A stretch of DNA of 64,000 nucleotides. Origin: Anaerolineae bacterium (GTDB taxonomy: Bacteria; Chloroflexota; Anaerolineae; Aggregatilineales; Phototrophicaceae). The translations under genes and the position numbers were made by a program. Where the stretch lies: the NCBI GenBank assembly GCA_022843745.1, contig JALHNB010000025.1:1-64000 (forward strand). Direction: 5' to 3'. How positions within the stretch are numbered: the stretch's first letter is position 1; each line of letters begins with the position of its first letter. The notes under the pieces were generated by a model. The model saw nothing but the letters and a program-made list of their open reading frames with translations, was not told where the DNA came from and searched no databases. Shown here piece by piece: positions 1 to 64,000 of the stretch.

Positions 1-1096
1 CCGCCATAATTGCCAGCAGCATCACCCCCCTCAAAATCCCATCACCTTCCGGGATATGTCCGCGAATGCTGATGCCGCCGCTTTCTTCGCCGCCCATCAG
101 CACATCGCCGTGCATCATCAGATCGGCAATATGGTTGAAGCCGACGGGTGTTTCGTGGACTTTCAGACCATATTTTTCGGCCAGATTGTTAATCATAAAG
201 GTGGTCGAAACCGTTTTTACCACGTCGCCGCGCTGACCTTTATTTTCGACCAGATGGCGCAGCGTGAGCGCGAACACGGTATGCGGATCGACAAAATTGC
301 CCTGTGCATCAATCGCGCCGATACGATCCGCGTCGCCATCCGTCGCCAGTCCAATATCCGCCTGTACGCGCTGGACAGCGGCGACCAATTCGTTGAGGTA
401 GCGCAAAATCGGTTCGGGATGGATGCCGCCGAAGCCGGGATTCAACACATTGCGGATTTCGTTCACATGGCAGCGTGAACGCGAAAGTATGCTCTGAAAC
501 GCGCCGCGTCCCGCGCCCCACATGGAATCCGCCACAATAGTCAGTTCGCGTTGGGAGATTTTGTCCAGGTCAATCAGTTCGCTGAGATGCTGATAATATT
601 CCCAGGCGGGGTCGAACCGCCGGATCAAGTCCATTTCCAGGGCGCGTTCGTATTCCATCATATTCGGGCCGCGCCCGTGTCGCTCGATCTGGCGCAATTC
701 TTCTTCCACCAGCGCACATTGTTCAGCGGTGGCGCTGCCGCCATACGAAGCTTTGAGTTTGAACCCGTTATAGCGTGGCGGGTTATGGCTGGCAGTGATG
801 ACGATGCCCGCGTCCGCGCCTTTTTTCTTGACGTTGTACGAAATCGCAGGCGTTGGCGCATCGGTGCGCGTGAGCCAGGTGAGGATGCCATTTGCGGCCA
901 TCACACGCGCGGTTTCCATTGCAAAACGATCTGAAAGAAAGCGTGTGTCGTAGCCAACCACTACCGAAGGCTGTGTGCCGCCAGTGTGCTGTTTATTGAC
1001 TGAATCAGCGACAGCTTGAGCGATCAGGCGCAAATTGGCAAACGTGAAGGTATCTGCGATAACCGCACGCCATCCGTCGGTTCCAAATCCGATCAT
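1..1096 (-). CDS. phosphoglucomutase/phosphomannomutase, C-terminus cut by window edge
   Basis: Alpha-D-phosphohexomutase that would interconvert hexose 1- and 6-phosphates in the cytoplasm. Translation from the ATG at 1096 begins MIGFGTDGWRAVIAD. It contains the phosphoserine loop TASHNP (about 780-815, Ser is the phosphorylated residue) and the metal loop DGDADR (about 318-340). Domains I to III are present; domain IV lies beyond position 1. A ribosome binding site AAGGAAAG precedes the start. The gene lies downstream of the dehydrogenase-like gene at 1205-2215 on the same strand. It is a possible source of glucose-1-phosphate for the dTDP-sugar genes at 44-47 kb, which is inference. The exact substrate cannot be read from the sequence. 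Confidence 0.93.
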   Translation of the reverse strand, partial: MIGFGTDGWRAVIADTFTFANLRLIAQAVADSVNKQHTGGTQPSVVVGYDTRFLSDRFAMETARVMAANGILTWLTRTDAPTPAISYNVKKKGADAGIVITASHNPPRYNGFKLKASYGGSATAEQCALVEEELRQIERHGRGPNMMEYERALEMDLIRRFDPAWEYYQHLSELIDLDKISQRELTIVADSMWGAGRGAFQSILSRSRCHVNEIRNVLNPGFGGIHPEPILRYLNELVAAVQRVQADIGLATDGDADRIGAIDAQGNFVDPHTVFALTLRHLVENKGQRGDVVKTVSTTFMINNLAEKYGLKVHETPVGFNHIADLMMHGDVLMGGEESGGISIRGHIPEGDGILRGVMLLAIMA

Positions 1097-1204
1097 AAAT
1101 AAGTCTTTCCTTGTGAAGTGTTTTGACCCGATTAAATTCAGGCAAGGACAAATCTCCTTGCTCAAGAATATCAGGATTTTCGTGCAATATTTGGTTGAGA
1201 CTGT

Positions 1205-2215
1205 CTAGCCGAGGCCTGTAATCTTTAAAATTTCTTCAATCCGCGCATCAGAAAGATCAGCATCATTGATAATGCTGTAGGGCAAATCGTGTTCGGCGAC
1301 ATACTGAGGCAGCATTTTCATCGTATCGAAAATATCCGTCCGGCGAAGCTGCCCCAACCGTACACCTGCTGATGCAATCGTGTCGCGGAGTGGCGCGATG
1401 TCCTGCCCATGCAGCGCTGCCGCGATCAGAATGCCCGGCCCAACGAGATCGGCATAGGGTACGCCGCGTCCGCTGGCTGTGCGTGGTTCAATAGCATAGG
1501 CGAAAAATTGTTCACTGCCTTCCTGCGGGCGGTTGTGGCCGAGCTGGTTGGTCAGCGCGACCTCCATGCACATCAAGTCCAACAGGTTTTGCAGTGATTC
1601 GACGTTACCCTGTCCGACACCCTTCGCGATTTTAAATGCTTGCTGTGCCAAACCCGCCGCCAGACCCGCCGCCCAGGGGACAAAGCGTGTTTGAGGCGTG
1701 TTTTTGCCCTTTTCGGCGGCGTAACGCCAGTCGAGTAAGCCGGTTACGATGCTCAGATTTTCGACAATGCCTGTGCCGCGAATATCGGGTGGGGCATTGC
1801 GGACAATTTCCCAATCAATAATCACAGTGTCCGATGGGCCAGTTTCAACGTAATTGACCGAGCCTTTTTCGCGAACGGCGACAATCGACGTGAAAAAGCC
1901 GTCTACACTGAGTGCTGTCGGAATGACGACAACAGGCAGCCCGCGTGTGCGGCCAATAAATTTGGCGGCATCCGATGCCAGCCCGCCACCCACGCCATAA
2001 ATTACCTCCACCTGCGGAGGGATATTTTCTGCCAGCGATTTGAAAAAATCATGATCGGCCTGGTGCGGTTCTGCCTGGACAACGAGCGGCAGTTCAAGGA
2101 ATTGTCCAGCAGCAGCCCAAGCGGGGCCGCCTGTGAGTAATGCTGTTGGGCGCGATTCTTTTACTGTACTCAAGGCTCGAATTTCGATTTTTGGCAGGGG
2201 CCAGATTGTGGTCAT
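1205..2215 (-). CDS. glycerol-1-phosphate dehydrogenase-like protein (Fe-ADH superfamily) lacking the metal ligands
   Basis: The fold is recognisable as the EgsA/AraM branch of iron-containing alcohol dehydrogenases: a nucleotide-binding GVGGGLASDAAKF segment, PTALSVDGFFTS, and a C-terminal helical domain with a GSEQFFAYAIE segment. In AraM-type enzymes the metal is held by Asp of GFGDML, His of GEHHISH and His of LHGAKVG. Here the corresponding positions read VENL, SEQFFAY and VPYADLVG, so Asp becomes Glu and both His are gone. It may be a metal-independent or altered enzyme, or a sugar-binding relative. The start at 2215 has GGAG six bases upstream; ATGs at 2227 and 2236 lack a good site. 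The gene diverges from kbl. Confidence 0.8.
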   Translation of the reverse strand: MTTIWPLPKIEIRALSTVKESRPTALLTGGPAWAAAGQFLELPLVVQAEPHQADHDFFKSLAENIPPQVEVIYGVGGGLASDAAKFIGRTRGLPVVVIPTALSVDGFFTSIVAVREKGSVNYVETGPSDTVIIDWEIVRNAPPDIRGTGIVENLSIVTGLLDWRYAAEKGKNTPQTRFVPWAAGLAAGLAQQAFKIAKGVGQGNVESLQNLLDLMCMEVALTNQLGHNRPQEGSEQFFAYAIEPRTASGRGVPYADLVGPGILIAAALHGQDIAPLRDTIASAGVRLGQLRRTDIFDTMKMLPQYVAEHDLPYSIINDADLSDARIEEILKITGLG

Positions 2216-2387
2216 CTCATACTCCATCGGGCGCATCAGGATTGAGGCGGGTATTTGTCTCGCTTAAATATAGTGCGAAACGCGATAATTTTCCAGCGAG
2301 CGTGGTAGAATCGGTTAGCCGATCAGTTTTTCAGCCAGTCAAACCTCAGCTTTTGAGGATAAACGGCGTGGTTCTTAGGGAGTCAGC

Positions 2388-3578
2388 ATGGATACAAAAG
2401 ATACAAAAACCGAATATCTCGCGCAGCAGCTTGCGGAACTCAGAGAGCAGGGGCTATTCAATAATATTCGCACCATTGACAGCCCGATGGACGGGCATAT
2501 TGTCGTCGATGGCAAACAGGTACTCAATTTTTGCGCCAATAATTACCTGGGGTTGGCGAATCACCCCCGTTTGCGTGAAGCCGCCAAACGCGCGATTGAT
2601 GAATATGGCATTGGCCCCGGCGCGGTACGGACGATTGCCGGGACGATGAGCCTGCACGTCAAGCTTGAAGAACGCTTGGCGCAGTTTAAGGGCGCGGAGG
2701 CTTGTATCACGCTCCAAAGCGGCTTTACCGCCAATCTTGCCACGATCCCGGCGCTGGTTGGAAAGGGCGACGTGATTTTTTCCGATTCGCTCAATCATGC
2801 CAGCATCATTGACGGCTGCCGTCTGAGCCGCGCACAGATCGTCGCCTACGAACACAATAACGTCGATGACCTGCGTGTGAAAATCGCCGAAACCAGTGAC
2901 TATGGGCGGCGTTTGATTATCAGCGATGGCGTGTTCAGCATGGACGGTGACATCGCGCCGCTGCCAGCGCTGTATGAAGTGGCGAAAGAACACGACATTT
3001 TGCTGATGGTCGATGACGCGCATGGCGAAGGTGTTCTCGGCAAGGGCGGACGTGGCATTGTCGATCATTTTGATCTGCATGGCAAAATTGATGTTGAAGT
3101 CGGCACGATGAGCAAGGCCTTCGGTGCTGTTGGCGGCATTGTGGCAGGCAAGCAGGTCATTATTGACTGGATTCGGCAGCGCGGACGGCCATTTTTGTTT
3201 TCGAGCGCGATGACCGTGCCAGATGTCGCCGCATGTCTGGAAGCGGTTGATATGCTCGAAAGTTCTGACGAACTAGTGACGCGGTTGTGGCATAACGCGG
3301 AATTTTTCCGCAACGAGCTGCGCAATCTGGGCTTTGATGTCGGTCACAGCGAGACACCGATTGTCCCGGTGATGCTCGGTGAAGCACCGCTGGCACAGCA
3401 GTTCAGCCGCAAATTATTCGAAAACGGCGTGTTCGCGATGGCGATTGGCTTCCCGACTGTGCCGCGCGGCAAAGCACGTGTCCGCGTGATGAACACTGCC
3501 GCGCACTCGCAGGACGATCTCGAACAGGCATTAGTCGCCTTTGAGAAGGTCGGTAAAGAATTGGACCTCATTCAATGA
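2388..3578 (+). CDS. kbl: glycine C-acetyltransferase (2-amino-3-ketobutyrate CoA ligase)
   Basis: PLP enzyme of the alpha-oxoamine synthase family that cleaves 2-amino-3-ketobutyrate with CoA to glycine and acetyl-CoA, the second step of threonine catabolism. The 396 residues are the usual length. Visible hallmarks are NFCANNYLGLANHP (about 47-60), SLNHASIIDGCRLS, the cofactor aspartate region MVDDAHGEGVLG (about 207-218) and the PLP lysine in GTMSKAFG (Lys243). AONS/KBL relatives such as BioF share these motifs, but the N-terminal region and overall similarity favour KBL. No threonine dehydrogenase gene is adjacent. A GGGAG site precedes the ATG. Confidence 0.92.
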   Translation: MDTKDTKTEYLAQQLAELREQGLFNNIRTIDSPMDGHIVVDGKQVLNFCANNYLGLANHPRLREAAKRAIDEYGIGPGAVRTIAGTMSLHVKLEERLAQFKGAEACITLQSGFTANLATIPALVGKGDVIFSDSLNHASIIDGCRLSRAQIVAYEHNNVDDLRVKIAETSDYGRRLIISDGVFSMDGDIAPLPALYEVAKEHDILLMVDDAHGEGVLGKGGRGIVDHFDLHGKIDVEVGTMSKAFGAVGGIVAGKQVIIDWIRQRGRPFLFSSAMTVPDVAACLEAVDMLESSDELVTRLWHNAEFFRNELRNLGFDVGHSETPIVPVMLGEAPLAQQFSRKLFENGVFAMAIGFPTVPRGKARVRVMNTAAHSQDDLEQALVAFEKVGKELDLIQ

Positions 3579-3661
3579 GCCAAAATCAATCTTAATGCCC
3601 GTAAACCAGCGTACTCAATGACAATGTTAGAAAGGGTTTGCTTAATCTGAAGGGGTTGTCA

Positions 3662-4078
3662 ATGACGATTGGTGTGCGCTGGTTTAATGAGGAGCAGTCC
3701 GTTGTCATCCTCGACATTTCCGGGCGTTGGACATGGGATGAGCTTTATGAAGCTTATAATCAAGTGATGAGGCTATCGAGCGAAAAACCTCATACGATTC
3801 ATGCGATTATGAATCGGGCGCAAGACCAATATCGTGGTTATGCGCCTCCCAGTGCTATTGTGCATTCCGTCAGCCTAATTCGCAAATTACCGCCGAATTT
3901 CGGCATCGGGGTCATTGTTGACAGCGGATCGAACAGCTTACGTGCCCTGTACGACGTGATTACCCGTATTCATGCACCCTTTGGACGCAAAGTTGCGATG
4001 GTCGCAACACTTGACGAAGCGATGATTCATATTGCGCGCTACGACGAGCGCGAAAGAATGGCAAATCATAAAGCATAA
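3662..4078 (+). CDS. small STAS/SpoIIAA-like protein
   Basis: A 138-residue soluble protein with alternating strands and helices: an N-terminal segment reading VVILDISGRWTWDELYEAY, a central Asn-Arg segment and a C-terminal helix DEAMIHIARY. This resembles SpoIIAA-like or STAS-type domains, but no phosphorylatable serine motif stands out, so the assignment is tentative. The ATG at 3662 is preceded by GAAGGGG at proper spacing. An upstream in-frame TTG at 3638 has no such site. The next gene begins 14 bases after the stop, suggesting co-transcription. Confidence 0.6.
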   Translation: MTIGVRWFNEEQSVVILDISGRWTWDELYEAYNQVMRLSSEKPHTIHAIMNRAQDQYRGYAPPSAIVHSVSLIRKLPPNFGIGVIVDSGSNSLRALYDVITRIHAPFGRKVAMVATLDEAMIHIARYDERERMANHKA

Positions 4079-4092
4079 GAGAGAATTTTTGC

Positions 4093-5376
4093 TTGAGCAA
4101 TGAATACAATCCCGGCGCGGCGTTGGTTGATACCTATCGGCAGATGCGGCGGCGCGGCATTATTCTGGTTGTATTGGCGCTGATTATCGGCCTGCTGCTG
4201 GTGGCGCTATCACCGGGGCGACGTGCCCCGCTGCCGATTCCGAAAATCGAAAATAAACTCGGCGTTCACTTGCTATTGGATGATGGGCGCAATCATTGGC
4301 TGCCTGAAATCTGGCCGGAGCATATGGGATACGCGGCGCGGGCTGTAGGCGAATGGGGATTCGTGACGCAGCTTGTACGCGCGGACGATCTCGACCCGGC
4401 TAAATGGCAGGTCTTTATGGACTTGTGCGCCGAATTAAAGCTGACACCTATTCTGCGTCTGGCAACTGTGTTTGATCGCCAGAATCACTGGTGGGAAGCG
4501 CCGCCCCGCGATTCCAATCGGTCATATCAGACCATCGCGCGGCAGTACGCCGATTTTCTCAAAGCGCTGCGCTGGCCGTCAGATATGCATTATGTGACGG
4601 TTGGCAACGAGCCGAATCATGGCAACGAATGGGGCGGTAAACCTGAACCGGAAGCTTACGCGCGTTTTTTGATTGATGTTGCTGAAGCTCTCCATGCCGC
4701 CGATCCTGCCGTGCGAGTCCTGAACGCTGGATTCGATCCCTATACGCCGCACACAGGCAGCCAACCATTTATAGATGGGCAGTATTATATGGATTCCGAG
4801 TCTTTTATGGACGGAATGGTCGCTGCCTATCGCGATGTCTTCACGGTTATCGACGGTTGGGCGAGTCATGCTTATCCGCCCAATCTGAGTGCGCCGCCCT
4901 GGGAACAAACCTATCAGATAGACCGAATCAACGATGCGGTAAACCCGCGCCATGCGGATCCGCCTGCCGGAATCCATAATCGCGGCGTGAACAGCTATGA
5001 ATGGGAACTGTGGAAACTCTCGACCTACGGGATCGGCGCACTGCCTGTTTTTATAACCGAAACTGGCTGGCGACATGACGAAAGCGCGAATCCTGACGCG
5101 CTTGATACGGGTGAAAATTTGCCCGATACAGTGACGACGGCGATTTATTTTGACATGGCACTGCGTGGCAATAATAGGCGTTACCCGGATATGCCAGAAG
5201 TGGGGTGGACACCCTGGCTGAATGACGTGCGTGTCGTCGCGATCACGCCATTCGCGCTGGCTGGCATCCCGACAGAGTGGGGGCATACCAATTGGCTGGC
5301 ACTCGACACCTCCGGCACGGTGCTGGATACTTATCCGATGTTTGATCTTTTTGCTGAAATAAGCCTTCCAAATTAG
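4093..5376 (+). CDS. membrane-anchored clan GH-A glycosidase-like protein
   Basis: 427 residues: a short cytoplasmic N-terminus, one hydrophobic segment (about 22-40, IILVVLALIIGLLLVAL) and a large external domain. The external domain has the two carboxylates of a TIM-barrel glycoside hydrolase: VTVGNEPNHG (Glu173 as acid/base) and VFITETGW (Glu323 as nucleophile). A role on cell-surface or external polysaccharide follows from this; family and substrate are not recognisable. The start is TTG (reading MSNEYNPG) after AGAGAG, since no ATG fits upstream. The following dioxygenase gene begins 21 bases after the stop. Confidence 0.72.
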   Translation: MSNEYNPGAALVDTYRQMRRRGIILVVLALIIGLLLVALSPGRRAPLPIPKIENKLGVHLLLDDGRNHWLPEIWPEHMGYAARAVGEWGFVTQLVRADDLDPAKWQVFMDLCAELKLTPILRLATVFDRQNHWWEAPPRDSNRSYQTIARQYADFLKALRWPSDMHYVTVGNEPNHGNEWGGKPEPEAYARFLIDVAEALHAADPAVRVLNAGFDPYTPHTGSQPFIDGQYYMDSESFMDGMVAAYRDVFTVIDGWASHAYPPNLSAPPWEQTYQIDRINDAVNPRHADPPAGIHNRGVNSYEWELWKLSTYGIGALPVFITETGWRHDESANPDALDTGENLPDTVTTAIYFDMALRGNNRRYPDMPEVGWTPWLNDVRVVAITPFALAGIPTEWGHTNWLALDTSGTVLDTYPMFDLFAEISLPN

Positions 5377-5397
5377 ATGGAAATCAGGAGCAGTCCC

Positions 5398-6237
5398 ATG
5401 AAGCTCAGTTACACCCAAAAGCAGCAAATTTTTGAAAAAGGCTATGTCAAAGTTCCGGGTGTTGTGCCGCAGGTGATGGTGAATGAAGCCTTAAAAGTTA
5501 TCAATCACTCGATTGGTGACAAGGGCATTGACCCGGAAAAACTCAACACCTTTCGCTCACAAAGCTACGCGCCGGAAGTCACCAAAACCCCAGCGATTCT
5601 CGACCTGTTTTACAAGACACCCGCGCTGGAACTGGCTGAGTCTGCGATTGGCGAGGGGAAGGTCAAGCTCGCCAGGGAAGCCGGGCAGATCGCACTCCGA
5701 TTCCCGCAGTTGATCGATCCGCCAATCGTGCCAGGGCCGCATCTCGACGGGATGCACACGCCGATGAATGGTGTCCCAAAGGGCGAGATTCTCAACTTTA
5801 CGATGCTGCTGGGGATTATGCTCAACGATGTGTCGCAGCCTTATTCCGGCAATCTCACGCTGTGGCCGGGGACGCATTATCAATATGAGGATTATTTCCG
5901 TGAATATGGATGGGAATCGCTGATTGGTGGAATGCCACCGATTGATCTGCCAGAGCCGGATCAGATTATGGGGAATGCAGGCGATGTGGTGCTGTGCCAT
6001 TATCAATTGGGACACACGGCGGCGATCAATGTCTCGCCACATACGCGATATGCGATTTATTTCCGCTTGGATCACATCAATCATGAGGAAATGAAACGTG
6101 ACGCTCTGACCAACATCTGGCTGAAGTGGGAAGGTATGCGTGATTTCGCACCTGAGCGTAGTGAGCCAAAACAATCCGGCAAAGGCACTGGTAAAGCTGC
6201 GGGCAAAGGTGCGAAAACCGCTCAAAAACGCAAGTAG
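5398..6237 (+). CDS. phytanoyl-CoA dioxygenase (PhyH) family protein
   Basis: A 279-residue Fe(II)/2-oxoglutarate-dependent oxygenase of the PhyH group. The iron triad is visible: PHLDGMH (His115, Asp117) and the distal His206 in QLGH. An arginine ten residues on (SPHTRYAIYF) could bind 2-oxoglutarate. The C-terminal 25 residues form a Lys/Gly/Ala-rich basic tail ending KTAQKRK, which is not part of the fold. The ATG at 5398 has AGGAG seven bases upstream; an in-frame ATG at 5377 overlaps the preceding stop and is unlikely. The substrate is unknown. Confidence 0.85.
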   Translation: MKLSYTQKQQIFEKGYVKVPGVVPQVMVNEALKVINHSIGDKGIDPEKLNTFRSQSYAPEVTKTPAILDLFYKTPALELAESAIGEGKVKLAREAGQIALRFPQLIDPPIVPGPHLDGMHTPMNGVPKGEILNFTMLLGIMLNDVSQPYSGNLTLWPGTHYQYEDYFREYGWESLIGGMPPIDLPEPDQIMGNAGDVVLCHYQLGHTAAINVSPHTRYAIYFRLDHINHEEMKRDALTNIWLKWEGMRDFAPERSEPKQSGKGTGKAAGKGAKTAQKRK

Positions 6238-6246
6238 TGGGCGGGG

Positions 6247-7500
6247 TTATCCGCTTCCGCCGCCGCGTGTGATTTTGCGCAATAGGTCGAACCAGAAGGG
6301 CGCACCCTGTGCAACGGCAATCGTTGTAATCACGATCCCGACGATTTTTTCCAGTAATAAGCCGAACCAGTTGGCGTTGTTACCGGGCCAGAACATCCAT
6401 AAATTGCGTGTGTCACTACGACCATTGTCTAGAGCGATGGTATCGTTGGTGCCATCGTGAGCGGTGATTGTCCAGCCGATGGGCAGTCGTAGATCGAGCA
6501 GTTGGCGGAGGGTGTCCTGCGCATCGTCAAACGACTCTTGTAGGTCAGTTTCGCCAGTTGTACCGGGTACAGTGGGGTTATTCTCGGTAAGTCCTTGCTC
6601 AAGCTGGGGGGCGGTGGCCTGGGCGGTTATGGCGACAGCGCCGCGCAGGGCAGGGTCTTCCCATAATGTCCGCCCCAGGTACAGGGTATCTACATTGAGG
6701 ATCAGGCATAATAAAAAGCCGATCCCTAGTGAAAAGCGCTGCATTTCGCGCGTGAAGTACTCTGTCGAGCGTTCCATCGTACCATCGAACCATAAAGCGA
6801 GTTTGTCTTTGGCGTCGTTTAATGAACTTGCGGTGTTGAGGACCGCTTGCAGGGAAGTTTCGAGGTACTTGTCGTGAATCTGACGGATGCCCAATTGAAG
6901 CGGGATCAGATCGCTACTTTCGAGTTTAAATTTGTCGAGCGCGGAATCGAGCAGATTGAGCGCGACCAACATATTGTGTCTGAGTTCAAGGTCGCTCAGT
7001 TTATCGATCATCTCGCGTAGGATGGGCAGGCCAGTGCCGGAAAGCTGAATCTGACGCAGTACCTCGCGAAATTTGGATTTTTCAACGCTTGGTGGCATCG
7101 CCTCTATCAACTTGTTGAGTTCTTCGTAGAGCTTTTCGCCCGTTCGAGTGGTCAGAACATCGATGAGCACGTTGACAAAGCGCGGTGAGTCGATATAGCC
7201 AACTCTTGCACGTTTACCCTCTGTCAAAGTCAGAGCCTGCTCAATAGACAGGCTTGCGTCTGGATGAGTCATAATCGCTTCTTGATTAGTTGCCTCTACC
7301 ATGCGGATGAGTGGATGCGTCATGATTTTCGCACGGATGACGGGGTCGCTCAGAACCTTGTCCAGTTGCTCTTTGAGACGTTTCGCCCGCAGGTTGAGAA
7401 AATTGATAATGACCGTGTTGATCTGTGTGACGAGGATGCTCAAAAGGCTGAAAACAAAGATTAACCCGATAGCGACTTCGATAATGGCTGCATTACCCAT
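6247..7500 (-). CDS. unrecognised membrane protein
   Basis: 417 residues of no family I recognise. There is an N-terminal membrane segment (about 5-35), a long charged helical region (about 36-255), a hydrophobic segment near 258-275 (FSLGIGFLLCLILN), a polar loop rich in Asp, Glu and Thr, and a C-terminal hydrophobic segment near 385-405 (KIVGIVITTIAVAQG) followed by FWFDLLRKI. It is probably an inner-membrane protein with a large cytoplasmic helical domain. A ribosome binding site AAAGGGA precedes the ATG. It ends nine bases from the convergent PhyH gene and diverges from icd. Confidence 0.7.
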   Translation of the reverse strand: MGNAAIIEVAIGLIFVFSLLSILVTQINTVIINFLNLRAKRLKEQLDKVLSDPVIRAKIMTHPLIRMVEATNQEAIMTHPDASLSIEQALTLTEGKRARVGYIDSPRFVNVLIDVLTTRTGEKLYEELNKLIEAMPPSVEKSKFREVLRQIQLSGTGLPILREMIDKLSDLELRHNMLVALNLLDSALDKFKLESSDLIPLQLGIRQIHDKYLETSLQAVLNTASSLNDAKDKLALWFDGTMERSTEYFTREMQRFSLGIGFLLCLILNVDTLYLGRTLWEDPALRGAVAITAQATAPQLEQGLTENNPTVPGTTGETDLQESFDDAQDTLRQLLDLRLPIGWTITAHDGTNDTIALDNGRSDTRNLWMFWPGNNANWFGLLLEKIVGIVITTIAVAQGAPFWFDLLRKITRGGGSG

Positions 7501-7542
7501 AAAACAATTCCCTTTATGCGTCGCAAAGAATGCGTATTGATA

Positions 7543-7594
7543 CTGACAATGTTGATTATAGACCTGACAATGCTGATTATAGACGATTATAGAC
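7543..7594. repeat. 21-bp tandem repeat between divergent genes
   Basis: Two near-identical 21-base units (CTGACAATGTTGATTATAGAC and the same with one base changed) are followed directly by a third, truncated copy of the last ten bases (GATTATAGAC). The array lies in the 197-base gap between the membrane protein gene and icd, upstream of the icd promoter. It could be a binding site or slippage product; nothing else distinguishes these options. Confidence 0.8.
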
Positions 7595-7652
7595 CTGTCC
7601 TTGAAAACAGGGCAAAAAGAGATGTTTTGGTTCGGTTTGGATTGATCTTTTG

Positions 7653-7661
7653 TGATATAAT
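7653..7661 (+). promoter_or_regulatory. extended -10 promoter element for icd
   Basis: TGATATAAT matches an extended -10 box (TG-N-TATAAT) 36 bases before the start codon. No good -35 hexamer is visible at 16-18 bases, which fits an extended -10 promoter. Confidence 0.6.
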
Positions 7662-7697
7662 CCCCGCGCTTTGAATCATTTAAGGAGATGTTAATCC

Positions 7698-8948
7698 ATG
7701 GGTTTCGAGAAGATTGTAGTACCTCAGGAGGGGACGAAGATTACGTCCTCAAATGGTAAATTAAACGTACCGGATAATCCGATTGTCGGCTTCATCGAGG
7801 GCGATGGCATCGGATATGATATTATGACCGCCAGTAAGCGCATTTGGGATGCGGCTGTCAATGTGGCTTATAACGGGAATCGCAAGATTTCCTGGATGGA
7901 AATTTACTCCGGCGAAAAAGCGGCCAGTGTCTACGATGGCAATTATATGCCGGAAGAAACCTTTGACGCGATGCGCGAATTCCTTATCGGCATCAAAGGC
8001 CCGCTGACAACCCCCGTTGGCGGTGGTTTCCGCAGCCTGAATGTCACCCTGCGCCAGGTTCTCGATCTGTATAGCTGTGTGCGCCCTGTGCGCTGGTATC
8101 GCGGCGTTCCCAGCCCGTTGAAAGCGCCGGAAGAAGTCGATGTCGTTATTTTCCGCGAAAACACCGAAGATGTTTACGCTGGTATCGAATACGAATCCGG
8201 TACACCCGAAAATGAAAAACTGGCGCGTTTCCTGCGTGAAGAAATGGGCGCGACATTTTTCGAAGGTGCTGGCATTGGTATCAAGCCGATCAGCGCATTT
8301 GGCACAAAACGTCTGGTACGTGCTGCGATCCAGTACGCTATTGACCACAAACGCAAAAGCGTGACGCTGGTGCATAAGGGCAATATCCAGAAATTCACCG
8401 AAGGTGCGTTCATGAAGTGGGGCTACGAAGTCGCCGCGCAGGAATTCGCAGAACAGACCATTAGCTGGGACGATGTTGCTAGTAAGCACAATGGCAAAGT
8501 TCCCGAAGGTAAAATCCTCATTCAGGATACGATTGCCGACATTATCTTCCAGAAGATGATTCTGCGCCCATCCGAATTTGATGTTCTGGCGACACCTAAC
8601 CTCAATGGCGATTATCTGAGCGATGCCGTTGCAGCTGAAGTCGGCGGCGTGGGTATCGCTCCCGGCGCGAATATCGGTGATGCAATCGCGATGTTTGAAG
8701 CAACGCACGGCACAGCCCCGAAATACACCAATCTGGACAAAGTGAATCCCGGATCGCTGCTGTTCAGCGGCGTTATGCTGTTGGAACATCTGGGATGGGT
8801 TGAGGCAGCCGACCTCATCACCAAAGCCTATGAGAAGACGCTTGACCAGAAACTAGTGACTTATGACTTTGCTCGTCAGATGATCGGTGCGACTGAAGTC
8901 AGCACCAGCCAGTTTGCGACGACTGTCATCGATAACATGAGTCGCTAA
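7698..8948 (+). CDS. icd: NADP-dependent isocitrate dehydrogenase
   Basis: Homodimeric TCA-cycle enzyme converting isocitrate to 2-oxoglutarate, 416 residues, the same length as the E. coli enzyme. Visible motifs are the substrate loop [16 protein letters not shown], with the serine that is phosphorylated by AceK in enterobacteria, [17 protein letters not shown], and NADP determinants APKY and DKVNPGS plus a late TYDFARQM segment. The Lys-Tyr pair in APKY and the Tyr/Arg in TYDFARQM point to NADP rather than NAD. AAGGAG lies upstream of the ATG and a strong terminator follows, so it is probably a single-gene unit. Confidence 0.96.
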
Positions 8949-8960
8949 ACGATTTGTCTT

Positions 8961-8998
8961 AAAAAAGCAGCGACACCTACAGGTTCGCTGCTTTTTAT
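8961..8998 (+). terminator. rho-independent terminator of icd
   Basis: AAAAGCAGCGA pairs with TCGCTGCTTTT across a short loop, followed by a T-rich tract, directly after the icd stop codon. Confidence 0.9.
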
Positions 8999-9053
8999 TT
9001 CCCTCAATATTTAATTCATGATTCTTTCAGAGATGATTGTGACAGATTTCATA

Positions 9054-9059
9054 TATAAT
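9054..9059 (+). promoter_or_regulatory. possible -10 box for the response regulator/kinase pair
   Basis: TATAAT occurs 74 bases before the response regulator start. No convincing -35 hexamer is visible, so this is weak. Confidence 0.35.
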
Positions 9060-9133
9060 CAATTTAGTGCGAAGTAAACAAACCCTAATTTCTGGTAAGA
9101 TATACAATATGAAAACAGAAAAAGACACTCAAT

Positions 9134-9541
9134 ATGGCTGAAACGAACGCCAATGAAACCCACAAAGTTCTGATCGTTGATGATGAAGATTTGACGCGCG
9201 TCCTGCTCAGTCGGGTATTAGAGCGAATCAAAGTTAAAAACATCAGTATTTTGCTGGCGGAAGATGGTGAAGAAGCGCTGCGCATTGCTGGTACCGAGCG
9301 ACCTGATCTGGTTTTACTCGATCTTCTTCTGCCCAAGCTAAACGGTTATGACGTATGCCGTGAACTGCGCACCATCCCTGGCTATGAACCCCACATCATC
9401 ATTCTGACTGCGCGAGGCCAGGATACAGACCGTGATCATGCTCGCGAAATCGGCGCGGATGGATTTATGACGAAGCCGTTTAATCCTTCACGACTGATCG
9501 CTCAACTGAATGACCTCTGGCAAATTTCTGATTCGAAGTAA
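9134..9541 (+). CDS. single-domain response regulator (CheY-like)
   Basis: A 135-residue receiver domain without an output domain. The acidic pocket is LIVDDEDL (Asp16-17), the phosphoacceptor is Asp63 in LLDLLLPK, and the conserved lysine is in MTKPFNPS. It probably takes phosphate from the histidine kinase encoded 12 bases downstream and passes the signal by protein contact. The ribosome binding site is poor, but no better start is seen. Confidence 0.9.
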   Translation: MAETNANETHKVLIVDDEDLTRVLLSRVLERIKVKNISILLAEDGEEALRIAGTERPDLVLLDLLLPKLNGYDVCRELRTIPGYEPHIIILTARGQDTDRDHAREIGADGFMTKPFNPSRLIAQLNDLWQISDSK

Positions 9542-9553
9542 TGGGTTGGTCTT

Positions 9554-11086
9554 ATGAACAATATCTTTGCCCCTGCGAAAATTGACCTGAAAGATGTCCT
9601 GCCGACTGCTATGCTGGATCATTTGATCCCGCCCTTTGAAGCACTATTCGGCCTGGAAGGCATCGTCAGCGTTTGTGACAGCACAGGTCAGGTTTATTAT
9701 GGCCCTGAGACTGAGGATTGTGTGCGCCATCTTTATGCCCCAGTGATCGTCGATGGTCAGGAAATTGGCAGTTTAGGTTTATGCCACAATACAGGCGATT
9801 TCCGTGCGCAGAATGCGTTGGACTATCTGGGGCGTTCGCTCTCTGCGGTTGCTCTTGAAACCTGGCGGCAGCGTAAGTTGTCAGGCGAAGTGCTGGAGCG
9901 TTACGACGAATTAAACCTCATTTACGATATGGGGACGCTCATTTCCAGCCAGGGGCTTTCGCAGGATGAGATTGTGAAGGCGGTTTTAAACGAAACCAAC
10001 CGCATCGTGCGTGCTGAGGCAGGCGTAATTTACATCTATAGCAGCCGCAACCACGAATTAACCCCGGTGAGCTATTTTGGCCGTAGTGACGAATTATTCT
10101 GGATGGGGCGTACCCGCGAATTGGCGATGAGTACGCTCTATGCTTATGAAACCGCCCAGCTTTCGGATGGTGGCAAGGTGATCTGCGCACCGCTGCGTCA
10201 TGGTGAAGAACGTCTTGGTGCGCTGGTGTTGATGTATGACCGTCAGGATAAGACATTTAGCGCGAACGATGTTAATTTGCTGACCACGCTCACCTATAAC
10301 ACGGCGCTCTTTATCCAGGCTGCACACCTTTACGAACGGGTTGAACTGCGCAATAAAGAACTAATACAGGCGCTCAAAGACCTAAAATCGGCCAGAGATG
10401 AACTCAGCCGCGCTGAGCAGTTGAGTATTATCGGGCAGACGGTCAGTGGCCTGATTCATGATATGCGTAATCCGCTGAATATCGTGATGGGTTATGCCGG
10501 GCTGTTGCAAGAAGGCGGCCTGAGCGAAGATGAAAATCGCGAATATGCAACCCAGATTATCCAATATGTCAACACCTTCTCCTCGATGGCGCAGGAAATT
10601 CTGGATTATACGCAGTCGGATGATCGCATCGAACTCAAGCCTGTGTTGGTTTCAAACTATATGAAATATATTGAAGGGCTGTTGAATCCGCCGGGTCTCA
10701 AGCGTAATGTCGAGATTGCCATTAATGCGGATGCGGCCAGTGATTTCAAGATCAATATTGATACGCAGCGTTTTGCGCGTGTGTTTCAAAACCTCGCCAA
10801 TAATGCAGTTGATGCGATTGAAGAACACGGCGGCACACGCGTTGAAGTCCGCGTCGAGTCCGTCGATAAGAAATGGCTGCGTTTCGTGATTGAAGACGAT
10901 GGGCCAGGTGTACCAGAAGATATGGTCACGAAAATTTTTGAACCATTCGTAACTGGCAAGGCGCATGGCACAGGCCTGGGATTGGCAATCGTTGCCCGCA
11001 TGATCCTCAAGCATGGTGGAGCTATCCACTACGAAAATGCGCCGAATGGCGGTGCGCGCTTCGTGTTTACGCTGCCAAAGGTCTAA
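9554..11086 (+). CDS. soluble GAF-domain sensor histidine kinase
   Basis: 510 residues with no membrane segment. Order: an N-terminal sensory region (about 20-105) of folded, PAS/GAF-like appearance, a GAF domain (about 115-255), a coiled coil (about 258-290), a HisKA-type dimerisation helix with His302 in GLIHDMRNPL, and an HATPase domain with an N box NLANNAVDAIEE, a G1 box DDGPGVP and a G2 box GTGLGLAI. It should autophosphorylate on His302 and signal to the receiver protein encoded just upstream. The input is unknown and must be cytoplasmic. Confidence 0.93.
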   Translation: MNNIFAPAKIDLKDVLPTAMLDHLIPPFEALFGLEGIVSVCDSTGQVYYGPETEDCVRHLYAPVIVDGQEIGSLGLCHNTGDFRAQNALDYLGRSLSAVALETWRQRKLSGEVLERYDELNLIYDMGTLISSQGLSQDEIVKAVLNETNRIVRAEAGVIYIYSSRNHELTPVSYFGRSDELFWMGRTRELAMSTLYAYETAQLSDGGKVICAPLRHGEERLGALVLMYDRQDKTFSANDVNLLTTLTYNTALFIQAAHLYERVELRNKELIQALKDLKSARDELSRAEQLSIIGQTVSGLIHDMRNPLNIVMGYAGLLQEGGLSEDENREYATQIIQYVNTFSSMAQEILDYTQSDDRIELKPVLVSNYMKYIEGLLNPPGLKRNVEIAINADAASDFKINIDTQRFARVFQNLANNAVDAIEEHGGTRVEVRVESVDKKWLRFVIEDDGPGVPEDMVTKIFEPFVTGKAHGTGLGLAIVARMILKHGGAIHYENAPNGGARFVFTLPKV

Positions 11087-11175
11087 AGTATCGTCAAAAT
11101 GGGTTTACCCATAGCCCCGAAGCCTATTTCTGTACCGATATTTCGAACACCTTTTATGCGATTGCGTGATCGTGT

Positions 11176-11215
11176 AAAAACCTCACCTGCCCTTCCAGCA
11201 GCCATCGGAAGGGCA
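11176..11215 (-). terminator. hairpin terminator between convergent genes
   Basis: TGCCCTTCC and GGAAGGGCA form a perfect nine-base stem. On the minus strand it is followed by GGTGAGG and five Ts, fitting the end of the membrane protein gene at 11231. It may also stop transcription from the kinase operon. Confidence 0.65.
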
Positions 11216-11230
11216 TCGTAGCTGCCATTT

Positions 11231-12784
11231 TTAAGAAGTCGCCGGCTCGATGCCGAATGATGCCCCGTTCGCTACGAATCCTTCATCCGCTTTGACCGAT
11301 AAATAGTCCATCTCATAGCCATTTGAGAGACTGACTGTCTCCAGCGGCGTCGTACTCAGGTCGCGTAATTCAGGGTCGATGAGGACGACATTCCAATCTT
11401 TTCCGGCCTCTAAACCAAGCTGTTCGGCTGTCAACGGCTCGTCGGTATAATCCGATACAAGTACCTGACCAGCCTCGACCTCCCATTTGCTGCCGACACT
11501 AAAGCGTGATAATTGATATTCAGGCAGATAATACTGAATGTAGCGCCATGAAGTGGCAAGCAGTAGGGTGTTTTCCGGCGGGAAATTTTCGCGAACGGCA
11601 GCAATCTCATTCGCGAGACGCTGGTCATTTTCGCGCAATGTGGAATAAGTGAGCAGTTTGGGGCCGTCTGCGCCAAGCGGGTATTCTGGCCCCAGGATGA
11701 ATATTGCTGCGCCAACCAACGTGATCGCGGCGGCAGCGACCCGCAGCATTGCCGGACGTGATTGCAGCAGGCGATATAAACCTTCTGCACTGAGAAGGAC
11801 TAAAGCTGGGAGGAAGACAAAGACCAATCCCTGCTGACCCATGTGAATGATGATGTAAAAGGCTAGTGTCGGCGTAACCCACAGCGCTAAAAACCAGAAT
11901 TTGCGATCCCTCAGCCCGGAGCGCCAATTTTTAGCGATCTCTGGCAGCCAATAGAGCGCGGGTAACGCCGCTAACCCCCATGCGTAGAGCGTATATGGGA
12001 TTAATTTGCTGATGAGGTTACGCCGGAGGCCGGTCATTCCCGCGCCTCTCAGAAGCGACGTTGTATTCCAGAAATCTTCTGTAAAATTGCTCGATCCTTG
12101 CATATAAGTCGCGAATCCACCACTGAGCTGCATCAAGGGTATAAACCAGGCCAATGTGACGACCAGACCGATGACCCCAAAAGCGATGAACTTGACGATG
12201 CCAATGCGGTAAATGGCGAATAAAATCAGCGGGCCTAAAAACAGCAGGTCTTGCTGGCGGAATCCACCAACCAGCGCCAGAAAAACAGAAGTTAGTATCA
12301 ACCAACTCCAACGGTGATCGCCCTCCATGATGCGATAGAGCAGCCATGCACAAAAGATGATGCAGAACAAATCCATTGTATGGGGCAGTGCGATTTCGCT
12401 GTAAAACCAGACCAGCGGACTGGACATGATAAACAAGGCGGCGATCAATCCGGTTATTGGATTGAACATATCACGCCCCAGATAGAACATGGCGACGACA
12501 GCCAAACCGGAACTGATGATGCTGATAATCACCATCGTTGTCTGGTGATCGTTGGTAATGGTGTTGAGTGCTTGTGCCAGCACGATATAGACGATGTAGC
12601 CAGGGAATTGAGGCGCACCATTCAGCACGTCAAAATCCATCATCCCAAATGCCATGTTAGCCGAGTCCCAGTGATAAAGATACTGGCTCTGGAAGGGCAG
12701 ACGAGTGAGGATAGTCAGGATGAACAGTCCGAGCGCAATCCAGCGGGCATCAATTTTTAGTGTAGGCTTCGAGGCAGAGGTCAA
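11231..12784 (-). CDS. GT-C type membrane glycosyltransferase-like protein
   Basis: 517 residues with about ten hydrophobic segments and an extracytoplasmic C-terminal domain of about 130 residues. The first external loop contains YHWDSANMAFG, in the place where GT-C enzymes such as PMT/ArnT carry their catalytic acidic residue. Transfer of sugars from a lipid-linked donor is likely; the acceptor is unknown. The start is a TTG at 12784, directly after the TAA of the upstream gene, with AGGGAG nine bases before it. The two genes are therefore translationally coupled. Confidence 0.75.
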   Translation of the reverse strand: MTSASKPTLKIDARWIALGLFILTILTRLPFQSQYLYHWDSANMAFGMMDFDVLNGAPQFPGYIVYIVLAQALNTITNDHQTTMVIISIISSGLAVVAMFYLGRDMFNPITGLIAALFIMSSPLVWFYSEIALPHTMDLFCIIFCAWLLYRIMEGDHRWSWLILTSVFLALVGGFRQQDLLFLGPLILFAIYRIGIVKFIAFGVIGLVVTLAWFIPLMQLSGGFATYMQGSSNFTEDFWNTTSLLRGAGMTGLRRNLISKLIPYTLYAWGLAALPALYWLPEIAKNWRSGLRDRKFWFLALWVTPTLAFYIIIHMGQQGLVFVFLPALVLLSAEGLYRLLQSRPAMLRVAAAAITLVGAAIFILGPEYPLGADGPKLLTYSTLRENDQRLANEIAAVRENFPPENTLLLATSWRYIQYYLPEYQLSRFSVGSKWEVEAGQVLVSDYTDEPLTAEQLGLEAGKDWNVVLIDPELRDLSTTPLETVSLSNGYEMDYLSVKADEGFVANGASFGIEPATS

Positions 12785-14353
12785 TTAACGAATCTCCCTA
12801 GCTTGTTCCAACGTCTGTTTTTCTGGCTTGTCCAGGCGGGTCAGCAGGCGTAAAACGACGAATAAAATCAGCAAAACTGCTAAGACCAGCGGGATCAAAC
12901 TTGCGAATCCCGGCAGGTTGAGGATGAGGCCGCCGTAATTGCGGGCGATATCCCCTTGTGCCAGCAGTGGCAGCGCGTGATCGGTCAGCGGAAAGCTGGC
13001 GTTCATTTGCGCGACTGTAAAGGGGAAGCCAGAGACTTCCGGCCACGACTGCCCGGTAATCGTCAGTATGCCAACATGTAATATGGAAATCGCGATCAGC
13101 ATCCAGGCTAAAATCTGCCCCCACATGCGCTCAAATAACCAATTGAAAGCCGGAGTAGCAAGGAGCGCCATAAATGGCAGCATCGGGATCAGGTAACGCG
13201 GGCCAACGGTGAAGCCACCCCACCACATGATGCTGGCAGCATTATAAGTGAAAATTCCTGCTACAAAGAGGGCGACTACCAGAGCGAAATCCCGTTGATT
13301 TTTTCGCCATAACGAAACGAAGCCGGGGAACGCCAGCAGCAGCCAGGGCGACAGCAAGAAAATGCCGCGAATCGGGCTGAATGTAAGGCCATATAAACGT
13401 TCAAGGCTGGGGAAGGTCAGGCTGAGGAAGCCCGTTTGATGCTCCGTCTGCCAGTTGGTCGAATATTCATAACCTGCGGGCAGCGGCGATTGAAACGCGG
13501 CGTAATTGTAAGCAGCGAAAAGGATACCCAGCGGGATCGCTGCTAGAATAACGCGGTAAAGCGCGATTCTATTGGGCATTTTGATAAACGCCCAGATAAA
13601 AATGATCCCTAAGAACGGCACAACCGGATATTCAGTAATGGTTACGAGGCTAAATAAGACACCGACAACCCACAGCCAGTTTAAGCTGGCCTTTTCATGA
13701 ATGACCCGCCAGAGCAGGAAAAAGCCAATAAAAGCACCAAAGGCCGCCGTCTGATGTTGATAGAGCGCATTACTATATGGAAAAGCGATTGTTCCCAGCC
13801 CATAGGCCAGTGCCAGGATAAAAGCGTAACGATCTTTCGTTGTAAAACGCGCGGCGAACAAAAACACGGTCATTCCCAGAATAGCCGAAGGGATTGCCAT
13901 CGCAAAAAATGTTATGAATGTGAGTGCCATGCCTTGATAGACGGCTTCCGGTCGGATTCCTTCACCATCAGGATTCAGCGTATCGCTAATGTTTCCAAGC
14001 CCACTGCCACTCTCGATAAAACGCTGGATCGGAGGGATGGAAGCGATTCCTTTAAACACCATGTAGAAGGGCAGTGCAACCAGCGAAGGGCCAAGCGATT
14101 TATCAGTGTAATAGTGACCGTTGCAAGTATCGGTAGCTGCGTCATATGGGCCGGGGAAGCAGGCTTTATCGCCTGTGTTCTCATGATATGCGTCAATCGT
14201 CAGTACACCCTGGTCGCCGACGGCATAGACTAAATCAGCACGCGAATTGGCCCCCCAATCTGCCCATCGAGGCATGAAATAGCCGTAACAGACCGTCAGG
14301 ATCAAAAAGACGGTGATGGCGTAAGCGCGCCGTGAGGGTTGAAAATTCGCCAT
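12785..14353 (-). CDS. polytopic membrane protein, GT-C-like, coupled to the next gene
   Basis: About 520 residues with around ten hydrophobic segments. The first large loop holds RADLVYAVGDQGVLTIDAYH followed by two cysteines (DKACFPG and TDTCNGHYYTDK) and an STNW-type segment in a later loop. Topology and its tandem partner suggest a glycosyltransferase or other membrane enzyme working outside the cell on lipid-linked sugars; no specific family is certain. The ATG at 14353 has GAGG seven bases upstream. The ATG at 14365 has no site. It is co-transcribed with the following gene, whose start directly abuts this stop. Confidence 0.72.
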   Translation of the reverse strand: MANFQPSRRAYAITVFLILTVCYGYFMPRWADWGANSRADLVYAVGDQGVLTIDAYHENTGDKACFPGPYDAATDTCNGHYYTDKSLGPSLVALPFYMVFKGIASIPPIQRFIESGSGLGNISDTLNPDGEGIRPEAVYQGMALTFITFFAMAIPSAILGMTVFLFAARFTTKDRYAFILALAYGLGTIAFPYSNALYQHQTAAFGAFIGFFLLWRVIHEKASLNWLWVVGVLFSLVTITEYPVVPFLGIIFIWAFIKMPNRIALYRVILAAIPLGILFAAYNYAAFQSPLPAGYEYSTNWQTEHQTGFLSLTFPSLERLYGLTFSPIRGIFLLSPWLLLAFPGFVSLWRKNQRDFALVVALFVAGIFTYNAASIMWWGGFTVGPRYLIPMLPFMALLATPAFNWLFERMWGQILAWMLIAISILHVGILTITGQSWPEVSGFPFTVAQMNASFPLTDHALPLLAQGDIARNYGGLILNLPGFASLIPLVLAVLLILFVVLRLLTRLDKPEKQTLEQAREIR

Positions 14354-14478
14354 ATATGACCTCATTCATTAATAACTCCATTGCATATGCTAATCTATCA
14401 CCCTTTCAAATACATAACTTCATTAAGGGCATTTTGGGCTTACAATATGCCTATGTTGCTATCATTGAAGGTTTAATT

Positions 14479-14985
14479 GTGAGTGTTAATAGTAGAAAGA
14501 TGCCGCTAATTCTTGTTGTTGATGATGATTGGATGAACCGTGAAGTCATGGAAGCCCACCTGCAAGCTGCTGATTATGACGTAATGGTTGCCCAAAGCGG
14601 CGAAAACGCTCTGGAACTGGCATTTCAGCGCCCACCCGACCTGATTTTACTGGATGTGAGGATGCAAGGTATCAGCGGCTATGAAGTCTGTGAACGTTTA
14701 AAGTCGCACCACGCGACTCGCTTTGCCCCTGTGGTGATCGTTACAGCGCTCGAAAGTGATGCAGATAAGCTTATGGCAATCCGGTCCGGTGCTGATGACT
14801 TTATCGGCAAGCCTTTTACCTCGCTGGCGATGCTGACGAGGGTCAAATGCCTGCTGCGAATCAAGCATCTGCATGACGAGCTGGAAGCCCGCAATACCGC
14901 CTTGAGCAGCGTTTTGCGACGCTATGTGAGCGAGGATATTCGGCAGCGGATTTTAGCCGATTTAGCAACCGAGGCTGACGCTTAA
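14479..14985 (+). CDS. response regulator receiver protein with short C-terminal helix
   Basis: 168 residues: a receiver domain (ILVVDDDW, phosphoacceptor Asp59 in LILLDVRM, Lys111 in FIGKPFTS) followed by a helix and the segment LRRYVSEDIRQRIL. That segment resembles the RYVSPEV-type helix that usually leads into a class III adenylate/guanylate cyclase domain, but here the protein ends 10 residues later. The GTG at 14479 has GAAGG seven bases upstream; the ATG at 14500 and upstream ATGs have none. The gene diverges from the GT-C pair. No kinase is adjacent. Confidence 0.85.
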   Translation: MSVNSRKMPLILVVDDDWMNREVMEAHLQAADYDVMVAQSGENALELAFQRPPDLILLDVRMQGISGYEVCERLKSHHATRFAPVVIVTALESDADKLMAIRSGADDFIGKPFTSLAMLTRVKCLLRIKHLHDELEARNTALSSVLRRYVSEDIRQRILADLATEADA

Positions 14986-15201
14986 CCGCCGCTTTTTAGT
15001 CAATAGCTTGTTAGTCTTTAGTCACTGGCTGAGCCTTTAATGACAGATTTGATCTATTGTAATCTGCAATGACCTTCTAAAGTCCTTAGCCAAAAGCTAA
15101 TCGCAAAAAGCTAACTGCTTGAAATACAGTTGGCATTCGCGCGGATTGCTGGTAAAACAGCAGTATTGGAAAGGGGGCGTTAAAAGGAGAAGCTATTTGT
15201 T

Positions 15202-15846
15202 ATGAGTTCCTATCGGCGTGGAAGTGCTGGCCCGCCCGCATGGCTCATTTTTATCATAGCGGTCGCGTTGGTGTTTGGAGCCTATTACCTTTGGACAGGT
15301 TTTCAAAATTATCTGCGCACTGGTGGTCTGGGCGTGGTCGAGGCGACAGAACGCGCCAATCTGATCGCTACCTCTACGGCTGATCGTATGGCTTCTGTGC
15401 CTAGTCTTACCCCTCGCCCCTCTTTTACACCTGTACCGGAATGCCAGAATTTTATCGTGTCTGTCCCCAGCGCGATTGTGCGTGAAGCACCGACTTCGAA
15501 CGGTGCGATTGTGACTTCTCTTTCGCAAGGTACAACCGTTTGCGTGTTAGGTCAGGACGAGGGCAGCGAATGGTATACGATTGACAATAACCCTGAAACG
15601 CGCCGTCTGGAACTGGCTTATATGCACGAAACGGTTATCGAAGCGGTCAACCCCACACCGACGATCACCCGAACGCCCACGCCGCTGCCAACAGTCACAA
15701 CCTTGCCAAGCTTGACACCGAGCATCACGCCCAGCCCCGCGCCGACGGCTACTATTGACCCGGACGCTACCGATACGCCTTCCCCAACACCCACGCCAAC
15801 GGAAACGCCGACTTTAACGCCTACCGAGTCGTTCCAGAGCGCGTAA
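15202..15846 (+). CDS. membrane-anchored SH3-like protein with Pro/Thr-rich tail
   Basis: 214 residues: one N-terminal membrane segment (about 14-32), a short linker, an SH3b-like domain (about 82-148, VSVPSAIVREAPTSNGAIV and an EWYTI segment) and a tail of about 60 residues built from TPTP-type units. Bacterial SH3 domains of this sort usually bind wall or surface peptides; Pro/Thr tails of this kind are frequent in Chloroflexota surface proteins. AGGAG lies twelve bases before the ATG. Two cysteines (Glu-Cys-Gln and TVCVLG) could form a disulfide outside the cell. Confidence 0.75.
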   Translation: MSSYRRGSAGPPAWLIFIIAVALVFGAYYLWTGFQNYLRTGGLGVVEATERANLIATSTADRMASVPSLTPRPSFTPVPECQNFIVSVPSAIVREAPTSNGAIVTSLSQGTTVCVLGQDEGSEWYTIDNNPETRRLELAYMHETVIEAVNPTPTITRTPTPLPTVTTLPSLTPSITPSPAPTATIDPDATDTPSPTPTPTETPTLTPTESFQSA

Positions 15847-15920
15847 TACAAAAAGGGCGAACCATTTCTGATTGCCCTCCAGAGTTTTATTCTCGGAAAT
15901 CAGCCAACCTCACCCCCTTG

Positions 15921-15948
15921 CCCCCTCTCCAATGCGTTGGAGAGGGGG
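15921..15948. repeat. 12-bp perfect hairpin between convergent genes
   Basis: CCCCCTCTCCAA, loop TGCG, TTGGAGAGGGGG. The stem is perfect and sits in the 118 bases between the SH3-like gene and the NPQPxPP gene, which converge here. It may end transcription from both sides. The C-rich flank (CTCACCCCCTTG) has the look of a dispersed palindromic repeat. Confidence 0.8.
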
Positions 15949-15964
15949 AATAAGAGGCGGGTTC

Positions 15965-18187
15965 TTATGCTTCGTCAGTCTCAGGGGCGAGTACGAAGGC
16001 GCGGACGGCTCCAGCATCGTAACCGCTGAGGCGACCCCAGCCATCGGTTGCCATCGCTGCTGCGTACACGTTTTCCGAGAACCCGGCGATATTGCAGCCA
16101 CCGAGCAGATAATTGACGGTTTGCGTGCTGGAGAAGCTGCCTGCGCCAACTGGCACATCGCTCACACTGGGCGGGGTCAGCAGATTCACGCCACGATACA
16201 GGTGGAAATTGTGCTTCGCGAATCCATGCGGGTGCGAGGCCGTGTAGTTCATCTGCACCGAGCCGGGAGCATCCGGGTCATATTCCAGAACGCCGCAGTT
16301 ATCCCCGGCAGGCACACCATTGAGCGTTGGCGCGTCGATCCCGGCAGAGCAGACATTGTTATCGACGAAAATTGTGACGATCATGCTGTTGCCATCGACC
16401 AGGCCGAGCGTTGCCGCGTCTTCCGTCTCGATGTCACCGGAGAAATCAAGGCTATCGGGGATGCGATACTTGATGCCCTTCGCCGTGATGTCCACAGGTG
16501 CGCCGGTGTCGTCGAACAAATCGAGCTTGACCTGATATTTGCCGAACTCGGTGGTGGCGGGCAGCAGCGTATGAGTCGGGAACTTAGCGCTGGTCAGGTC
16601 TTCTGTCAGATCGGGGAAGCTCCATTGTCCGATAGGCGGCAGCGCGGGCGGAATCTCGAACAAATTCGCGGTTGTGCCGACCACCTGTGGGCCAAGCGGG
16701 AAGACTTCGAGAACGAGATCGTCGCCAACTTCGTGTGTGTAGTGACGGTGAACTTCCATCGTCAGCGGGATGAAAGCGCCGGACGTGCCTTTGCGATAGG
16801 ACATCTGATAGTATTTCACGTTCAGATCGTCGCGCAGGCTGTTGTCAAATTCCACGCGGAAGCGCAGTAACCCGCCGAATGGTGAACCGACTTGTGCGCC
16901 GGAACGAGCATCAGTTGCCAGACCATGATCGGCCTGCGTGCTGTCCTGCTGGACAAGCTGGATTGGATAGTTGCCGACAGCCATAAACAGCACCCAATTG
17001 TTCGGCGCAATAATTGGCTGGCAGGGTTGGCTCGTAAGCGCCCAGGGGTGAGTCGTGTGTAACTTCACTTCCGACCCACAGATGTAGTTCCAATGGGTAT
17101 GGCAGGCGATAGGTGTCGGCGCGTAAATCGTGGTCAGCGGGAACGGGAACGGCAGAATCCGCTGCTTGGCCTTGAAATACAGGTCGGGCTTATCGGGATT
17201 GCCACAGCCATTGAAGAAAAAGGTCTGGAAATGGCCGCAATCATCTGTCGTCGTCGTCGCCACAAGCTGCATGGTTACGAAGGTCGGATAGAAGTAGCAC
17301 AGTAACGGGCGAACCAGAACCATGTTGTCGATCAGTGATTGGCGGAAATGGAAGGTACTGGTCGTCCGTGCCAGGAATTGGAGCTGGCTTGAGCGCAGCG
17401 GATCATGCGGCGGATCGGGTTGTGGATTGAAAGCGACGCGCGATCCGGGCGGTTCTGGTTGAGGGTCAAAACCAACCAGCGAAGCAATATTCGTCTTGGG
17501 CGGCAGCGGTTGCGGGTTCAACGCCACGCGACCAAATCCAGGCGGCAGCGGTTGTGGGTTCAACGCCACGCGCGAAATGGGATCCGTGAGCACAGGGTCA
17601 AGAACAGGAAATGGGATGCCCCGGAACGGCGGGGGATCAGGCATCGGGATTGGGTTCAGGATGATCTCGCGCAGCCCTTCGATGACATAATCCGGCAGGC
17701 GCGGAATGAGAATATAGAAGGGATCGACTTCGTAAACTTCGACAATGGCGTTGTTTACGGGCATATCAACTTGTACGCCACCTGTTGTGACTGCTTTGAC
17801 CAGTCTACCCTGGACAAAACACAGGCTTTGCAGCCAGCACAGCCATGAATTTGGCAAAATCGTGAAGCTGGCGGCAGGTCGCAAATTATTCGCGTCGATT
17901 CGCACGAACTGTTCTTGTGCGCTCCGGCGGGTAAGGTCGGCGACGGTGATTTCCTTCGCGTCCACTTCTGGCCCGACGAGGACACGCACACGCTGGGCTG
18001 TGTTTTTGGCGGGCAATTGGAGCGAGGCGTTCCCTTTTTCGTCCAGGGGTTGGCTGGCAAGCAAGCGTCCGCCGGATGAAAAAGCGTAGGCCACAGTTTT
18101 CGGCACTTTTTCAGCGCCTTGTGATTCGAGCAGTTCGGCCCGAACGGTGAGGTTGACATATTTCTGTTCACGATCTTTGGTTGACAT
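15965..18187 (-). CDS. large protein with NPQPxPP repeats, function unknown
   Basis: 740 residues without signal peptide or membrane segment. Residues about 124-155 (VQGRLVKAV, NNAIVEVYEVD) and about 310-345 (TTTDDCGHFQTFFFNG) look like the two halves of a carboxypeptidase-regulatory or transthyretin-like beta sandwich. Between them is a proline-rich insertion carrying four copies of NPQPxPP or DPQPxPP (about 206-262). The rest is predicted beta-rich, with an aromatic, His- and Cys-containing middle part (PIACHTHWNYICG) and a C-terminal part with several Asp/Gly loops. I do not recognise the family. The motif recurs in unrelated bacterial hypothetical proteins as far as I recall. No gene in the surroundings suggests a partner. 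Confidence 0.75.
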   Translation of the reverse strand: MSTKDREQKYVNLTVRAELLESQGAEKVPKTVAYAFSSGGRLLASQPLDEKGNASLQLPAKNTAQRVRVLVGPEVDAKEITVADLTRRSAQEQFVRIDANNLRPAASFTILPNSWLCWLQSLCFVQGRLVKAVTTGGVQVDMPVNNAIVEVYEVDPFYILIPRLPDYVIEGLREIILNPIPMPDPPPFRGIPFPVLDPVLTDPISRVALNPQPLPPGFGRVALNPQPLPPKTNIASLVGFDPQPEPPGSRVAFNPQPDPPHDPLRSSQLQFLARTTSTFHFRQSLIDNMVLVRPLLCYFYPTFVTMQLVATTTTDDCGHFQTFFFNGCGNPDKPDLYFKAKQRILPFPFPLTTIYAPTPIACHTHWNYICGSEVKLHTTHPWALTSQPCQPIIAPNNWVLFMAVGNYPIQLVQQDSTQADHGLATDARSGAQVGSPFGGLLRFRVEFDNSLRDDLNVKYYQMSYRKGTSGAFIPLTMEVHRHYTHEVGDDLVLEVFPLGPQVVGTTANLFEIPPALPPIGQWSFPDLTEDLTSAKFPTHTLLPATTEFGKYQVKLDLFDDTGAPVDITAKGIKYRIPDSLDFSGDIETEDAATLGLVDGNSMIVTIFVDNNVCSAGIDAPTLNGVPAGDNCGVLEYDPDAPGSVQMNYTASHPHGFAKHNFHLYRGVNLLTPPSVSDVPVGAGSFSSTQTVNYLLGGCNIAGFSENVYAAAMATDGWGRLSGYDAGAVRAFVLAPETDEA
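17402..17572 (-). repeat. coding repeats for the NPQPxPP motif
   Basis: Four units within the preceding protein: ALNPQPLPPG, ALNPQPLPPK, GFDPQPEPPG and AFNPQPDPPH, the first two nearly identical at the DNA level. Units are separated by 3-14 residues, three of the four being preceded by Arg-Val. Confidence 0.88.
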
Positions 18188-18340
18188 CTTAAATCCTCCA
18201 CTTTGAAAGACGATACGTTAACCTGCTCTGTAATGTCTAATGTAATGACGTGGAGATTCACTACAGTCGTTTATCAGTTTTTTAGAGGATTCAAACCGGG
18301 TTGCTACCGTGCAAGAGAAAATGCGTGAGGAAAAATTAAC

Positions 18341-19579
18341 TCATTCGACGACAGGCGAGACCGCGCGGCGGGACGAAAAACGCAGGGGTAAATGACCCAG
18401 TGTGGCAAGACCGACGATCAGCCGCAGCAAGGCACCACACATTAAGACCGTGACCAGTTTCATGCCTATATCCGCCATCGAACTGCCGATCATCGGGCCA
18501 ATGAACATGCCCACATAAACGATCTGAATGTAAACCGTTGTGTAGCGCGGCGAACCTTTCAATGGCGTTTTTTCAGCGAAAAAGCCGAAAAGTGCGACAT
18601 TTGTGGCCGTCCACGCAGCACCGCCGAGAGCCGCTGCCAGAAGAGTCAGCGGAAGCGAGGGCGCAATCGCGAAAACTAAAGCTGATAAACCTGTAACCAG
18701 CATTGAGGAGGTGATGAGTGCGCGGTTGCCGATGCGGGCGACAATTCGACTGGTAAAGCAGGCCATCAATGCCGCTGCTGCCAGTTCAGCCAGGCCGAAA
18801 TAAGCCATAAACTGCTCACTCGCGCCCAATTCATTCACCAGCCTCAGGGTAATAACCGGGGCGATGGAAAAATAAGCGATGTGTGTCGTAACCGTGATGA
18901 GGACAACCGTGATAAAACCGGGTGTTTGCCAGATGCGGCTCGTCGATTGGGTGGCAGTCGTGTGTTCGGCGGGGGGGACTTTAACCTGCATGGTATGCCA
19001 CCAACTGACCACCGCGAAGCCAAAACCGACGATAAACATCGCCTGATAATTGAAGGGAAATGGCACATTTTCCAGCCAGAAGCCAAAGGCGAGCGTCCCG
19101 AATCCTAATGTCAGATTCATCGCGAGTTGACGGCGGCTCAATAAAGAGGTCAGCATTTTTTCGCTCACCGCTTCACGCATCGTCACCATGAAGGCGACGG
19201 AACTGATGCCCTCAGCCAGCGCCGGGAGCACCACTGCGATGATAATCCAGATCGGTTGCCAATCTGTTGGCAGGAAAGGGGTGAACGCCAACAGCAAAAA
19301 AATAGTGCGCATTGCGAAAGAAGGCCAGCGTACCGCATCCAGTGTCGTCCGGTGACGGCGAATCCATCGCTGCGCCAGTGCTGCGGCGACAACGGCTGCA
19401 AATCCCGGCAGCGCCGCGATCAACCCAAGCTGAAAAGGTGTCGCACCGACGTGAATAGCATACACGGAGAGGAAGCGGGCGGTTGCCGGAGTCGCCAGAC
19501 CAAACCAGAAGGTGTTCTGGACGAGGTGATGAAAATTTCGCTGTTCGCTGCTGGATTCTACTTGCGCTGTTACAGTCAT
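18341..19579 (-). CDS. MFS transporter
   Basis: 412 residues, about twelve membrane segments in two halves with a central loop (about residues 195-215). Each half begins with the ARF...VGATPFQLG type of helix 1/2 seen in drug- or metabolite-exporting MFS proteins. It is a paralogue of the transporter at 21582-22895 (shared FSVYAI-like, GFWLE-PFP-NYQ-MF and RYTTVY segments). The ATG at 19579 has AAGG five bases upstream, which decides against the earlier in-frame start at 19624. The substrate is unknown. Confidence 0.85.
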   Translation of the reverse strand: MTVTAQVESSSEQRNFHHLVQNTFWFGLATPATARFLSVYAIHVGATPFQLGLIAALPGFAAVVAAALAQRWIRRHRTTLDAVRWPSFAMRTIFLLLAFTPFLPTDWQPIWIIIAVVLPALAEGISSVAFMVTMREAVSEKMLTSLLSRRQLAMNLTLGFGTLAFGFWLENVPFPFNYQAMFIVGFGFAVVSWWHTMQVKVPPAEHTTATQSTSRIWQTPGFITVVLITVTTHIAYFSIAPVITLRLVNELGASEQFMAYFGLAELAAAALMACFTSRIVARIGNRALITSSMLVTGLSALVFAIAPSLPLTLLAAALGGAAWTATNVALFGFFAEKTPLKGSPRYTTVYIQIVYVGMFIGPMIGSSMADIGMKLVTVLMCGALLRLIVGLATLGHLPLRFSSRRAVSPVVE

Positions 19580-19842
19580 TGACCTTCTCAGATTTTGGGC
19601 TACAACCACAAAAATAACCCACAAAATTGTGCGGGCTACCCTCAGTAATTGAAAACCACTTTATTACAATCGGTTTCTATCCATGATTCTAACCCCGAAA
19701 TCATCGCATCGTGACACCAACTTGGACTTAATGGTCTTCAAAGGCCTGAAGATTGGAAAATTGGGCTGATAAATATATCGGCATGAAAAGCATGATTCTG
19801 GTAAACTCTGTGACAGAAACTTTTGCTGAGAAAGGTAACACC

Positions 19843-21543
19843 ATGCTTTCTGACCTGGCAATCGCCCAACAAGCGACGCTTAAACATGTCCATGAGATGG
19901 CTGACCAGATGGGGCTTTCGCCCGATGATCTGGATATTTATGGCAGCCCTTATGTCGCAAAACTGCGCCTGGATGTGATGGATAAAATTAAAGATCGGCC
20001 CAATGCCCGTTATATCGACGTGACGGCGATCACACCCACACCGCTTGGTGAAGGGAAATCAACGACGACTGTCGGGCTTGGGCAGGCGATGAAACATATT
20101 GGGAAGCGCTCGATTGTGGCGCTGCGCCAGCCGTCGCAGGGGCCAACGTTCGGCATAAAAGGCGGCGCGGCGGGTGGTGGTTATTCGCAGGTTGTGCCGA
20201 TGGAGACGTTCAACCTGCATCTGACAGGTGATATTCACGCGGTCAGCGCGGCGAATAATTTGCTGGCTGCCATGATCGACAATCGTCTGATGCGCGGCAA
20301 CCCACTCAATATTGATGCCGACAGCATTACCTGGAAGCGTGTGATGGATGTGAATGATCGCGCTTTGCGGCAGATCATCGTCGGGCTGGGTGGAAGGGTC
20401 GAAGGCGGCGTGATGCGCGAAACTGGATTTGACATCGCCGTCGCCAGCGAAGTGATGGCGATTCTGGCATTGACGACCTCACTGGAAGATATGCGCGAAC
20501 GCTTCAAGCGTATCGTGATTGGCATGACTAACGATAAAAAGCCTGTGACGGCTGAAGAAATTGGTGCGGCGGGCGCGATGACCGTGCTGATGAAGGACGC
20601 GCTGCGCCCCAATCTTCTGCAAACAATCGAAAATACGCCCGCGCTGGTTCATGCTGGGCCGTTCGCCAATATTGCGCATGGCAACAGCAGTATTTTGGCT
20701 GATCTGATTGGCATCAAATGCACGGATTATTTGATTACGGAGTCGGGCTTTGGCGCGGATATTGGCGCGGAGAAATTTTTCAACGTGAAGTGCCGTTACA
20801 GCGGTTTGAAACCGGATGCGGCAGTATTGGTCGTCACGGTGCGAGCGCTGAAAACTCACAGTGGAAATTACAAGGTCGTGGCAGGCAAGCCGCTTCCCCC
20901 CGCGATGCTGGAAAAGAATGTTGGCGATGTCGAACGCGGTGCGGCTAATCTGATTAAGCAGATCGAAAATGTGAATCGACATGGTGTTACACCTGTGGTC
21001 GCGATTAACGTTTTTGAGAGCGATCATCCCGAAGAAATTGAAGCGATCAAACGTATCGCCGTCGAAGCCGGAGCATTGGGGGCATCCGTCGCGCGGCATC
21101 ATGCGCAGGGCGGCAAGGGCGCGATGGAACTGGCGGAAATGGTCGTCAGTGCTGCCGAAACGCCAAGCGAATTCAAATTTCTCTACGATCTCGACCAGCC
21201 GATTAAGGCGAAAATTGAGGCGATTGCCACGAAAATTTATGGCGCGGACGGCGTGAGCTATGAGGCCGCTGCTGAACGCCAAATTCGCGATTATGAAGCC
21301 AATGGATTTGGAAACCTGCCGATTTGCATGGCGAAAACGCATCTGAGTCTGAGTCACGACCCCACGCTGAAAGGTGCGCCGACAGGCTTCACCCTGCCGA
21401 TTCGCGAGGTGCGAGCCAGCGTAGGTGCGGGCTTTATCTACCCGCTGTGCGGCGAAATGCGTACTATGCCGGGACTCTCGGAACATCCGGCGGCGGAGAA
21501 TGTCGATATTGATGAGGATGGCAACATTGTAGGGCTGTTTTAA
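19843..21543 (+). CDS. fhs: formate--tetrahydrofolate ligase
   Basis: 566 residues, about the usual length of formyl-THF synthetases. It makes 10-formyl-THF from formate, THF and ATP, in one-carbon metabolism or a Wood-Ljungdahl-type methyl branch. The P-loop-like ATP site is TPTPLGEGKSTTT (about 65-75), and the adjacent QPSQGPTFGIKGGAAGGGYSQ segment is the family signature. The start at 19843 has AAAGG seven bases before the ATG; in-frame codons back to 19753 lack a site and family similarity. No other one-carbon gene is next to it. Confidence 0.95.
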   Translation: MLSDLAIAQQATLKHVHEMADQMGLSPDDLDIYGSPYVAKLRLDVMDKIKDRPNARYIDVTAITPTPLGEGKSTTTVGLGQAMKHIGKRSIVALRQPSQGPTFGIKGGAAGGGYSQVVPMETFNLHLTGDIHAVSAANNLLAAMIDNRLMRGNPLNIDADSITWKRVMDVNDRALRQIIVGLGGRVEGGVMRETGFDIAVASEVMAILALTTSLEDMRERFKRIVIGMTNDKKPVTAEEIGAAGAMTVLMKDALRPNLLQTIENTPALVHAGPFANIAHGNSSILADLIGIKCTDYLITESGFGADIGAEKFFNVKCRYSGLKPDAAVLVVTVRALKTHSGNYKVVAGKPLPPAMLEKNVGDVERGAANLIKQIENVNRHGVTPVVAINVFESDHPEEIEAIKRIAVEAGALGASVARHHAQGGKGAMELAEMVVSAAETPSEFKFLYDLDQPIKAKIEAIATKIYGADGVSYEAAAERQIRDYEANGFGNLPICMAKTHLSLSHDPTLKGAPTGFTLPIREVRASVGAGFIYPLCGEMRTMPGLSEHPAAENVDIDEDGNIVGLF

Positions 21544-21551
21544 GAAGTTTG

Positions 21552-21620
21552 AACCATAGAGTCACGAAGAACACAGAGATTTTAGATATTTCTCTGTGAC
21601 CGTTGTGTCTCTGTGGTTTT
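21552..21620. repeat. dispersed CACAGAG palindrome, copy A
   Basis: An imperfect inverted repeat of about 28 bases per arm: left arm AACCATAGAGTCACGAAG then AACACAGAGA, right arm TCTCTGTGACC then TTGTGTCTCTGTGGTT. It lies between fhs and the convergent MFS gene and could act as a two-way terminator. The stop codon and last 13 codons of the MFS gene lie inside it. See copies at 44386 and 35591. Confidence 0.85.
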
Positions 21621-22895
21621 TGTATTGATCTGGCGCAGATTTGGGAAGGCGTTGAGGATGCGGCGGGCAGGGGTATAGAGCAGCGCATCCATGTTGTAAA
21701 TCATCAGGCCAGCCACTAGGCGCATTGCCGCGCCAATCACCATCACCAGCATCAGGTTGACACCCGCGTTGGCGAGGTTGCTGCCGACCATTGGGCCGAT
21801 AAAGGCGGCAATCCAGACCAACTGATTGTAAACGGTGGTGTAGCGAGTCATATCCTGCGATGCCACATCTTTGGTCGCGTCAATGAACAGGCCGTACATG
21901 GCAATTGCACCAGCGATCCAGGCCGCGCCGGAAACGGCGCCAGCGACGAGCACGACGGTGAGATTATGGGTCAGGGCCATCGTTAGCGCGGCTACACCTG
22001 TCCAAAAGACGGCGACTGCAATCACTTTGCGAGTGCCGAATCTGCGGATGATGCGATCTGTAAACAGGCAGATTGTCGCGCTGGCGACAATTTCAGCAAT
22101 GCCGTAGATCGCCATGAAACCTTCGTTTGCCCCCATATTTTTCACCAGGTGCAGGGGAATGATGGATGCCACGGCAAGGAAACCGATATGCGCGACAACG
22201 ACGACCAGAACCGCATTCATGAAACCCGGAGAGCGCAGCGGCGTAGCAGTGGACTTGACCACTGTCGATTGAACTGCCGTCGAGGTCGCTGGCAGCTTGA
22301 CGTTCATCACACAGCAATGGCTGATAAGTGCCATGACGAATGCTAACAAAAACATGACCTGATAATTCATCGGGAAAGGCGCTTGCTCCAGCCAGAACCC
22401 GAAGATCAACGCGCCAATGCCTGTCGTCACATTCATCCATAACATGCGTTTACTGGCGAGTGGAGTTTGGCGCTCGTGTGGGATAGCATCGCGCATCATG
22501 CTCACAAAAATTGTGGATGAGAGTCCCTGGGGGATCGCTGGCAAGACAACCGAAAAAATTAACCATAGGGGCTGGAAGCGCAGCGGAAAAAGCGGCGTGA
22601 GCGCAGGCAGCAAAAAAGTCAGCCGGAAACCCATCGATGGCAGGAAATAGGAGCGCATCGGGTCTTTAAAGCGATTACGCCACCACGTACTGACGGTAGT
22701 CGAGAGCAGCAAGAACATGAACGGTAGGGAGGTCATCCAGCCGAGTTCAATCGCCGTCGCGCCAACGCGAATCGCGTAAACGGAAAAGAAACGACTTGTG
22801 GCAGCAAGCCCGATACCAAACCAGGCTACTTCAATCACATAGTTGCGGAAGTTGACGTTTTCGGCCTGGGGTGTTAACGATGATGTCGTATTCAA
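21582..22895 (-). CDS. MFS transporter, paralogue of the one at 18341
   Basis: About 437 residues and twelve membrane segments, with the same signature segments as the 18341-19579 transporter: FSVYAIRVGATAIELGWM, GFWLEQAPFPMNYQ and TRYTTVYNQLVW. The central cytoplasmic loop is near residues 205-225. The likely start is TTG at 22895 with GAGG five bases upstream; a GTG at 22913 has no site. The C-terminus (TKTTETQRSQRNI) is coded by the palindromic repeat at 21552-21620. The original reading frame presumably ended earlier. The substrate is unknown. Confidence 0.82.
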   Translation of the reverse strand: MNTTSSLTPQAENVNFRNYVIEVAWFGIGLAATSRFFSVYAIRVGATAIELGWMTSLPFMFLLLSTTVSTWWRNRFKDPMRSYFLPSMGFRLTFLLPALTPLFPLRFQPLWLIFSVVLPAIPQGLSSTIFVSMMRDAIPHERQTPLASKRMLWMNVTTGIGALIFGFWLEQAPFPMNYQVMFLLAFVMALISHCCVMNVKLPATSTAVQSTVVKSTATPLRSPGFMNAVLVVVVAHIGFLAVASIIPLHLVKNMGANEGFMAIYGIAEIVASATICLFTDRIIRRFGTRKVIAVAVFWTGVAALTMALTHNLTVVLVAGAVSGAAWIAGAIAMYGLFIDATKDVASQDMTRYTTVYNQLVWIAAFIGPMVGSNLANAGVNLMLVMVIGAAMRLVAGLMIYNMDALLYTPARRILNAFPNLRQINTKTTETQRSQRNI

Positions 22896-23252
22896 GTTGA
22901 CCTCGAAGTACACGCCGCATCAGCAGCGAACTTATGAACGATTGTCTCCATACAAACAGCACGAGCCACTAACCTAACAGCGACCCGCAAAATAACACTC
23001 TTAAGGAAGAGTTGATTTAGTTATCTTAATTTAATACTATTTGATGGATTGGATTATTGAGAATTTTATCACTAACCCCCAATTTTGTGTGAAGCTAATC
23101 TGACGATTTCCCTACGTTTCATGGAAAATGAGTCATATGCCTCTTACCCTCATCTTTAGTGTAAAACCAAGAATAGGAATCGCAATAACCATGTGATCCA
23201 AGTTGGCTGAATGGTTATATATGGTCTGCATCTGGGGGCTTGGTCAGGCTGT

Positions 23253-23400
23253 TCAGGGGTTGTTGATTTTTCGCGTCTCAAAGATATAGTCCAGCACTTC
23301 CTGGCTGATCGTTGGCACTCAGGTGCATCACGCAGTCCCAGACTTTGCGATTCGCCCAATAATGATAATCGACTAGACTCTTGAAATAAGCATTGTCCAT
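23253..23400 (-). pseudogene. DinB-family gene remnant with frameshift and truncation
   Basis: An ATG at 23400 with GGAG six bases upstream opens a frame reading MDNAYFKSLVDYHYWANRK and onwards, the typical N-terminus of DinB/YfiT-type four-helix proteins (Tyr-x-x-Trp-Ala-Asn). It stops after 40 codons at 23278. A one-base shift near the DQ codons restores EVLDYIFETRKI, which then stops at 23253. No further helices follow, so this is a decayed gene end. Part of the AT-richer 600-base gap 22896-23533; the remainder of the gap shows no other gene. Confidence 0.65.
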
Positions 23401-23468
23401 TTTTGTCTCCACCATTAGCACTATTCACGCCTATGTGATAGAACGCTTGTTCATGGGTCAAGTGGCGG

Positions 23469-23497
23469 TTGAGGCGGAATACGATTTGCAGTATAGT
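23469..23497 (+). promoter_or_regulatory. promoter for the bactofilin operon
   Basis: TTGAGG, a 17-base spacer and TATAGT form a good sigma-70 type promoter 37 bases before the bactofilin start codon. Confidence 0.65.
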
Positions 23498-23533
23498 AAA
23501 TAGGATTAATGTGAATATATCATAGAGGTTGCC

Positions 23534-24145
23534 ATGTCATTTTTCACAAGCCGCCGCCAATCGGATTCACCTGCTCCGCCCATTGAGGAGCGTTCACAAC
23601 TGCCAAAACTGGCCGCACCACAGCAGCCTGTTGGTTTTGAGACGGTATTGGGTGCAAACTGTTCAATGGAGGGTGTTCTCCGCAGCAAGGCAAATGTCCG
23701 CCTGGATGGGACTTTCAGCGGCACACTGGAAATCGAAGGCAATGTGCTGGTGGGTGAAACCGCCAAAATTACCGCCGATGTGAACGCTAAAAATATCTCA
23801 ATTGCGGGTGCAGTGCGCGGTAACGTGATCGGCAAAAAAGTCCAGATTTTGCGCACCGGGCGCGTCTGGGGCGATATTCACGCTACAGCACTCACAACCG
23901 AAGAGGGCGCGTTCATTGATGGCAAAATTGCAATGATGAGCCATGAGGCTGCCAGCCCAGCGGCAGATGTTGTCGAAACGCCTGTTGTGGAAGAAACGAA
24001 TCAACCAGAAATGGTCGATCAATTGAAGCCTATCGTTGAAGAAGCTAAGGAACGCGGTTTGAGCAAGCGTGATGTGCTGGCGGAATCCAGTATGGCTGCT
24101 GAAGGCGGCATCACTGTGCCGGAAGATGCTCAACCGAATTCGTGA
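23534..24145 (+). CDS. bactofilin-family polymer-forming protein
   Basis: 203 residues. The central region (about 38-140) is the bactofilin beta-helix: repeated short strands as in SMEGVLRSKANVRLDGTFSG, LEIEGNVLVGETAKITADV and RTGRVWGDI. Flanking tails are Pro- and acid-rich, as usual. Bactofilins polymerise without nucleotide into cytoskeletal filaments that organise envelope synthesis. GAGG precedes the ATG. The HEAT-repeat gene starts 34 bases after the stop, probably in the same transcript. Confidence 0.9.
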   Translation: MSFFTSRRQSDSPAPPIEERSQLPKLAAPQQPVGFETVLGANCSMEGVLRSKANVRLDGTFSGTLEIEGNVLVGETAKITADVNAKNISIAGAVRGNVIGKKVQILRTGRVWGDIHATALTTEEGAFIDGKIAMMSHEAASPAADVVETPVVEETNQPEMVDQLKPIVEEAKERGLSKRDVLAESSMAAEGGITVPEDAQPNS

Positions 24146-24179
24146 GACTTTGCAAAGCTGCTGAAGCAGGAGATTCGCT

Positions 24180-25061
24180 GTGCGTCGCGTTTTGATTGTG
24201 ATCTGGGTTCTGCTCGTTGCCGCTGCGTTGGCAATAACCATTTTCGATCCTAACCATACCCTGGTACGCCCTGCTCAGATTGCAGCGGGGATCGTAACCG
24301 GGTTGATGGGTTTTAGCTGGGTATTGGGCTTATTCAAGCCGCGCCGTGCAAGGCCGCCACGTTCACAGATCGCCGAGATGGAGCGATTATATTTCCGCGC
24401 GATGCGTGAAATGCTCACGGACTCCCCGAATTATGCCCAGGTAATTAACGACTTGCAGCGTATTCTGTCGATTGATCCGAACTATAAAAATGCTCGGCAT
24501 TATTTAAATCGGGCAGCGATTTTGCGCCAACAGGGCAATCCCCAATCCAACGGTGCGCACTCAGGCAGCAAGACAGATTTCTATCATTTGCAGGAAAAGC
24601 TCATTGATCTCGACCCAGCGGTGCGCAAATCCGTTGTGATGGAACTCATTCAGTACGGTGAAGTTGCTGTCGATCCTTTAATCGCGCTGCTGATGGACGA
24701 AGATTCGGACGTGCGCGTTCATGCGGCGACGGCGTTGGGTTGGGTTGGTGGTAAAGACGCGGTTCAACCGCTGCTGGTAGCGCTGCAAGACGAAAACCTG
24801 GGCGTTCGCCGTTATGCCGCACGAGCACTGTGCTGGGTCGTTGATGAAGTCGCTGTGCTGGGACTAATTGAAGCCCTGCACGATGAGGATAACTATGTGC
24901 GCTGTTATTCTGCACGTGCTTTGGGTTGGAGCCAGGATGAGCGATCCATTGAACCTTTGAGAGAACTGCTTCAGCACGAAAACGCTGACGTTCGTAGTTA
25001 TGCGGCGACTGCGCTTGAAGACCTGGGACAGGGTGATGCAGTGAAGGCTATTTCAGCTTGA
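24180..25061 (+). CDS. membrane-anchored HEAT-repeat protein
   Basis: 293 residues. Two N-terminal membrane segments (about 3-21 and 31-54), a linker with a basic patch, and from about 138 to the end a chain of 31-residue HEAT/PBS-lyase-type repeats (for example LLMDEDSDVRVHAATALGW and LQDENLGVRRYAARAL), at least five units. It probably serves as a protein-interaction scaffold at the membrane. The start is GTG at 24180 with AGGAG seven bases upstream. Neighbour of bactofilin and likely co-transcribed. Confidence 0.82.
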   Translation: MRRVLIVIWVLLVAAALAITIFDPNHTLVRPAQIAAGIVTGLMGFSWVLGLFKPRRARPPRSQIAEMERLYFRAMREMLTDSPNYAQVINDLQRILSIDPNYKNARHYLNRAAILRQQGNPQSNGAHSGSKTDFYHLQEKLIDLDPAVRKSVVMELIQYGEVAVDPLIALLMDEDSDVRVHAATALGWVGGKDAVQPLLVALQDENLGVRRYAARALCWVVDEVAVLGLIEALHDEDNYVRCYSARALGWSQDERSIEPLRELLQHENADVRSYAATALEDLGQGDAVKAISA

Positions 25062-25086
25062 AATCTTCAGGAAGGTATTTCACGGA

Positions 25087-25827
25087 ATGAAAACCGTCTT
25101 TGATGTTGTTGACTTGCTGCAATTACGGGAAATCTGGGTCAGGCGACCTATCGTTCTGGCATTTTCACGGTTGGAGCAAAATCACACCGCGCTGCCGTGT
25201 GAGATGAATTTTAGCATCAAGTGGCTGACACCTCGGCTGGCTGTCCTGCGGAATTCAACGGCGTGGCGGCATAACAAGCTGGAGCAGATTAAGGATCCGG
25301 CACAGCTTCCCATGTGTGAACTTTCCGATGAATATCTCAGCATTTTATACCCTGAAGTCGAGTCTCCGGCGGGCCTGCGTCAATCACTGTTTCAATCGGC
25401 TTACAATCATTTTGTGATTACGCAGTATCAGGGGGATACCACGCAGACTCAGGGTTTGCTCCGTGCGCTGGCTACAGCTCGTTCATTCGTCCTCTCAAGC
25501 TGTTTTAATAGCGACCATTCCCCGCTTGAAGGCTCAAATACCTGGATTCCGATTGACATGGTTGATGAGATTCGCTCGATGGATGGGCGCTACAAAATTG
25601 ACGAAATCAACACCCCGGCAACCTATGTCATATCCGATGATTTCTGGCCGCTGCTGGTCAAGGCGCAGGCCGAGGATGTGGAACGTGCTGCGGCACTTTA
25701 TTGCCAGGAAGACCCGTCACAGATCGTTGGGGAGTGTACACAGCGCTTAAATAATATGGCGGAACTGGCGCGGGCGTGGAATCGTTCGCCTTCGGTGGTT
25801 GGGCTGTATTACCAGACAATAGATTAA
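25087..25827 (+). CDS. unrecognised soluble protein
   Basis: 246 residues with no family I recognise and no signal or membrane segment. It contains aromatic-rich helices, a YNHFVITQYQ segment near 107-116, and an acidic C-terminal part. GGAAGG lies eleven bases before the ATG and the gene follows the HEAT-repeat gene by 25 bases, so it is probably part of the bactofilin transcript. Its stop codon is inside the tandem repeat at 25816. Confidence 0.65.
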   Translation: MKTVFDVVDLLQLREIWVRRPIVLAFSRLEQNHTALPCEMNFSIKWLTPRLAVLRNSTAWRHNKLEQIKDPAQLPMCELSDEYLSILYPEVESPAGLRQSLFQSAYNHFVITQYQGDTTQTQGLLRALATARSFVLSSCFNSDHSPLEGSNTWIPIDMVDEIRSMDGRYKIDEINTPATYVISDDFWPLLVKAQAEDVERAAALYCQEDPSQIVGECTQRLNNMAELARAWNRSPSVVGLYYQTID

Positions 25828-25905
25828 AATTATTTTGTTATCATCAAACAATAGATTGAGATTATTTTGTTATTATCGGACAATGGATTGAGGTTAATTC
25901 GTTGG
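25816..25905. repeat. 32-bp tandem repeat spanning a gene junction
   Basis: Two and a half or more copies of a 32-base unit beginning ACAATAGATT (25816, 25848) and ACAATGGATT (25880). The first copy codes for the last residues and stop of the unknown gene; the third supplies GAGG, the ribosome binding site, and runs into the TTG start of the phosphatase gene. Confidence 0.85.
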
Positions 25906-26420
25906 CAATTAAAGTGATGTTCGTGTGTATGGGGAATATCTGTCGTTCGCCAATGGCTGAGGCCGTTTTCCAGGATATGGTGAACAAGGCCGGGCTTGCC
26001 GACCAATTTTCGCTCGACTCCGCCGGGACAGGTGGTTGGCACGAGGGCGAGGTAGCACATCGAGGAACGCTGGAAATTCTCAAAAAGCATAGCATTCCCT
26101 ATAACGGACGCGCCCGACAAATTACACCATCGGATTTTGACACATTCGATTACATTATGGCGATGGATCGGGAAAATTTATCAGGCATAACGCGCTTTAT
26201 GAACCAGCGGGAAGCGGCAGCCAAAGCCAATATGTTTACACGGGATGCCAAAAAACCGGAGATCGCGCTGTTTTTGAGTTACGCGAACCGGGCAGGCACG
26301 GCCAGCGAACGCGAAGTGCCAGACCCCTACTATGATGGCAATTTTACCGAGGTATACGATCTGGTCACACGGGGATGCGCGGCTCTGCTGGCGCAAATCC
26401 GGGCCACCCATCGCATCTAA
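25902..26420 (+). CDS. low-molecular-weight protein-tyrosine phosphatase
   Basis: 172 residues. The P-loop CMGNICRSP (Cys9, Arg15) and a downstream VPDPYYDG segment carrying the acid are the hallmarks of LMW-PTPs. In bacteria these often reverse BY-kinase phosphorylation; a CpsD-type kinase is encoded at 50.8 kb, but linkage is only an inference. The start is TTG with GAGG eight bases upstream, and no in-frame ATG fits better. It is slightly longer than the usual 150-160 residues, by an insertion around residues 100-130. Confidence 0.9.
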   Translation: MAIKVMFVCMGNICRSPMAEAVFQDMVNKAGLADQFSLDSAGTGGWHEGEVAHRGTLEILKKHSIPYNGRARQITPSDFDTFDYIMAMDRENLSGITRFMNQREAAAKANMFTRDAKKPEIALFLSYANRAGTASEREVPDPYYDGNFTEVYDLVTRGCAALLAQIRATHRI

Positions 26421-26437
26421 TCACGAGCTAACCCTTT

Positions 26438-29400
26438 ATGCCTGATGTTTTTATCTCCTACCGCCGTACCGATATGGATTTTGTCCGGCGGCTCGATCAA
26501 GAACTGCGGGCGCGTGGTAAAGACGTGTGGGTCGATTGGGAGGACATTCCCCCAGGCAGCGTCGATTTTAATCAGGATTTGCTGCGAGGCATCGAAAGCT
26601 CTAACGCCTGCTTGCTGGTTCTCAGCCCGGATTATCTGGTTTCGCCCTATTGTTTGGCGGAACTGGAATACGCCCATGAGAATAACAAAAAGCTGATCTC
26701 GATTGTCTTCCGCACTATCGACGACAAGCTGCTCCCCGCCAGTATCGCCAATATCAACCAGATTTTTTTCAACAAGGGCGATACGTTTGAGACGGCGTTC
26801 GAAAAAGTCATTTTTGCGCTCGAAAATGATCTCTCGTATATCCAGGCGCATACCCGCCTCACCGTGCGGGCGCGGGAATGGGAGCGAGAAGGCCACGACA
26901 CCAGCTTTTTGCTGCGCGGAAACGATCTGCGTAACGCCGAAAATCTGCTGGTCGAAAGCGCCAATAAAGAGCCTAATCCTAGCGAGCTGCAAACCGAGTA
27001 TGTGATTACCAGCCGCCGTAACGCCAATACGCGCCAGCGAATCACCCTCGCCAGCATCATGATTATCGTCGTCGTGCTGATTATCCTGGTGATTATCGTG
27101 CCGCTTTACCAGATCGCGCAGAATAACCTGCGGTTGGCCTGGGATACACAGTCGCTCTTTTTGGCCGATCTTTCGCGTCAGGAATTGGATGAGGAGCATT
27201 ATCGCACGTCACTCCTGTTGGCACTGGAATCGTTGTCGAATTATCCAAATGTGTTCAATGACGAGAGTAACAAAGCGCTGCTGGCGGTTCTCAACAGCCC
27301 GCCGCAAAAATTGCTCGTGATGCGCCATGAGCGATCCGTCGATTCGGTGAGCTGGAATCGCGATGAAAACGGCGTTTTGACCGTTTCTGGCAGCGCGGTG
27401 CGGCTCTGGGACAGCCACAGTGGGCAGATTTTGCATACGCTTCAACACGACGATACGGTGCGCGGGGTACGCTGGAGTCGCGATGAAAATCTGATTCTTA
27501 CGTGGTCAGCGGATGGCACAGCGCGTGTCTGGGATCCGCTGATCGAAACCGAACTGGTCAGCCTGCGCCACAATGGACCAGTGAACGGCGCGGACTGGGA
27601 CGCTGATGAAGACCGGATTCTCACATGGTCGGATGATCGACAGGTTGATATCTGGGATGCCAATGATGACCGCCAACCGCTACTGGTGCTGCGCCACAAT
27701 GACCCGGTGATCGGTGCGCTGTGGAATTCAGACGAATCGCGCGTGTTGGCGTGGGCGAGTAACAGCGTGCGTGTGTGGCAAATTATCATTGATGATGAAG
27801 GCTATCGTCAGGGCGATTCGATTGTTTTGCTCCACAACGATGTGGTCAACGGGGCGCTGTGGAGTAATGACGAAAGCCGTCTGCTCACGTGGTCAGAGGA
27901 TGGCACGGCGCGGGTGTGGGATGTCAGCACCAGCCGGACGCTGCTTCGCTTGCAGCATGACGGCCCGGTGCGCGGCGCGGTGTGGAATCGCGACCAGAGC
28001 CGATTGGTTACGTGGTCAGCCGATGGCACGGTGCGCGTCTGGAATGCCGTTACAGGCGAACAACAGCTTTTACTGAGGCATACACAAGCCGTCAATGGTG
28101 CATTGTGGAATGAAGATGAAACACGGCTTCTTTCTTGGTCAAACGATAACACCGCGCGTATCTGGGATGCGACCAGCGGAAATGAGATTCTGCGGCTGCG
28201 TCATGATGGCTTGATTCGCGGCGCGGTGTGGAGCGAGGACGAAAGCCGCATCCTTACATGGTCGGGCGACAGCCTCGTGCGCCTATGGGACGCGAATTCA
28301 GGGTCGCTGATTCTGCGTTTCCCGCACAACGGGTTGGTCAACAGCGCGGTGTGGAGCGACGATGAGCGCATGATTTTATCGGCATCGCTGGATGGCACCG
28401 CGCAAATCTGGAGCGCTGATGTCAATAATCCCAATCTGCAACAGCCTGTTTCCAGCCTGCAATATGAAGGGGCAGTCAGTGGGGCGGTATGGGATCAGGA
28501 TGAAGGCCATATTTTAGCGTGGTCGGAAGATGGTACGGTACGAGTATGGTCTGTGGGGAATGATAGGCCAAGCAGTGGGCCGAATGTGCTGGTGCTGCGT
28601 CAGGATGGTCTGGCACAGGGCGCAGCCTGGAATAAAGAAGAAAATCAGATTCTGTCGTGGTCATCGGCAGGGGTCGCCCGTATCTGGGATGCTGCGAGCG
28701 GCGTTGAACTCCTCAAATTCACGCATGGAAATTGGATTAATGGGGTGCGTTGGAGCAGCGACGAATCGCGTATTTTGTCGTGGTCAAATGATCGGACAGC
28801 GCGTATCTGGGATGCCAAAACGGGCGAACTGCTGGTGACATTGAATCACAATCTGGCGGTGAATGGCGCGGCGTGGAATAAGGACGAAAGCCGGATTCTC
28901 ACCTGGTCGCGTGACAGCATGATACGCATCTGGGATAGCAGCGGTACGCTCATGACGACCTTGAGTCACGAGGGTGGCGTGGATGGTGCGCTGTGGAACG
29001 CCGACGAGACGCGCATTTTGTCATGGTCTCGTGACAGCACCACGCGGGTATGGGATGTCGCTACAGGTGAGCAACTATTCGTTTTGGAACATGAGCGTCC
29101 TGTCAACGGCGCAGCCTGGAACGCCGATCAGAGCCGTATCCTCACCTGGACTCGCGATGATAGCGTGTGGGTCTGGGATGGAAATACAGGCGAACGCTTG
29201 CTGGCGCTGCCGCACGGCAAGAGCCAATCGGGGGTGCAGGGCGCACGTTGGAACAGCGATGGACGGCGTATTCTCTCATGGTCATCGAACGGCGTTGTCC
29301 GCATCTGGAATGCCTTTGCGCCTAATTCACGCGAGGCGCAGTTGTTGACGATGCGGCACACCGGTACGGTGACGGGCGCGACCTGGAACGCTGATGAAAG

Positions 29401-29668
29401 CCGTGTACTCTCCTGGGCGGGGGATCGGACGGTTCGGGTGTGGGATGCGCGAAATGGTCAGGAATTATTTGTGCTGTCGCATACCGATTCGGTGCGCGGT
29501 GCGGCCTGGAATGACGCCGAATCGCGCGTTTTGTCGTGGACTTCAGACGGCGTACTGCGTGAATGGGTAGTGGATGTCACATCGTTGATTGATATTGGGC
29601 GCAGCCGAGGATTAACCCCGCTGACCCCGGCGGAACGAGTGCGCTTCTTCCTGCCACTTTTGAATTGA
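26438..29668 (+). CDS. TIR domain - transmembrane - 18 x WD40 protein
   Basis: 1076 residues. Residues about 1-135 are a TIR domain (FISYRRTD, VWVDWEDIPPG, SPYCLAELEYA; Glu75 sits where NADase TIR domains have the catalytic glutamate). Residues about 138-170 carry the linker helix common to TIR-WD40 and NACHT-WD40 proteins, about 202-225 form one membrane segment, and about 290-1050 consist of 18 WD40 repeats, enough for two to three propellers. The repeats are unusually alike (AVWNRDQSRLVTWS-type). No NTPase domain is present, unlike STAND proteins. It may sense a ligand or damage outside and act through TIR. It starts 17 bases after the phosphatase gene, with a weak ribosome binding site. 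Confidence 0.9.
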   Translation: MPDVFISYRRTDMDFVRRLDQELRARGKDVWVDWEDIPPGSVDFNQDLLRGIESSNACLLVLSPDYLVSPYCLAELEYAHENNKKLISIVFRTIDDKLLPASIANINQIFFNKGDTFETAFEKVIFALENDLSYIQAHTRLTVRAREWEREGHDTSFLLRGNDLRNAENLLVESANKEPNPSELQTEYVITSRRNANTRQRITLASIMIIVVVLIILVIIVPLYQIAQNNLRLAWDTQSLFLADLSRQELDEEHYRTSLLLALESLSNYPNVFNDESNKALLAVLNSPPQKLLVMRHERSVDSVSWNRDENGVLTVSGSAVRLWDSHSGQILHTLQHDDTVRGVRWSRDENLILTWSADGTARVWDPLIETELVSLRHNGPVNGADWDADEDRILTWSDDRQVDIWDANDDRQPLLVLRHNDPVIGALWNSDESRVLAWASNSVRVWQIIIDDEGYRQGDSIVLLHNDVVNGALWSNDESRLLTWSEDGTARVWDVSTSRTLLRLQHDGPVRGAVWNRDQSRLVTWSADGTVRVWNAVTGEQQLLLRHTQAVNGALWNEDETRLLSWSNDNTARIWDATSGNEILRLRHDGLIRGAVWSEDESRILTWSGDSLVRLWDANSGSLILRFPHNGLVNSAVWSDDERMILSASLDGTAQIWSADVNNPNLQQPVSSLQYEGAVSGAVWDQDEGHILAWSEDGTVRVWSVGNDRPSSGPNVLVLRQDGLAQGAAWNKEENQILSWSSAGVARIWDAASGVELLKFTHGNWINGVRWSSDESRILSWSNDRTARIWDAKTGELLVTLNHNLAVNGAAWNKDESRILTWSRDSMIRIWDSSGTLMTTLSHEGGVDGALWNADETRILSWSRDSTTRVWDVATGEQLFVLEHERPVNGAAWNADQSRILTWTRDDSVWVWDGNTGERLLALPHGKSQSGVQGARWNSDGRRILSWSSNGVVRIWNAFAPNSREAQLLTMRHTGTVTGATWNADESRVLSWAGDRTVRVWDARNGQELFVLSHTDSVRGAAWNDAESRVLSWTSDGVLREWVVDVTSLIDIGRSRGLTPLTPAERVRFFLPLLN

Positions 29669-29713
29669 GTTACATTATGTCAATACAAAAAAGCATATAT
29701 CAGGAGATAAGAT

Positions 29714-30028
29714 ATGAGTCCGGAGCCAAATTGGAATGATACAGGCCTTGATCGTGAATCAATGTTTAAACCAGAAGCTATGTCTTTCTGGTTAGATCAC
29801 TCGCCCCAATACTTCATGCAATCCACAGTTCATGAAATTAGAGAAATAATTATGAAGGTTGAACTTCAAATGGGTTTTATTCGACCTAATCCTTCTCTTC
29901 CTCTTGATTACAGTGGTCGCAAAACGCCTGAAGAAGTTTGTGAATCCATTCAAAAATATCAAGACGAGCTTAAAGATATAATGAACATTATTTGGGAATA
30001 TTCAAAAACACAACCACTGAACAAATGA
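29714..30028 (+). CDS. small AT-rich protein of unknown function
   Basis: 104 residues, highly charged, with a helical C-terminal half (PEEVCESIQKYQDELKD). Its codons are AT-rich compared with neighbours, hinting at recent acquisition. A perfect AGGAG seven bases before the ATG supports that it is a real gene. It follows the TIR-WD40 gene by 45 bases and may be linked to it. No family is recognised. Confidence 0.7.
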   Translation: MSPEPNWNDTGLDRESMFKPEAMSFWLDHSPQYFMQSTVHEIREIIMKVELQMGFIRPNPSLPLDYSGRKTPEEVCESIQKYQDELKDIMNIIWEYSKTQPLNK

Positions 30029-30042
30029 CACTGTAAAAATTT

Positions 30043-30819
30043 CTATTTCCACACAGGCTCACGCTTTTCCAAAAACGCCAAGAATCCTTCTGTGCCGTCC
30101 GGTTGCGCGAAAATCTCACTTTGATACTGTGCCTCGCGTGCCAATGCTTCGTCAAATGTGCTGGTGAGGGCTTCGAGCATAGCTGCTTTGCCGCGTTTAA
30201 GAGCATGTGGCGATTTTTTAGCAAGCGTTTCCGCAAATTTCGTGACTTCATCCAGAAACGTTTCTGCTGGATAAACCTGATTCGCCAATCCGATTCGCAG
30301 CGCTTCGTCAGCCAGCACATCGCGTCCGGTGAACATCAATTCCATCGCACGACCCAAACCAATGATGCGCGGCAGCATATATGTCCCGCCACCATCGGGA
30401 ATCAAGCCGACCCGCGCGAAAATTTCCGCGAATTTTGCCCGTTCGCTCACCAATCGTAAATCGCAGGATAGCGCCAGATCGCAGCCGATACCTGCCGCGT
30501 AGCCATCCACCGCCGCGATGGCAGGCCATGATGAGCCGTGAATCGCTTTGAGCATCGGTGCGTAGTTTTCGGTCAGGCCGCGCTTGATGACCTCCGGTGT
30601 CGCACCCAGACTGAAAAATTCTTTGATGTCCGCGCCGGATGAAAACGCCCCACCCGCACCTGCGATGACGATGCAGCGTGTGCCATCGAATTCACAGGCT
30701 TCAACGGCATGTTGCAGCGCGTTGCAGGTCGCACCGTCGAGCGCGTTACGCACCTCCGGGCGGTTAATCGTGAGGATAGTCACGGCATCTTTTCGGGATA
30801 TGAGCAGGGTGTCGGGCAT
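30043..30819 (-). CDS. enoyl-CoA hydratase/isomerase (PaaG-like)
   Basis: 258-residue crotonase. Oxyanion-hole segments are FSSGADIKEF and DGYAAGIGCDLALSCDLR. The GLIPDGGGTYMLPR segment has Asp where hydratases have the second catalytic Glu, and the first Glu is replaced by Phe/Ala-containing FAEIFARV, as in PaaG-type isomerases. An isomerase or 2,3-hydratase acting on an acyl- or oxepin-CoA is therefore likelier than a fatty-acid hydratase. Start AAAGGAG-ATCCAAA-ATG. It converges on the small gene at 29714. Confidence 0.88.
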   Translation of the reverse strand: MPDTLLISRKDAVTILTINRPEVRNALDGATCNALQHAVEACEFDGTRCIVIAGAGGAFSSGADIKEFFSLGATPEVIKRGLTENYAPMLKAIHGSSWPAIAAVDGYAAGIGCDLALSCDLRLVSERAKFAEIFARVGLIPDGGGTYMLPRIIGLGRAMELMFTGRDVLADEALRIGLANQVYPAETFLDEVTKFAETLAKKSPHALKRGKAAMLEALTSTFDEALAREAQYQSEIFAQPDGTEGFLAFLEKREPVWK

Positions 30820-30837
30820 TTTGGATCTCCTTTAGTG

Positions 30838-31006
30838 CAAGTCAGCTTGTCAGTATTTCAGCTTATCAGGTTTTTAGTGCTGAGTTTAAAGTGCTGAGTG
30901 CTGAGTTTTGGAACAGGTATTTTACTCAGCACTCGGAACTCAGCACTTTGCACTTAGTTTTTAGCTGACTGGCTGAAATGCTGAAACGCTGACGAGCTGA
31001 CTAGCT
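30838..31006. repeat. large nested palindrome, CTGAGT family copy 1
   Basis: Symmetrical layout about 170 bases long. Outer arms of GTCAG/TTTCAGC units (30841-30867) match GCTGAAATGCTGAAACGCTGAC units (30970-31000); inner arms AGTGCTGAGTT (30877, 30890) match AACTCAGCACT (30937-30947). Fills the gap between the crotonase and the 31009 gene. No coding content. Confidence 0.85.
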
Positions 31007-31008
31007 CT

Positions 31009-31512
31009 TTAGCTACGTTGTTTAGTGGTCGAGCTACTGGCTGGGCGTTTGGCAGGTTCTTTTTTCGGCGGCGTGAACTTAGCATTCAGCGTTTTTTGCA
31101 GCTCGGAGAGCAAAATTTCGCTGTTGGCATAATCACCGCGCATGGGGATAAACAGCGCAAATCCGGCAAGGATAGCGACAATTGCTAAAATCGCATTCCC
31201 TTGTGACAGCGTGAGCAGGGCGATAATTAGGAGCGCACCAAAAACCACGATTTGGCCGTCACGTCCGACGCCGCCGGATACCGTGCCTTCCACCAGTGTG
31301 ACTCCACCCTGACGTTCGGCTCGACCATACAAAAATGTCCGGCGGTCAAATCGCCAGCGCACGGTGGTCGTCACGCCCATCGCGAAACGTCCGCTTTTTT
31401 CGACCCAACCATCAAGCTGCGGACGACTTTTCGTGCCTGGGACGTGCAGGCGTTCATTAATCGCGCTCATAGCCTGCGCGACAGTTTTATCGGTATACAT
31501 CACATAACGCAA
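31009..31512 (-). CDS. small membrane protein
   Basis: 167 residues. The first 100 form a beta-rich soluble part, including VRWRFDRRTFLYGRAERQ, followed by two closely spaced hydrophobic segments (about 88-125, IVVFGALLIIALLTLSQGN and on) and a Lys/Pro/Ser-rich tail. The TTG at 31512 has AAAGGAG eight bases upstream; the longer frame to 31611 runs into the repeat at 31563 and is discarded. No recognised family. Palindromic repeats lie on both sides. Confidence 0.65.
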   Translation of the reverse strand: MRYVMYTDKTVAQAMSAINERLHVPGTKSRPQLDGWVEKSGRFAMGVTTTVRWRFDRRTFLYGRAERQGGVTLVEGTVSGGVGRDGQIVVFGALLIIALLTLSQGNAILAIVAILAGFALFIPMRGDYANSEILLSELQKTLNAKFTPPKKEPAKRPASSSTTKQRS

Positions 31513-31562
31513 TGCAGAAGCTCCTTTGAAGCGGGTCAGCGTCAGCAAAAATTGAGTAGAAA

Positions 31563-31640
31563 GTCCTGAGTGCCGAGTGCTGAGTAAAATGCCCATTCTG
31601 AAACTCAGCACTCAGCACTTTAAACTTGGCACTAAAAAGT
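31563..31640. repeat. CTGAGT-family palindrome, copy 2
   Basis: GTCCTGAGTGCCGAGTGCTG and ACTCAGCACTCAGCACT arms around a GC-poor loop, followed by a stretch GTTGAAAAGCTGAAAAGCTG resembling one outer arm of copy 1. Sits between the small membrane protein gene and the SDR gene. Confidence 0.8.
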
Positions 31641-31671
31641 TGAAAAGCTGAAAAGCTGACTCGCTATAACG

Positions 31672-32433
31672 TTAAATCATCGGCAGGTTGAGGCCGCCAT
31701 CGACCACAAAAACTCCGCCCGTCGCGAAATTTGACGCGGGAGAAGCCAAATAAAGTGCTATTCCGGCGATGTCGTTCGGTTCGCCAAAACGATGCTGTGG
31801 AGTCCTCGCCAAAATCGGTTCGGCTACAGCGTCATTATCCCATAAGGCGCTGGCGAATTTGGTTTTAACGACTCCGGGTGCAATCGCATTCACCTGAATA
31901 TTATCGTTCGCCAATTCCATCGCCAATGTTTGAGTCAGATTAATGAGCGCCGCTTTAGTCAGGCTGTAGATGCCCTGCATCGTGCCGGGACGCAGGCCAA
32001 CCACCGAGGCGACATTGATGATTTTACCGCCGCCGTGTTCGCGCATGATTTTGACTGCCGCTTGAGTCAGCCAGATATTGCCCATGATATTGACTTCAAT
32101 CGTCTTTTGCCACAGACTGTCCTCGGCTTCCAGCAGCGTACCAAAGTGGGGATTAGTAGCAGCATTGTTGACAAGAATATCAACCCGTCCATATTTTTCG
32201 ACAGCCGCGTTAACGAGCGCTTGCAGGGCGGCCTTATCGCCATTATGTGCGGCGATGGGCGTTACTTCGCCACCATTCGCGCGGATTTTCTCGGCTGCCG
32301 TGTTCAGACCGTCGAGTTTCCGGCTGCTGATGACGACTTTTGCCCCGGCTGCGGCATAACATTCGGCAATCGCCTGCCCAATTCCGCGCGATGCGCCTGT
32401 AATAATCGCGACTTTGCCCGTGATGTCGAACAT
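31672..32433 (-). CDS. short-chain dehydrogenase/reductase
   Basis: 253-residue classical SDR. NAD(P) site [10 protein letters not shown] (about 12-21), NNAATNP, catalytic Ser143 in NVASVVG, Tyr156 and Lys160 in YSLTK, and the C-terminal VDGGLNLPM. The residue after the glycine motif region (SSRK) carries Arg, which favours NADP. The substrate is unknown, though FabG-like length and the adjacent kynB-like and crotonase genes suggest aromatic or acyl catabolism, which is inference. Confidence 0.88.
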
Positions 32434-32616
32434 CAGCCTGATTTCCTTATTCCTGTGAGTAATGATAAATTATCCAGGTTCGCGGGGTTCGCGTCAAATC
32501 GGTTTTGGTATATCAGACAAAAGGCTTATATACATTCTCGATAACCCGGACAAAAGGCTTACGCGCGTTTTTTCGGAAGTTGGATACACTGATTGATAGA
32601 GGGCAGTGATGAAACA

Positions 32617-33246
32617 ATGAAACGCATTTACGACATTACACGAACAGTTTCACCGACAACGCATGTTTGGCCGGGCGATTCGCCATTTAGCGCCGTTCAT
32701 GTGCTGCGAAAAACCGAAGGCTCATCTGTCAACCTGACGACGCTGACCCTGAGTGCGCACACAGGCACACACGCCGATGCTTATTATCATTATGCCGACG
32801 ATGGCGCACACCCGTCTGAAATGCCGCTTGAGGCTTATATTGGCCCGGCGCGAGTGGTCACGGTTGCAAAACGTCAGGGGCCGCTGCTGCCGGATGATTT
32901 TAAGCATGTCAGCCTGGAAAAGGCGGAACGTTTGCTGGTGCATAGCTGGGTGAGCAACCTGAGCGATGACCAATGGCCGGAAATTTTCCCGTATCTCAGT
33001 CTGGAATTGCTCGACTGGCTGGCGGCGCTGGAAATTCGCCTGATCGGACTCGATTCGCCGTCGGTTGATGCGTTCGATAGCAAGGATTTGCCGTGTCATC
33101 ATGCTATTCGTCGCCATAAGATGGTCAATCTCGAAACGTTATTTTTACGTGATGTCCCTGATGGGGATTATGAATTATTCGCCCTGCCGCTAAAGCTGGA
33201 CGGTGTTTGCGGATCGCCGGTCAGGGCTGTTTTGCGCACGTTGTAA
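32617..33246 (+). CDS. kynB: kynurenine formamidase-type cyclase family protein
   Basis: 209 residues. The metal-binding HTGTHAD motif (His48, His52, Asp54) and the late DLPCHHAIR segment are those of KynB-type metal hydrolases, which deformylate N-formylkynurenine. The ATG at 32617 is preferred because the preceding TTG at 32593 is a weaker match to family length. Other members of this cyclase superfamily act on other amides or lactones, so the substrate is a family inference. Divergent from the SDR. Confidence 0.82.
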   Translation: MKRIYDITRTVSPTTHVWPGDSPFSAVHVLRKTEGSSVNLTTLTLSAHTGTHADAYYHYADDGAHPSEMPLEAYIGPARVVTVAKRQGPLLPDDFKHVSLEKAERLLVHSWVSNLSDDQWPEIFPYLSLELLDWLAALEIRLIGLDSPSVDAFDSKDLPCHHAIRRHKMVNLETLFLRDVPDGDYELFALPLKLDGVCGSPVRAVLRTL

Positions 33247-33264
33247 AATTGGGAGGATACTGCC

Positions 33265-33576
33265 ATGCAAGGTATGGCCTGGTTATTTTTCGTATTGATG
33301 GCGCTGGTTTTGTTGTTCGCATATCTGGCGATTCGTCGTCAGTGGTTCGCGCCGGGGTTCACATCGGCTGTCGCGGTTGTCGTGACCATCATTTTAATGA
33401 TCTTGACATCGTTGGGGCAGGGCAACAGCATTATCCAGGCGGTTATCGTCGGTATCATCGTCGGCGGCATGTTCAGCGGGGCGACACTCGGTATCGCCTG
33501 GTATTTTCACAATAATGAGCATCGCCAACAGTATTCGGATGAAGAACTGAACCAGCAGGCGGACGAATCGGGTTAG
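33265..33576 (+). CDS. small membrane protein
   Basis: 103 residues with three hydrophobic segments (about 5-23, 33-50 and 58-80) and a polar acidic tail of about 20 residues. Strong ribosome binding site GGGAGG. It follows kynB by 18 bases. A loose resemblance of its LGQGNSI segment to LSQGNAI in the small membrane protein at 31009 may mean a shared origin. Its stop codon TAG overlaps the TAA of the convergent gene. Confidence 0.7.
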   Translation: MQGMAWLFFVLMALVLLFAYLAIRRQWFAPGFTSAVAVVVTIILMILTSLGQGNSIIQAVIVGIIVGGMFSGATLGIAWYFHNNEHRQQYSDEELNQQADESG

Positions 33577-35585
33577 CCAGTTCTGACGATGACGAGTTCG
33601 TAGCGGCCTTCCCCCTCAAAACTGGTCGCTTCAATCACATAACGCCCATTTTCCGGCAGTTGCGCGTTGACAAGCTGCGCGGCACTCCCTAGCGCAGGGT
33701 CGCCTGTATCGTCGTTTTCATCAAGCACAACGCCGTTTGCATCCACAAGGCGCAAGATGGGGTCGAGTTCATCCGCTTGCATGGTCAGTGTAAAACTTTG
33801 CCCGGCTTGCCCTTCAAAACCCCAACGCTCAATACTGAAAATATCGTTGAGCGTACCCTCTAACCTGGCGACACCATTTGCGTCAAAATCGACGGCATGT
33901 GTTTCGCTGACACCGAGTTGATATGCGCCTGCGCCGTCCAAACGCTCCACGATCATGAGATATGTGCCGTCGGCTTCCAATAATTGATCGACAATTTCCT
34001 GTTCGCTGTAGACTACTTCAGAACCATCAGGCGCGATCAGACGCAGCGCGAGAATCAATGAATCGCTGACATCTGTGGCTGAAATCGTGATTCGCTGGTC
34101 GGCTTTACCCGCATATGTCCAGGTTTGCTGCGCGGTCTGGTCATTGAACCTGCCTTGAACAGTCTTGTTCAATTGAAGCTCAGACGCGCCGATACGGTCT
34201 GACGGAACTCCCGAACGCATGGCAGTAATCGCGCCGAATGAGCCATCGCTATCGACAAAGTAGAGCGTTCCATCAGCGCCCACAACCGTTCCCATCGGGC
34301 TGACCATCTCGCCGGGCAGCGGAAAATTGGGAACAATGCGTCCCGGCCTATTGACTTCTTCACCGCTGGAATCGAGAATTGAAATTCCCTGATCGGATGT
34401 GGTGATAACAAAGTGATTATTGCTATCCACCGCTATATCCGTTAAAGAATCGGACATCGCGCCCAGCGTATAAAGAGGCGTGGCTGTACCGTCCGCCAAT
34501 CCGATGATTTCGCCATATTGCGTCAGCGCAATAACTCGTCGCAGCGAATCGACACTGAGAATCGGCTGGATAAACAAGCTGTTGCTTAACCGGATTGTGT
34601 TCTCAAGCGCACCATCGCGAAAAACGCGCACAGAAACCGTATCGTCATTTTCAACATTGGTGGCATAAAGCCTGCCATCAGCGGTTGCAAAGATGCTCGA
34701 CGGCGCACCATCGCTAAAACCTTCGATTTGAGATTCGTCGCCTTCCTCAGTGCGTACAAAGACACAGCCACAGGCGATGTCCGCGATGTAGATATTGCCG
34801 CTATTATCGACGGCGATGTCCACAGGATCGCTGATGTCGGGGATAGGCTGGATTTCCAGGATTTCGCCCGTCGCCGTGTCAACCTGAATGATACCCAGGT
34901 CGTGCTCAATGGTGTAAAGCCGATCTTCGTTGTAAGCGAGGCCGATCAGATTCAAAAAGGCATCATCACCATCACTGACCGTTCGCATCGTTTGCCAGAC
35001 GACACCGTAAGTTTCGGATTCTGTGGGAGTTTCGATGTCAGGCGTGGCTATGCTTTCCGCGACCTGATTGTAAATCTCGAAAAAATTGTCTGCTTGCTCA
35101 GAAATCACGCGTCCGGTGACGATTAGCGCGGATGTATCGGAAATCAATGCCACACGACCAATGCCTGTGAGCAAATCGTCGCTGCTGCTTCCGGTCAATT
35201 CAAAGGCATCTGTTCCGGCAAGCATGGTTTCTGTCACATTTTCAGGATAGGCTGTGATCTCGATATTGCTCAATTCATCAGCTAACAGTGTGAGGATGTC
35301 CGTATCCGGCGCGAGGTCATTCAATAGTGTTATGGTGATGATAGAGACACCGGGTGGGCGGACATCAGGCGCATCAACCAGGATTTGCGCCAATTGCAAC
35401 CGCAAAACGCCATCTACTTCAATGGGCAGCGGCTCATTCCATCCCGCCGGATAAGCTAAATCGAAATCACCAGATTCCCAGAAATAAGGTGTAAGCGTAT
35501 TTTCCTGAGCATGTAGAAGCACAGGCCAGAGCGCGGCTAAAAACAGGGCAAGAGCGAACATAGATAAACGAAATTGGTATTTCAT
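33573..35585 (-). CDS. secreted beta-propeller protein with PPC-like domains
   Basis: About 670 residues. An N-terminal signal peptide (LFLAALWPVLLHAQ, cleavage near HAQ), a region about 30-180 of mixed strands, an NHL/SMP-30-like propeller (about 195-470; repeats such as DIAVDNSGNIYIADI), and two C-terminal beta domains of the pre-peptidase type with LRLVDANGVVLDENDD segments. Probably an extracellular binding protein. The ATG at 35585 is used; its ribosome binding site GGAG lies inside the repeat at 35591. It overlaps the convergent small gene by a few bases. Confidence 0.8.
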   Translation of the reverse strand: MKYQFRLSMFALALFLAALWPVLLHAQENTLTPYFWESGDFDLAYPAGWNEPLPIEVDGVLRLQLAQILVDAPDVRPPGVSIITITLLNDLAPDTDILTLLADELSNIEITAYPENVTETMLAGTDAFELTGSSSDDLLTGIGRVALISDTSALIVTGRVISEQADNFFEIYNQVAESIATPDIETPTESETYGVVWQTMRTVSDGDDAFLNLIGLAYNEDRLYTIEHDLGIIQVDTATGEILEIQPIPDISDPVDIAVDNSGNIYIADIACGCVFVRTEEGDESQIEGFSDGAPSSIFATADGRLYATNVENDDTVSVRVFRDGALENTIRLSNSLFIQPILSVDSLRRVIALTQYGEIIGLADGTATPLYTLGAMSDSLTDIAVDSNNHFVITTSDQGISILDSSGEEVNRPGRIVPNFPLPGEMVSPMGTVVGADGTLYFVDSDGSFGAITAMRSGVPSDRIGASELQLNKTVQGRFNDQTAQQTWTYAGKADQRITISATDVSDSLILALRLIAPDGSEVVYSEQEIVDQLLEADGTYLMIVERLDGAGAYQLGVSETHAVDFDANGVARLEGTLNDIFSIERWGFEGQAGQSFTLTMQADELDPILRLVDANGVVLDENDDTGDPALGSAAQLVNAQLPENGRYVIEATSFEGEGRYELVIVRTG

Positions 35586-35590
35586 CAATT

Positions 35591-35623
35591 TTTCTCCGTG
35601 TCCTCTGTGCCTCTGTGGTTTAA
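35591..35623. repeat. CACAGAG element, half copy, carrying a ribosome binding site
   Basis: TTTCTCCGTGTCCTCTGTGC followed by CTCTGTGGTTTA matches one arm of the elements at 21552 and 44386. On the minus strand the sequence ends ACACGGAG, and GGAG then lies eight bases before the ATG of the propeller gene. Confidence 0.85.
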
Positions 35624-35630
35624 TCGGATT

Positions 35631-36308
35631 TTATTCTTTCGGCAGGCTGGCGATAACGGGTAGCCCCAATTGCTCCACATCTTCACGGCGGCGCAAGGTC
35701 GGGTCGAGATAATGCGCCAAAAACGCCAAACCAATCCCTGCGAGTAAGCCCAGGCCGATGCGGATAAACGGCCCAAAACGATTTGCCAAAGGCGGCGCTT
35801 CAGGGAGAATGCTTAAGTCGTCAAGAATCGTGACATCGGCGGGTGCGCTGCCCATCTGCGGAAAGTAAGTGAGATTGCGCTCTGCCAGCACATCAAGCGC
35901 GGCCTGGGCGATGATGGCGAGCTGATCGGCATCCGGCCAACTTAAAAATAGCTGTCCGATGCTGCGTTCGTTATCGGCAGAAATACCAATCGCCGCCGGA
36001 TCAATCTCTAAACCATTTTCGGCTGTTTTGAGCGCGATTTCATGGCGAAAGCTGCTGGTTTGCACCCAGGCGGTGAGCGCATTAACCGTCAGTTCGGATG
36101 CCAGCCAGATGTCCTGATAATCGCCATCGCGGGGTGGCATGGCTTCTGGTTGCTGCGCGGCGCTGTAGAGAATGAGCGTCGTGTAGCCGCCGGATATTGC
36201 GCTGCGATTGAGAATGCTCGGCGCTGCCCATACAGCCGTGATGATGACTGGAATCAGGATAAGCCACCAGCGGCGGAGCAAAATACGCGCAATATTGATG
36301 AGTTCCAT
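35631..36308 (-). CDS. Wzz-type polysaccharide chain-length protein
   Basis: 225 residues: a first membrane segment (about 14-32), an external domain of about 130 residues, a second membrane segment (about 180-198), and a short conserved cytoplasmic tail with RRREDVEQLGLPVIASLP. The tail is the usual Wzz/BY-kinase adaptor sequence. Co-directional with the glycosyltransferase gene upstream. It may set chain length or couple to the kinase at 50.8 kb. Confidence 0.85.
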   Translation of the reverse strand: MELINIARILLRRWWLILIPVIITAVWAAPSILNRSAISGGYTTLILYSAAQQPEAMPPRDGDYQDIWLASELTVNALTAWVQTSSFRHEIALKTAENGLEIDPAAIGISADNERSIGQLFLSWPDADQLAIIAQAALDVLAERNLTYFPQMGSAPADVTILDDLSILPEAPPLANRFGPFIRIGLGLLAGIGLAFLAHYLDPTLRRREDVEQLGLPVIASLPKE

Positions 36309-36359
36309 GAATCTACGCCTCTGCTTTTTAAACTTTTACCGAAATCTACGCCAATGCCT

Positions 36360-37484
36360 TTAAGCATTTACCGGATCATGCCACTCAAATGGGCGCTTGT
36401 TCTCAAAGGCTTGCCACGCCTGATCGACATAAGCCGTAATCTGCTGGTTAAAAACACTCGTATCGAATTTTTTAGCGTGAGTGCGAATGACCGTCGAATC
36501 ATATTGATCCGTGTCGAAATCTGCCATCACTTTTGCCAGCGATTCTACAGTGAGATCATGAAAAAGTTCGCCCGTGATGCCGGGGATGACCGTATCGAGT
36601 GCGCCGCCGCCGCCGTAAGCGATCACAGGTCGTCCGGCAGCCTGCGCCTGGACGGGTGTAATTCCAAAATCTTCCAGGCCGGGAAAAAGAAAGGCTTTAC
36701 AACGCGCCATCAGTTCGGGCAGGGCATCGTCTGCCACATAGCCGAGAAACTCGACGGTTGGCCCGGCCATCGCTTGCAAACGTTCCATGTCGCGCCCCTT
36801 ACCGCCAATTTTAAGCGGTAAACCCAGCCGAGTCGCTGCCTGCACCGCCAGATCGATTCGCTTATACGGTATGAGTCGGGAAACGATCAAAAAATAATCT
36901 TCGACTGTGCTGGATGGCTGAAAACGCGATGTATCTACAGGCGGGTAAATGATAACCGAATCGCGATTATAGTAAGTCTGAATACGCTGCTGAATCTCGG
37001 TGGAAATTGCGATGAAATGAGTCACACGCTGCGCGGCTTCATAGTCCCACTTTTTAAGCGCGGCGATCAACGGGCGCAAGGCCATTTCGACAGGTTTACC
37101 CATGCCTTCGCGGGCGATATAGCTTTCGATCTGCCAGACGTAGCGAGTCGGCGCAAGACAGTAGCAGACGTGCAGCTTGTCCGTTTGCAGGCCGTGACAG
37201 AAGCCGCTTTTGTTCGTGATAACCACATCGTAGTCCGATAAATTCAGCCATCCCCATGCTGCTGGGTAGAGGGGAAGATAGGGCTGGTGATGGTTATGAA
37301 TCCCAGGCAGGCGATCCAGCCAGAGGGTGCGAATATCCCAGTTCTGATACGATGCAGGCATTAAATCTGGTGCGTAAATGCTGGTGTAAATCGGTCTGTC
37401 GGGGTAGAGCGCTGTCAGGGTTTCCAGCACATCCTCACCGCCACCGCGCTGATTCAGCCAATCATGAACGAGTGCCAGCCGCAT
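36360..37484 (-). CDS. GT4-family glycosyltransferase
   Basis: 374-residue GT-B enzyme. The second half carries the nucleotide-sugar site: KIGGKGRDMERLQ, and the E-x7-E type motif in FPGLEDFGITPVQAQAAGRPV. It likely adds one sugar to a lipid-linked repeat unit of the polysaccharide. AAGGA precedes the ATG. The start is five bases after the end of rnhB, so they share a transcript. Confidence 0.9.
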   Translation of the reverse strand: MRLALVHDWLNQRGGGEDVLETLTALYPDRPIYTSIYAPDLMPASYQNWDIRTLWLDRLPGIHNHHQPYLPLYPAAWGWLNLSDYDVVITNKSGFCHGLQTDKLHVCYCLAPTRYVWQIESYIAREGMGKPVEMALRPLIAALKKWDYEAAQRVTHFIAISTEIQQRIQTYYNRDSVIIYPPVDTSRFQPSSTVEDYFLIVSRLIPYKRIDLAVQAATRLGLPLKIGGKGRDMERLQAMAGPTVEFLGYVADDALPELMARCKAFLFPGLEDFGITPVQAQAAGRPVIAYGGGGALDTVIPGITGELFHDLTVESLAKVMADFDTDQYDSTVIRTHAKKFDTSVFNQQITAYVDQAWQAFENKRPFEWHDPVNA

Positions 37485-37489
37485 CGGGG

Positions 37490-38206
37490 CTAGTCCTTTG
37501 CATCTTCATGAGTTGACAAAGCAATCTGCTGGGTTCGCTGAATAATAATTTCGCGAACAGGCGCATAGTAGGTTCGGTGGATTTCGCAGGGGCCGTGAAG
37601 TTTGAGCGCGGCCTGATGTTTGGCTGTGCCATAGCCTTTGTGATCGCGGAAGCCGTAATCAGGATATTTTTCGTCCATTTGGGCCATATACTCATCGCGC
37701 GTGACCTTAGCGATGACACTTGCGGCGGCAATCGTCAATGAGAGACTATCGCCCCCTTTGATGCTGCGATATGGGAAATCGAGTTTCATATAAGATGGTT
37801 GAACAACGGGTGTGATATGCCAGGGAAAAGCGTCCATCATGAGGTAATCTGGCTCTAATTCTGCCATTTCCAGTGCGCGAATCATCGCGAGTTTGGTGGC
37901 GGGGTTAATTTTATATTCGTCGATTTCTTCGCTGCTGGCGCTGCCAACGCCCCAGGTTACGGCTATTTCCTTAATGCGATCAACCAATCGTGTGCGCATC
38001 CGCTTCGTCATTTTTTTGCTGTCGCGCACGCCTTCCAAAACCTGGATCAGATCGGGGCGATCATGGGGAAGGCAAACAACACCGACAACGATTGGCCCTG
38101 CCCAGGGGCCGCGTCCGGCTTCATCACACCCCATCAGATTGTGATAGCCTTCATTCCAGAATTCTTGTTCAATCATGAGTTCAGCCGTTTTAAGCTTTCT
38201 TGGCAT
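37490..38206 (-). CDS. rnhB: ribonuclease HII
   Basis: 238 residues. Removes ribonucleotides and RNA of RNA-DNA hybrids. The catalytic DEAGRG (Asp28, Glu29), Asp125 in MMDAFP and the GGDSLSLTIAAASVIAK segment are complete. The ATG at 38206 lies inside the end of the upstream glycosyltransferase gene (overlap 17 bases) with GGGAG three bases before it; an alternative ATG at 38176 has no site. A housekeeping gene embedded in a glycosyltransferase run. Confidence 0.93.
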   Translation of the reverse strand: MPRKLKTAELMIEQEFWNEGYHNLMGCDEAGRGPWAGPIVVGVVCLPHDRPDLIQVLEGVRDSKKMTKRMRTRLVDRIKEIAVTWGVGSASSEEIDEYKINPATKLAMIRALEMAELEPDYLMMDAFPWHITPVVQPSYMKLDFPYRSIKGGDSLSLTIAAASVIAKVTRDEYMAQMDEKYPDYGFRDHKGYGTAKHQAALKLHGPCEIHRTYYAPVREIIIQRTQQIALSTHEDAKD

Positions 38207-38981
38207 AAACTCCCTGTAGCCAATTGCGACGAATTTGCCATATTTCAACCAGAATGTGCATCGAATCACCGACCATACGCATCCGGCTGTCCGGGTCGAA
38301 ATACCAGGTAATCGGGACTTCGAGAATTTTATAGCCACGTCGTTGAGCGATAAACAGCAGCTCAACATCGAAGCCGATGCCCGTCATCTGCTGGACTTCA
38401 AACAGGTCTTCGGCGGCATGACGCGAGAACATTTTAAAGCCACACTGGGTATCTTCAAAACCCCGTAAGGCCATGACCTTGATAATCAGATTATTGATGC
38501 GGCCTATGAGGTGGCGATATTCTGGCTCACCGACGCGGCGAGCACCTTTGCCCTCACGCGTGGCGATAATCACATCATAGCCGTCCACATGAGGTGGTAA
38601 AAATCGCGTAATTTCTTCAATCGGCATGGAAAGGTCGGCATCGCAGATAAACCGATATTCACCCTTAGCTGCCTGCATCCCCACTTTTACGGCCAGTCCT
38701 TTACCACGCACGGCGGCCTCGATGACGCGCACGTAAGGGTGTGTACGCGCGAATTCCTGTGAAACCTCTACCGTGCGGTCTGTGCTGCCGTTCTCGACAA
38801 TGATGACTTCGGCTTCATAAGGTTGCGTTTCGAGAAATGCGTCAATTTTTTCGAGGCTCGGCGGTAAACGTCCTTGCTCATTATGCGCCGGGATAACAAT
38901 CGACAGCAGTGGGCGCTTGAGGGTGTTCAACGGTTCTTCTCCGGGTTGTTTTTTCACGCTGACATTCTGCAAGCTTCTCAC
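38190..38981 (-). CDS. GT2-family dolichyl-phosphate glucosyltransferase-like
   Basis: 263 residues with a GT-A fold: SIVIPAHNEQGRLP, ENGSTDRTVEV, and the DADLSMP metal motif. The RGKGLAVKVGM and TQCGFKMFSR segments are characteristic of polyprenyl-phosphate glucosyltransferases (Alg5-like). It is soluble apart from an amphipathic part. A GTG at 38981 overlaps the upstream stop; a TTG at 38930 with GGAG eight bases before is the alternative start. Overlaps rnhB at its 3' end. Confidence 0.85.
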   Translation of the reverse strand: MRSLQNVSVKKQPGEEPLNTLKRPLLSIVIPAHNEQGRLPPSLEKIDAFLETQPYEAEVIIVENGSTDRTVEVSQEFARTHPYVRVIEAAVRGKGLAVKVGMQAAKGEYRFICDADLSMPIEEITRFLPPHVDGYDVIIATREGKGARRVGEPEYRHLIGRINNLIIKVMALRGFEDTQCGFKMFSRHAAEDLFEVQQMTGIGFDVELLFIAQRRGYKILEVPITWYFDPDSRMRMVGDSMHILVEIWQIRRNWLQGVYAKKA

Positions 38982-40444
38982 TCCTGTGGTTTTGAAAGTA
39001 TGGTTTCCAGATAATCAATGGAAACTACACGCATTTTTTGAACAGTGTGCCGTTTGTGCCAGATGCGTGGGAGGCCGATCAACCCTGCCCACATGCCACG
39101 CAATCTCGCCCGTGCTGCTTCGCCACGCCAGGCCTGTAATGCTTCCCAGGCTAGACGAAATTGCGCACGCAGCACCGTGCCGCCATATTTGCGCCATAAT
39201 TCCGACGGGTAGTTTTTGACAAGAATAAAAATCAGGTTGCGCCCGTCATAATAACTGGCTGTCGTACCGCCGCCCGTCGCTGACAAATGATGGTACACGA
39301 TAGCTTTCGGTGTGTAAAGACAGCGCCAGCCCGCCAACTGCACCCGCCAGCCCAGATCGACATCCTCGCCGGAGAAGAAAAAATCATCGTCTAGCAGCCC
39401 GATCTGATCGAGAATGGTTTTGCGATAGGCCGATGAGCCGCCACATGCGCTGAAGACAAATTCTTCGCGGTCAAACTGGCCCTCGTCTTGCTGCCACACA
39501 CCCCGATTGCCCGCCCTCCCATTCGTCGTGAAAAAATCGCCCGCCGTGTGGATGTGGTCGCGTTTGTTAAACAGCAGCATTTTGCTGGCGACTGACCCAA
39601 CTTCAGGGTGGCGATCAAAAGCATCGACAACCACTGCCGCCCAATTTGGATCGACCTCAGTATCATTGTTGAGTAGCGCGATCAGTTCACCTTTAGCCGC
39701 CAGCATCCCGGCATTACACGCGCCGGTAAAGCCTCGATTCTCCGGCAGTTCGATCAAATTGACCTGGGGATAGCGCGTTTTTATCAATTCCTGTGATTCA
39801 TCGTGGGAGGCATTATCGACAATGATGATTTCTAAGTTGGGATAGGTTTGCTGCGCCAAAGCATTCAAACAGGTTGGCAGAAATTTCGCGCCGTTCCAGT
39901 TAGGGATTACAACAGAAAACAAACGTCTATTTAGGAGGTTTCTACTTTCATCAAGCAGTGCCGGATTATGTTCTATTCGCTTATCAATTTTTCCTAGCGC
40001 GAGTGTAATCTCTTGTGTGGTTGGCATCGTTTCTGTTGGATGACCGACAACACCACAATGAATAGGGAAATCCGGTTCATCTTTTCGGAACTGGCGAATG
40101 GTCAGAAATATTTTGTTTGCAACTGCTGCGACCTGTGGCCACGGCAGTCGATATTCAAACGTTTCAAAAATTATGTCAGAATCGTGGGGAGAGTATCTAT
40201 TTCTAAGGATCCAGGCTTCTTCTGTACATTCGACATCAACATAGTATCCGCCACAACCGAAATCGCCGCACCCGCAGGTGAAAAGTGGATATTGCCCACT
40301 AAATTGTATGGCTTTAAAAAACTCATTGACTTCCAAAATCTTAGGTAGAATTTGGTTGTCAACTTTCAGAATAATATAAATTTCAATCCAACCCAGTTTA
40401 TGTCTGATGTCGTGGTCTATCCGATGGATAGCTAAATTATTCAT
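38978..40444 (-). CDS. GT2 glycosyltransferase fused to an extra N-terminal CGCG domain
   Basis: 488 residues. Residues about 1-150 form an unrelated domain with TCGCGDFGCGGYYV (about 56-69), probably metal-binding, and a PWPQVAAVANKI helix. Residues about 170-465 are a GT2 rhamnosyltransferase-like enzyme: SVVIPNWNGAKFLP, VDNASHDES, the NNDTEVD metal motif and GEDVDLGWRVQ. The first 150 codons are AT-richer than the rest. The ancestral start of the GT2 part could be near NRRLFSVVIP. It overlaps rfbD by eight bases, which fits translational coupling. The combination is unusual. Confidence 0.82.
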   Translation of the reverse strand: MNNLAIHRIDHDIRHKLGWIEIYIILKVDNQILPKILEVNEFFKAIQFSGQYPLFTCGCGDFGCGGYYVDVECTEEAWILRNRYSPHDSDIIFETFEYRLPWPQVAAVANKIFLTIRQFRKDEPDFPIHCGVVGHPTETMPTTQEITLALGKIDKRIEHNPALLDESRNLLNRRLFSVVIPNWNGAKFLPTCLNALAQQTYPNLEIIIVDNASHDESQELIKTRYPQVNLIELPENRGFTGACNAGMLAAKGELIALLNNDTEVDPNWAAVVVDAFDRHPEVGSVASKMLLFNKRDHIHTAGDFFTTNGRAGNRGVWQQDEGQFDREEFVFSACGGSSAYRKTILDQIGLLDDDFFFSGEDVDLGWRVQLAGWRCLYTPKAIVYHHLSATGGGTTASYYDGRNLIFILVKNYPSELWRKYGGTVLRAQFRLAWEALQAWRGEAARARLRGMWAGLIGLPRIWHKRHTVQKMRVVSIDYLETILSKPQE

Positions 40445-41312
40445 TTGCCGCTAATAAACCTTCTTTTTCAAGGAAGGCATCCACCGCCTCCTGCCAGGGA
40501 CGCAGCGCGACACCGATGTGCTTTCCAGCCATATTTTGAAGGCTGCCGTAGAGGGGCGGTGTGGATGGACGCTGCCATTCATGGCTGCTGATCGGCGTAA
40601 CAGGCGTATCTTTGAGTCCGGCCTTGTCCAGCGCATAACGTGCGAAGGCATAGCGCGAACATGCACCCTCATTGACCAGATGATAAATGCCAAAACGCCC
40701 ACTTTCGATCAGGTTGGCAATCGCGTCAGCCAGATCATCGTTATAAGTCGGATTGGCGACTTCGTTGGCGACAACACGCAGCGTCTTTCCATCTTTCGCA
40801 GCCGTCAAAATCGATTGAATAAAATTTTTACCGCCATGCGCGAAAAGCCAGGATGTGCGAACAATATAGTGTTTGGGATTAATATTTAATATCGAGCGTT
40901 CGCCAACCCATTTGCTGTAACCATAAGGATTGATCGGATTTGTCATGTCATATTCGCGATAGGGGCGTTTGGCTGTGCCGTCAAAAACTTCGTTGCTGCT
41001 GACATAAAGCACCGCGCTGCCCACCGCCGCCGCTGCCAGCGCGACATGCTGCGTTCCAAAGCCGTTAATAATGATTGCTTTTTCGGGGTCGCGGGCGCAG
41101 CCATCGACATCCGTCCACGCCGCTGGGTGAATCACAAGGTCTGGCCGGAGTCCGGTGATAAAATCGCAGGCCATCTCAAAATTCGAGACATCCACCTTCT
41201 CGACATTCTCGCCTACGATGTCCATGCCCGTCACAATATGTTTGCGTTCGTTTAAGACCTGTACCAGCCGTCCACCCAGACGACCTGCTGCTCCGGTTAC
41301 GAGAATGCGCAT
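40437..41312 (-). CDS. rfbD: dTDP-4-dehydrorhamnose reductase
   Basis: 291 residues, short-chain reductase. It reduces dTDP-4-keto-L-rhamnose, the last step to dTDP-L-rhamnose. Motifs: TGAAGRLGGRL at the start, HPAAWTDVDGCARDPEKA, SSNEVFDG and YGYSKWVGE with the active-site tyrosine. The ATG at 41312 with GAGG nine bases upstream is chosen over a GTG at 41327. rfbB and rfbA lie 3-6 kb away on the same strand; rfbC is not in the window. Confidence 0.9.
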   Translation of the reverse strand: MRILVTGAAGRLGGRLVQVLNERKHIVTGMDIVGENVEKVDVSNFEMACDFITGLRPDLVIHPAAWTDVDGCARDPEKAIIINGFGTQHVALAAAAVGSAVLYVSSNEVFDGTAKRPYREYDMTNPINPYGYSKWVGERSILNINPKHYIVRTSWLFAHGGKNFIQSILTAAKDGKTLRVVANEVANPTYNDDLADAIANLIESGRFGIYHLVNEGACSRYAFARYALDKAGLKDTPVTPISSHEWQRPSTPPLYGSLQNMAGKHIGVALRPWQEAVDAFLEKEGLLAANE

Positions 41313-41335
41313 GTGTTTAGACCTCACGATTAATT

Positions 41336-41989
41336 TTACAGCTTTCCGGTAATCGAGCGCTCATTGCGCGGTAAGAAATAGTCCAGAGCCGTAAACCCGA
41401 TCAGGATCAAGCCCCACGAGAGGATTGCCCAGACTGTGTTTACAAGCGCTAACGCGATTGAAATCATGTACACGGTTGGAGGAATCAAGCCTCGGATTCG
41501 CCCCCATCTAATCAATTTTACGCTGAAACTCTTGTCCAACAGGCGGTGATTATCGCTGGCATAGCGCCAAAGCAGAACCTGCAAGATGCCTGTGATAATC
41601 AGACAGCCTGAAAAAAAGATGACAGCAGGCTGTTCAGTCGGGTAGAGGCCGAAGATACGACTCGGCACAGGCAGGAAAGCAATCGACAGTAAAAATAACA
41701 GATTGATCCACAGCAGACCGTTATCGTAACGTCGAATGTTGCGGAAAATGCGATGATGGATGATCCAGTGATCGCCGATCAGAAGAAACGTGAGCGCGTA
41801 AATGCCGACCTGTGGCAAGAGCCGGATGATCTCGTGTCCCAATTGATCCAGCTTCACGGTTGTTGGCAAGTTGATGGCGAAAGCTAACAGGGTGATCGCA
41901 ATGGCAAATACACCATCGCTGAATGCCATGATGCGATCCAGTTCCTTGCGTTCTTCGTTCTGTTGTCGGATCGGTTCTGTGGTGCTCAT
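41336..41989 (-). CDS. TMEM175-family potassium channel
   Basis: 217 residues, six hydrophobic segments. The FSDGVFAIAITLLAF segment on the first helix, preceded by an arginine (RIMAFSDG), is the signature of the TMEM175/DUF1211 family, tetrameric K+ channels in bacteria. No other channel part is needed. The ATG at 41989 fits the family start; a longer frame to 42010 lacks a site. Physiological role in this cluster is unknown. Confidence 0.9.
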   Translation of the reverse strand: MSTTEPIRQQNEERKELDRIMAFSDGVFAIAITLLAFAINLPTTVKLDQLGHEIIRLLPQVGIYALTFLLIGDHWIIHHRIFRNIRRYDNGLLWINLLFLLSIAFLPVPSRIFGLYPTEQPAVIFFSGCLIITGILQVLLWRYASDNHRLLDKSFSVKLIRWGRIRGLIPPTVYMISIALALVNTVWAILSWGLILIGFTALDYFLPRNERSITGKL

Positions 41990-42034
41990 GCGAAGTTGTT
42001 CCAGCGGCAATGTGATCGGATAACCAGAATAATC

Positions 42035-42772
42035 TTACCGCATAATCATTGTAAGCATTGTATCGTCAATTCGAATTTCGGATAGCTGATAACGTTCGCT
42101 GTTTGCTTCTAAGGCGACCTGACGCAAAATGTCATTACCTGTTTGCTCGATGTCGGTCACAATCATGCCGAGTTCAGTGGGTGGCGCGGCGAACAGCGTA
42201 CCGTTGAGATCGACGCCGACGACCTGTAGCTGGCGGTTGGTGCTGTCGAGGCGCATCACAACGCCCAGATTTTGCCATGTGCCAAGCTGTGAGACGAAGA
42301 CATCGGCATAGATCACTGCGCCCTGGGGACGCAAATCAATGCGCCCATTGCGGTATACACCACCTGTTCCGCTGCAAACGGTTGTCCGCTGCGCACATAG
42401 CGCCATTAAGCTGGTTTCCGTAAAGCTCAGGCTTGCCAACTGCCCGCCGGAGGCATTGCCAACATTGAGCGTATAGTCGTATCGGCTCGGATTCAGGGGT
42501 TCCGACCCATAATTCCCCAGATCAATAACAGCCTGCGATGGCACGACCGGATTTTCAATCTGGATCGTGGGTATCGGCGTGACATTTGCAAAAACAGCGT
42601 CGGTTTCGCCTTCCGGTTGAAATCCGCCGATCTGAAGCATGATTTCTGGCAGTCGGGGTAATAAAAAGATCGCGCCTACAACGGTTGTTATCAGGCAAAT
42701 CGCGAGAACAATTGCACAGCCAACGCCAATATAGGGAAGGTTGCTGCGGCCTGCGGGACGTTGAATTCGCAT
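42035..42772 (-). CDS. membrane-anchored protein of unknown function
   Basis: 245 residues with one hydrophobic segment near the N-terminus (about 15-38), a Pro/Thr-rich linker, and an external beta-rich domain of about 150 residues. The two cysteines ALCAQRTTVCSG probably form a disulfide. No recognised family. GAGGG lies three bases before the ATG. Same strand as TMEM175, 45 bases upstream of it. Confidence 0.65.
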   Translation of the reverse strand: MRIQRPAGRSNLPYIGVGCAIVLAICLITTVVGAIFLLPRLPEIMLQIGGFQPEGETDAVFANVTPIPTIQIENPVVPSQAVIDLGNYGSEPLNPSRYDYTLNVGNASGGQLASLSFTETSLMALCAQRTTVCSGTGGVYRNGRIDLRPQGAVIYADVFVSQLGTWQNLGVVMRLDSTNRQLQVVGVDLNGTLFAAPPTELGMIVTDIEQTGNDILRQVALEANSERYQLSEIRIDDTMLTMIMR

Positions 42773-42896
42773 AATCCCTCGTGTACCAACTGTTTAATAA
42801 GCTGATTGTACATGAGCAAACTTGTTTTTCAATTGGCGATAGAAAGGTTTAAACTTACGTGGCAAGATGTGGGTAGTATAGGTCAGAGGTATTGAT

Positions 42897-44375
42897 ATGC
42901 CGAAAGCGATTCTAATGTTGAAGCGTGTGGACAAAGTGATTCGAGTGATTAATGGTATGCACAAAGCGATTCTGATATTTATCGTGTTGATCGCGATGAT
43001 AGGTGTTGTTTGGGCGCAGGAGCCGGGTGCGACAGGTATTGGCGACCCTTATTTCGAAATGTTAGGCAATGGCGGCTACGATGCCCAGCATTACACGCTC
43101 GACCTCGCCGTTGATATGGACGATAACATTATTTCCGGCACGGTTACGATGGATGCGGTAGCCACGCAGGATTTGAGCGTTTTTAACCTGGATTTTATCG
43201 GCTTCCAGATCAGCGCGATCACTGTTAATGACAAGTCTGCCGATTATTTGCGTAAAGAGGGCGAACTGAGCATCACGCCGACGGAGTTGCTTGTCGCTGG
43301 TGATTCATTTGCGGTGGATGTGACCTACAGCGGTGTGCCAGGGGAGGATGTTGAAGGGCTGAATATTTTTTCGGCGGGCTGGACGCGCTACAAAGAGGGC
43401 GTTTATGTCGCTGGCGAACCGGCAGGTGCGTCGCGTTGGTATCCGGTCAACGACCACCCACGCGATAAAGCGACTTACACCTTTCGCATTACCGTGCCAG
43501 AGCCGTATGTCGTGGCAGCGAACGGCCTTTTGCAGGCTTCAGTTGATAATGGCGACACGACGACCTACACATGGGATATGAATCAGCCGATGGCAAGCTA
43601 TCTGGCAACTGTGAATATTGCCGACTTTGCCTTGCGCACACAGGATGGGCCGGATGGTTTACCAATACGGAATTATTTCCCGGCGCGGTTGGCAGACGAT
43701 GCGCTCGCTGTTTTTGAGCGCACGCCGGAGATGATCGCTTACTTCAGCGAAATTTTTGGCCCCTATCCGTTTGAGGCTTATGGCGTGGTCATGGCGGATA
43801 CCCCGCTGTTCTTCGCGCTGGAAACGCAAAGTATGTCGCTGTTTGGCGCGGAAGTTGTGCCGAATGCCTTCACCGAAGCGATCCCGCGTTGGTCAACGGG
43901 TGTCGAAAGCGTCGTGGCCCATGAACTCGCGCATCAATGGTTTGGCGACAGTGTAAGCCCGGCGAATTGGCAGGACATCTGGCTCAATGAGGGTTTTGCC
44001 AGCTATGCCAGCGCGTTATGGATTGAACATACGCAGGGGCAAGAAGCATTCGAAAAAGAGATGAAAGGTTATTACGGCGCGATTGACAGCCGAAATTATA
44101 CGCCGGGTCTGCCACCGGAAGGTGATCTGTTCAATCGTGGCGTTTATCTGCAAGGTGCATGGACACTACACGCTTTGCGGCTGGAAGTCGGCGACGAGAC
44201 ATTTTTCGAGATTCTGCGAACCTACTATGATCGTTTCAAATACGCGAATGCCAGCACTGCCGATTTTATTGCGGTGGCTGAGGATGTCAGCGGGCAGGAT
44301 TTGAGCGCATTATTCGATGCGTGGCTGTTTGATGGCGGTGTACCACCCGTGCCGGAGATGGGGCTGGAACCATAG
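42897..44375 (+). CDS. M1-family zinc aminopeptidase-like protein, secreted
   Basis: 492 residues. A hydrophobic signal (about 21-40, ILIFIVLIAMIGVVWA) is followed by the M1 N-terminal beta domain and the catalytic domain with HELAHQWFGD and, 18 residues on, the third zinc ligand in WLNEGFASY. The exopeptidase loop GxMEN is replaced by ALETQ, so cleavage specificity may differ. The C-terminal domain of full-length M1 enzymes is missing, as in many bacterial short forms. AGAGG lies seven bases before the ATG; M21 is a possible alternative start. Confidence 0.88.
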   Translation: MPKAILMLKRVDKVIRVINGMHKAILIFIVLIAMIGVVWAQEPGATGIGDPYFEMLGNGGYDAQHYTLDLAVDMDDNIISGTVTMDAVATQDLSVFNLDFIGFQISAITVNDKSADYLRKEGELSITPTELLVAGDSFAVDVTYSGVPGEDVEGLNIFSAGWTRYKEGVYVAGEPAGASRWYPVNDHPRDKATYTFRITVPEPYVVAANGLLQASVDNGDTTTYTWDMNQPMASYLATVNIADFALRTQDGPDGLPIRNYFPARLADDALAVFERTPEMIAYFSEIFGPYPFEAYGVVMADTPLFFALETQSMSLFGAEVVPNAFTEAIPRWSTGVESVVAHELAHQWFGDSVSPANWQDIWLNEGFASYASALWIEHTQGQEAFEKEMKGYYGAIDSRNYTPGLPPEGDLFNRGVYLQGAWTLHALRLEVGDETFFEILRTYYDRFKYANASTADFIAVAEDVSGQDLSALFDAWLFDGGVPPVPEMGLEP

Positions 44376-44385
44376 TTTAAATATT

Positions 44386-44455
44386 TAACCACAGAGACAC
44401 GGAGAACACAGAGAAATACACAAAAACTTTGTGTCCTCTGTGCCTCTGTGGTTAA
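44386..44455. repeat. CACAGAG palindrome, copy B
   Basis: Inverted repeat TAACCACAGAGACACGGAGA and its partner CCTCTGTGCCTCTGTGGTTA around an AT-rich centre. Sits between the M1 peptidase gene and convergent rfbB, so likely a two-way terminator. Same family as copies A and C. Confidence 0.88.
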
Positions 44456-44463
44456 TTTTTGTT

Positions 44464-45495
44464 TTACGCTTGGTCAGCGGCGGCGAGACGTGCAGCGTAC
44501 TGTTTCTTATAAAAATCGAGGTATTCCCCGGTTTTGATCTTGCGCCACCACCATTCGTTGTCGCGATACCAGTTTACGGTGGCCTCGACAGCCGTCTCGA
44601 ATGAGAATTTGCGTTCCCAGCCCAATCCGCGCAGCTTTTCACAGTTCATGGCATAGCGGCGATCATGGCCTTCGCGATCCGGCACATACTTGATGAGCGA
44701 TTTCGGCTTATCCAGTAAATTGAGAATGCGGTGAGTCACGTCGATATTAAAACGATTGTCCTCGCCAGCGATGTTATAGGCTTCGCCTGCTTCACCCTTG
44801 AACAATGCCAGCGCGATCCCCTGTGCATGATCGTCCACGTAAAGCCAATCACGCACCTGCATTCCGTCGCCATAGACGGGCAGTGGTCGGTCATCAATTG
44901 CCTCAGTGACAAAAAACGGGATCAATTTTTCAGGATATTGATAGGGACCAAAGGTGTTGCTGCCGCGTGTGATGACGGTATTCAGGCCATGTGTCACATG
45001 ATAGGCACGTACCATCAATTCGCCACCGGCTTTGCTGGCAGCATAGGGGCTGTTGGGTAAAAATGAGTCGCCCTCTACCGAAAATTCGCCGGGTTCGATG
45101 TCGCCATAAACTTCATCAGTGGAAACCTGCAAAAAGCGTTCGACACCATGCTTATGTGATTCGTCCAGCATAATGTACGTGCCGACGACATCGGTGTGGA
45201 TAAAGGCATCCGGCGAGAGGATGCTGCGGTCTACATGGCTTTCCGCCGCAAAATTGACGACGGTATCGACATCATGCTGGCTGAAGACACGCCGGATCGT
45301 TTCACGATCTGCAATGTCGCCCTGCTCAAAACGATAATTCGGCTCGTCACTGACAGGCAGCAAATTGTCGAGGTTGCCTGCATAGGTCAGCTTGTCATAG
45401 ACGATGATGTTGTAGTCGGGATATTTTTCCACCATATAGCGGACGAAGGCGCTGCCGATAAAGCCTGCGCCGCCTGTCACCAGGATGTTTTTCAT
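44464..45495 (-). CDS. rfbB: dTDP-glucose 4,6-dehydratase
   Basis: 343-residue extended SDR. NAD site GGAGFIGSAF (about 8-17), catalytic Thr126, Asp127 and Glu128 in STDEVYGD, Tyr151 and Lys155 in YAASK. Produces dTDP-4-keto-6-deoxyglucose from dTDP-glucose, the second step to dTDP-rhamnose. The ATG overlaps the stop of the upstream HAD gene (ATGA), which suggests coupling. Confidence 0.95.
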   Translation of the reverse strand: MKNILVTGGAGFIGSAFVRYMVEKYPDYNIIVYDKLTYAGNLDNLLPVSDEPNYRFEQGDIADRETIRRVFSQHDVDTVVNFAAESHVDRSILSPDAFIHTDVVGTYIMLDESHKHGVERFLQVSTDEVYGDIEPGEFSVEGDSFLPNSPYAASKAGGELMVRAYHVTHGLNTVITRGSNTFGPYQYPEKLIPFFVTEAIDDRPLPVYGDGMQVRDWLYVDDHAQGIALALFKGEAGEAYNIAGEDNRFNIDVTHRILNLLDKPKSLIKYVPDREGHDRRYAMNCEKLRGLGWERKFSFETAVEATVNWYRDNEWWWRKIKTGEYLDFYKKQYAARLAAADQA

Positions 45496-46409
45496 GTTTT
45501 CTCTACCACCTCTGTATCTGAATCTTGTTTTTCGATAGCGGGTGCTGGCTGATGTGCAGCCGAATCCTGTTTTTCGATAGCAGGTGTTGGCTCGTCAACT
45601 TTTAGCACAAAGCGCTCAATCGCTTCGGCCACGCCATCCGCATCGTTGGTTGTTGTAATGTGGTCAGCAGCGCTTTTGACGTTGGGAAGCGCGTTGCCCA
45701 TTGCGACACCGATTCCCGCCAACTGAATCATTTCAATATCATTTTCACCGTCGCCGATTGCCATCGCGTTTTCAGCAGGAATATTCAGGTCTTTCAGCAA
45801 GGTTTTTAAAGCCGCGCCTTTTGAACCGCCCGACGGAACGATCTCCAGCATATCCGGCAAGGCCGCCTGTACCAACCGGGCTGCGCCGTCAAGCTGCATA
45901 TCCAACTGCCAGCGTAAGGCGCTCACGGCTCGCTGCTCACCTTTTTTGACCGCCATCACTTTATTGATGGGTGTGGTGTCGAGAATATTTTGCAGTGGTC
46001 CAACGACTTCAATATCCGGCTCACCGTACTGCGTGAGAATGCTCGTATCGCGGTTAAGTTTTCGTGTCAAAATTCGTGTGCCGCTGTAGGCGACGACTGT
46101 GAAACCGCGATCTTCCGCAAAGGTAATGACCTGGCGGGCGATGGCCTTATCCAAAAGTGTCTGGTGGCGCAGGCTGCCGTCTGCGTTATAGGCTGCCAGA
46201 CCTTGCAGGTAAATGCCGGGGGATGTCAGCCCCAGCCGTGCGATCAGGCTCAAGGCAGAGCCGCGCGTTTTGCCCGTCGCGAAGATGATGTGAACGCCTT
46301 TTTCCATCGCGGCTTTAATGGCCTTTTCAGTGCGTTCGGTCAGTTCGTGCTGACTGTTGAGCAGTGTGCCATCCAGATCAATGGCGATGAGTTGAATAGT
46401 TGTGGTCAT
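45492..46409 (-). CDS. Cof-type HAD hydrolase with repeated C-terminal tail
   Basis: 305 residues. HAD motifs: DLDGTLLN at the N-terminus, FATGKTR, and GDGENDIEM with the metal acid. The Cof/YbiV group hydrolyses sugar phosphates or nucleotide cofactors. It may act as a phosphatase between rfbA and rfbB, but that is inference. The last 32 residues contain a duplicated PAPAIEKQDS-like unit. Confidence 0.9.
   Translation of the reverse strand: MTTTIQLIAIDLDGTLLNSQHELTERTEKAIKAAMEKGVHIIFATGKTRGSALSLIARLGLTSPGIYLQGLAAYNADGSLRHQTLLDKAIARQVITFAEDRGFTVVAYSGTRILTRKLNRDTSILTQYGEPDIEVVGPLQNILDTTPINKVMAVKKGEQRAVSALRWQLDMQLDGAARLVQAALPDMLEIVPSGGSKGAALKTLLKDLNIPAENAMAIGDGENDIEMIQLAGIGVAMGNALPNVKSAADHITTTNDADGVAEAIERFVLKVDEPTPAIEKQDSAAHQPAPAIEKQDSDTEVVEKT
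45520..45592 (-). repeat. 42-bp in-frame coding duplication at the HAD C-terminus
   Basis: Starts of two copies at 45520 and 45562, 31 bases long with four mismatches. They encode the two EKQDS-containing tail units. A period of 42 keeps the reading frame. Confidence 0.8.
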
Positions 46410-46449
46410 GTGTACCCTGATTTTCTAGTGCCTGACGAAAACAACTATT

Positions 46450-47520
46450 TTACAGTATCCAGACGGTACTGTGATCGCCCAGGTTCATTTTGAGCGCCTG
46501 CGGTTTTTCATCGCTGTGCTGGATCGTCACATCGCGCCCGATCAGGCTGTCCTGCAAGCGGCGGTGCAGATCACGAATCGCGCTGTTTTCGAGAATAATG
46601 CTGCGCTCAATTTCGCAATTCTGAATCGTGACGTGATGATAAATGCTGGTGAATGGGCCGACGTAGCTGTTTTCGATGACCGTGTTTTCGCCGATGATCG
46701 TAGGGCCGCGCACGACGCTGTTGATGATCCGTGCGCCGCGTTCAACCGTCACGCGACGATCAATCTGTGAATTTTCGATGACGCTTTCCGGCGAAATGTT
46801 CGGCTTGAGTTCTTCCAGCACGAGGCTGTTGGCTTCCAGCATATCCGGCGCTTTTCCGGTATCGACCCACCAGCCCTTATGAACGTGTGGATAGACCTGA
46901 TAACCTGCGTCGATCATCCATTGAATCGCGTCGGTGATCTCGTATTCGCCGCGCGGCGAGGGCTTGATGGCATTCACGGCCTCCCAGATGTGCGGGTCGA
47001 ACATATAAATGCCCACCAGCGCAAGGTTGCTCGGCGGAACTTTTGGCTTTTCGATCAATTTTTCGATGCTGCCGTCGGGACGCAGTTTTGCAACGCCGTA
47101 AGACTGCGCATTTTCGACTTCCTTCAGCACGATCTGGCTGTTCCAGTCGCTTTCGGCGAAATCGCGAATCAGGCTGCCGATACCGCCTTGAATCACGTTA
47201 TCACCCAGGTACATCACAAAACGCTCATCACCGAGGAAATCGTGTGAGATTTTGACAGCATGTGCCAGGCCGTCCGGGCTGGGCTGCGGGATGTAGGTGA
47301 TATTGACACCCCACTGGTTGCCATTCCCCAGCGCTTTTTCGATTTCGGCGTGTGTATCGCCGACGACGATGCCAATTTCAGTGATGTCCGCCTCACGAAT
47401 GGTTTCGATGGCGCGTACCAGCACTGGCTTATTTGCTACCGGAATCAACTGTTTTGCCTGGGTATATGTAAATGGGCGCAGTCGTGTTCCCTTGCCCCCG
47501 CTCAGAATCAAGCCCTTCAT
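46450..47520 (-). CDS. rfbA: glucose-1-phosphate thymidylyltransferase, long form
   Basis: 356 residues. Pyrophosphorylase motif GLILSGGKGTRLRPFT, the KQLIPVANKP loop, and the catalytic domain to about residue 235, followed by a left-handed beta-helix domain (SVIENSQIDRRVTVERGA and on). This is the long RmlA subfamily, in which the C-terminal hexapeptide domain is extra; whether it also acetylates is unknown. It makes dTDP-glucose for rfbB and rfbD. GGAG lies eleven bases before the ATG. Confidence 0.92.
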   Translation of the reverse strand: MKGLILSGGKGTRLRPFTYTQAKQLIPVANKPVLVRAIETIREADITEIGIVVGDTHAEIEKALGNGNQWGVNITYIPQPSPDGLAHAVKISHDFLGDERFVMYLGDNVIQGGIGSLIRDFAESDWNSQIVLKEVENAQSYGVAKLRPDGSIEKLIEKPKVPPSNLALVGIYMFDPHIWEAVNAIKPSPRGEYEITDAIQWMIDAGYQVYPHVHKGWWVDTGKAPDMLEANSLVLEELKPNISPESVIENSQIDRRVTVERGARIINSVVRGPTIIGENTVIENSYVGPFTSIYHHVTIQNCEIERSIILENSAIRDLHRRLQDSLIGRDVTIQHSDEKPQALKMNLGDHSTVWIL

Positions 47521-47623
47521 ATTTTTGATTTCTCCATCAATGCTTTAATGCTTCAGCCTGATATTAAGGTTAGCATAGGACGGTCAAGTCCACTCGTTAA
47601 CATTACTGGATTGATTCTTACAA

Positions 47624-48181
47624 TTACCTAAAAAGCCGTTTTGACATATAGATGTCCGGCTTCCCCGGCCCGTTGGCGTCCGGCATGACTCCCGTAATTT
47701 TGAACCCACATTTTTGATAGAACTCGTAAGGATGACCTTTTAAATTGCGAATATTCTGGATTTTTTCCCAGGTATCGCCATACAGGTCAACGCCGCCGAG
47801 TGTTGTCATGTCGTCCTCGTCGTCCGAGCCGAGGGTAAGTGTCAGCCCGCCGCGTTCACGGACACGATCTTCCAGATCAGCGATCAATGCACGTCCGATT
47901 CCGCGTTTTTGCTGATCCTTACGCACGACCATCGGGTGAAGTTCCCATACGTTGCCATCGTAGCCTTCGCCGATGCCGCCGATCCAGCCAAGAACTGTTC
48001 CATCGTCGTCAATCGCGACACGGCAGATGCGATCCTCCGCCAGCATTTCGTGGACTTCTTGCAGCGCTTCCTCAAGCGTTTCCCATGCACCCGGCCAATG
48101 TTCGCGAAAGCCTTCGGAGAGCATCACTGCCGCTTGCTGAATGATAGTTTCGTCGTCGCGGGACGGGGAAATAATGCGCAT
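47624..48181 (-). CDS. GNAT acetyltransferase, aminoglycoside 6'-N-acetyltransferase-like
   Basis: 185 residues. The acetyl-CoA loop QQKRGIGRALI and the final GHPYEFYQKCGF and DANGPGKPD segments follow the pattern of chromosomal AAC(6')-like GNATs. Such chromosomal copies often have other physiological substrates, so resistance is not claimed. The ATG at 48181 has GAGG seven bases upstream. The gene starts 10 bases after the stop of the PLP enzyme. Confidence 0.87.
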   Translation of the reverse strand: MRIISPSRDDETIIQQAAVMLSEGFREHWPGAWETLEEALQEVHEMLAEDRICRVAIDDDGTVLGWIGGIGEGYDGNVWELHPMVVRKDQQKRGIGRALIADLEDRVRERGGLTLTLGSDDEDDMTTLGGVDLYGDTWEKIQNIRNLKGHPYEFYQKCGFKITGVMPDANGPGKPDIYMSKRLFR

Positions 48182-48191
48182 CGTCAAATCC

Positions 48192-49352
48192 TCACGTTGC
48201 GGCTAACGCCTGTTTGAAATCGGCAATCAGATCGTCCATGTCTTCCAGTCCAGCGGAGATGCGTACCATCCCTGGCGTAACCCGTGCGGCGGCTAATTCC
48301 TCATCATTCATGCGGATATGGCTGCTCAATACGGGGATGCTCACCAGCGTTTCAACGCTACCGAGGCTCGTTGCGTTGAGCGCAACTTTGAGCGAATCGC
48401 AGAATTTTTTCGCGGCGTTCAAATCTTCCAGTTCGATTGCCAGCATCCCGCCGAAGCCGGACATCTGACTTTTGGCGATTTCGTGCGAAGGCGAGGATTC
48501 CAGTCCCGGATAATGGACTTTTTTGACTTTGTTTTCGGTCTCGAAAAATTTTGCCAGCGTGAGAGCCGCGCGATTTTGGGCTTCAACTCGCAAGGAAAGC
48601 GTTTTCAGGCTGCGATCTAATAAGGAGGCTTCCATCGGATTGCTGCACCCGCCGAAAACAATCATCGACTGGCGAATGGATTTGATATGCGCCTTTGAGC
48701 CAACCGCGACTCCTGCCATCAGATCGGTATGACCGCCGAGATATTTGGTCGCGCTGTGCAGCACAATATCCACGCCTAACGGGATCGGATTCTGATTGAT
48801 GGGGGAGGCAAATGAGTTGTCGATGATCGTAATCGCGCCGATTTTTTTAGCGGCCTCGACCACACGCGCAATCGAAACGCAATCGCTGGTGGGATTGATC
48901 GGCGTTTCAAAATAAATCACTTTGACGGTAGGTGCATATTCCTGAATCTCAAATAGCTCGTCGTCATCGAGAAAATGCACGTCAATACCGAACTGAGTCG
49001 CGACATCCCGCAGAAATCGATAGGTTGCTCCGTAGAGGCGCTGGGACGCGGCGACAGCATCCCCATTTTTCAGAAAGGTGAGCAGTGTGGAGGTGATCGC
49101 CGCCATGCCGCTGGCGAATAACACGCAGTCTTCGCCCTGTTCCAGCCGCGCTAACTTTTCCTCAACGTTGCGAATCGATGGATTGGAATTGCGGGTATAG
49201 ATGTGAAAGCCTTCGTCACCCGCGATGAAGTGCTCGTAATCATCGCTTTTTTCAACGGCGAATACCGTGCTCTGGTATATGGGATAAACGACGCTGCGGA
49301 AGCTTTCATCGCGCTTGCTTTGGATCGCCTGCGTGGATTTGCCGGGGGACAT
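48192..49352 (-). CDS. PLP-dependent Cys/Met metabolism enzyme (gamma-synthase/lyase family)
   Basis: 386-residue fold-type I enzyme. PLP Lys203 in HSATKYLGGHTD, LFASGMAAI, YFETPINPT and IIDNSFASP are the family signatures. Members include cystathionine gamma-synthase, cystathionine gamma-lyase and methionine gamma-lyase; substrate cannot be fixed from sequence. AAAGGA precedes the ATG. Co-transcribed with the GNAT. Confidence 0.9.
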   Translation of the reverse strand: MSPGKSTQAIQSKRDESFRSVVYPIYQSTVFAVEKSDDYEHFIAGDEGFHIYTRNSNPSIRNVEEKLARLEQGEDCVLFASGMAAITSTLLTFLKNGDAVAASQRLYGATYRFLRDVATQFGIDVHFLDDDELFEIQEYAPTVKVIYFETPINPTSDCVSIARVVEAAKKIGAITIIDNSFASPINQNPIPLGVDIVLHSATKYLGGHTDLMAGVAVGSKAHIKSIRQSMIVFGGCSNPMEASLLDRSLKTLSLRVEAQNRAALTLAKFFETENKVKKVHYPGLESSPSHEIAKSQMSGFGGMLAIELEDLNAAKKFCDSLKVALNATSLGSVETLVSIPVLSSHIRMNDEELAAARVTPGMVRISAGLEDMDDLIADFKQALAAT

Positions 49353-49368
49353 GGTGTATTCCTTTGTG

Positions 49369-49446
49369 AAAAGTGCCGAGTGCTGAGTTTAAAGTATAAA
49401 GCTTTTGCGAGAAAACTTTGAACTTTAAACTCTGCACTTTAAACTC
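49369..49446. repeat. CTGAGT-family palindrome, copy 3
   Basis: AGTGCCGAGTGCTGAGTTTA pairs with TTTAAACTCTGCACTTTAAA across about 30 bases. Lies between the PLP enzyme gene and the first esterase gene, whose stop codon overlaps its end. Confidence 0.82.
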
Positions 49447-50098
49447 ATGTGCGTTTATGGCTCAAAAGCCACTCGTACAATTCCGGGTTGTTGTAAGTTT
49501 CCGTCCACGAGTCGTGGTCAACGCCAGGATAGACAGTAAATTTGACGTTACCGCCGCTGGCGCGGATCGCTTCGACCATTTCGGCAGAGCGTTCAATTGG
49601 GACAATTGAGTCAGCATCGCCATGAAACACCCAGATCGGTAGTTTGGTGAGGCGTTCTTGCGCCAGCCACTTATGTCCGCTGCCGCAGATTGGCACTATC
49701 GCTGCGAATTTTGCCGGGTAGCGTTCAGCCAGGAACCACGTCCCCGCACCTCCCATACTCAACCCCGTCAGATAGACACGGTCTATGTCAATGAGATAAC
49801 TGGTGATGATGTGGTCGAGCAGGGCATTCAGCGCTTCGGCTTGCTCAAACCAGTGTGAAGCTGTAGGGCACTGGGGCGCAATGACCACGAATGGGAAATT
49901 CTGACCTTCGGCGATGTTCTTGGGCAGGCCGTGTACTTTGACTCGATCAAGATCATCACCCCGTTCGCCGCGACCATGCAGGAACATCACCAAAGGCCAT
50001 TGATCCCGCGCCTCGTAATCCGGCGGGAGATAGAGCCAGTAGGCGAGCGCTGCCGATTGCGTCACACGCGCTTGAAATTCCTGTTTTTCGAACGCCAT
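49445..50098 (-). CDS. alpha/beta-hydrolase (phospholipase/carboxylesterase type), tandem copy
   Basis: About 217 residues. Oxyanion and nucleophile motifs HGRGERGDD and GLSMGGAGTW (Ser), acid in HGDADS and base in GVDHDSW. It resembles the 50098-50748 copy over its full length. The ATG at 50098 overlaps the TAA of that gene as TAATG, a coupling arrangement; a GTG at 50125 is less likely. Confidence 0.9.
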   Translation of the reverse strand: MAFEKQEFQARVTQSAALAYWLYLPPDYEARDQWPLVMFLHGRGERGDDLDRVKVHGLPKNIAEGQNFPFVVIAPQCPTASHWFEQAEALNALLDHIITSYLIDIDRVYLTGLSMGGAGTWFLAERYPAKFAAIVPICGSGHKWLAQERLTKLPIWVFHGDADSIVPIERSAEMVEAIRASGGNVKFTVYPGVDHDSWTETYNNPELYEWLLSHKRT

Positions 50099-50748
50099 TA
50101 TGATTTTTGATGGCTCAAAAGCCACTCGTACAATTTGGGGTTGTCGTAGGTTTCCGTCCAGGAGTCGTGATCAACGCCGGGATAGACGGTAAATGTCACA
50201 TCGCCGCCCGCTTCTTTGACCCGATTGACCATCAACTCGGATTCGATTAGCGGAACGACAGGATCGGCATCGCCATGAAACACCCAGGCTGGGATATTTT
50301 TCAGGCTGTTAGTCATCCACCAGCCACCACCGCCGCAAATCGGTGCGATGGCCGCAAATTTATCGGGGTATCGTGAGGCGAGATACCATGTGCCATAGCC
50401 GCCCATGCTCAATCCAGTCAGATAGACTCGGCTGGTATCAATGTTGTGTTCAGCAATAAGCGCGTCAATCAGCCCAGCAAGTTCATCGGCCTGTTCCGGC
50501 CAGACGGTGGTATCAGGACATTGGGGCGAGGCTATGATAAAGGGGAAATCCTGTCCGGCTTCGATGAGTTTTGCGAGGCCATGCTTTTTGACCAGTTCGA
50601 GATCATCGCCGCGTTCGCCGTAACCATGCAGAAAGATAATCAGCGGCCATTTATCTTGCGACTCATAACCCTCCGGAAGATAGAGCAGGTATTTGAGATT
50701 GGCCGTTTTGGTGACAGGCGCTTTAAAAGTGCGATTTTGTTGACTCAT
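50098..50748 (-). CDS. alpha/beta-hydrolase (phospholipase/carboxylesterase type), tandem copy
   Basis: 216 residues with the same architecture: HGYGERGDD oxyanion region, Ser114 in GLSMGGYGT, Asp162 in HGDADPVV, His194 in GVDHDSW. Members of this group hydrolyse short-chain esters or acyl groups; the external substrate is unknown. No signal peptide is visible. The following gene is a recent-looking duplicate. Confidence 0.9.
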   Translation of the reverse strand: MSQQNRTFKAPVTKTANLKYLLYLPEGYESQDKWPLIIFLHGYGERGDDLELVKKHGLAKLIEAGQDFPFIIASPQCPDTTVWPEQADELAGLIDALIAEHNIDTSRVYLTGLSMGGYGTWYLASRYPDKFAAIAPICGGGGWWMTNSLKNIPAWVFHGDADPVVPLIESELMVNRVKEAGGDVTFTVYPGVDHDSWTETYDNPKLYEWLLSHQKS

Positions 50749-50789
50749 AAATGTTCCTTTTATTCATAATATTCCCCTACATTCTTAGT

Positions 50790-51449
50790 TTATCCATAAT
50801 ATTCGCCTGTATTTTCACGCGGCGCGTTCGTCAGCGCTGCGCCGATGATGCGTACATGGACACGCTCTAATGCCTGTCGTGCGCGGGCGGCATGTTCGCG
50901 GCGGGTGTGACCTGCGCGAATGACCAGCAGCACACCGTCGAGTTTGCTGCCGAGCAGAGCAGCATCAGTGGCAGCTAAAACGGGTGGGCTGTCAAATAAG
51001 ATGTAATGAGCGCGAGCCTTCAGAACGCCGATCACTTCGGTCATGCGCTGGCTGCCGAGGACATCCGCCGGGGTGGGCGGTAGTGTGCCGCTGGGCAAAA
51101 TCAGCAGATTTTCGATGCCGCTGTCCACCAACGGCGGTGTGGACATCGCGCCGGGTTCGAGCATCATTGTCGTCAGGCCGCGTTCATTATTGATGCCCCA
51201 AATGGTGTGCTGCGAGGGCTTACGCAGGTCACTATCCACGATAATCGTCTTGTTTCCGGCCTGAGCAAGCGTCACTGCCAGGTTCGCGATAATTTGACTT
51301 TTGCCTTCGCTTTCCGCTGGCGAGGTGATAAGCAGCGTGCTGATCGGATTCTCAACGCTGCTGAACATCAGGTTTGTGCGAAGCGTTCGGAACGCTTCGG
51401 CGGCTTCCGAGCGCGGTTCGGCCAGCGTTATCAGATTGGCGTTGGGCAT
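50790..51449 (-). CDS. CpsD-type BY-kinase (tyrosine-protein kinase)
   Basis: 219 residues. Conserved entry PRSEAAEAFRTLRTNLMF, a Walker A in SPAESEGKSQ (Lys50), Walker A' VDSDLRKP and Walker B ILFDSPP. It ends in GEYYG with two tyrosines, fewer than the usual cluster. Together with a Wzz adaptor it controls polysaccharide polymerisation. AGGAG precedes the ATG. It overlaps the Wzz-like gene upstream by 98 bases. Confidence 0.9.
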   Translation of the reverse strand: MPNANLITLAEPRSEAAEAFRTLRTNLMFSSVENPISTLLITSPAESEGKSQIIANLAVTLAQAGNKTIIVDSDLRKPSQHTIWGINNERGLTTMMLEPGAMSTPPLVDSGIENLLILPSGTLPPTPADVLGSQRMTEVIGVLKARAHYILFDSPPVLAATDAALLGSKLDGVLLVIRAGHTRREHAARARQALERVHVRIIGAALTNAPRENTGEYYG

Positions 51450-52110
51450 TCTTGATCTCCTGTAAATCGGGGATGGTTGCTAAAACAGGTATTTCCAAGC
51501 TGCGTTCGATGTCTTCACGGCTGCGGACGACGCTGCTTTCCAGATATTCCAGCACGAAAACGATGATTCCGCCGAGCAGGAGTCCGAGGACACCTCCGGC
51601 AGCAGCGTTAATGGTCGGGCGTGGCTGAAGCAGGTCGTAGCGAGCCACATCCTGCAAACGCGCGGTGATCTGGTCTTCGCGGCGGGCTTTTTGATTTTCC
51701 TCGACACGATATTGAATCAGGATGTTGCCCCACTCACGCGCCACGTCATTGGCGAGATCGCCGTCCGGCAGGTCTACGTCGATCTGGATAATCAGACTTA
51801 GCGGGTCGGACGCAATGATGACTTTGCTTTTGAGAAACCCAGGAGTCATGTCGAGTCTCAGGTTGTCGATCACCTGTTGGGCGATGAATTCGCTGTCCAG
51901 ATAGGCGACGTGATTGCCGAGGAGCGTTTTGCTGGCTTCGGTCAGGCCGAGGTCGGCACGTGATGGCTGCATCAACACTTTCTGTGTCGAACGGTATATC
52001 GTCTGCTGGCGTGTACTCAGAAAATAAGCGCTCCCGGCGGCGATAATCGCTACCAGCAGCATAATCCAGCCACGACGCACCAGGATACGCCCATAGTCGA
52101 TGAGATTCAT
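51352..52110 (-). CDS. Wzz-type chain-length/kinase-adaptor protein
   Basis: 252 residues: membrane segments near 14-32 and about 170-190, an external domain, and the adaptor tail RSREDIERSLEIPVLATIP. It resembles the 35631 gene but is closer to the kinase. The final 33 residues lie in the region overlapping cpsD in another frame and look unstructured. Strong AAGGAGG upstream of the ATG. Confidence 0.88.
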   Translation of the reverse strand: MNLIDYGRILVRRGWIMLLVAIIAAGSAYFLSTRQQTIYRSTQKVLMQPSRADLGLTEASKTLLGNHVAYLDSEFIAQQVIDNLRLDMTPGFLKSKVIIASDPLSLIIQIDVDLPDGDLANDVAREWGNILIQYRVEENQKARREDQITARLQDVARYDLLQPRPTINAAAGGVLGLLLGGIIVFVLEYLESSVVRSREDIERSLEIPVLATIPDLQEIKNAQRQSDNAGRTALGSRRSVPNASHKPDVQQR

Positions 52111-52221
52111 TCGTCATCCTCCTTGCCATCCAATTCGGTGTGGCAAATGCGTGGCTATCGTATCATATCGAGAATTGAACCGCCAAGTCACAAAGAATGT
52201 CGCGAAAAATAGCTCAATAAT

Positions 52222-52740
52222 TTACTCTGCATCGAAAACGAGCTTTTCGCGGCGCATGTCATGGGTATTGAAACGGGCGGCAATCTCGGCGAGGGTTTGC
52301 GCGGCTTCAGGATGTCGGTAATCGGGCGCGATCTCCGCTAATGGGATGGCGACATGCGCGAATCTTAAAATATCGCGTTCCGGGATATGCCAGGGCTTTT
52401 CGCCATAGTCGATAATCTCGTCATCCCACAGCGAAATATCCAGGTCAATTGTGCGCGGCGCATTTTTGTTGTTGGGGTCACGTACACGCTTTAGCTGGCT
52501 TTCAATGTCTGCCAGAACGCGCGTTTTGAAGTCGGTAGGGGAGAGCATCGTCGTCAATTTTACAGCCATGTTGAGGAAATCGGCCTGCTCAGTGAAACCC
52601 TGCGGCGGTGTGCGATAAGCCGACGATAGCGCCAACACGGTAGAGCTTTCGCGCAGAAGCCGGATTGCGGCAGTCAGGTTTTTCTCAGGTTCAATATTCG
52701 ATCCCAGCGAGACATAGACTGTATGCTCAGGCATAGTCAT
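52222..52740 (-). CDS. folK: 2-amino-4-hydroxy-6-hydroxymethyldihydropteridine diphosphokinase
   Basis: About 170 residues. Motifs: VSLGSNIEPEKNL, LALSSAYRTPPQG, and the metal site NAPRTIDLDI. It pyrophosphorylates hydroxymethyl-dihydropterin, after folB in folate synthesis. The start at 52740 or 52734 overlaps the end of folB, so the two are coupled. folP is not seen. Confidence 0.93.
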   Translation of the reverse strand: MTMPEHTVYVSLGSNIEPEKNLTAAIRLLRESSTVLALSSAYRTPPQGFTEQADFLNMAVKLTTMLSPTDFKTRVLADIESQLKRVRDPNNKNAPRTIDLDISLWDDEIIDYGEKPWHIPERDILRFAHVAIPLAEIAPDYRHPEAAQTLAEIAARFNTHDMRREKLVFDAE

Positions 52741-53089
52741 CCGGTTTTCGCTCGATCACCACGCCGACGCTATCGGAGAAACGCAGCGCCCCTGGCTTGT
52801 GAACGCGCACCTGCACGTAGGGTGCATCGTGATCGACTACGCAGATACGCGCGATCTCGGCGGCCAGTTTTTCGACCAGAAAATATTCCGATTCTTCAAC
52901 ATGCTTAATGATGGCTTTGGTGACGGTGCGGTAATTAAAAGCATCGTCAGGGTTATCGGTTTCGCCTGCTTTGCGCATGTCCGTCCCGATTCTCAGGTTA
53001 ATTACCACGTCCTGCTTATCTTTACGCTCGTGCGGGCTGAAGCCGATCATGCAGCGCAGGCGTAGATTGTCAATTTCAATGATGTCCAT
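52727..53089 (-). CDS. folB: dihydroneopterin aldolase
   Basis: 120 residues. IGFSPHERKDKQDV and FNYRTVTKAI, followed by the VEKLAAEIAR segment, are the family signatures; the glutamate of the last one belongs to the pterin site. Makes hydroxymethyl-dihydropterin. ATG at 53089; a longer frame back to 53146 has no family similarity. Divergent from folE 261 bases away; the gap holds a possible TACAAT -10 for folE near 53296 but no clear -35. Confidence 0.93.
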   Translation of the reverse strand: MDIIEIDNLRLRCMIGFSPHERKDKQDVVINLRIGTDMRKAGETDNPDDAFNYRTVTKAIIKHVEESEYFLVEKLAAEIARICVVDHDAPYVQVRVHKPGALRFSDSVGVVIERKPDDYA

Positions 53090-53349
53090 CGCAAAATCCA
53101 GATTGTGTACTAAGGGCGTATTTTGTAAGGATTGATATTCTATCAACGTCAGTTAAGGGTGATTGTACGTTACTTTCAACGTCTGCTGATAGTAACTGTG
53201 TGCTATTTATTCTGCAAACTGCTGACAATATTAACGCTATATAAGACGAGTTTAAGGCTTAATGATACTTAAAGGGATGTAACGTTTATCCTGCTACAAT
53301 GACTAAATTGTGAGACAAGTATCATTGTAATAAAGGGAAGCGGTGTATC

Positions 53350-54072
53350 ATGAGTATGTATCACTCGAATGGCAAAAAAAATGGCGCTCCTGTCAAAGGC
53401 GATCATGACCATGATGAATTAGGCCATATCGAACTTAATCTTCATTCCGAAGAATTTTTGGAGATGTTTGAATTGAACTTACCTGCTGTTGATGCGAACA
53501 AAATTGAAACCGCGACCCTGGAAATTCTTGAAGCCGTCGGGGAAGACCCACAGCGTGAGGGGCTTTTACGAACGCCGGAACGTGTGGCGCGCGCCTATGA
53601 AGAACTTCTCAGCGGCTATCGTATTGATCCGGTGAAGCTGATAAATGACGCTATTTTCAATGTCGAATATGATGATATGGTCATCGTGCGTGATATTGAG
53701 TTTTACAGCCTCTGTGAACATCATATGCTGCCGTTCATTGGGCGGGCGCATGTCGCCTATATTTCCAGTGGCAAAGTGATCGGCCTTTCAAAAATTCCGC
53801 GCATTGTTGATATGTTCGCGCGGCGCTTGCAGGTGCAGGAACGGATGACACATCAGATCGCCGAATTTTTGAATGAAGTCTTGCAGCCACGTGGCGTGGC
53901 CGTTGTGCTGGACGGCATTCATATGTGCTCGATGATGCGCGGCGTGAAAAAAGAAAACGCCAGCATGACGACCAGCGCGATGCTGGGGCAGTTCCGTGAA
54001 GATGAAAAAACCCGCGCTGAATTCATGACACATATCACCCGTGCTGGCTCAAGTGGCGGATTTGGTAAATAA
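53350..54072 (+). CDS. folE: GTP cyclohydrolase I
   Basis: 240 residues, first step of folate synthesis, and homodecameric in the family. Zn ligands are Cys122 and His125 of LCEHHMLPF and Cys193 of [17 protein letters not shown] supplies the substrate contact. An extra His/Asp-rich N-terminus of about 50 residues precedes the domain. Supplies dihydroneopterin triphosphate towards folB and folK, which lie divergently. Confidence 0.95.
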
Positions 54073-54082
54073 ATCATCAGAA

Positions 54083-54117
54083 TGGCCCCTGTTATTTCAA
54101 TGCAAGGGTCGTTTTTT
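54083..54117 (+). terminator. terminator of folE
   Basis: GGCCCCT and AAGGGTCG arms separated by a short loop, followed by a run of Ts, immediately after folE. Confidence 0.7.
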
Positions 54118-54139
54118 ATGATCTATAATAGTTAGGTCG

Positions 54140-54168
54140 TTGATTCAGTGATGGAACTATGATATAGT
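54140..54168 (+). promoter_or_regulatory. promoter of the riboswitch-metK transcript
   Basis: TTGATT and TATAGT with a 17-base spacer, 42 bases before the aptamer starts. Confidence 0.7.
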
Positions 54169-54209
54169 CTGCTATCAAGTGACAACAACAAAAAAGTGCT
54201 GAATAAGCA

Positions 54210-54310
54210 CTCATCAAGAGCGGTGGAAGGTAACGGCCTTGTGAAACCGCGGCAACCCCCGAAGCGTTGGGAAGGTGCCAAATCCGTCAGAGATTTCTCT
54301 GGAAGATGAG
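54210..54310 (+). ncRNA. SAM-I (S-box) riboswitch
   Basis: The sequence matches the SAM-I consensus. P1 is CTCATC at 54210 paired with GATGAG at 54305. The conserved TCAAGAGCGGTGGAAGG, GAAACCGCGGCAACC and GGTGCCAAATCCG segments are in order and correctly spaced. Binding of S-adenosylmethionine stabilises P1 and lets the terminator at 54330 form, which stops metK expression. This is feedback regulation of SAM synthesis. Confidence 0.95.
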
Positions 54311-54329
54311 CGATGAATGGTCGATTACA

Positions 54330-54363
54330 AACGCCTCTTCTTAAACCGGAGAGGCGTTTTTTT
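54330..54363 (+). terminator. riboswitch-controlled terminator of metK
   Basis: AACGCCTCT pairs with AGAGGCGTT across an eleven-base loop and is followed by seven Ts. It lies between the SAM-I aptamer and the metK start. Confidence 0.93.
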
Positions 54364-54393
54364 ATTAGGTATAAGGAGTGTAACAAAGCGAGT

Positions 54394-55632
54394 ATGAACC
54401 TGAAAGCGCAACCTCAATCCACCAATCTGACTTTTATCACCTCTCAGTGCTACTTTTTCACATCGGAATCCGTTTCTGAGGGGCATCCTGATAAAATGTG
54501 CGACCAGATTTCCGACGCAGTTCTGGATGCGATTCTGGAGCAGGACGCCAATGCCCGCGTCGCCTGCGAAGTCGCCACGACTACCGGCCTGGTCGTCGTG
54601 ATTGGTGAAATCACCACCAGCGCCTATGTTGATATTCAGCAGATTGTGCGCGATACAGTAACGGAAATTGGCTATACCGACGGCTCTTACGGCTTTGATG
54701 CCAATACCTGCGGCGTAATGGTATCCCTTCATGAACAGTCGGCAGATATTGCCCAGGGCGTAAACAAGGCGCTCGAAGCCCGCGAAGGCAAAATGTCGGA
54801 AGAAGAGATCGATGCTACTGGTGCGGGCGATCAGGGTATGATGATCGGCTTTGCCTGCGATGAAACCGAAGAACTCATGCCGCTGACGATTTCGCTGGCG
54901 CATAAGCTCACACGCGCACTGGCTGACGCTCGTAAACGCGGCATACTGACCTGGCTGCGCCCTGACGCGAAGAGTCAGGTGACGGTTCAGTATGAATATG
55001 GAGTGCCGAAGCGTGTCGATACCGTCGTTATTTCGACACAACACGCGCCAGAAATTTCACAAGAAGATATTCGCGCACAGATCATCGAGCACATTATCAA
55101 GCCCATCGTCCCCGCCCATCTGCTGGACAATGGAACACGCATTTTTGTAAATCCGACTGGACGCTTCGTTACGGGCGGGCCACTGGGTGACGCTGGCCTG
55201 ACGGGTCGCAAGATTATTGTCGATACCTATGGTGGCGTGGCGCGTCATGGTGGCGGCGCGTTCTCCGGCAAAGACCCGACGAAAGTTGACCGCAGCGCTG
55301 CATATATGGCACGTTATGTCGCCAAGAATGTGGTCGCGGCAGGGCTTGCAAAACGCTTCGAGCTTCAGATTTCCTACGCGATTGGTGTCGCGCAGCCAAC
55401 CTCAGTAGCTGTCGAGACGTTTGGGACAGGTGCTGTTCCTGATGATGTGATTGAAAATCTCATTCGCAAGCATTTTGACCTGCGTCCAGCAGCAATTATT
55501 CGCGATCTGAACCTGCGCCGCCCGATTTATAAGCAGGTGGCGGCTTACGGACATTTCGGACGCAATGAGCTGGATGTTCCTTGGGAGCGCACCGACAAGG
55601 CTGATACGCTGCGCCGCGAGGCGGGGCTGTAA
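54394..55632 (+). CDS. metK: S-adenosylmethionine synthetase
   Basis: 412 residues. Makes SAM from methionine and [37 protein letters not shown] and the glycine-rich [19 protein letters not shown] segments are complete. The ATG at 54394 follows AAGGAG at 15 bases, longer than usual; an ATG at 54313 lies within the riboswitch expression platform and cannot be the start. Controlled by the SAM-I riboswitch upstream. Confidence 0.97.
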
Positions 55633-55665
55633 GAAGCCATTAGCTTTTAGCGGAAAGAAATGTGA

Positions 55666-55692
55666 AGGGCGGCCTGCGGGTCGCTCTTTTTT
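55666..55692 (+). terminator. terminator of metK
   Basis: AGGGCGG and GGGTCGCTC arms around a short loop and a run of Ts just after metK. Confidence 0.75.
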
Positions 55693-55744
55693 ATTGCGTT
55701 GTTGGTTATAATAAAATTGATGTTAAGCGATAAGGGCTAATTCT

Positions 55745-56290
55745 ATGATCGACCAAACTCGCATACGTATGACCGCAGACGAATATCTCGCCTTGCCGGA
55801 GTCGAGCAATTTTGAGGAACTTATCAATGGAGAACTTATCATGACTCCACTCCCTTTAACCGCGCATCAGGAAATCAACGGAAATGTGTATTTCCTGGTG
55901 AGAGGCTTGATCCCAAATGGTAAGGTTTTTCATCCTCCGACTGGCGTTTATTTTGATGATAACAATATTCCTGAGCCGGACATCGTGTGGGTAGCGGAAA
56001 ATAGTCGTTGCAAGATTGGCGAGAAATTGCTGGAAGGCGCGCCAGATTTAATCGTTGAGATTCTCTCGCCCAGCACCGCGCGTAATGATAAGGTCGAGAA
56101 ATTTCAGCTTTATGAGAAATTTGGTGTGCCGGAATATTGGATTATTGACCCCGTACACAAACTGATCGAAGTATGGGTACTGGATGGCGGGCGATATGTC
56201 CTGCAAGGTATGTACGGTGTGGGGGATTCGTTTGATTCAGCAATTTTGGGCGGAAAAGCCGTTGTCGTGAAGTTGATTTTTGGCAGTTAA
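55745..56290 (+). CDS. Uma2-family putative endonuclease
   Basis: 181 residues. PD-(D/E)xK nuclease fold: EPDIVWV, DLIVEILSPSTARNDKVEKF and GVPEYWIIDP are the signature, with the catalytic Asp, Glu and Lys in the first two. These genes are common in Chloroflexota and cyanobacteria, often as standalone copies of unknown role. AAGGG precedes the ATG. Confidence 0.88.
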   Translation: MIDQTRIRMTADEYLALPESSNFEELINGELIMTPLPLTAHQEINGNVYFLVRGLIPNGKVFHPPTGVYFDDNNIPEPDIVWVAENSRCKIGEKLLEGAPDLIVEILSPSTARNDKVEKFQLYEKFGVPEYWIIDPVHKLIEVWVLDGGRYVLQGMYGVGDSFDSAILGGKAVVVKLIFGS

Positions 56291-56297
56291 TCTGAAA

Positions 56298-56328
56298 TGG
56301 GGCATGATGAAAAATCGACCATGCCCCA
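56298..56328. terminator. hairpin between convergent genes
   Basis: TGGGGCATG pairs perfectly with CATGCCCCA. Sits between the convergent Uma2 and DnaB-like genes. No long T-run follows on either side, though the loop on the minus strand contains five Ts. Confidence 0.6.
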
Positions 56329-56344
56329 GTGAAGATGCGATTTT

Positions 56345-57526
56345 CTAGCTCTCGATGACCTTGTCATCAATAAGCTGCTGCTGGACTTTCTGGCCTTTGG
56401 GGTCGAAGCTGAAGTGCTGACCGTAAAGCTGGAATTCCATATCCTGCATCGAGCGTCCGGCGCGGTTCTTCTCCACGGTAAACACGACCCAATCGCGGAA
56501 TTGACGGGCGGTGTACGGGTTAAACGCCACATGATCTTTCGACAAAATCTGATATTTATTGTTCATGATGATGGCGATGTCAGATTCGTAATCGAGGGCG
56601 CTGCTGCCACGCAGGTGGAACAAGTGGATGCGCTTGCTTTTTAAGCCTTCGCGATCTGCGGCGACAATTGACCAGACAGGTACATCCAATGAGAGCGCAA
56701 TGTCTTTTAAGCCTTCGACAATCATCGTTACTTTATCATTTTCGTCGCGTGGGCGTTCCGGGTGAACGGCGATTTTTTGCAGATAATCGACGAAAACCGA
56801 GACATTGCCGTTGGTCGCGTCGCAAAGTCGTGCCGTCATTTCTTTAATCGCGCGGAGTGTCGTCACGGCGGGGCTGGCCTTGACCAGGATCAGCCGATCT
56901 GCATAGCGTGTCATGCGTCCTAATGCCGGGGCGGTCTTGGGATTATCACGCAGAATTGCCTGGAGTGATCCCGCGCCACCGTCGCGTCCCATAAATTCTT
57001 TGGCACGCTGGGCGACGATAATCTGATAGAGGTCGCGCAGTTTGACACCGCGATTCAGATCAATTTCTGGCGGATTCACGCTTTCCATACACAACAGACG
57101 GTGCATTAAGTGTGTTTCGGTATGTTCGTAAGAAAGGTAGAACGCATATTGGTCAGGCCGCATGGCAATATTGCGTGCGATTTGCAGGGTTGCAATCGTT
57201 TTGCCAATTCCTTGCGCACCACCTAACAGAATGAGTTCGGTCTTACGGAGGCCGCCACCAATAAATCCGTCCAACGGGTCAAAACCGGTTGGCATGGGAA
57301 CATAGTCCACCAGATCGCCACGTACTACACGATCATTGGCTTCGTTTAGAACCTGGGTCAATGTGCGAGGCATATGCGCGCTGCCACGAGGCACAGCGCC
57401 GCCTTGAGCATTGGGCTTGGCTGGAGCAGGGCGTGCCTGGGGCGGCGGTGGAGCCTGATACGGCGGGTCGTTGGAATTGTCCGCCTCAAAGTCGGGAAGG
57501 TCATCAGTAAAACGTCGGGTCGACAT
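56345..57526 (-). CDS. DnaB-type RecA ATPase without the N-terminal domain
   Basis: 393 residues. Residues about 1-50 are Pro/Ala-rich and unstructured, and the rest is a DnaB C-terminal RecA core: Walker A GGAQGIGKT, Walker B VSVFVDYLQKI, GSSALDYESDIAI and KNRAGR. The N-terminal primase-binding domain of replicative DnaB is absent. It may load or unwind at another step, or be a RadA/KaiC-like regulator. Divergent from the sigma gene, 330 bases away. Confidence 0.85.
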   Translation of the reverse strand: MSTRRFTDDLPDFEADNSNDPPYQAPPPPQARPAPAKPNAQGGAVPRGSAHMPRTLTQVLNEANDRVVRGDLVDYVPMPTGFDPLDGFIGGGLRKTELILLGGAQGIGKTIATLQIARNIAMRPDQYAFYLSYEHTETHLMHRLLCMESVNPPEIDLNRGVKLRDLYQIIVAQRAKEFMGRDGGAGSLQAILRDNPKTAPALGRMTRYADRLILVKASPAVTTLRAIKEMTARLCDATNGNVSVFVDYLQKIAVHPERPRDENDKVTMIVEGLKDIALSLDVPVWSIVAADREGLKSKRIHLFHLRGSSALDYESDIAIIMNNKYQILSKDHVAFNPYTARQFRDWVVFTVEKNRAGRSMQDMEFQLYGQHFSFDPKGQKVQQQLIDDKVIES

Positions 57527-57741
57527 GCCCTTTTCCTTGAAAATTCGCTTGGCCGATTATTTTGTTCAAACTTATCATAACCTCATCATACTCACACTAC
57601 GCTAACAGCGCAATTAGGGAATGTTTGGTCTCCATGAAGCTTGCGTTTTCTTAATGAAGTTTTGATTAACAAAGATTACGGATATTTAATACTTATGCCC
57701 CTCGTTAATCTTTTCTCAAGTCTCTGCTTATGCTGTATTTA

Positions 57742-57771
57742 TTCACAAACATATAAAAATCATGATAGAAT
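57742..57771 (+). promoter_or_regulatory. promoter of the primary sigma factor gene
   Basis: TTCACA, an 18-base spacer and TAGAAT form a plausible promoter 85 bases before the GTG start. The rest of the AT-rich gap 57527-57741 shows no gene. Confidence 0.6.
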
Positions 57772-57856
57772 GTTTTCAGCACTCGTTGCCGTTGTCTTGT
57801 TACGGAACAAAACAACGCGGAAACCGCCCGTCACCGTATCGGAGGTATAGAAAAAC

Positions 57857-59029
57857 GTGATACAGGAACTCATGAACAGGGCCGACCAGCGCGGCTATCT
57901 CACTTTCGACGACGTTCTTGAAGTACTAGATGAAGATGGAGATGATATAACAACGCTCGAAACGGTACTTTATGAATTAGACGAACTCGGCATCGAGATA
58001 CGTCAGGAAAGTGAAGCCACCTCCCGCTTAGGCTCTGTTGAAGATCACGAAATTGAGTTTGAACCCGACGAAATGCCCCAAGACCCCGGAATCGGCGACA
58101 TCAATGCCGTTTCCGCTGATGATCCGGTTGGCCTCTACTTCCGCCAGATGGCGCAAGAACCCCTCCTCACTGCTCAAGAAGAAATCGAACTCGCCAAAAG
58201 AATTGAATACGGTAAAGACGCACAGGATTGTCTGGCGCGACCAAATGCCCAGGAAATTTACAACGAGGCTGCTGTCACCCGTCTTCAACGCCTGGTTTAC
58301 GATGGTCAGGCTGCTCGCGAACACCTCGGACGTGCGAATACTCGTCTCGTGGTCAGTATCGCGAAACGCTACATGGGACAGGGTTTGCCGTTTCCCGATC
58401 TGATTCAGGAAGGCAATGTTGGTCTGATGCGCGCTGTTGATAAATATGATTACAAGCGTGGCAACCGCTTCAGCACCTATGCAACCTGGTGGATTCGGCA
58501 AGCGATCACCCGCGCACTGGCGCAAAAAACCCGCACCATCCGCATTCCGCTGCACATGACCGAGCGCATTCGCCAGATGTACCGTATGGCGCAGTCACTT
58601 GAGCAAAACCTGGGTCGCCGCCCAACTCCTGAAGAAATTGCCTACGAGATGGACTTGCCAACCGACAGCGTGCGCAGCATGATGGATGCCAGCCAACACG
58701 CGATTGCGCTGGAACGTCCGGTGGGTGATGATGGTGACAGTGAATTTGGCGATTTTATTGAAGATCAAGACTCCCCAAGCCCCGTCGAAGCAGCCACGCA
58801 GCATTTATTACAAGAAACCATTGAAGAAGTCTTGAGCGAACTCACGCCCCGCCAGAGTCACATTTTGCGCTTACGCTTTGGGCTGGGTGGTGGTGAACCG
58901 CACACGCTCGAAGAAATTGCCAATAAATTTGGCCTCAGCCGTGAGCGTATTCGTCAGCTTGAAAAAGAAGCCCTCCGCCGCCTGCGCCACCCGCGCCTGG
59001 CACATAATCTGCGCGATTATCTGGGCTAG
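57857..59029 (+). CDS. sigA: primary RNA polymerase sigma factor (RpoD/SigA type)
   Basis: 390 residues. An acidic N-terminal region (1.1-like, about 1-85), then region 1.2 (DPVGLYFRQMAQEPLL), region 2 with the FPDLIQEGNVGLMRAVDKYDYKRGNRFSTYATWWIRQAI sequence of group 1 sigmas (pieces here), region 3, and region 4 with LRFGLGGGEPHTLEEIA and ERIRQLEKEALRRLRHP. The GTG start has GGAGGT upstream. It directs housekeeping transcription. Confidence 0.95.
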   Translation: MIQELMNRADQRGYLTFDDVLEVLDEDGDDITTLETVLYELDELGIEIRQESEATSRLGSVEDHEIEFEPDEMPQDPGIGDINAVSADDPVGLYFRQMAQEPLLTAQEEIELAKRIEYGKDAQDCLARPNAQEIYNEAAVTRLQRLVYDGQAAREHLGRANTRLVVSIAKRYMGQGLPFPDLIQEGNVGLMRAVDKYDYKRGNRFSTYATWWIRQAITRALAQKTRTIRIPLHMTERIRQMYRMAQSLEQNLGRRPTPEEIAYEMDLPTDSVRSMMDASQHAIALERPVGDDGDSEFGDFIEDQDSPSPVEAATQHLLQETIEEVLSELTPRQSHILRLRFGLGGGEPHTLEEIANKFGLSRERIRQLEKEALRRLRHPRLAHNLRDYLG

Positions 59030-59066
59030 AAGCAGGGACATACAATTTAATAGTCTGTTATTTCAG

Positions 59067-59089
59067 CCGGGCGTCATTGCCCGGTTTTT
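59067..59089 (+). terminator. terminator of the sigma factor gene
   Basis: CCGGGC, loop GTCATT, GCCCGG, then TTTTT, 38 bases after the stop codon. Confidence 0.92.
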
Positions 59090-59137
59090 CATACTTAAAT
59101 TGGGTAAATATAGGAATAAATTGGGTTAGAATGGCGA

Positions 59138-59167
59138 TTGACCCTCGATTTCCGTAAAGCCTATAAT
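59138..59167 (+). promoter_or_regulatory. promoter of ilvE
   Basis: TTGACC, an 18-base spacer and TATAAT, 53 bases before the ilvE start. Confidence 0.75.
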
Positions 59168-59219
59168 TAACAACGAAGATGGTCATTTATCTACAGAGCA
59201 AACAGCAAAGGAAAAGAAA

Positions 59220-60164
59220 ATGGCAGGCCCCAAGTATGCGTTCTTTAAAGGTCAGATTGTTCCTATTGAAGATGCGAAAATCAGCGTGATGACTCACGCA
59301 CTGCATTATGGCACCGGGGTTTTTGCCGGGATGCGCGCTTATTGGAATGAAGAAGAAGAACAGCTTTATATTTTCCGCCCCTACGATCATTTCGAGCGTT
59401 TGCTGCAATCCGGTTCGCTGATGCGTATGAAGCTCGATTTTACGCCTGAAAAGCTTCTGGGGATTTTGACTGATCTGCTGCGAAGTGAAAACTACAGCGA
59501 AAACTCATATATCCGCCCGTTGGCCTATAAATCGCAGGAGACTCTGGGAATCAGCCTGCACGATATCGCGGATGACCTGACGATTATGGCGTTCCCGGTG
59601 GGTAACTTTGTTATCACCGACAAAGGCGCACATCTGTGTGTTTCTGGCTGGCGGCGGGTTGACGATAATGCGATTCCCGCGCGTGGCAAGGTTACGGGCG
59701 CTTATGCCAACTCGACGCTGATTAAGAGCGATGCGCTGTTGGCAGGTTTTGACGATGCGCTGATTCTCAACCAGGATGGTCACGTGGCGGAAGCCAGCGG
59801 CGCAAACGTCATGATTATCCGCAAGGGTGTTGTGATTACGCCGCCGATTAACGCCAATGTGTTGGAAGGCATTGTTCGTCGTTCGCTGATTCAACTGCTG
59901 CAAGACGAAATGGGCATTGAAGTACAGGAACGCAATGTTGATCGCACAGAAGTTTATATTGCCGATGAGATTTATTTATGCGGCACAGGCGCTCAGGTTG
60001 CGCCCGTTACACACGTCGATCATCGCCCGGTTGGTACAGGGGAAGTCGGCCCGATCACGCGTGAACTTCGTGAATTGTTCTTTAAAGTTGTCACCGGGCG
60101 TGTTCCTAAATATCGCGACTGGCTTTCACCAGTTTACAGCGCCGAGCAGATTGCGTCCCGGTAG
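59220..60164 (+). CDS. ilvE: branched-chain amino acid aminotransferase
   Basis: 314 residues, fold-type IV PLP enzyme that transfers amino groups between branched-chain amino acids and 2-oxoglutarate. Signatures: ALHYGTGVFAGMRAY, the PLP Lys157 in RGKVTGAYANSTL, and YLCGTGAQVAPV with the phosphate contacts. Length and motifs fit IlvE rather than D-amino-acid transaminase. AAAGGA precedes the ATG. Confidence 0.94.
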   Translation: MAGPKYAFFKGQIVPIEDAKISVMTHALHYGTGVFAGMRAYWNEEEEQLYIFRPYDHFERLLQSGSLMRMKLDFTPEKLLGILTDLLRSENYSENSYIRPLAYKSQETLGISLHDIADDLTIMAFPVGNFVITDKGAHLCVSGWRRVDDNAIPARGKVTGAYANSTLIKSDALLAGFDDALILNQDGHVAEASGANVMIIRKGVVITPPINANVLEGIVRRSLIQLLQDEMGIEVQERNVDRTEVYIADEIYLCGTGAQVAPVTHVDHRPVGTGEVGPITRELRELFFKVVTGRVPKYRDWLSPVYSAEQIASR

Positions 60165-60206
60165 AAACAGGGATTTCTCCCGTTACACGCAAGCAAAGGA
60201 GATATG

Positions 60207-60695
60207 ATGTTAAAGCATGTTCTCGTACCACTGGATGGGTCGGAACTTTCTGAGAGAGCGATTGAACACGTCAAGCGTTTGATCGGCCCAGAGACTGAAA
60301 TTACGCTGTTGGTGGCAGTTGATTCGCCGGAATATATTGCTTACAGCATGTATGGATCGGCACCGGGTGCATCCGTAGCACCTATGACACCGACGTTTGA
60401 TTATCAATCCCTGTCCGCCGAAATGACTTCCCAGTCGCGAACTTATCTTGAGCGCATTGCCTCAGATTTGAAACAGGCAGGCTACAAAGTGCATCAATCC
60501 GTTGAGACAGGATTGCCTGCGGAACTGATTGTTGAGACTGCGCAGAAATTGGGCGTTGACGCGATTGTCATGTCTACGCATGGTCGTTCTGGCCTGAGCC
60601 GCTGGATACTCGGCAGTGTGACCAGTAAAGTGTTGAGTGCTGCACCTTGCCCGGTGTACGTTATCCCGCGCGAAAAATCGACTCACGAAGGTTAA
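60207..60695 (+). CDS. universal stress protein UspA family
   Basis: 162 residues. Beta-alpha Usp fold: HVLVPLDGSELSERAI at the N-terminus and the ATP-binding GRSGLSRWILGSVTSKVL at the end, with the G-2x-G-9x-G(S/T) pattern intact. Start: of two adjacent ATGs the one at 60207 has better spacing after AAAGGAG. It follows ilvE by 40 bases and could share its transcript. Confidence 0.92.
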   Translation: MLKHVLVPLDGSELSERAIEHVKRLIGPETEITLLVAVDSPEYIAYSMYGSAPGASVAPMTPTFDYQSLSAEMTSQSRTYLERIASDLKQAGYKVHQSVETGLPAELIVETAQKLGVDAIVMSTHGRSGLSRWILGSVTSKVLSAAPCPVYVIPREKSTHEG

Positions 60696-60702
60696 TGAAA
60701 CT

Positions 60703-60734
60703 ATATGGGGCATGGCACCCGCCACGCCCCATAT
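60703..60734. terminator. two-way terminator between convergent genes
   Basis: ATATGGGGC and GCCCCATAT with an inner TGGC/GCCA stem form a long hairpin followed by TTTT. It lies between the Usp gene and the convergent DoxX gene. Its GGGGCATG core recurs at 56298. Confidence 0.85.
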
Positions 60735-60741
60735 TTTGTGT

Positions 60742-61260
60742 CTAATTTTGAAGCTTGTTCTGCCTCAATACGGTTGGATCATCAACTAACCTGCCGCCAC
60801 GCACCGTTGAGCCAATCACGAGTGCTGCGCCGATAAGAACCAGATTCTTGACGATGTATTGACCTTCCAGCGTCAACGCGAATGGAAACTGTATGAATAC
60901 GAGGTCGGGACGCAGGAAAACGGGTGATATTGTCCCCGGCATTTGCAAAAACAGCAGCAGAATGGTCAGGCGCATGAATTTGCCCGCGATAAACCCTAAA
61001 CCGATTGCCATTTCCCAGATCGCGAGGAAAGGCAAAAAGAGATTCATCGGTAAAAATGTAATCGACTCGCGAATAAGGTTTTCAGCAGGACTTAACCCTG
61101 GCACCAGTTTGAGCGCACCGAACCAGAAAAAAACAACCCCCATGGAAATCCGCAAAAATGTGATCCCATAGGTCGCCATGAGGTGAGTGATTTGTATGTC
61201 GATGCGGTCAAATGTCTGTTGAAACCCCGTCTTCGGTTCATTGTGTGTTTCGAGATTCAT
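60742..61260 (-). CDS. DoxX-family membrane protein
   Basis: 172 residues with four hydrophobic segments: about 30-50 (ISMGVVFFWFGALKLVPGL), 72-95, 98-115 and 138-158. The FLRISMGVVFFWFGALK segment is typical of DoxX-type proteins associated with redox or thiosulfate functions; function in this organism is unknown. The ATG at 61260 has GGGAG seven bases upstream. Confidence 0.85.
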   Translation of the reverse strand: MNLETHNEPKTGFQQTFDRIDIQITHLMATYGITFLRISMGVVFFWFGALKLVPGLSPAENLIRESITFLPMNLFLPFLAIWEMAIGLGFIAGKFMRLTILLLFLQMPGTISPVFLRPDLVFIQFPFALTLEGQYIVKNLVLIGAALVIGSTVRGGRLVDDPTVLRQNKLQN

Positions 61261-61496
61261 CAAATTGCTCCCTTAAATCTGTGTGTTTTCGTGAAAAATT
61301 ACACAAACATGGTTTCATTATAGCAAAGCTTGAAAGCGATAATCATAACCATTGCATTAAGAAATCAGCTTGTAGCGATCCCTGCCCAAGCCGTATAATG
61401 AATTTTAGTCATGTCTTAGAAACTCTTATTGCGCTCATGCGTATTGATATGAGAATAGTCTCTGTGTGTTCATGATTGAAGAAACGAGAATTTGGT

Positions 61497-62210
61497 ATGG
61501 CAAATAACAACGTGGTCATTCGCGTACAAGGGTTGGCTAAAGAACTGCCGATGGGCAAAGTCACCGTTCACGCCCTGCGCGGTGTCGATATGGAAATTTA
61601 CGCGAATGAAATGGTGAGCATCGTAGGGCCTTCCGGCAGTGGCAAAAGCACACTGCTGGGGTTGATCGGTGGGTTGGATACGCCTACAAAAGGCAAAATC
61701 GAGATCGACGGCGTGGACATCACGCGCATGAACGAGGATCAGCTTACAGAAATACGCAACGAAAAAATTGGTTTTATATTCCAGTTTTTCAATCTGATTC
61801 CAACATTAACGGCGCTCGAAAATGTTGCGCTGCCGATTCAGTTCGCTCGTAAGCCACAGTTTAAACCCGAAAAACGCGCTAAGGAACTGCTCACTCTGCT
61901 GGGATTGGGAGACCGCCTGCGCCATCGTCCTTCCGAGCTTTCCGGTGGGCAGCAGCAGCGTGTCGCCATCGCGCGTGCGTTAGCCAATAATCCTCCCTTA
62001 CTCCTCGCCGATGAGCCGACAGGCAACCTGGATTCTGAAGCGGGTAAAATCGTGCTGGATGCGCTAAAGCAGATTCAAAAAGAGTCTGGAACAACAGTGG
62101 TTATCGTCACGCACGACCCCGATCTGGCGGAATTTACAGACCGTACCATTACACTGGTAGACGGTGAAATCCACAAGGATGGATTGAAAAAACAAATATT
62201 TGAAGCGTAA
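61497..62210 (+). CDS. ABC transporter ATP-binding protein (LolD/MacB/FtsE type)
   Basis: 237 residues. Walker [10 protein letters not shown], the LSGGQQQR signature, Walker [11 protein letters not shown] and the switch His in VIVTHDP. The DEPTGNLD extension and [15 protein letters not shown] fit LolD/MacB-like exporters with FtsX-type permeases. No permease gene is within the window next to it, so it is an orphan here. The ATG at 61497 lacks a strong site; a TTG at 61476 is the alternative. Confidence 0.92.
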
Positions 62211-62298
62211 TTTTTGCCCGCGAAACTATCTCAATTATAGCGGTCTGTGCTAAAATACAGGCACGGCAACGAAGCAAGATCAGACGGGAAGTTTAATT

Positions 62299-63918
62299 AT
62301 GCGGGCAGATTTCGTACTTGATTATGATGTGCTGACGGTTCAACAACCACACAAGCTCTATCTTGTTGCGCGTCTTACGGCTGGCCCTGCTCCCGACGAT
62401 CATCAACGCCGTCCGTTGAATCTTGGCGTAGTTATCGACCGGAGTGGCTCGATGGCCGGGGATAAACTGGACTATACGCGCCAGGCCGCCCAATTTCTCG
62501 TCCAAAATCTCAGCACCCGCGATATTCTCTCCATCGTCCTCTACAACGACCACATTGAAACCCTCATTCAGCCCGAACCCGTCCAGCATAAAGACATGAT
62601 CTCGCAGAAGATCGCCAATATTAAATCCAGCGGTACGACTAACCTCAGCGGCGGTTGGCTGGAAGGCGCTAATCACGTCACTGTCAACCAGAGCAGCGAT
62701 TATCTGAACCGCGTCATTCTGATGACGGATGGACTGGCGAACCGAGGCATTATTGATGCAGATAAGCTGGTCGCGCTGGGTAAGCAAAAATTTGAAGGCG
62801 GTATCAGCACGACGACAATGGGACTTGGCTCGGATTTTAATGAGGATTTGCTGATTTCGATTGCCAATGCCAGCGGTGGCGCATTTTATTTTATCGAAAG
62901 TCCGGAAGTCGCCCCGCTGATTTTTCAGGAAGAGCTGCGCGGTTTGCTGAGTGTCATTGGTCAGAATCTTGTCATCACTCTGGAATTAACAGGGCATGTA
63001 TCGAATGTTGCTCAGTTGAACGCTTATCCGGCGACGATTGATGGCAAACGTGCAGCGTTCCGGCTGGGCGATGTATTTGGCGAAGAAGTGAAGACGCTGG
63101 CTCTCGAACTGACTGTGCCTGCTTTACAACATGTGGGTGAGAAACAGATTGCCACGCTGCGCTTTGATTATGATGAACTGACGGAAAATGGCGCTGAACA
63201 TCGTGTCCTGGAAATGCCTGTCATCGTAAATATTGCGCCGGAAGGCCAGCAGCCTGTCCTCGCTAACCCGGATGTGAGTCAATCTGTTCTGCTCCTGAAA
63301 TCAGCTCAAGCGCGGCGGGATGCGGTTCAAGAGGCCGACCAGGGGAATTATGAGGGTGCATCCCAGTTGCTGCGTCAGGCTGCCGTCGCGATTGAAAAAG
63401 CCGGACTCGATGACGCAGAACTGGAAGAGGAACGATCTGCGCTTCTCAAACAGGCCGAGGAAATGGAGCGCGGCACCGAAACCTATAACGAATTTAGCCG
63501 CAAGATGATGTCCACGCAGGCCATTTATACAATGACGGACAGACATGGCAGCACACAAGCGATGCGTGTCCGTGAACTTGAGCGTTTATTAAAAGAACAA
63601 CAGCCTGTTGCAGTACCCGTTGAGAAGAAAAAATCGGGGGTTATGCCAAAAACCGTGACTTGGAATGATAAAACATTCCCATTGGAAGGCGAATTGATTC
63701 GCATTGGCCGCGCACCGCAAAACGAGATCGTGATTAAAGTGAATGGTGTGTCGCGTTTTCACTGTCAGATCAAACGCGAGGCAAACAGCCTCTTAATTGA
63801 AGACCTGAGCAGCACGAATGGCACACTGGTGGATGGTCAACTGCTTCAGAAGCCTTACGCGCTGAACGCAGGTGATGAAGTTTACATCTGTAATGAAAAA
63901 CTGATATTCCACGCTTAA
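62299..63918 (+). CDS. VWA domain protein with C-terminal FHA domain
   Basis: 539 residues. VWA domain about 1-220 with the complete MIDAS: DRSGSM (Asp47, Ser49, Ser51), the Thr in SSGTTNLSGG and Asp in MTDGLAN. A middle helical part (about 320-410) is coiled-coil-like. The FHA domain (about 455-535) has IRIGRAPQNEIVI, SRFHCQI and LSSTNGTLV, so it should bind phosphothreonine peptides. A metal-dependent binding scaffold linked to Ser/Thr kinase signalling is plausible. CGGGAAG precedes the ATG. Confidence 0.92.
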   Translation: MRADFVLDYDVLTVQQPHKLYLVARLTAGPAPDDHQRRPLNLGVVIDRSGSMAGDKLDYTRQAAQFLVQNLSTRDILSIVLYNDHIETLIQPEPVQHKDMISQKIANIKSSGTTNLSGGWLEGANHVTVNQSSDYLNRVILMTDGLANRGIIDADKLVALGKQKFEGGISTTTMGLGSDFNEDLLISIANASGGAFYFIESPEVAPLIFQEELRGLLSVIGQNLVITLELTGHVSNVAQLNAYPATIDGKRAAFRLGDVFGEEVKTLALELTVPALQHVGEKQIATLRFDYDELTENGAEHRVLEMPVIVNIAPEGQQPVLANPDVSQSVLLLKSAQARRDAVQEADQGNYEGASQLLRQAAVAIEKAGLDDAELEEERSALLKQAEEMERGTETYNEFSRKMMSTQAIYTMTDRHGSTQAMRVRELERLLKEQQPVAVPVEKKKSGVMPKTVTWNDKTFPLEGELIRIGRAPQNEIVIKVNGVSRFHCQIKREANSLLIEDLSSTNGTLVDGQLLQKPYALNAGDEVYICNEKLIFHA

Positions 63919-63957
63919 TGGTTGAATGGTTATCTCCTGATTGCGAGAGGGAAATTT

Positions 63958-64000
63958 ATGCACGATTATGAGACGTACCCGGTGGTTGTGGCTGGTGTAC
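63958..64000 (+). CDS. start of a further gene, cut by window edge
   Basis: An ATG at 63958 with GAGAGGG upstream opens a frame beginning MHDYETYPVVVAGV. Only 14 codons are available, so no function can be given. It follows the VWA-FHA gene by 39 bases and may belong to its operon. Confidence 0.4.
   Translation, partial: MHDYETYPVVVAGV

Follow-up and report, generated by a model that had tools for sequence, protein, structure and literature searches.

The gene at 15965-18187 of the window, by which we mean the whole 64,000-nucleotide stretch of DNA analysed here, encodes a 740-residue protein in which four short proline-rich units of the NPQPxPP type lie within an apparently interrupted beta domain, and it raises the question of what kind of protein carries such peptides and what they might do there. 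The reading frame had been reported in the first-pass annotation without its strand; it is indeed present, lies on the minus strand and exists in one copy in its own 8 Mb genome.

An undescribed family of patchy distribution

The 740-residue protein is a member of an undescribed bacterial protein family that is patchily spread. Chloroflexota, Pseudomonadota, Acidobacteriota and Gemmatimonadota together yielded 25 further members at 23-47% identity. Of these, 17 are full-length, at about 42% identity, and were retrieved from other genomes with peptide patterns lying outside the motif region; the other eight are at 23-45%. Close relatives align over the whole length at 42-47% identity, distant ones at 23-45%. 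Among the other sampled genomes of the same class, 8 of 297 carry a relative, and these together with the 17 relatives from other genomes establish the frame as a real gene. A clear member was present in 2 of 139 Acidobacteriota genomes (the seed genome included) and a remote member in two more, whilst the family was absent from the plasmids, phages and viral contigs searched. Neither Pfam nor NCBIfam nor the solved structures gave a match for the window protein, none of the family members has a Pfam match above the cut-off, and searches of Pfam, NCBIfam, PHROGs and the PDB with family members and spliced domains returned nothing usable.

The family tree joins the phyla patchily: the window protein pairs with a single member of its class, away from a relative of the same order, and this pair neighbours a clade of Pseudomonadota, Acidobacteriota, Gemmatimonadota and one Dehalococcoidia member. 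The patchiness of the tree suggests that the family has likely undergone horizontal transfer. Two loci, from a Janthinobacterium genome and a Burkholderiales MAG, contain frame breaks within the gene (L015, 8564-8568; L003, 9701-9705), representing either a pseudogene or a sequencing error, and were counted as fragments only.

The search for conserved neighbours that had been proposed came out negative, with no gene common across lineages when the neighbourhoods of relatives were compared. Acetobacteraceae relatives share a nearby N-formylglutamate amidohydrolase and an SLT transglycosylase, and Massilia relatives an unnamed 244-residue protein, each in that lineage only; both contexts look inherited within their lineage. 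As neighbourhoods differ between lineages, context yields no function. The window gene is convergent with that of an SH3_3-domain protein (15202-15846, plus strand; N-terminal membrane-like segment, Pro/Thr-rich tail), and upstream of it, also on the minus strand, lies an MFS transporter gene. A formate-tetrahydrofolate-ligase-like gene at 19783-21543, named from inspection of its sequence, has an MFS transporter gene on either side (18341-19579 and 21582-22913, minus strand), both belonging to a single sequence cluster.

A beta domain split by an insert with a predicted disordered loop

The 740-residue protein has no signal peptide, as had been noted, and no membrane segment: averaged over 19 residues, Kyte-Doolittle hydropathy peaks at 0.02 within the first 40 residues and at 1.26 in the protein as a whole. 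Its cysteines, to which attention had also been drawn, number 11, of which seven (C297, C317, C362, C370, C389, C631 and C698) do not vary among close relatives and C123 hardly does; most of them are not conserved in distant subfamilies. Modelling the full-length protein gave a poor result overall (pLDDT 59), in which a beta domain is predicted at residues 10-110, strands at 122-154 as well as at 306-342, and disorder at about 181-265. The N-terminal beta-sandwich domain (residues 10-110; 17858-18160, minus strand; block pLDDT mostly 70-86) is weakly fimbrillin/Mfa2-like, and a predicted C-terminal beta-rich region (residues 346-740; 15968-17152, minus strand) is of mixed confidence, with pLDDT of 24-88 by block. 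A Foldseek search with the whole model matched 3gf8 (DUF1812) with an E-value of 6.7e-4, for which the aligned range is not given, and Pfam Mfa2 (PF08842) scored below its cut-off in 2 of 19 members (best E 0.00098; 14.7 bits for one member against a gathering cut-off of 21.2).

This resemblance to fimbrillin and pilin domains would fit an adhesin or effector that leaves the cell by a non-classical route, such as a VgrG-linked cargo, with the loop as a surface-exposed variable segment. In Massilia rubra, a distant second family member (L105, 1774-12177) lies between two genes with VgrG-like N-termini, beside a DUF3540 gene. However, this context was found in one genome only and in the opposite orientation to the nearest such gene, the VgrG calls come from sequence inspection, most members have unrelated neighbours, and the 740-residue protein has no signal peptide, so that an adhesin or effector appears highly improbable.

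The split of a carboxypeptidase-regulatory-like beta domain, proposed in the first-pass annotation, can be assessed both from models and by comparison. The first half of this CarboxypepD_reg/transthyretin-like domain (residues 122-155; 17723-17824, minus strand) has predicted strands at 122-135, 138-144 and 148-154 with high pLDDT, and the second half (residues 303-345; 17153-17281, minus strand) has strands at 305-313, 319-325 and 335-343 and contains TDxxGxF and DLYF motifs. Between them lies an insert (residues 156-305; 17273-17722, minus strand) in which helices flank a proline-rich disordered loop with pLDDT below 50 at residues 186-261. Structure prediction had been suggested for residues 120-350; for residues 112-382, AlphaFold returned confident strands on both sides (pLDDT mostly above 75) of the disordered segment, with a pTM of 0.62 and about 76 of 271 residues disordered. 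The packing of the halves is read from this pTM: it exceeds the value expected for the larger half alone (about 121 of 271 residues), suggesting that the two halves are placed together, although only the best of the five models was good (mean pLDDT 69 against 48-56) and the other four were poor. The split domain gave no significant fold match in the PDB.

The comparative evidence is stronger than the model. A remote Acidobacteriota relative, L167, which matches the family profile with E = 6.7e-10 and has the same N-terminal arrangement, lacks the insert: the first half and the TDxxGxF motif of the second align with its uninterrupted domain, GQIVCPDGRPVPGAKVCAYDVDPWWWWSSRQQVGCDTTDATGAFEI. This domain has a match to CarboxypepD_reg (PF13620) below the cut-off (E = 5.5e-5; 23.9 against a cut-off of 32.3). 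A profile in which the two family halves were joined and the insert removed scored 24.3 bits on the L167 domain, where the best of 2,912 scored shuffles reached 10.0, whilst the profiles of the individual halves scored -3.2 and -14.7 on the same segment. Since the spliced profile matches the domain and the halves alone do not, the split-domain reading is supported, with both halves homologous to one continuous CarboxypepD_reg-like domain. Neither the window protein nor its spliced domain matches PF13620 at the gathering cut-off, and the protein is not formally a member. In another remote relative (L166), the insert is proline-rich and without the motif.

Four units in two coupled dialects

As had been described, the loop contains four units, of which two are near-identical at the DNA level. 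All lie on the minus strand: VALNPQPLPP twice (NPQPLPP at 17540-17560 and, as its tandem copy, at 17498-17518), VGFDPQPEPP (DPQPEPP, 17447-17467) and VAFNPQPDPP (NPQPDPP, 17408-17428). The first two sit within repeats of the form CGCGTGGCGTTGAACCC[A/G]CAACCGCTGCCGCC that differ at one base, and a similar tandem pair is present in L114. The Asn-Pro-Gln-Pro core is kept within the 740-residue gene while its codons vary (AACCCACAACCG, AACCCGCAACCG, AATCCACAACCC), and this variation at synonymous positions points to selection on the peptide. A mobile element acting at the DNA level was rejected as the source of the units because codons differ between copies and between genomes. The 8 Mb genome as a whole has six matches to a degenerate codon pattern for [ND]PQPxPP, four of them in this gene, a concentration beyond what chance would give.

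In the family, 24 units occur in the 21 linkers that have clear anchors, whereas shuffles that preserve composition contain 0.0055 on average and never more than one. Of the 25 relatives, which were retrieved independently of the motif, 18 have one or more copies of [ND]PQPxPP, including members of both of the deepest tree branches, although the linker around the units cannot be aligned; the earlier suggestion of a conserved, recognition-type motif is supported at the level of the protein. The units show the traits of a short linear motif, a conserved short sequence in a segment predicted to be disordered and with variable flanks. The remaining 7 of 25 relatives have a proline-rich linker from which the motif is missing, and it is therefore not needed for the fold, nor can it be something without which the protein does not manage.

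The units come in two coupled dialects, a new observation that the first-pass annotation did not make: xLNPQPLPP (the L dialect, to which the first two units of the window protein belong) and xF[ND]PQP[DE]PP (the F dialect, that of the third and fourth), often side by side. In the 31 family units that have L or F just ahead of the motif, a Leu before the N/D goes with Leu at the x position of the motif in 14 of 14 cases and a Phe with Asp or Glu in 17 of 17 (14:0 against 0:17; Fisher p = 3.8e-9, with no correction for shared ancestry). Both dialects are found within single proteins of Chloroflexota, Burkholderiales, Acidobacteriota and Gemmatimonadota, in either order, and thus are not simply a marker of clade. 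We regard the family and the coupling of the dialects as solid.

The main rival to a function of the units in recognition is that the linker is a passive proline-rich spacer, in which slippage or tandem duplication would multiply the units and polyproline II-forming sequence would be tolerated. The loop is indeed proline-rich, predicted to be disordered and variable in length, the window and L114 both contain near-identical tandem DNA copies, and the seven motif-free linkers fit a spacer. What it leaves unexplained are the fixed N and Q, the coupling of the dialects and the recurrence of the same nonapeptide as an invariant block in an unrelated family, and we judge a mere spacer possible yet rather unlikely.

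Recurrence of the motif and a candidate docking role

The first-pass annotation had mentioned PQPxPP units in unrelated bacterial proteins, which is partly supported: particular protein groups give convincing cases, but the bare motif is close to background. In 301 Chloroflexota genomes, the bare 7-mer gave 19 matches outside the window against 14 for reversed-pattern controls, and the looser [LF][ND]PQPxPP was at background level in genome scans; being near chance frequency, such counts were rejected as a sign of a widespread motif. The strict pattern [AG][LF]NPQPxPP gave no control matches in 448 genomes and 10 matches outside the two seed genes: two in another family member, four in an unrelated family of about 150 residues, one at the C-terminus of a secreted-looking protein (L113), one at the N-terminus of a transporter (L112) and two that look incidental. 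In the ~150-residue family (L107, L108, L109, L116 and L066; also L097 and L118-L121), which occurs in Pseudomonadota and Acidobacteriota with a Dehalococcoidia member, ALNPQPLPP, of the L dialect, is the only invariant block of nine columns in proteins otherwise 31-52% identical; the one member scanned had no Pfam match. These proteins (L097, L118-L121) carry a second proline-rich block besides ALNPQPLPP. A related peptide, LDPQPIPP, recurs in a separate conserved context, in an apparent single protein family from about ten genomes of one Chloroflexota family (f68; L138-L147, L150). A literature search for the motif gave nothing relevant.

The motif also appears in peptide precursors. NPQPLPP directly follows the GG site in two Nif11-leader precursors (L042) of one Chloroflexota genome, a third neighbour having NPQPLTP, and in a Burkholderiales genome a GG-leader peptide with VALNPQPLPPK adjoins a C39 peptidase/ABC exporter and an HlyD protein. 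By analogy with such precursors of peptide natural products, the units could be sites on which a putative enzyme acts, either modifying Gln or Pro or cutting the chain, for which the position after GG and the adjoining exporter would speak. Against this, no modifying enzyme is conserved beside the 740-residue gene and its product has no leader, and this reading, which we place next after the spacer, seems improbable. Five Nif11-type small proteins, of which two have NPQPLPP and one NPQPLTP after GG, are arrayed in a Chloroflexota genome (L091, 7427-9557, minus strand) with transposase-like genes and no obvious modification enzyme nearby, and the L092 locus (8373-13399, plus strand) resembles a bacteriocin export cluster, with a Crp-type regulator, a 75-residue GG-leader peptide ending in VALNPQPLPPKSLAAFEIQM, HlyD and the C39 peptidase ABC exporter.

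The most likely reading, which we put forward tentatively, is a soluble scaffold of multiple beta-sandwiches that displays docking peptides for a putative partner. The protein would be made without a Sec signal, and in its second, CarboxypepD_reg/transthyretin-like domain a connection between strands would have grown into the insert of about 150 residues. The disordered, proline-rich middle of this insert would display one to four peptides, [AGS]-L-N-P-Q-P-L-P-P or [GA]-F-[ND]-P-Q-P-[DE]-P-P, acting as short linear motifs in a probably extended or polyproline-II form, with the folded domains as scaffold and the number of units altered by local tandem duplication. We infer the docking function, the polyproline-II conformation, the existence of a partner and the cellular location. 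The motif in flexible termini (L113, L112 and, after GG, L042) and the invariance of the nonapeptide in an unrelated family argue for docking; the seven motif-free relatives, the near-chance frequency of the bare 7-mer, the want of a partner from neighbours, the single good model out of five and the lack of a PDB fold match for the split domain argue against it. Docking of the units to the neighbouring SH3_3 protein was not adopted, since bacterial SH3_3 domains are not known to bind proline peptides and its gene is convergent.

More broadly, [AGS][LF][ND]PQP[L/D/E]PP could be a bacterial short linear motif in two coupled dialects, used by unrelated proteins (the 740-residue scaffold, the ~150-residue family, secreted and exported peptides) and recognised by a common putative binding module or modifying enzyme. 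We consider this doubtful, and a reader shared across unrelated proteins is speculative. Bacterial counterparts of eukaryotic docking-peptide systems are seldom recognised; if the idea is true, a motif in two strictly coupled versions that recurs in unrelated proteins would offer the peptide itself as bait for an undescribed recognition module. Even a modest reading leaves a sizeable, conserved and unannotated family with a clear beta-sandwich interrupted by a loop that displays peptides.

Compared with known systems, the protein shares with CarboxypepD_reg (PF13620) and transthyretin-like domains the pattern G-x-V ... A-x-V-x-x-x-x-V-D ... T-x-D-x-x-G-x-F, but differs in its insert of displayed peptides. 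Its N-terminal beta domain is weakly similar to Mfa2/FimB anchor and fimbrillin N-terminal domains (PF08842, DUF1812), although the lipoprotein or Sec signal and the Bacteroidota fimbrial context of those proteins are missing. Some Nif11-leader RiPP precursors (TIGR03798) share LNPQPLPP immediately after GG, whereas the 740-residue protein has no NCBIfam match that would indicate a Nif11 leader with a GG site, and its gene is not accompanied by RiPP enzymes. The ~150-residue family showed neither beta-sandwich motifs nor sequence that could be aligned with the 740-residue protein; the two have the same nonapeptide, ALNPQPLPP, which in that family is invariant.
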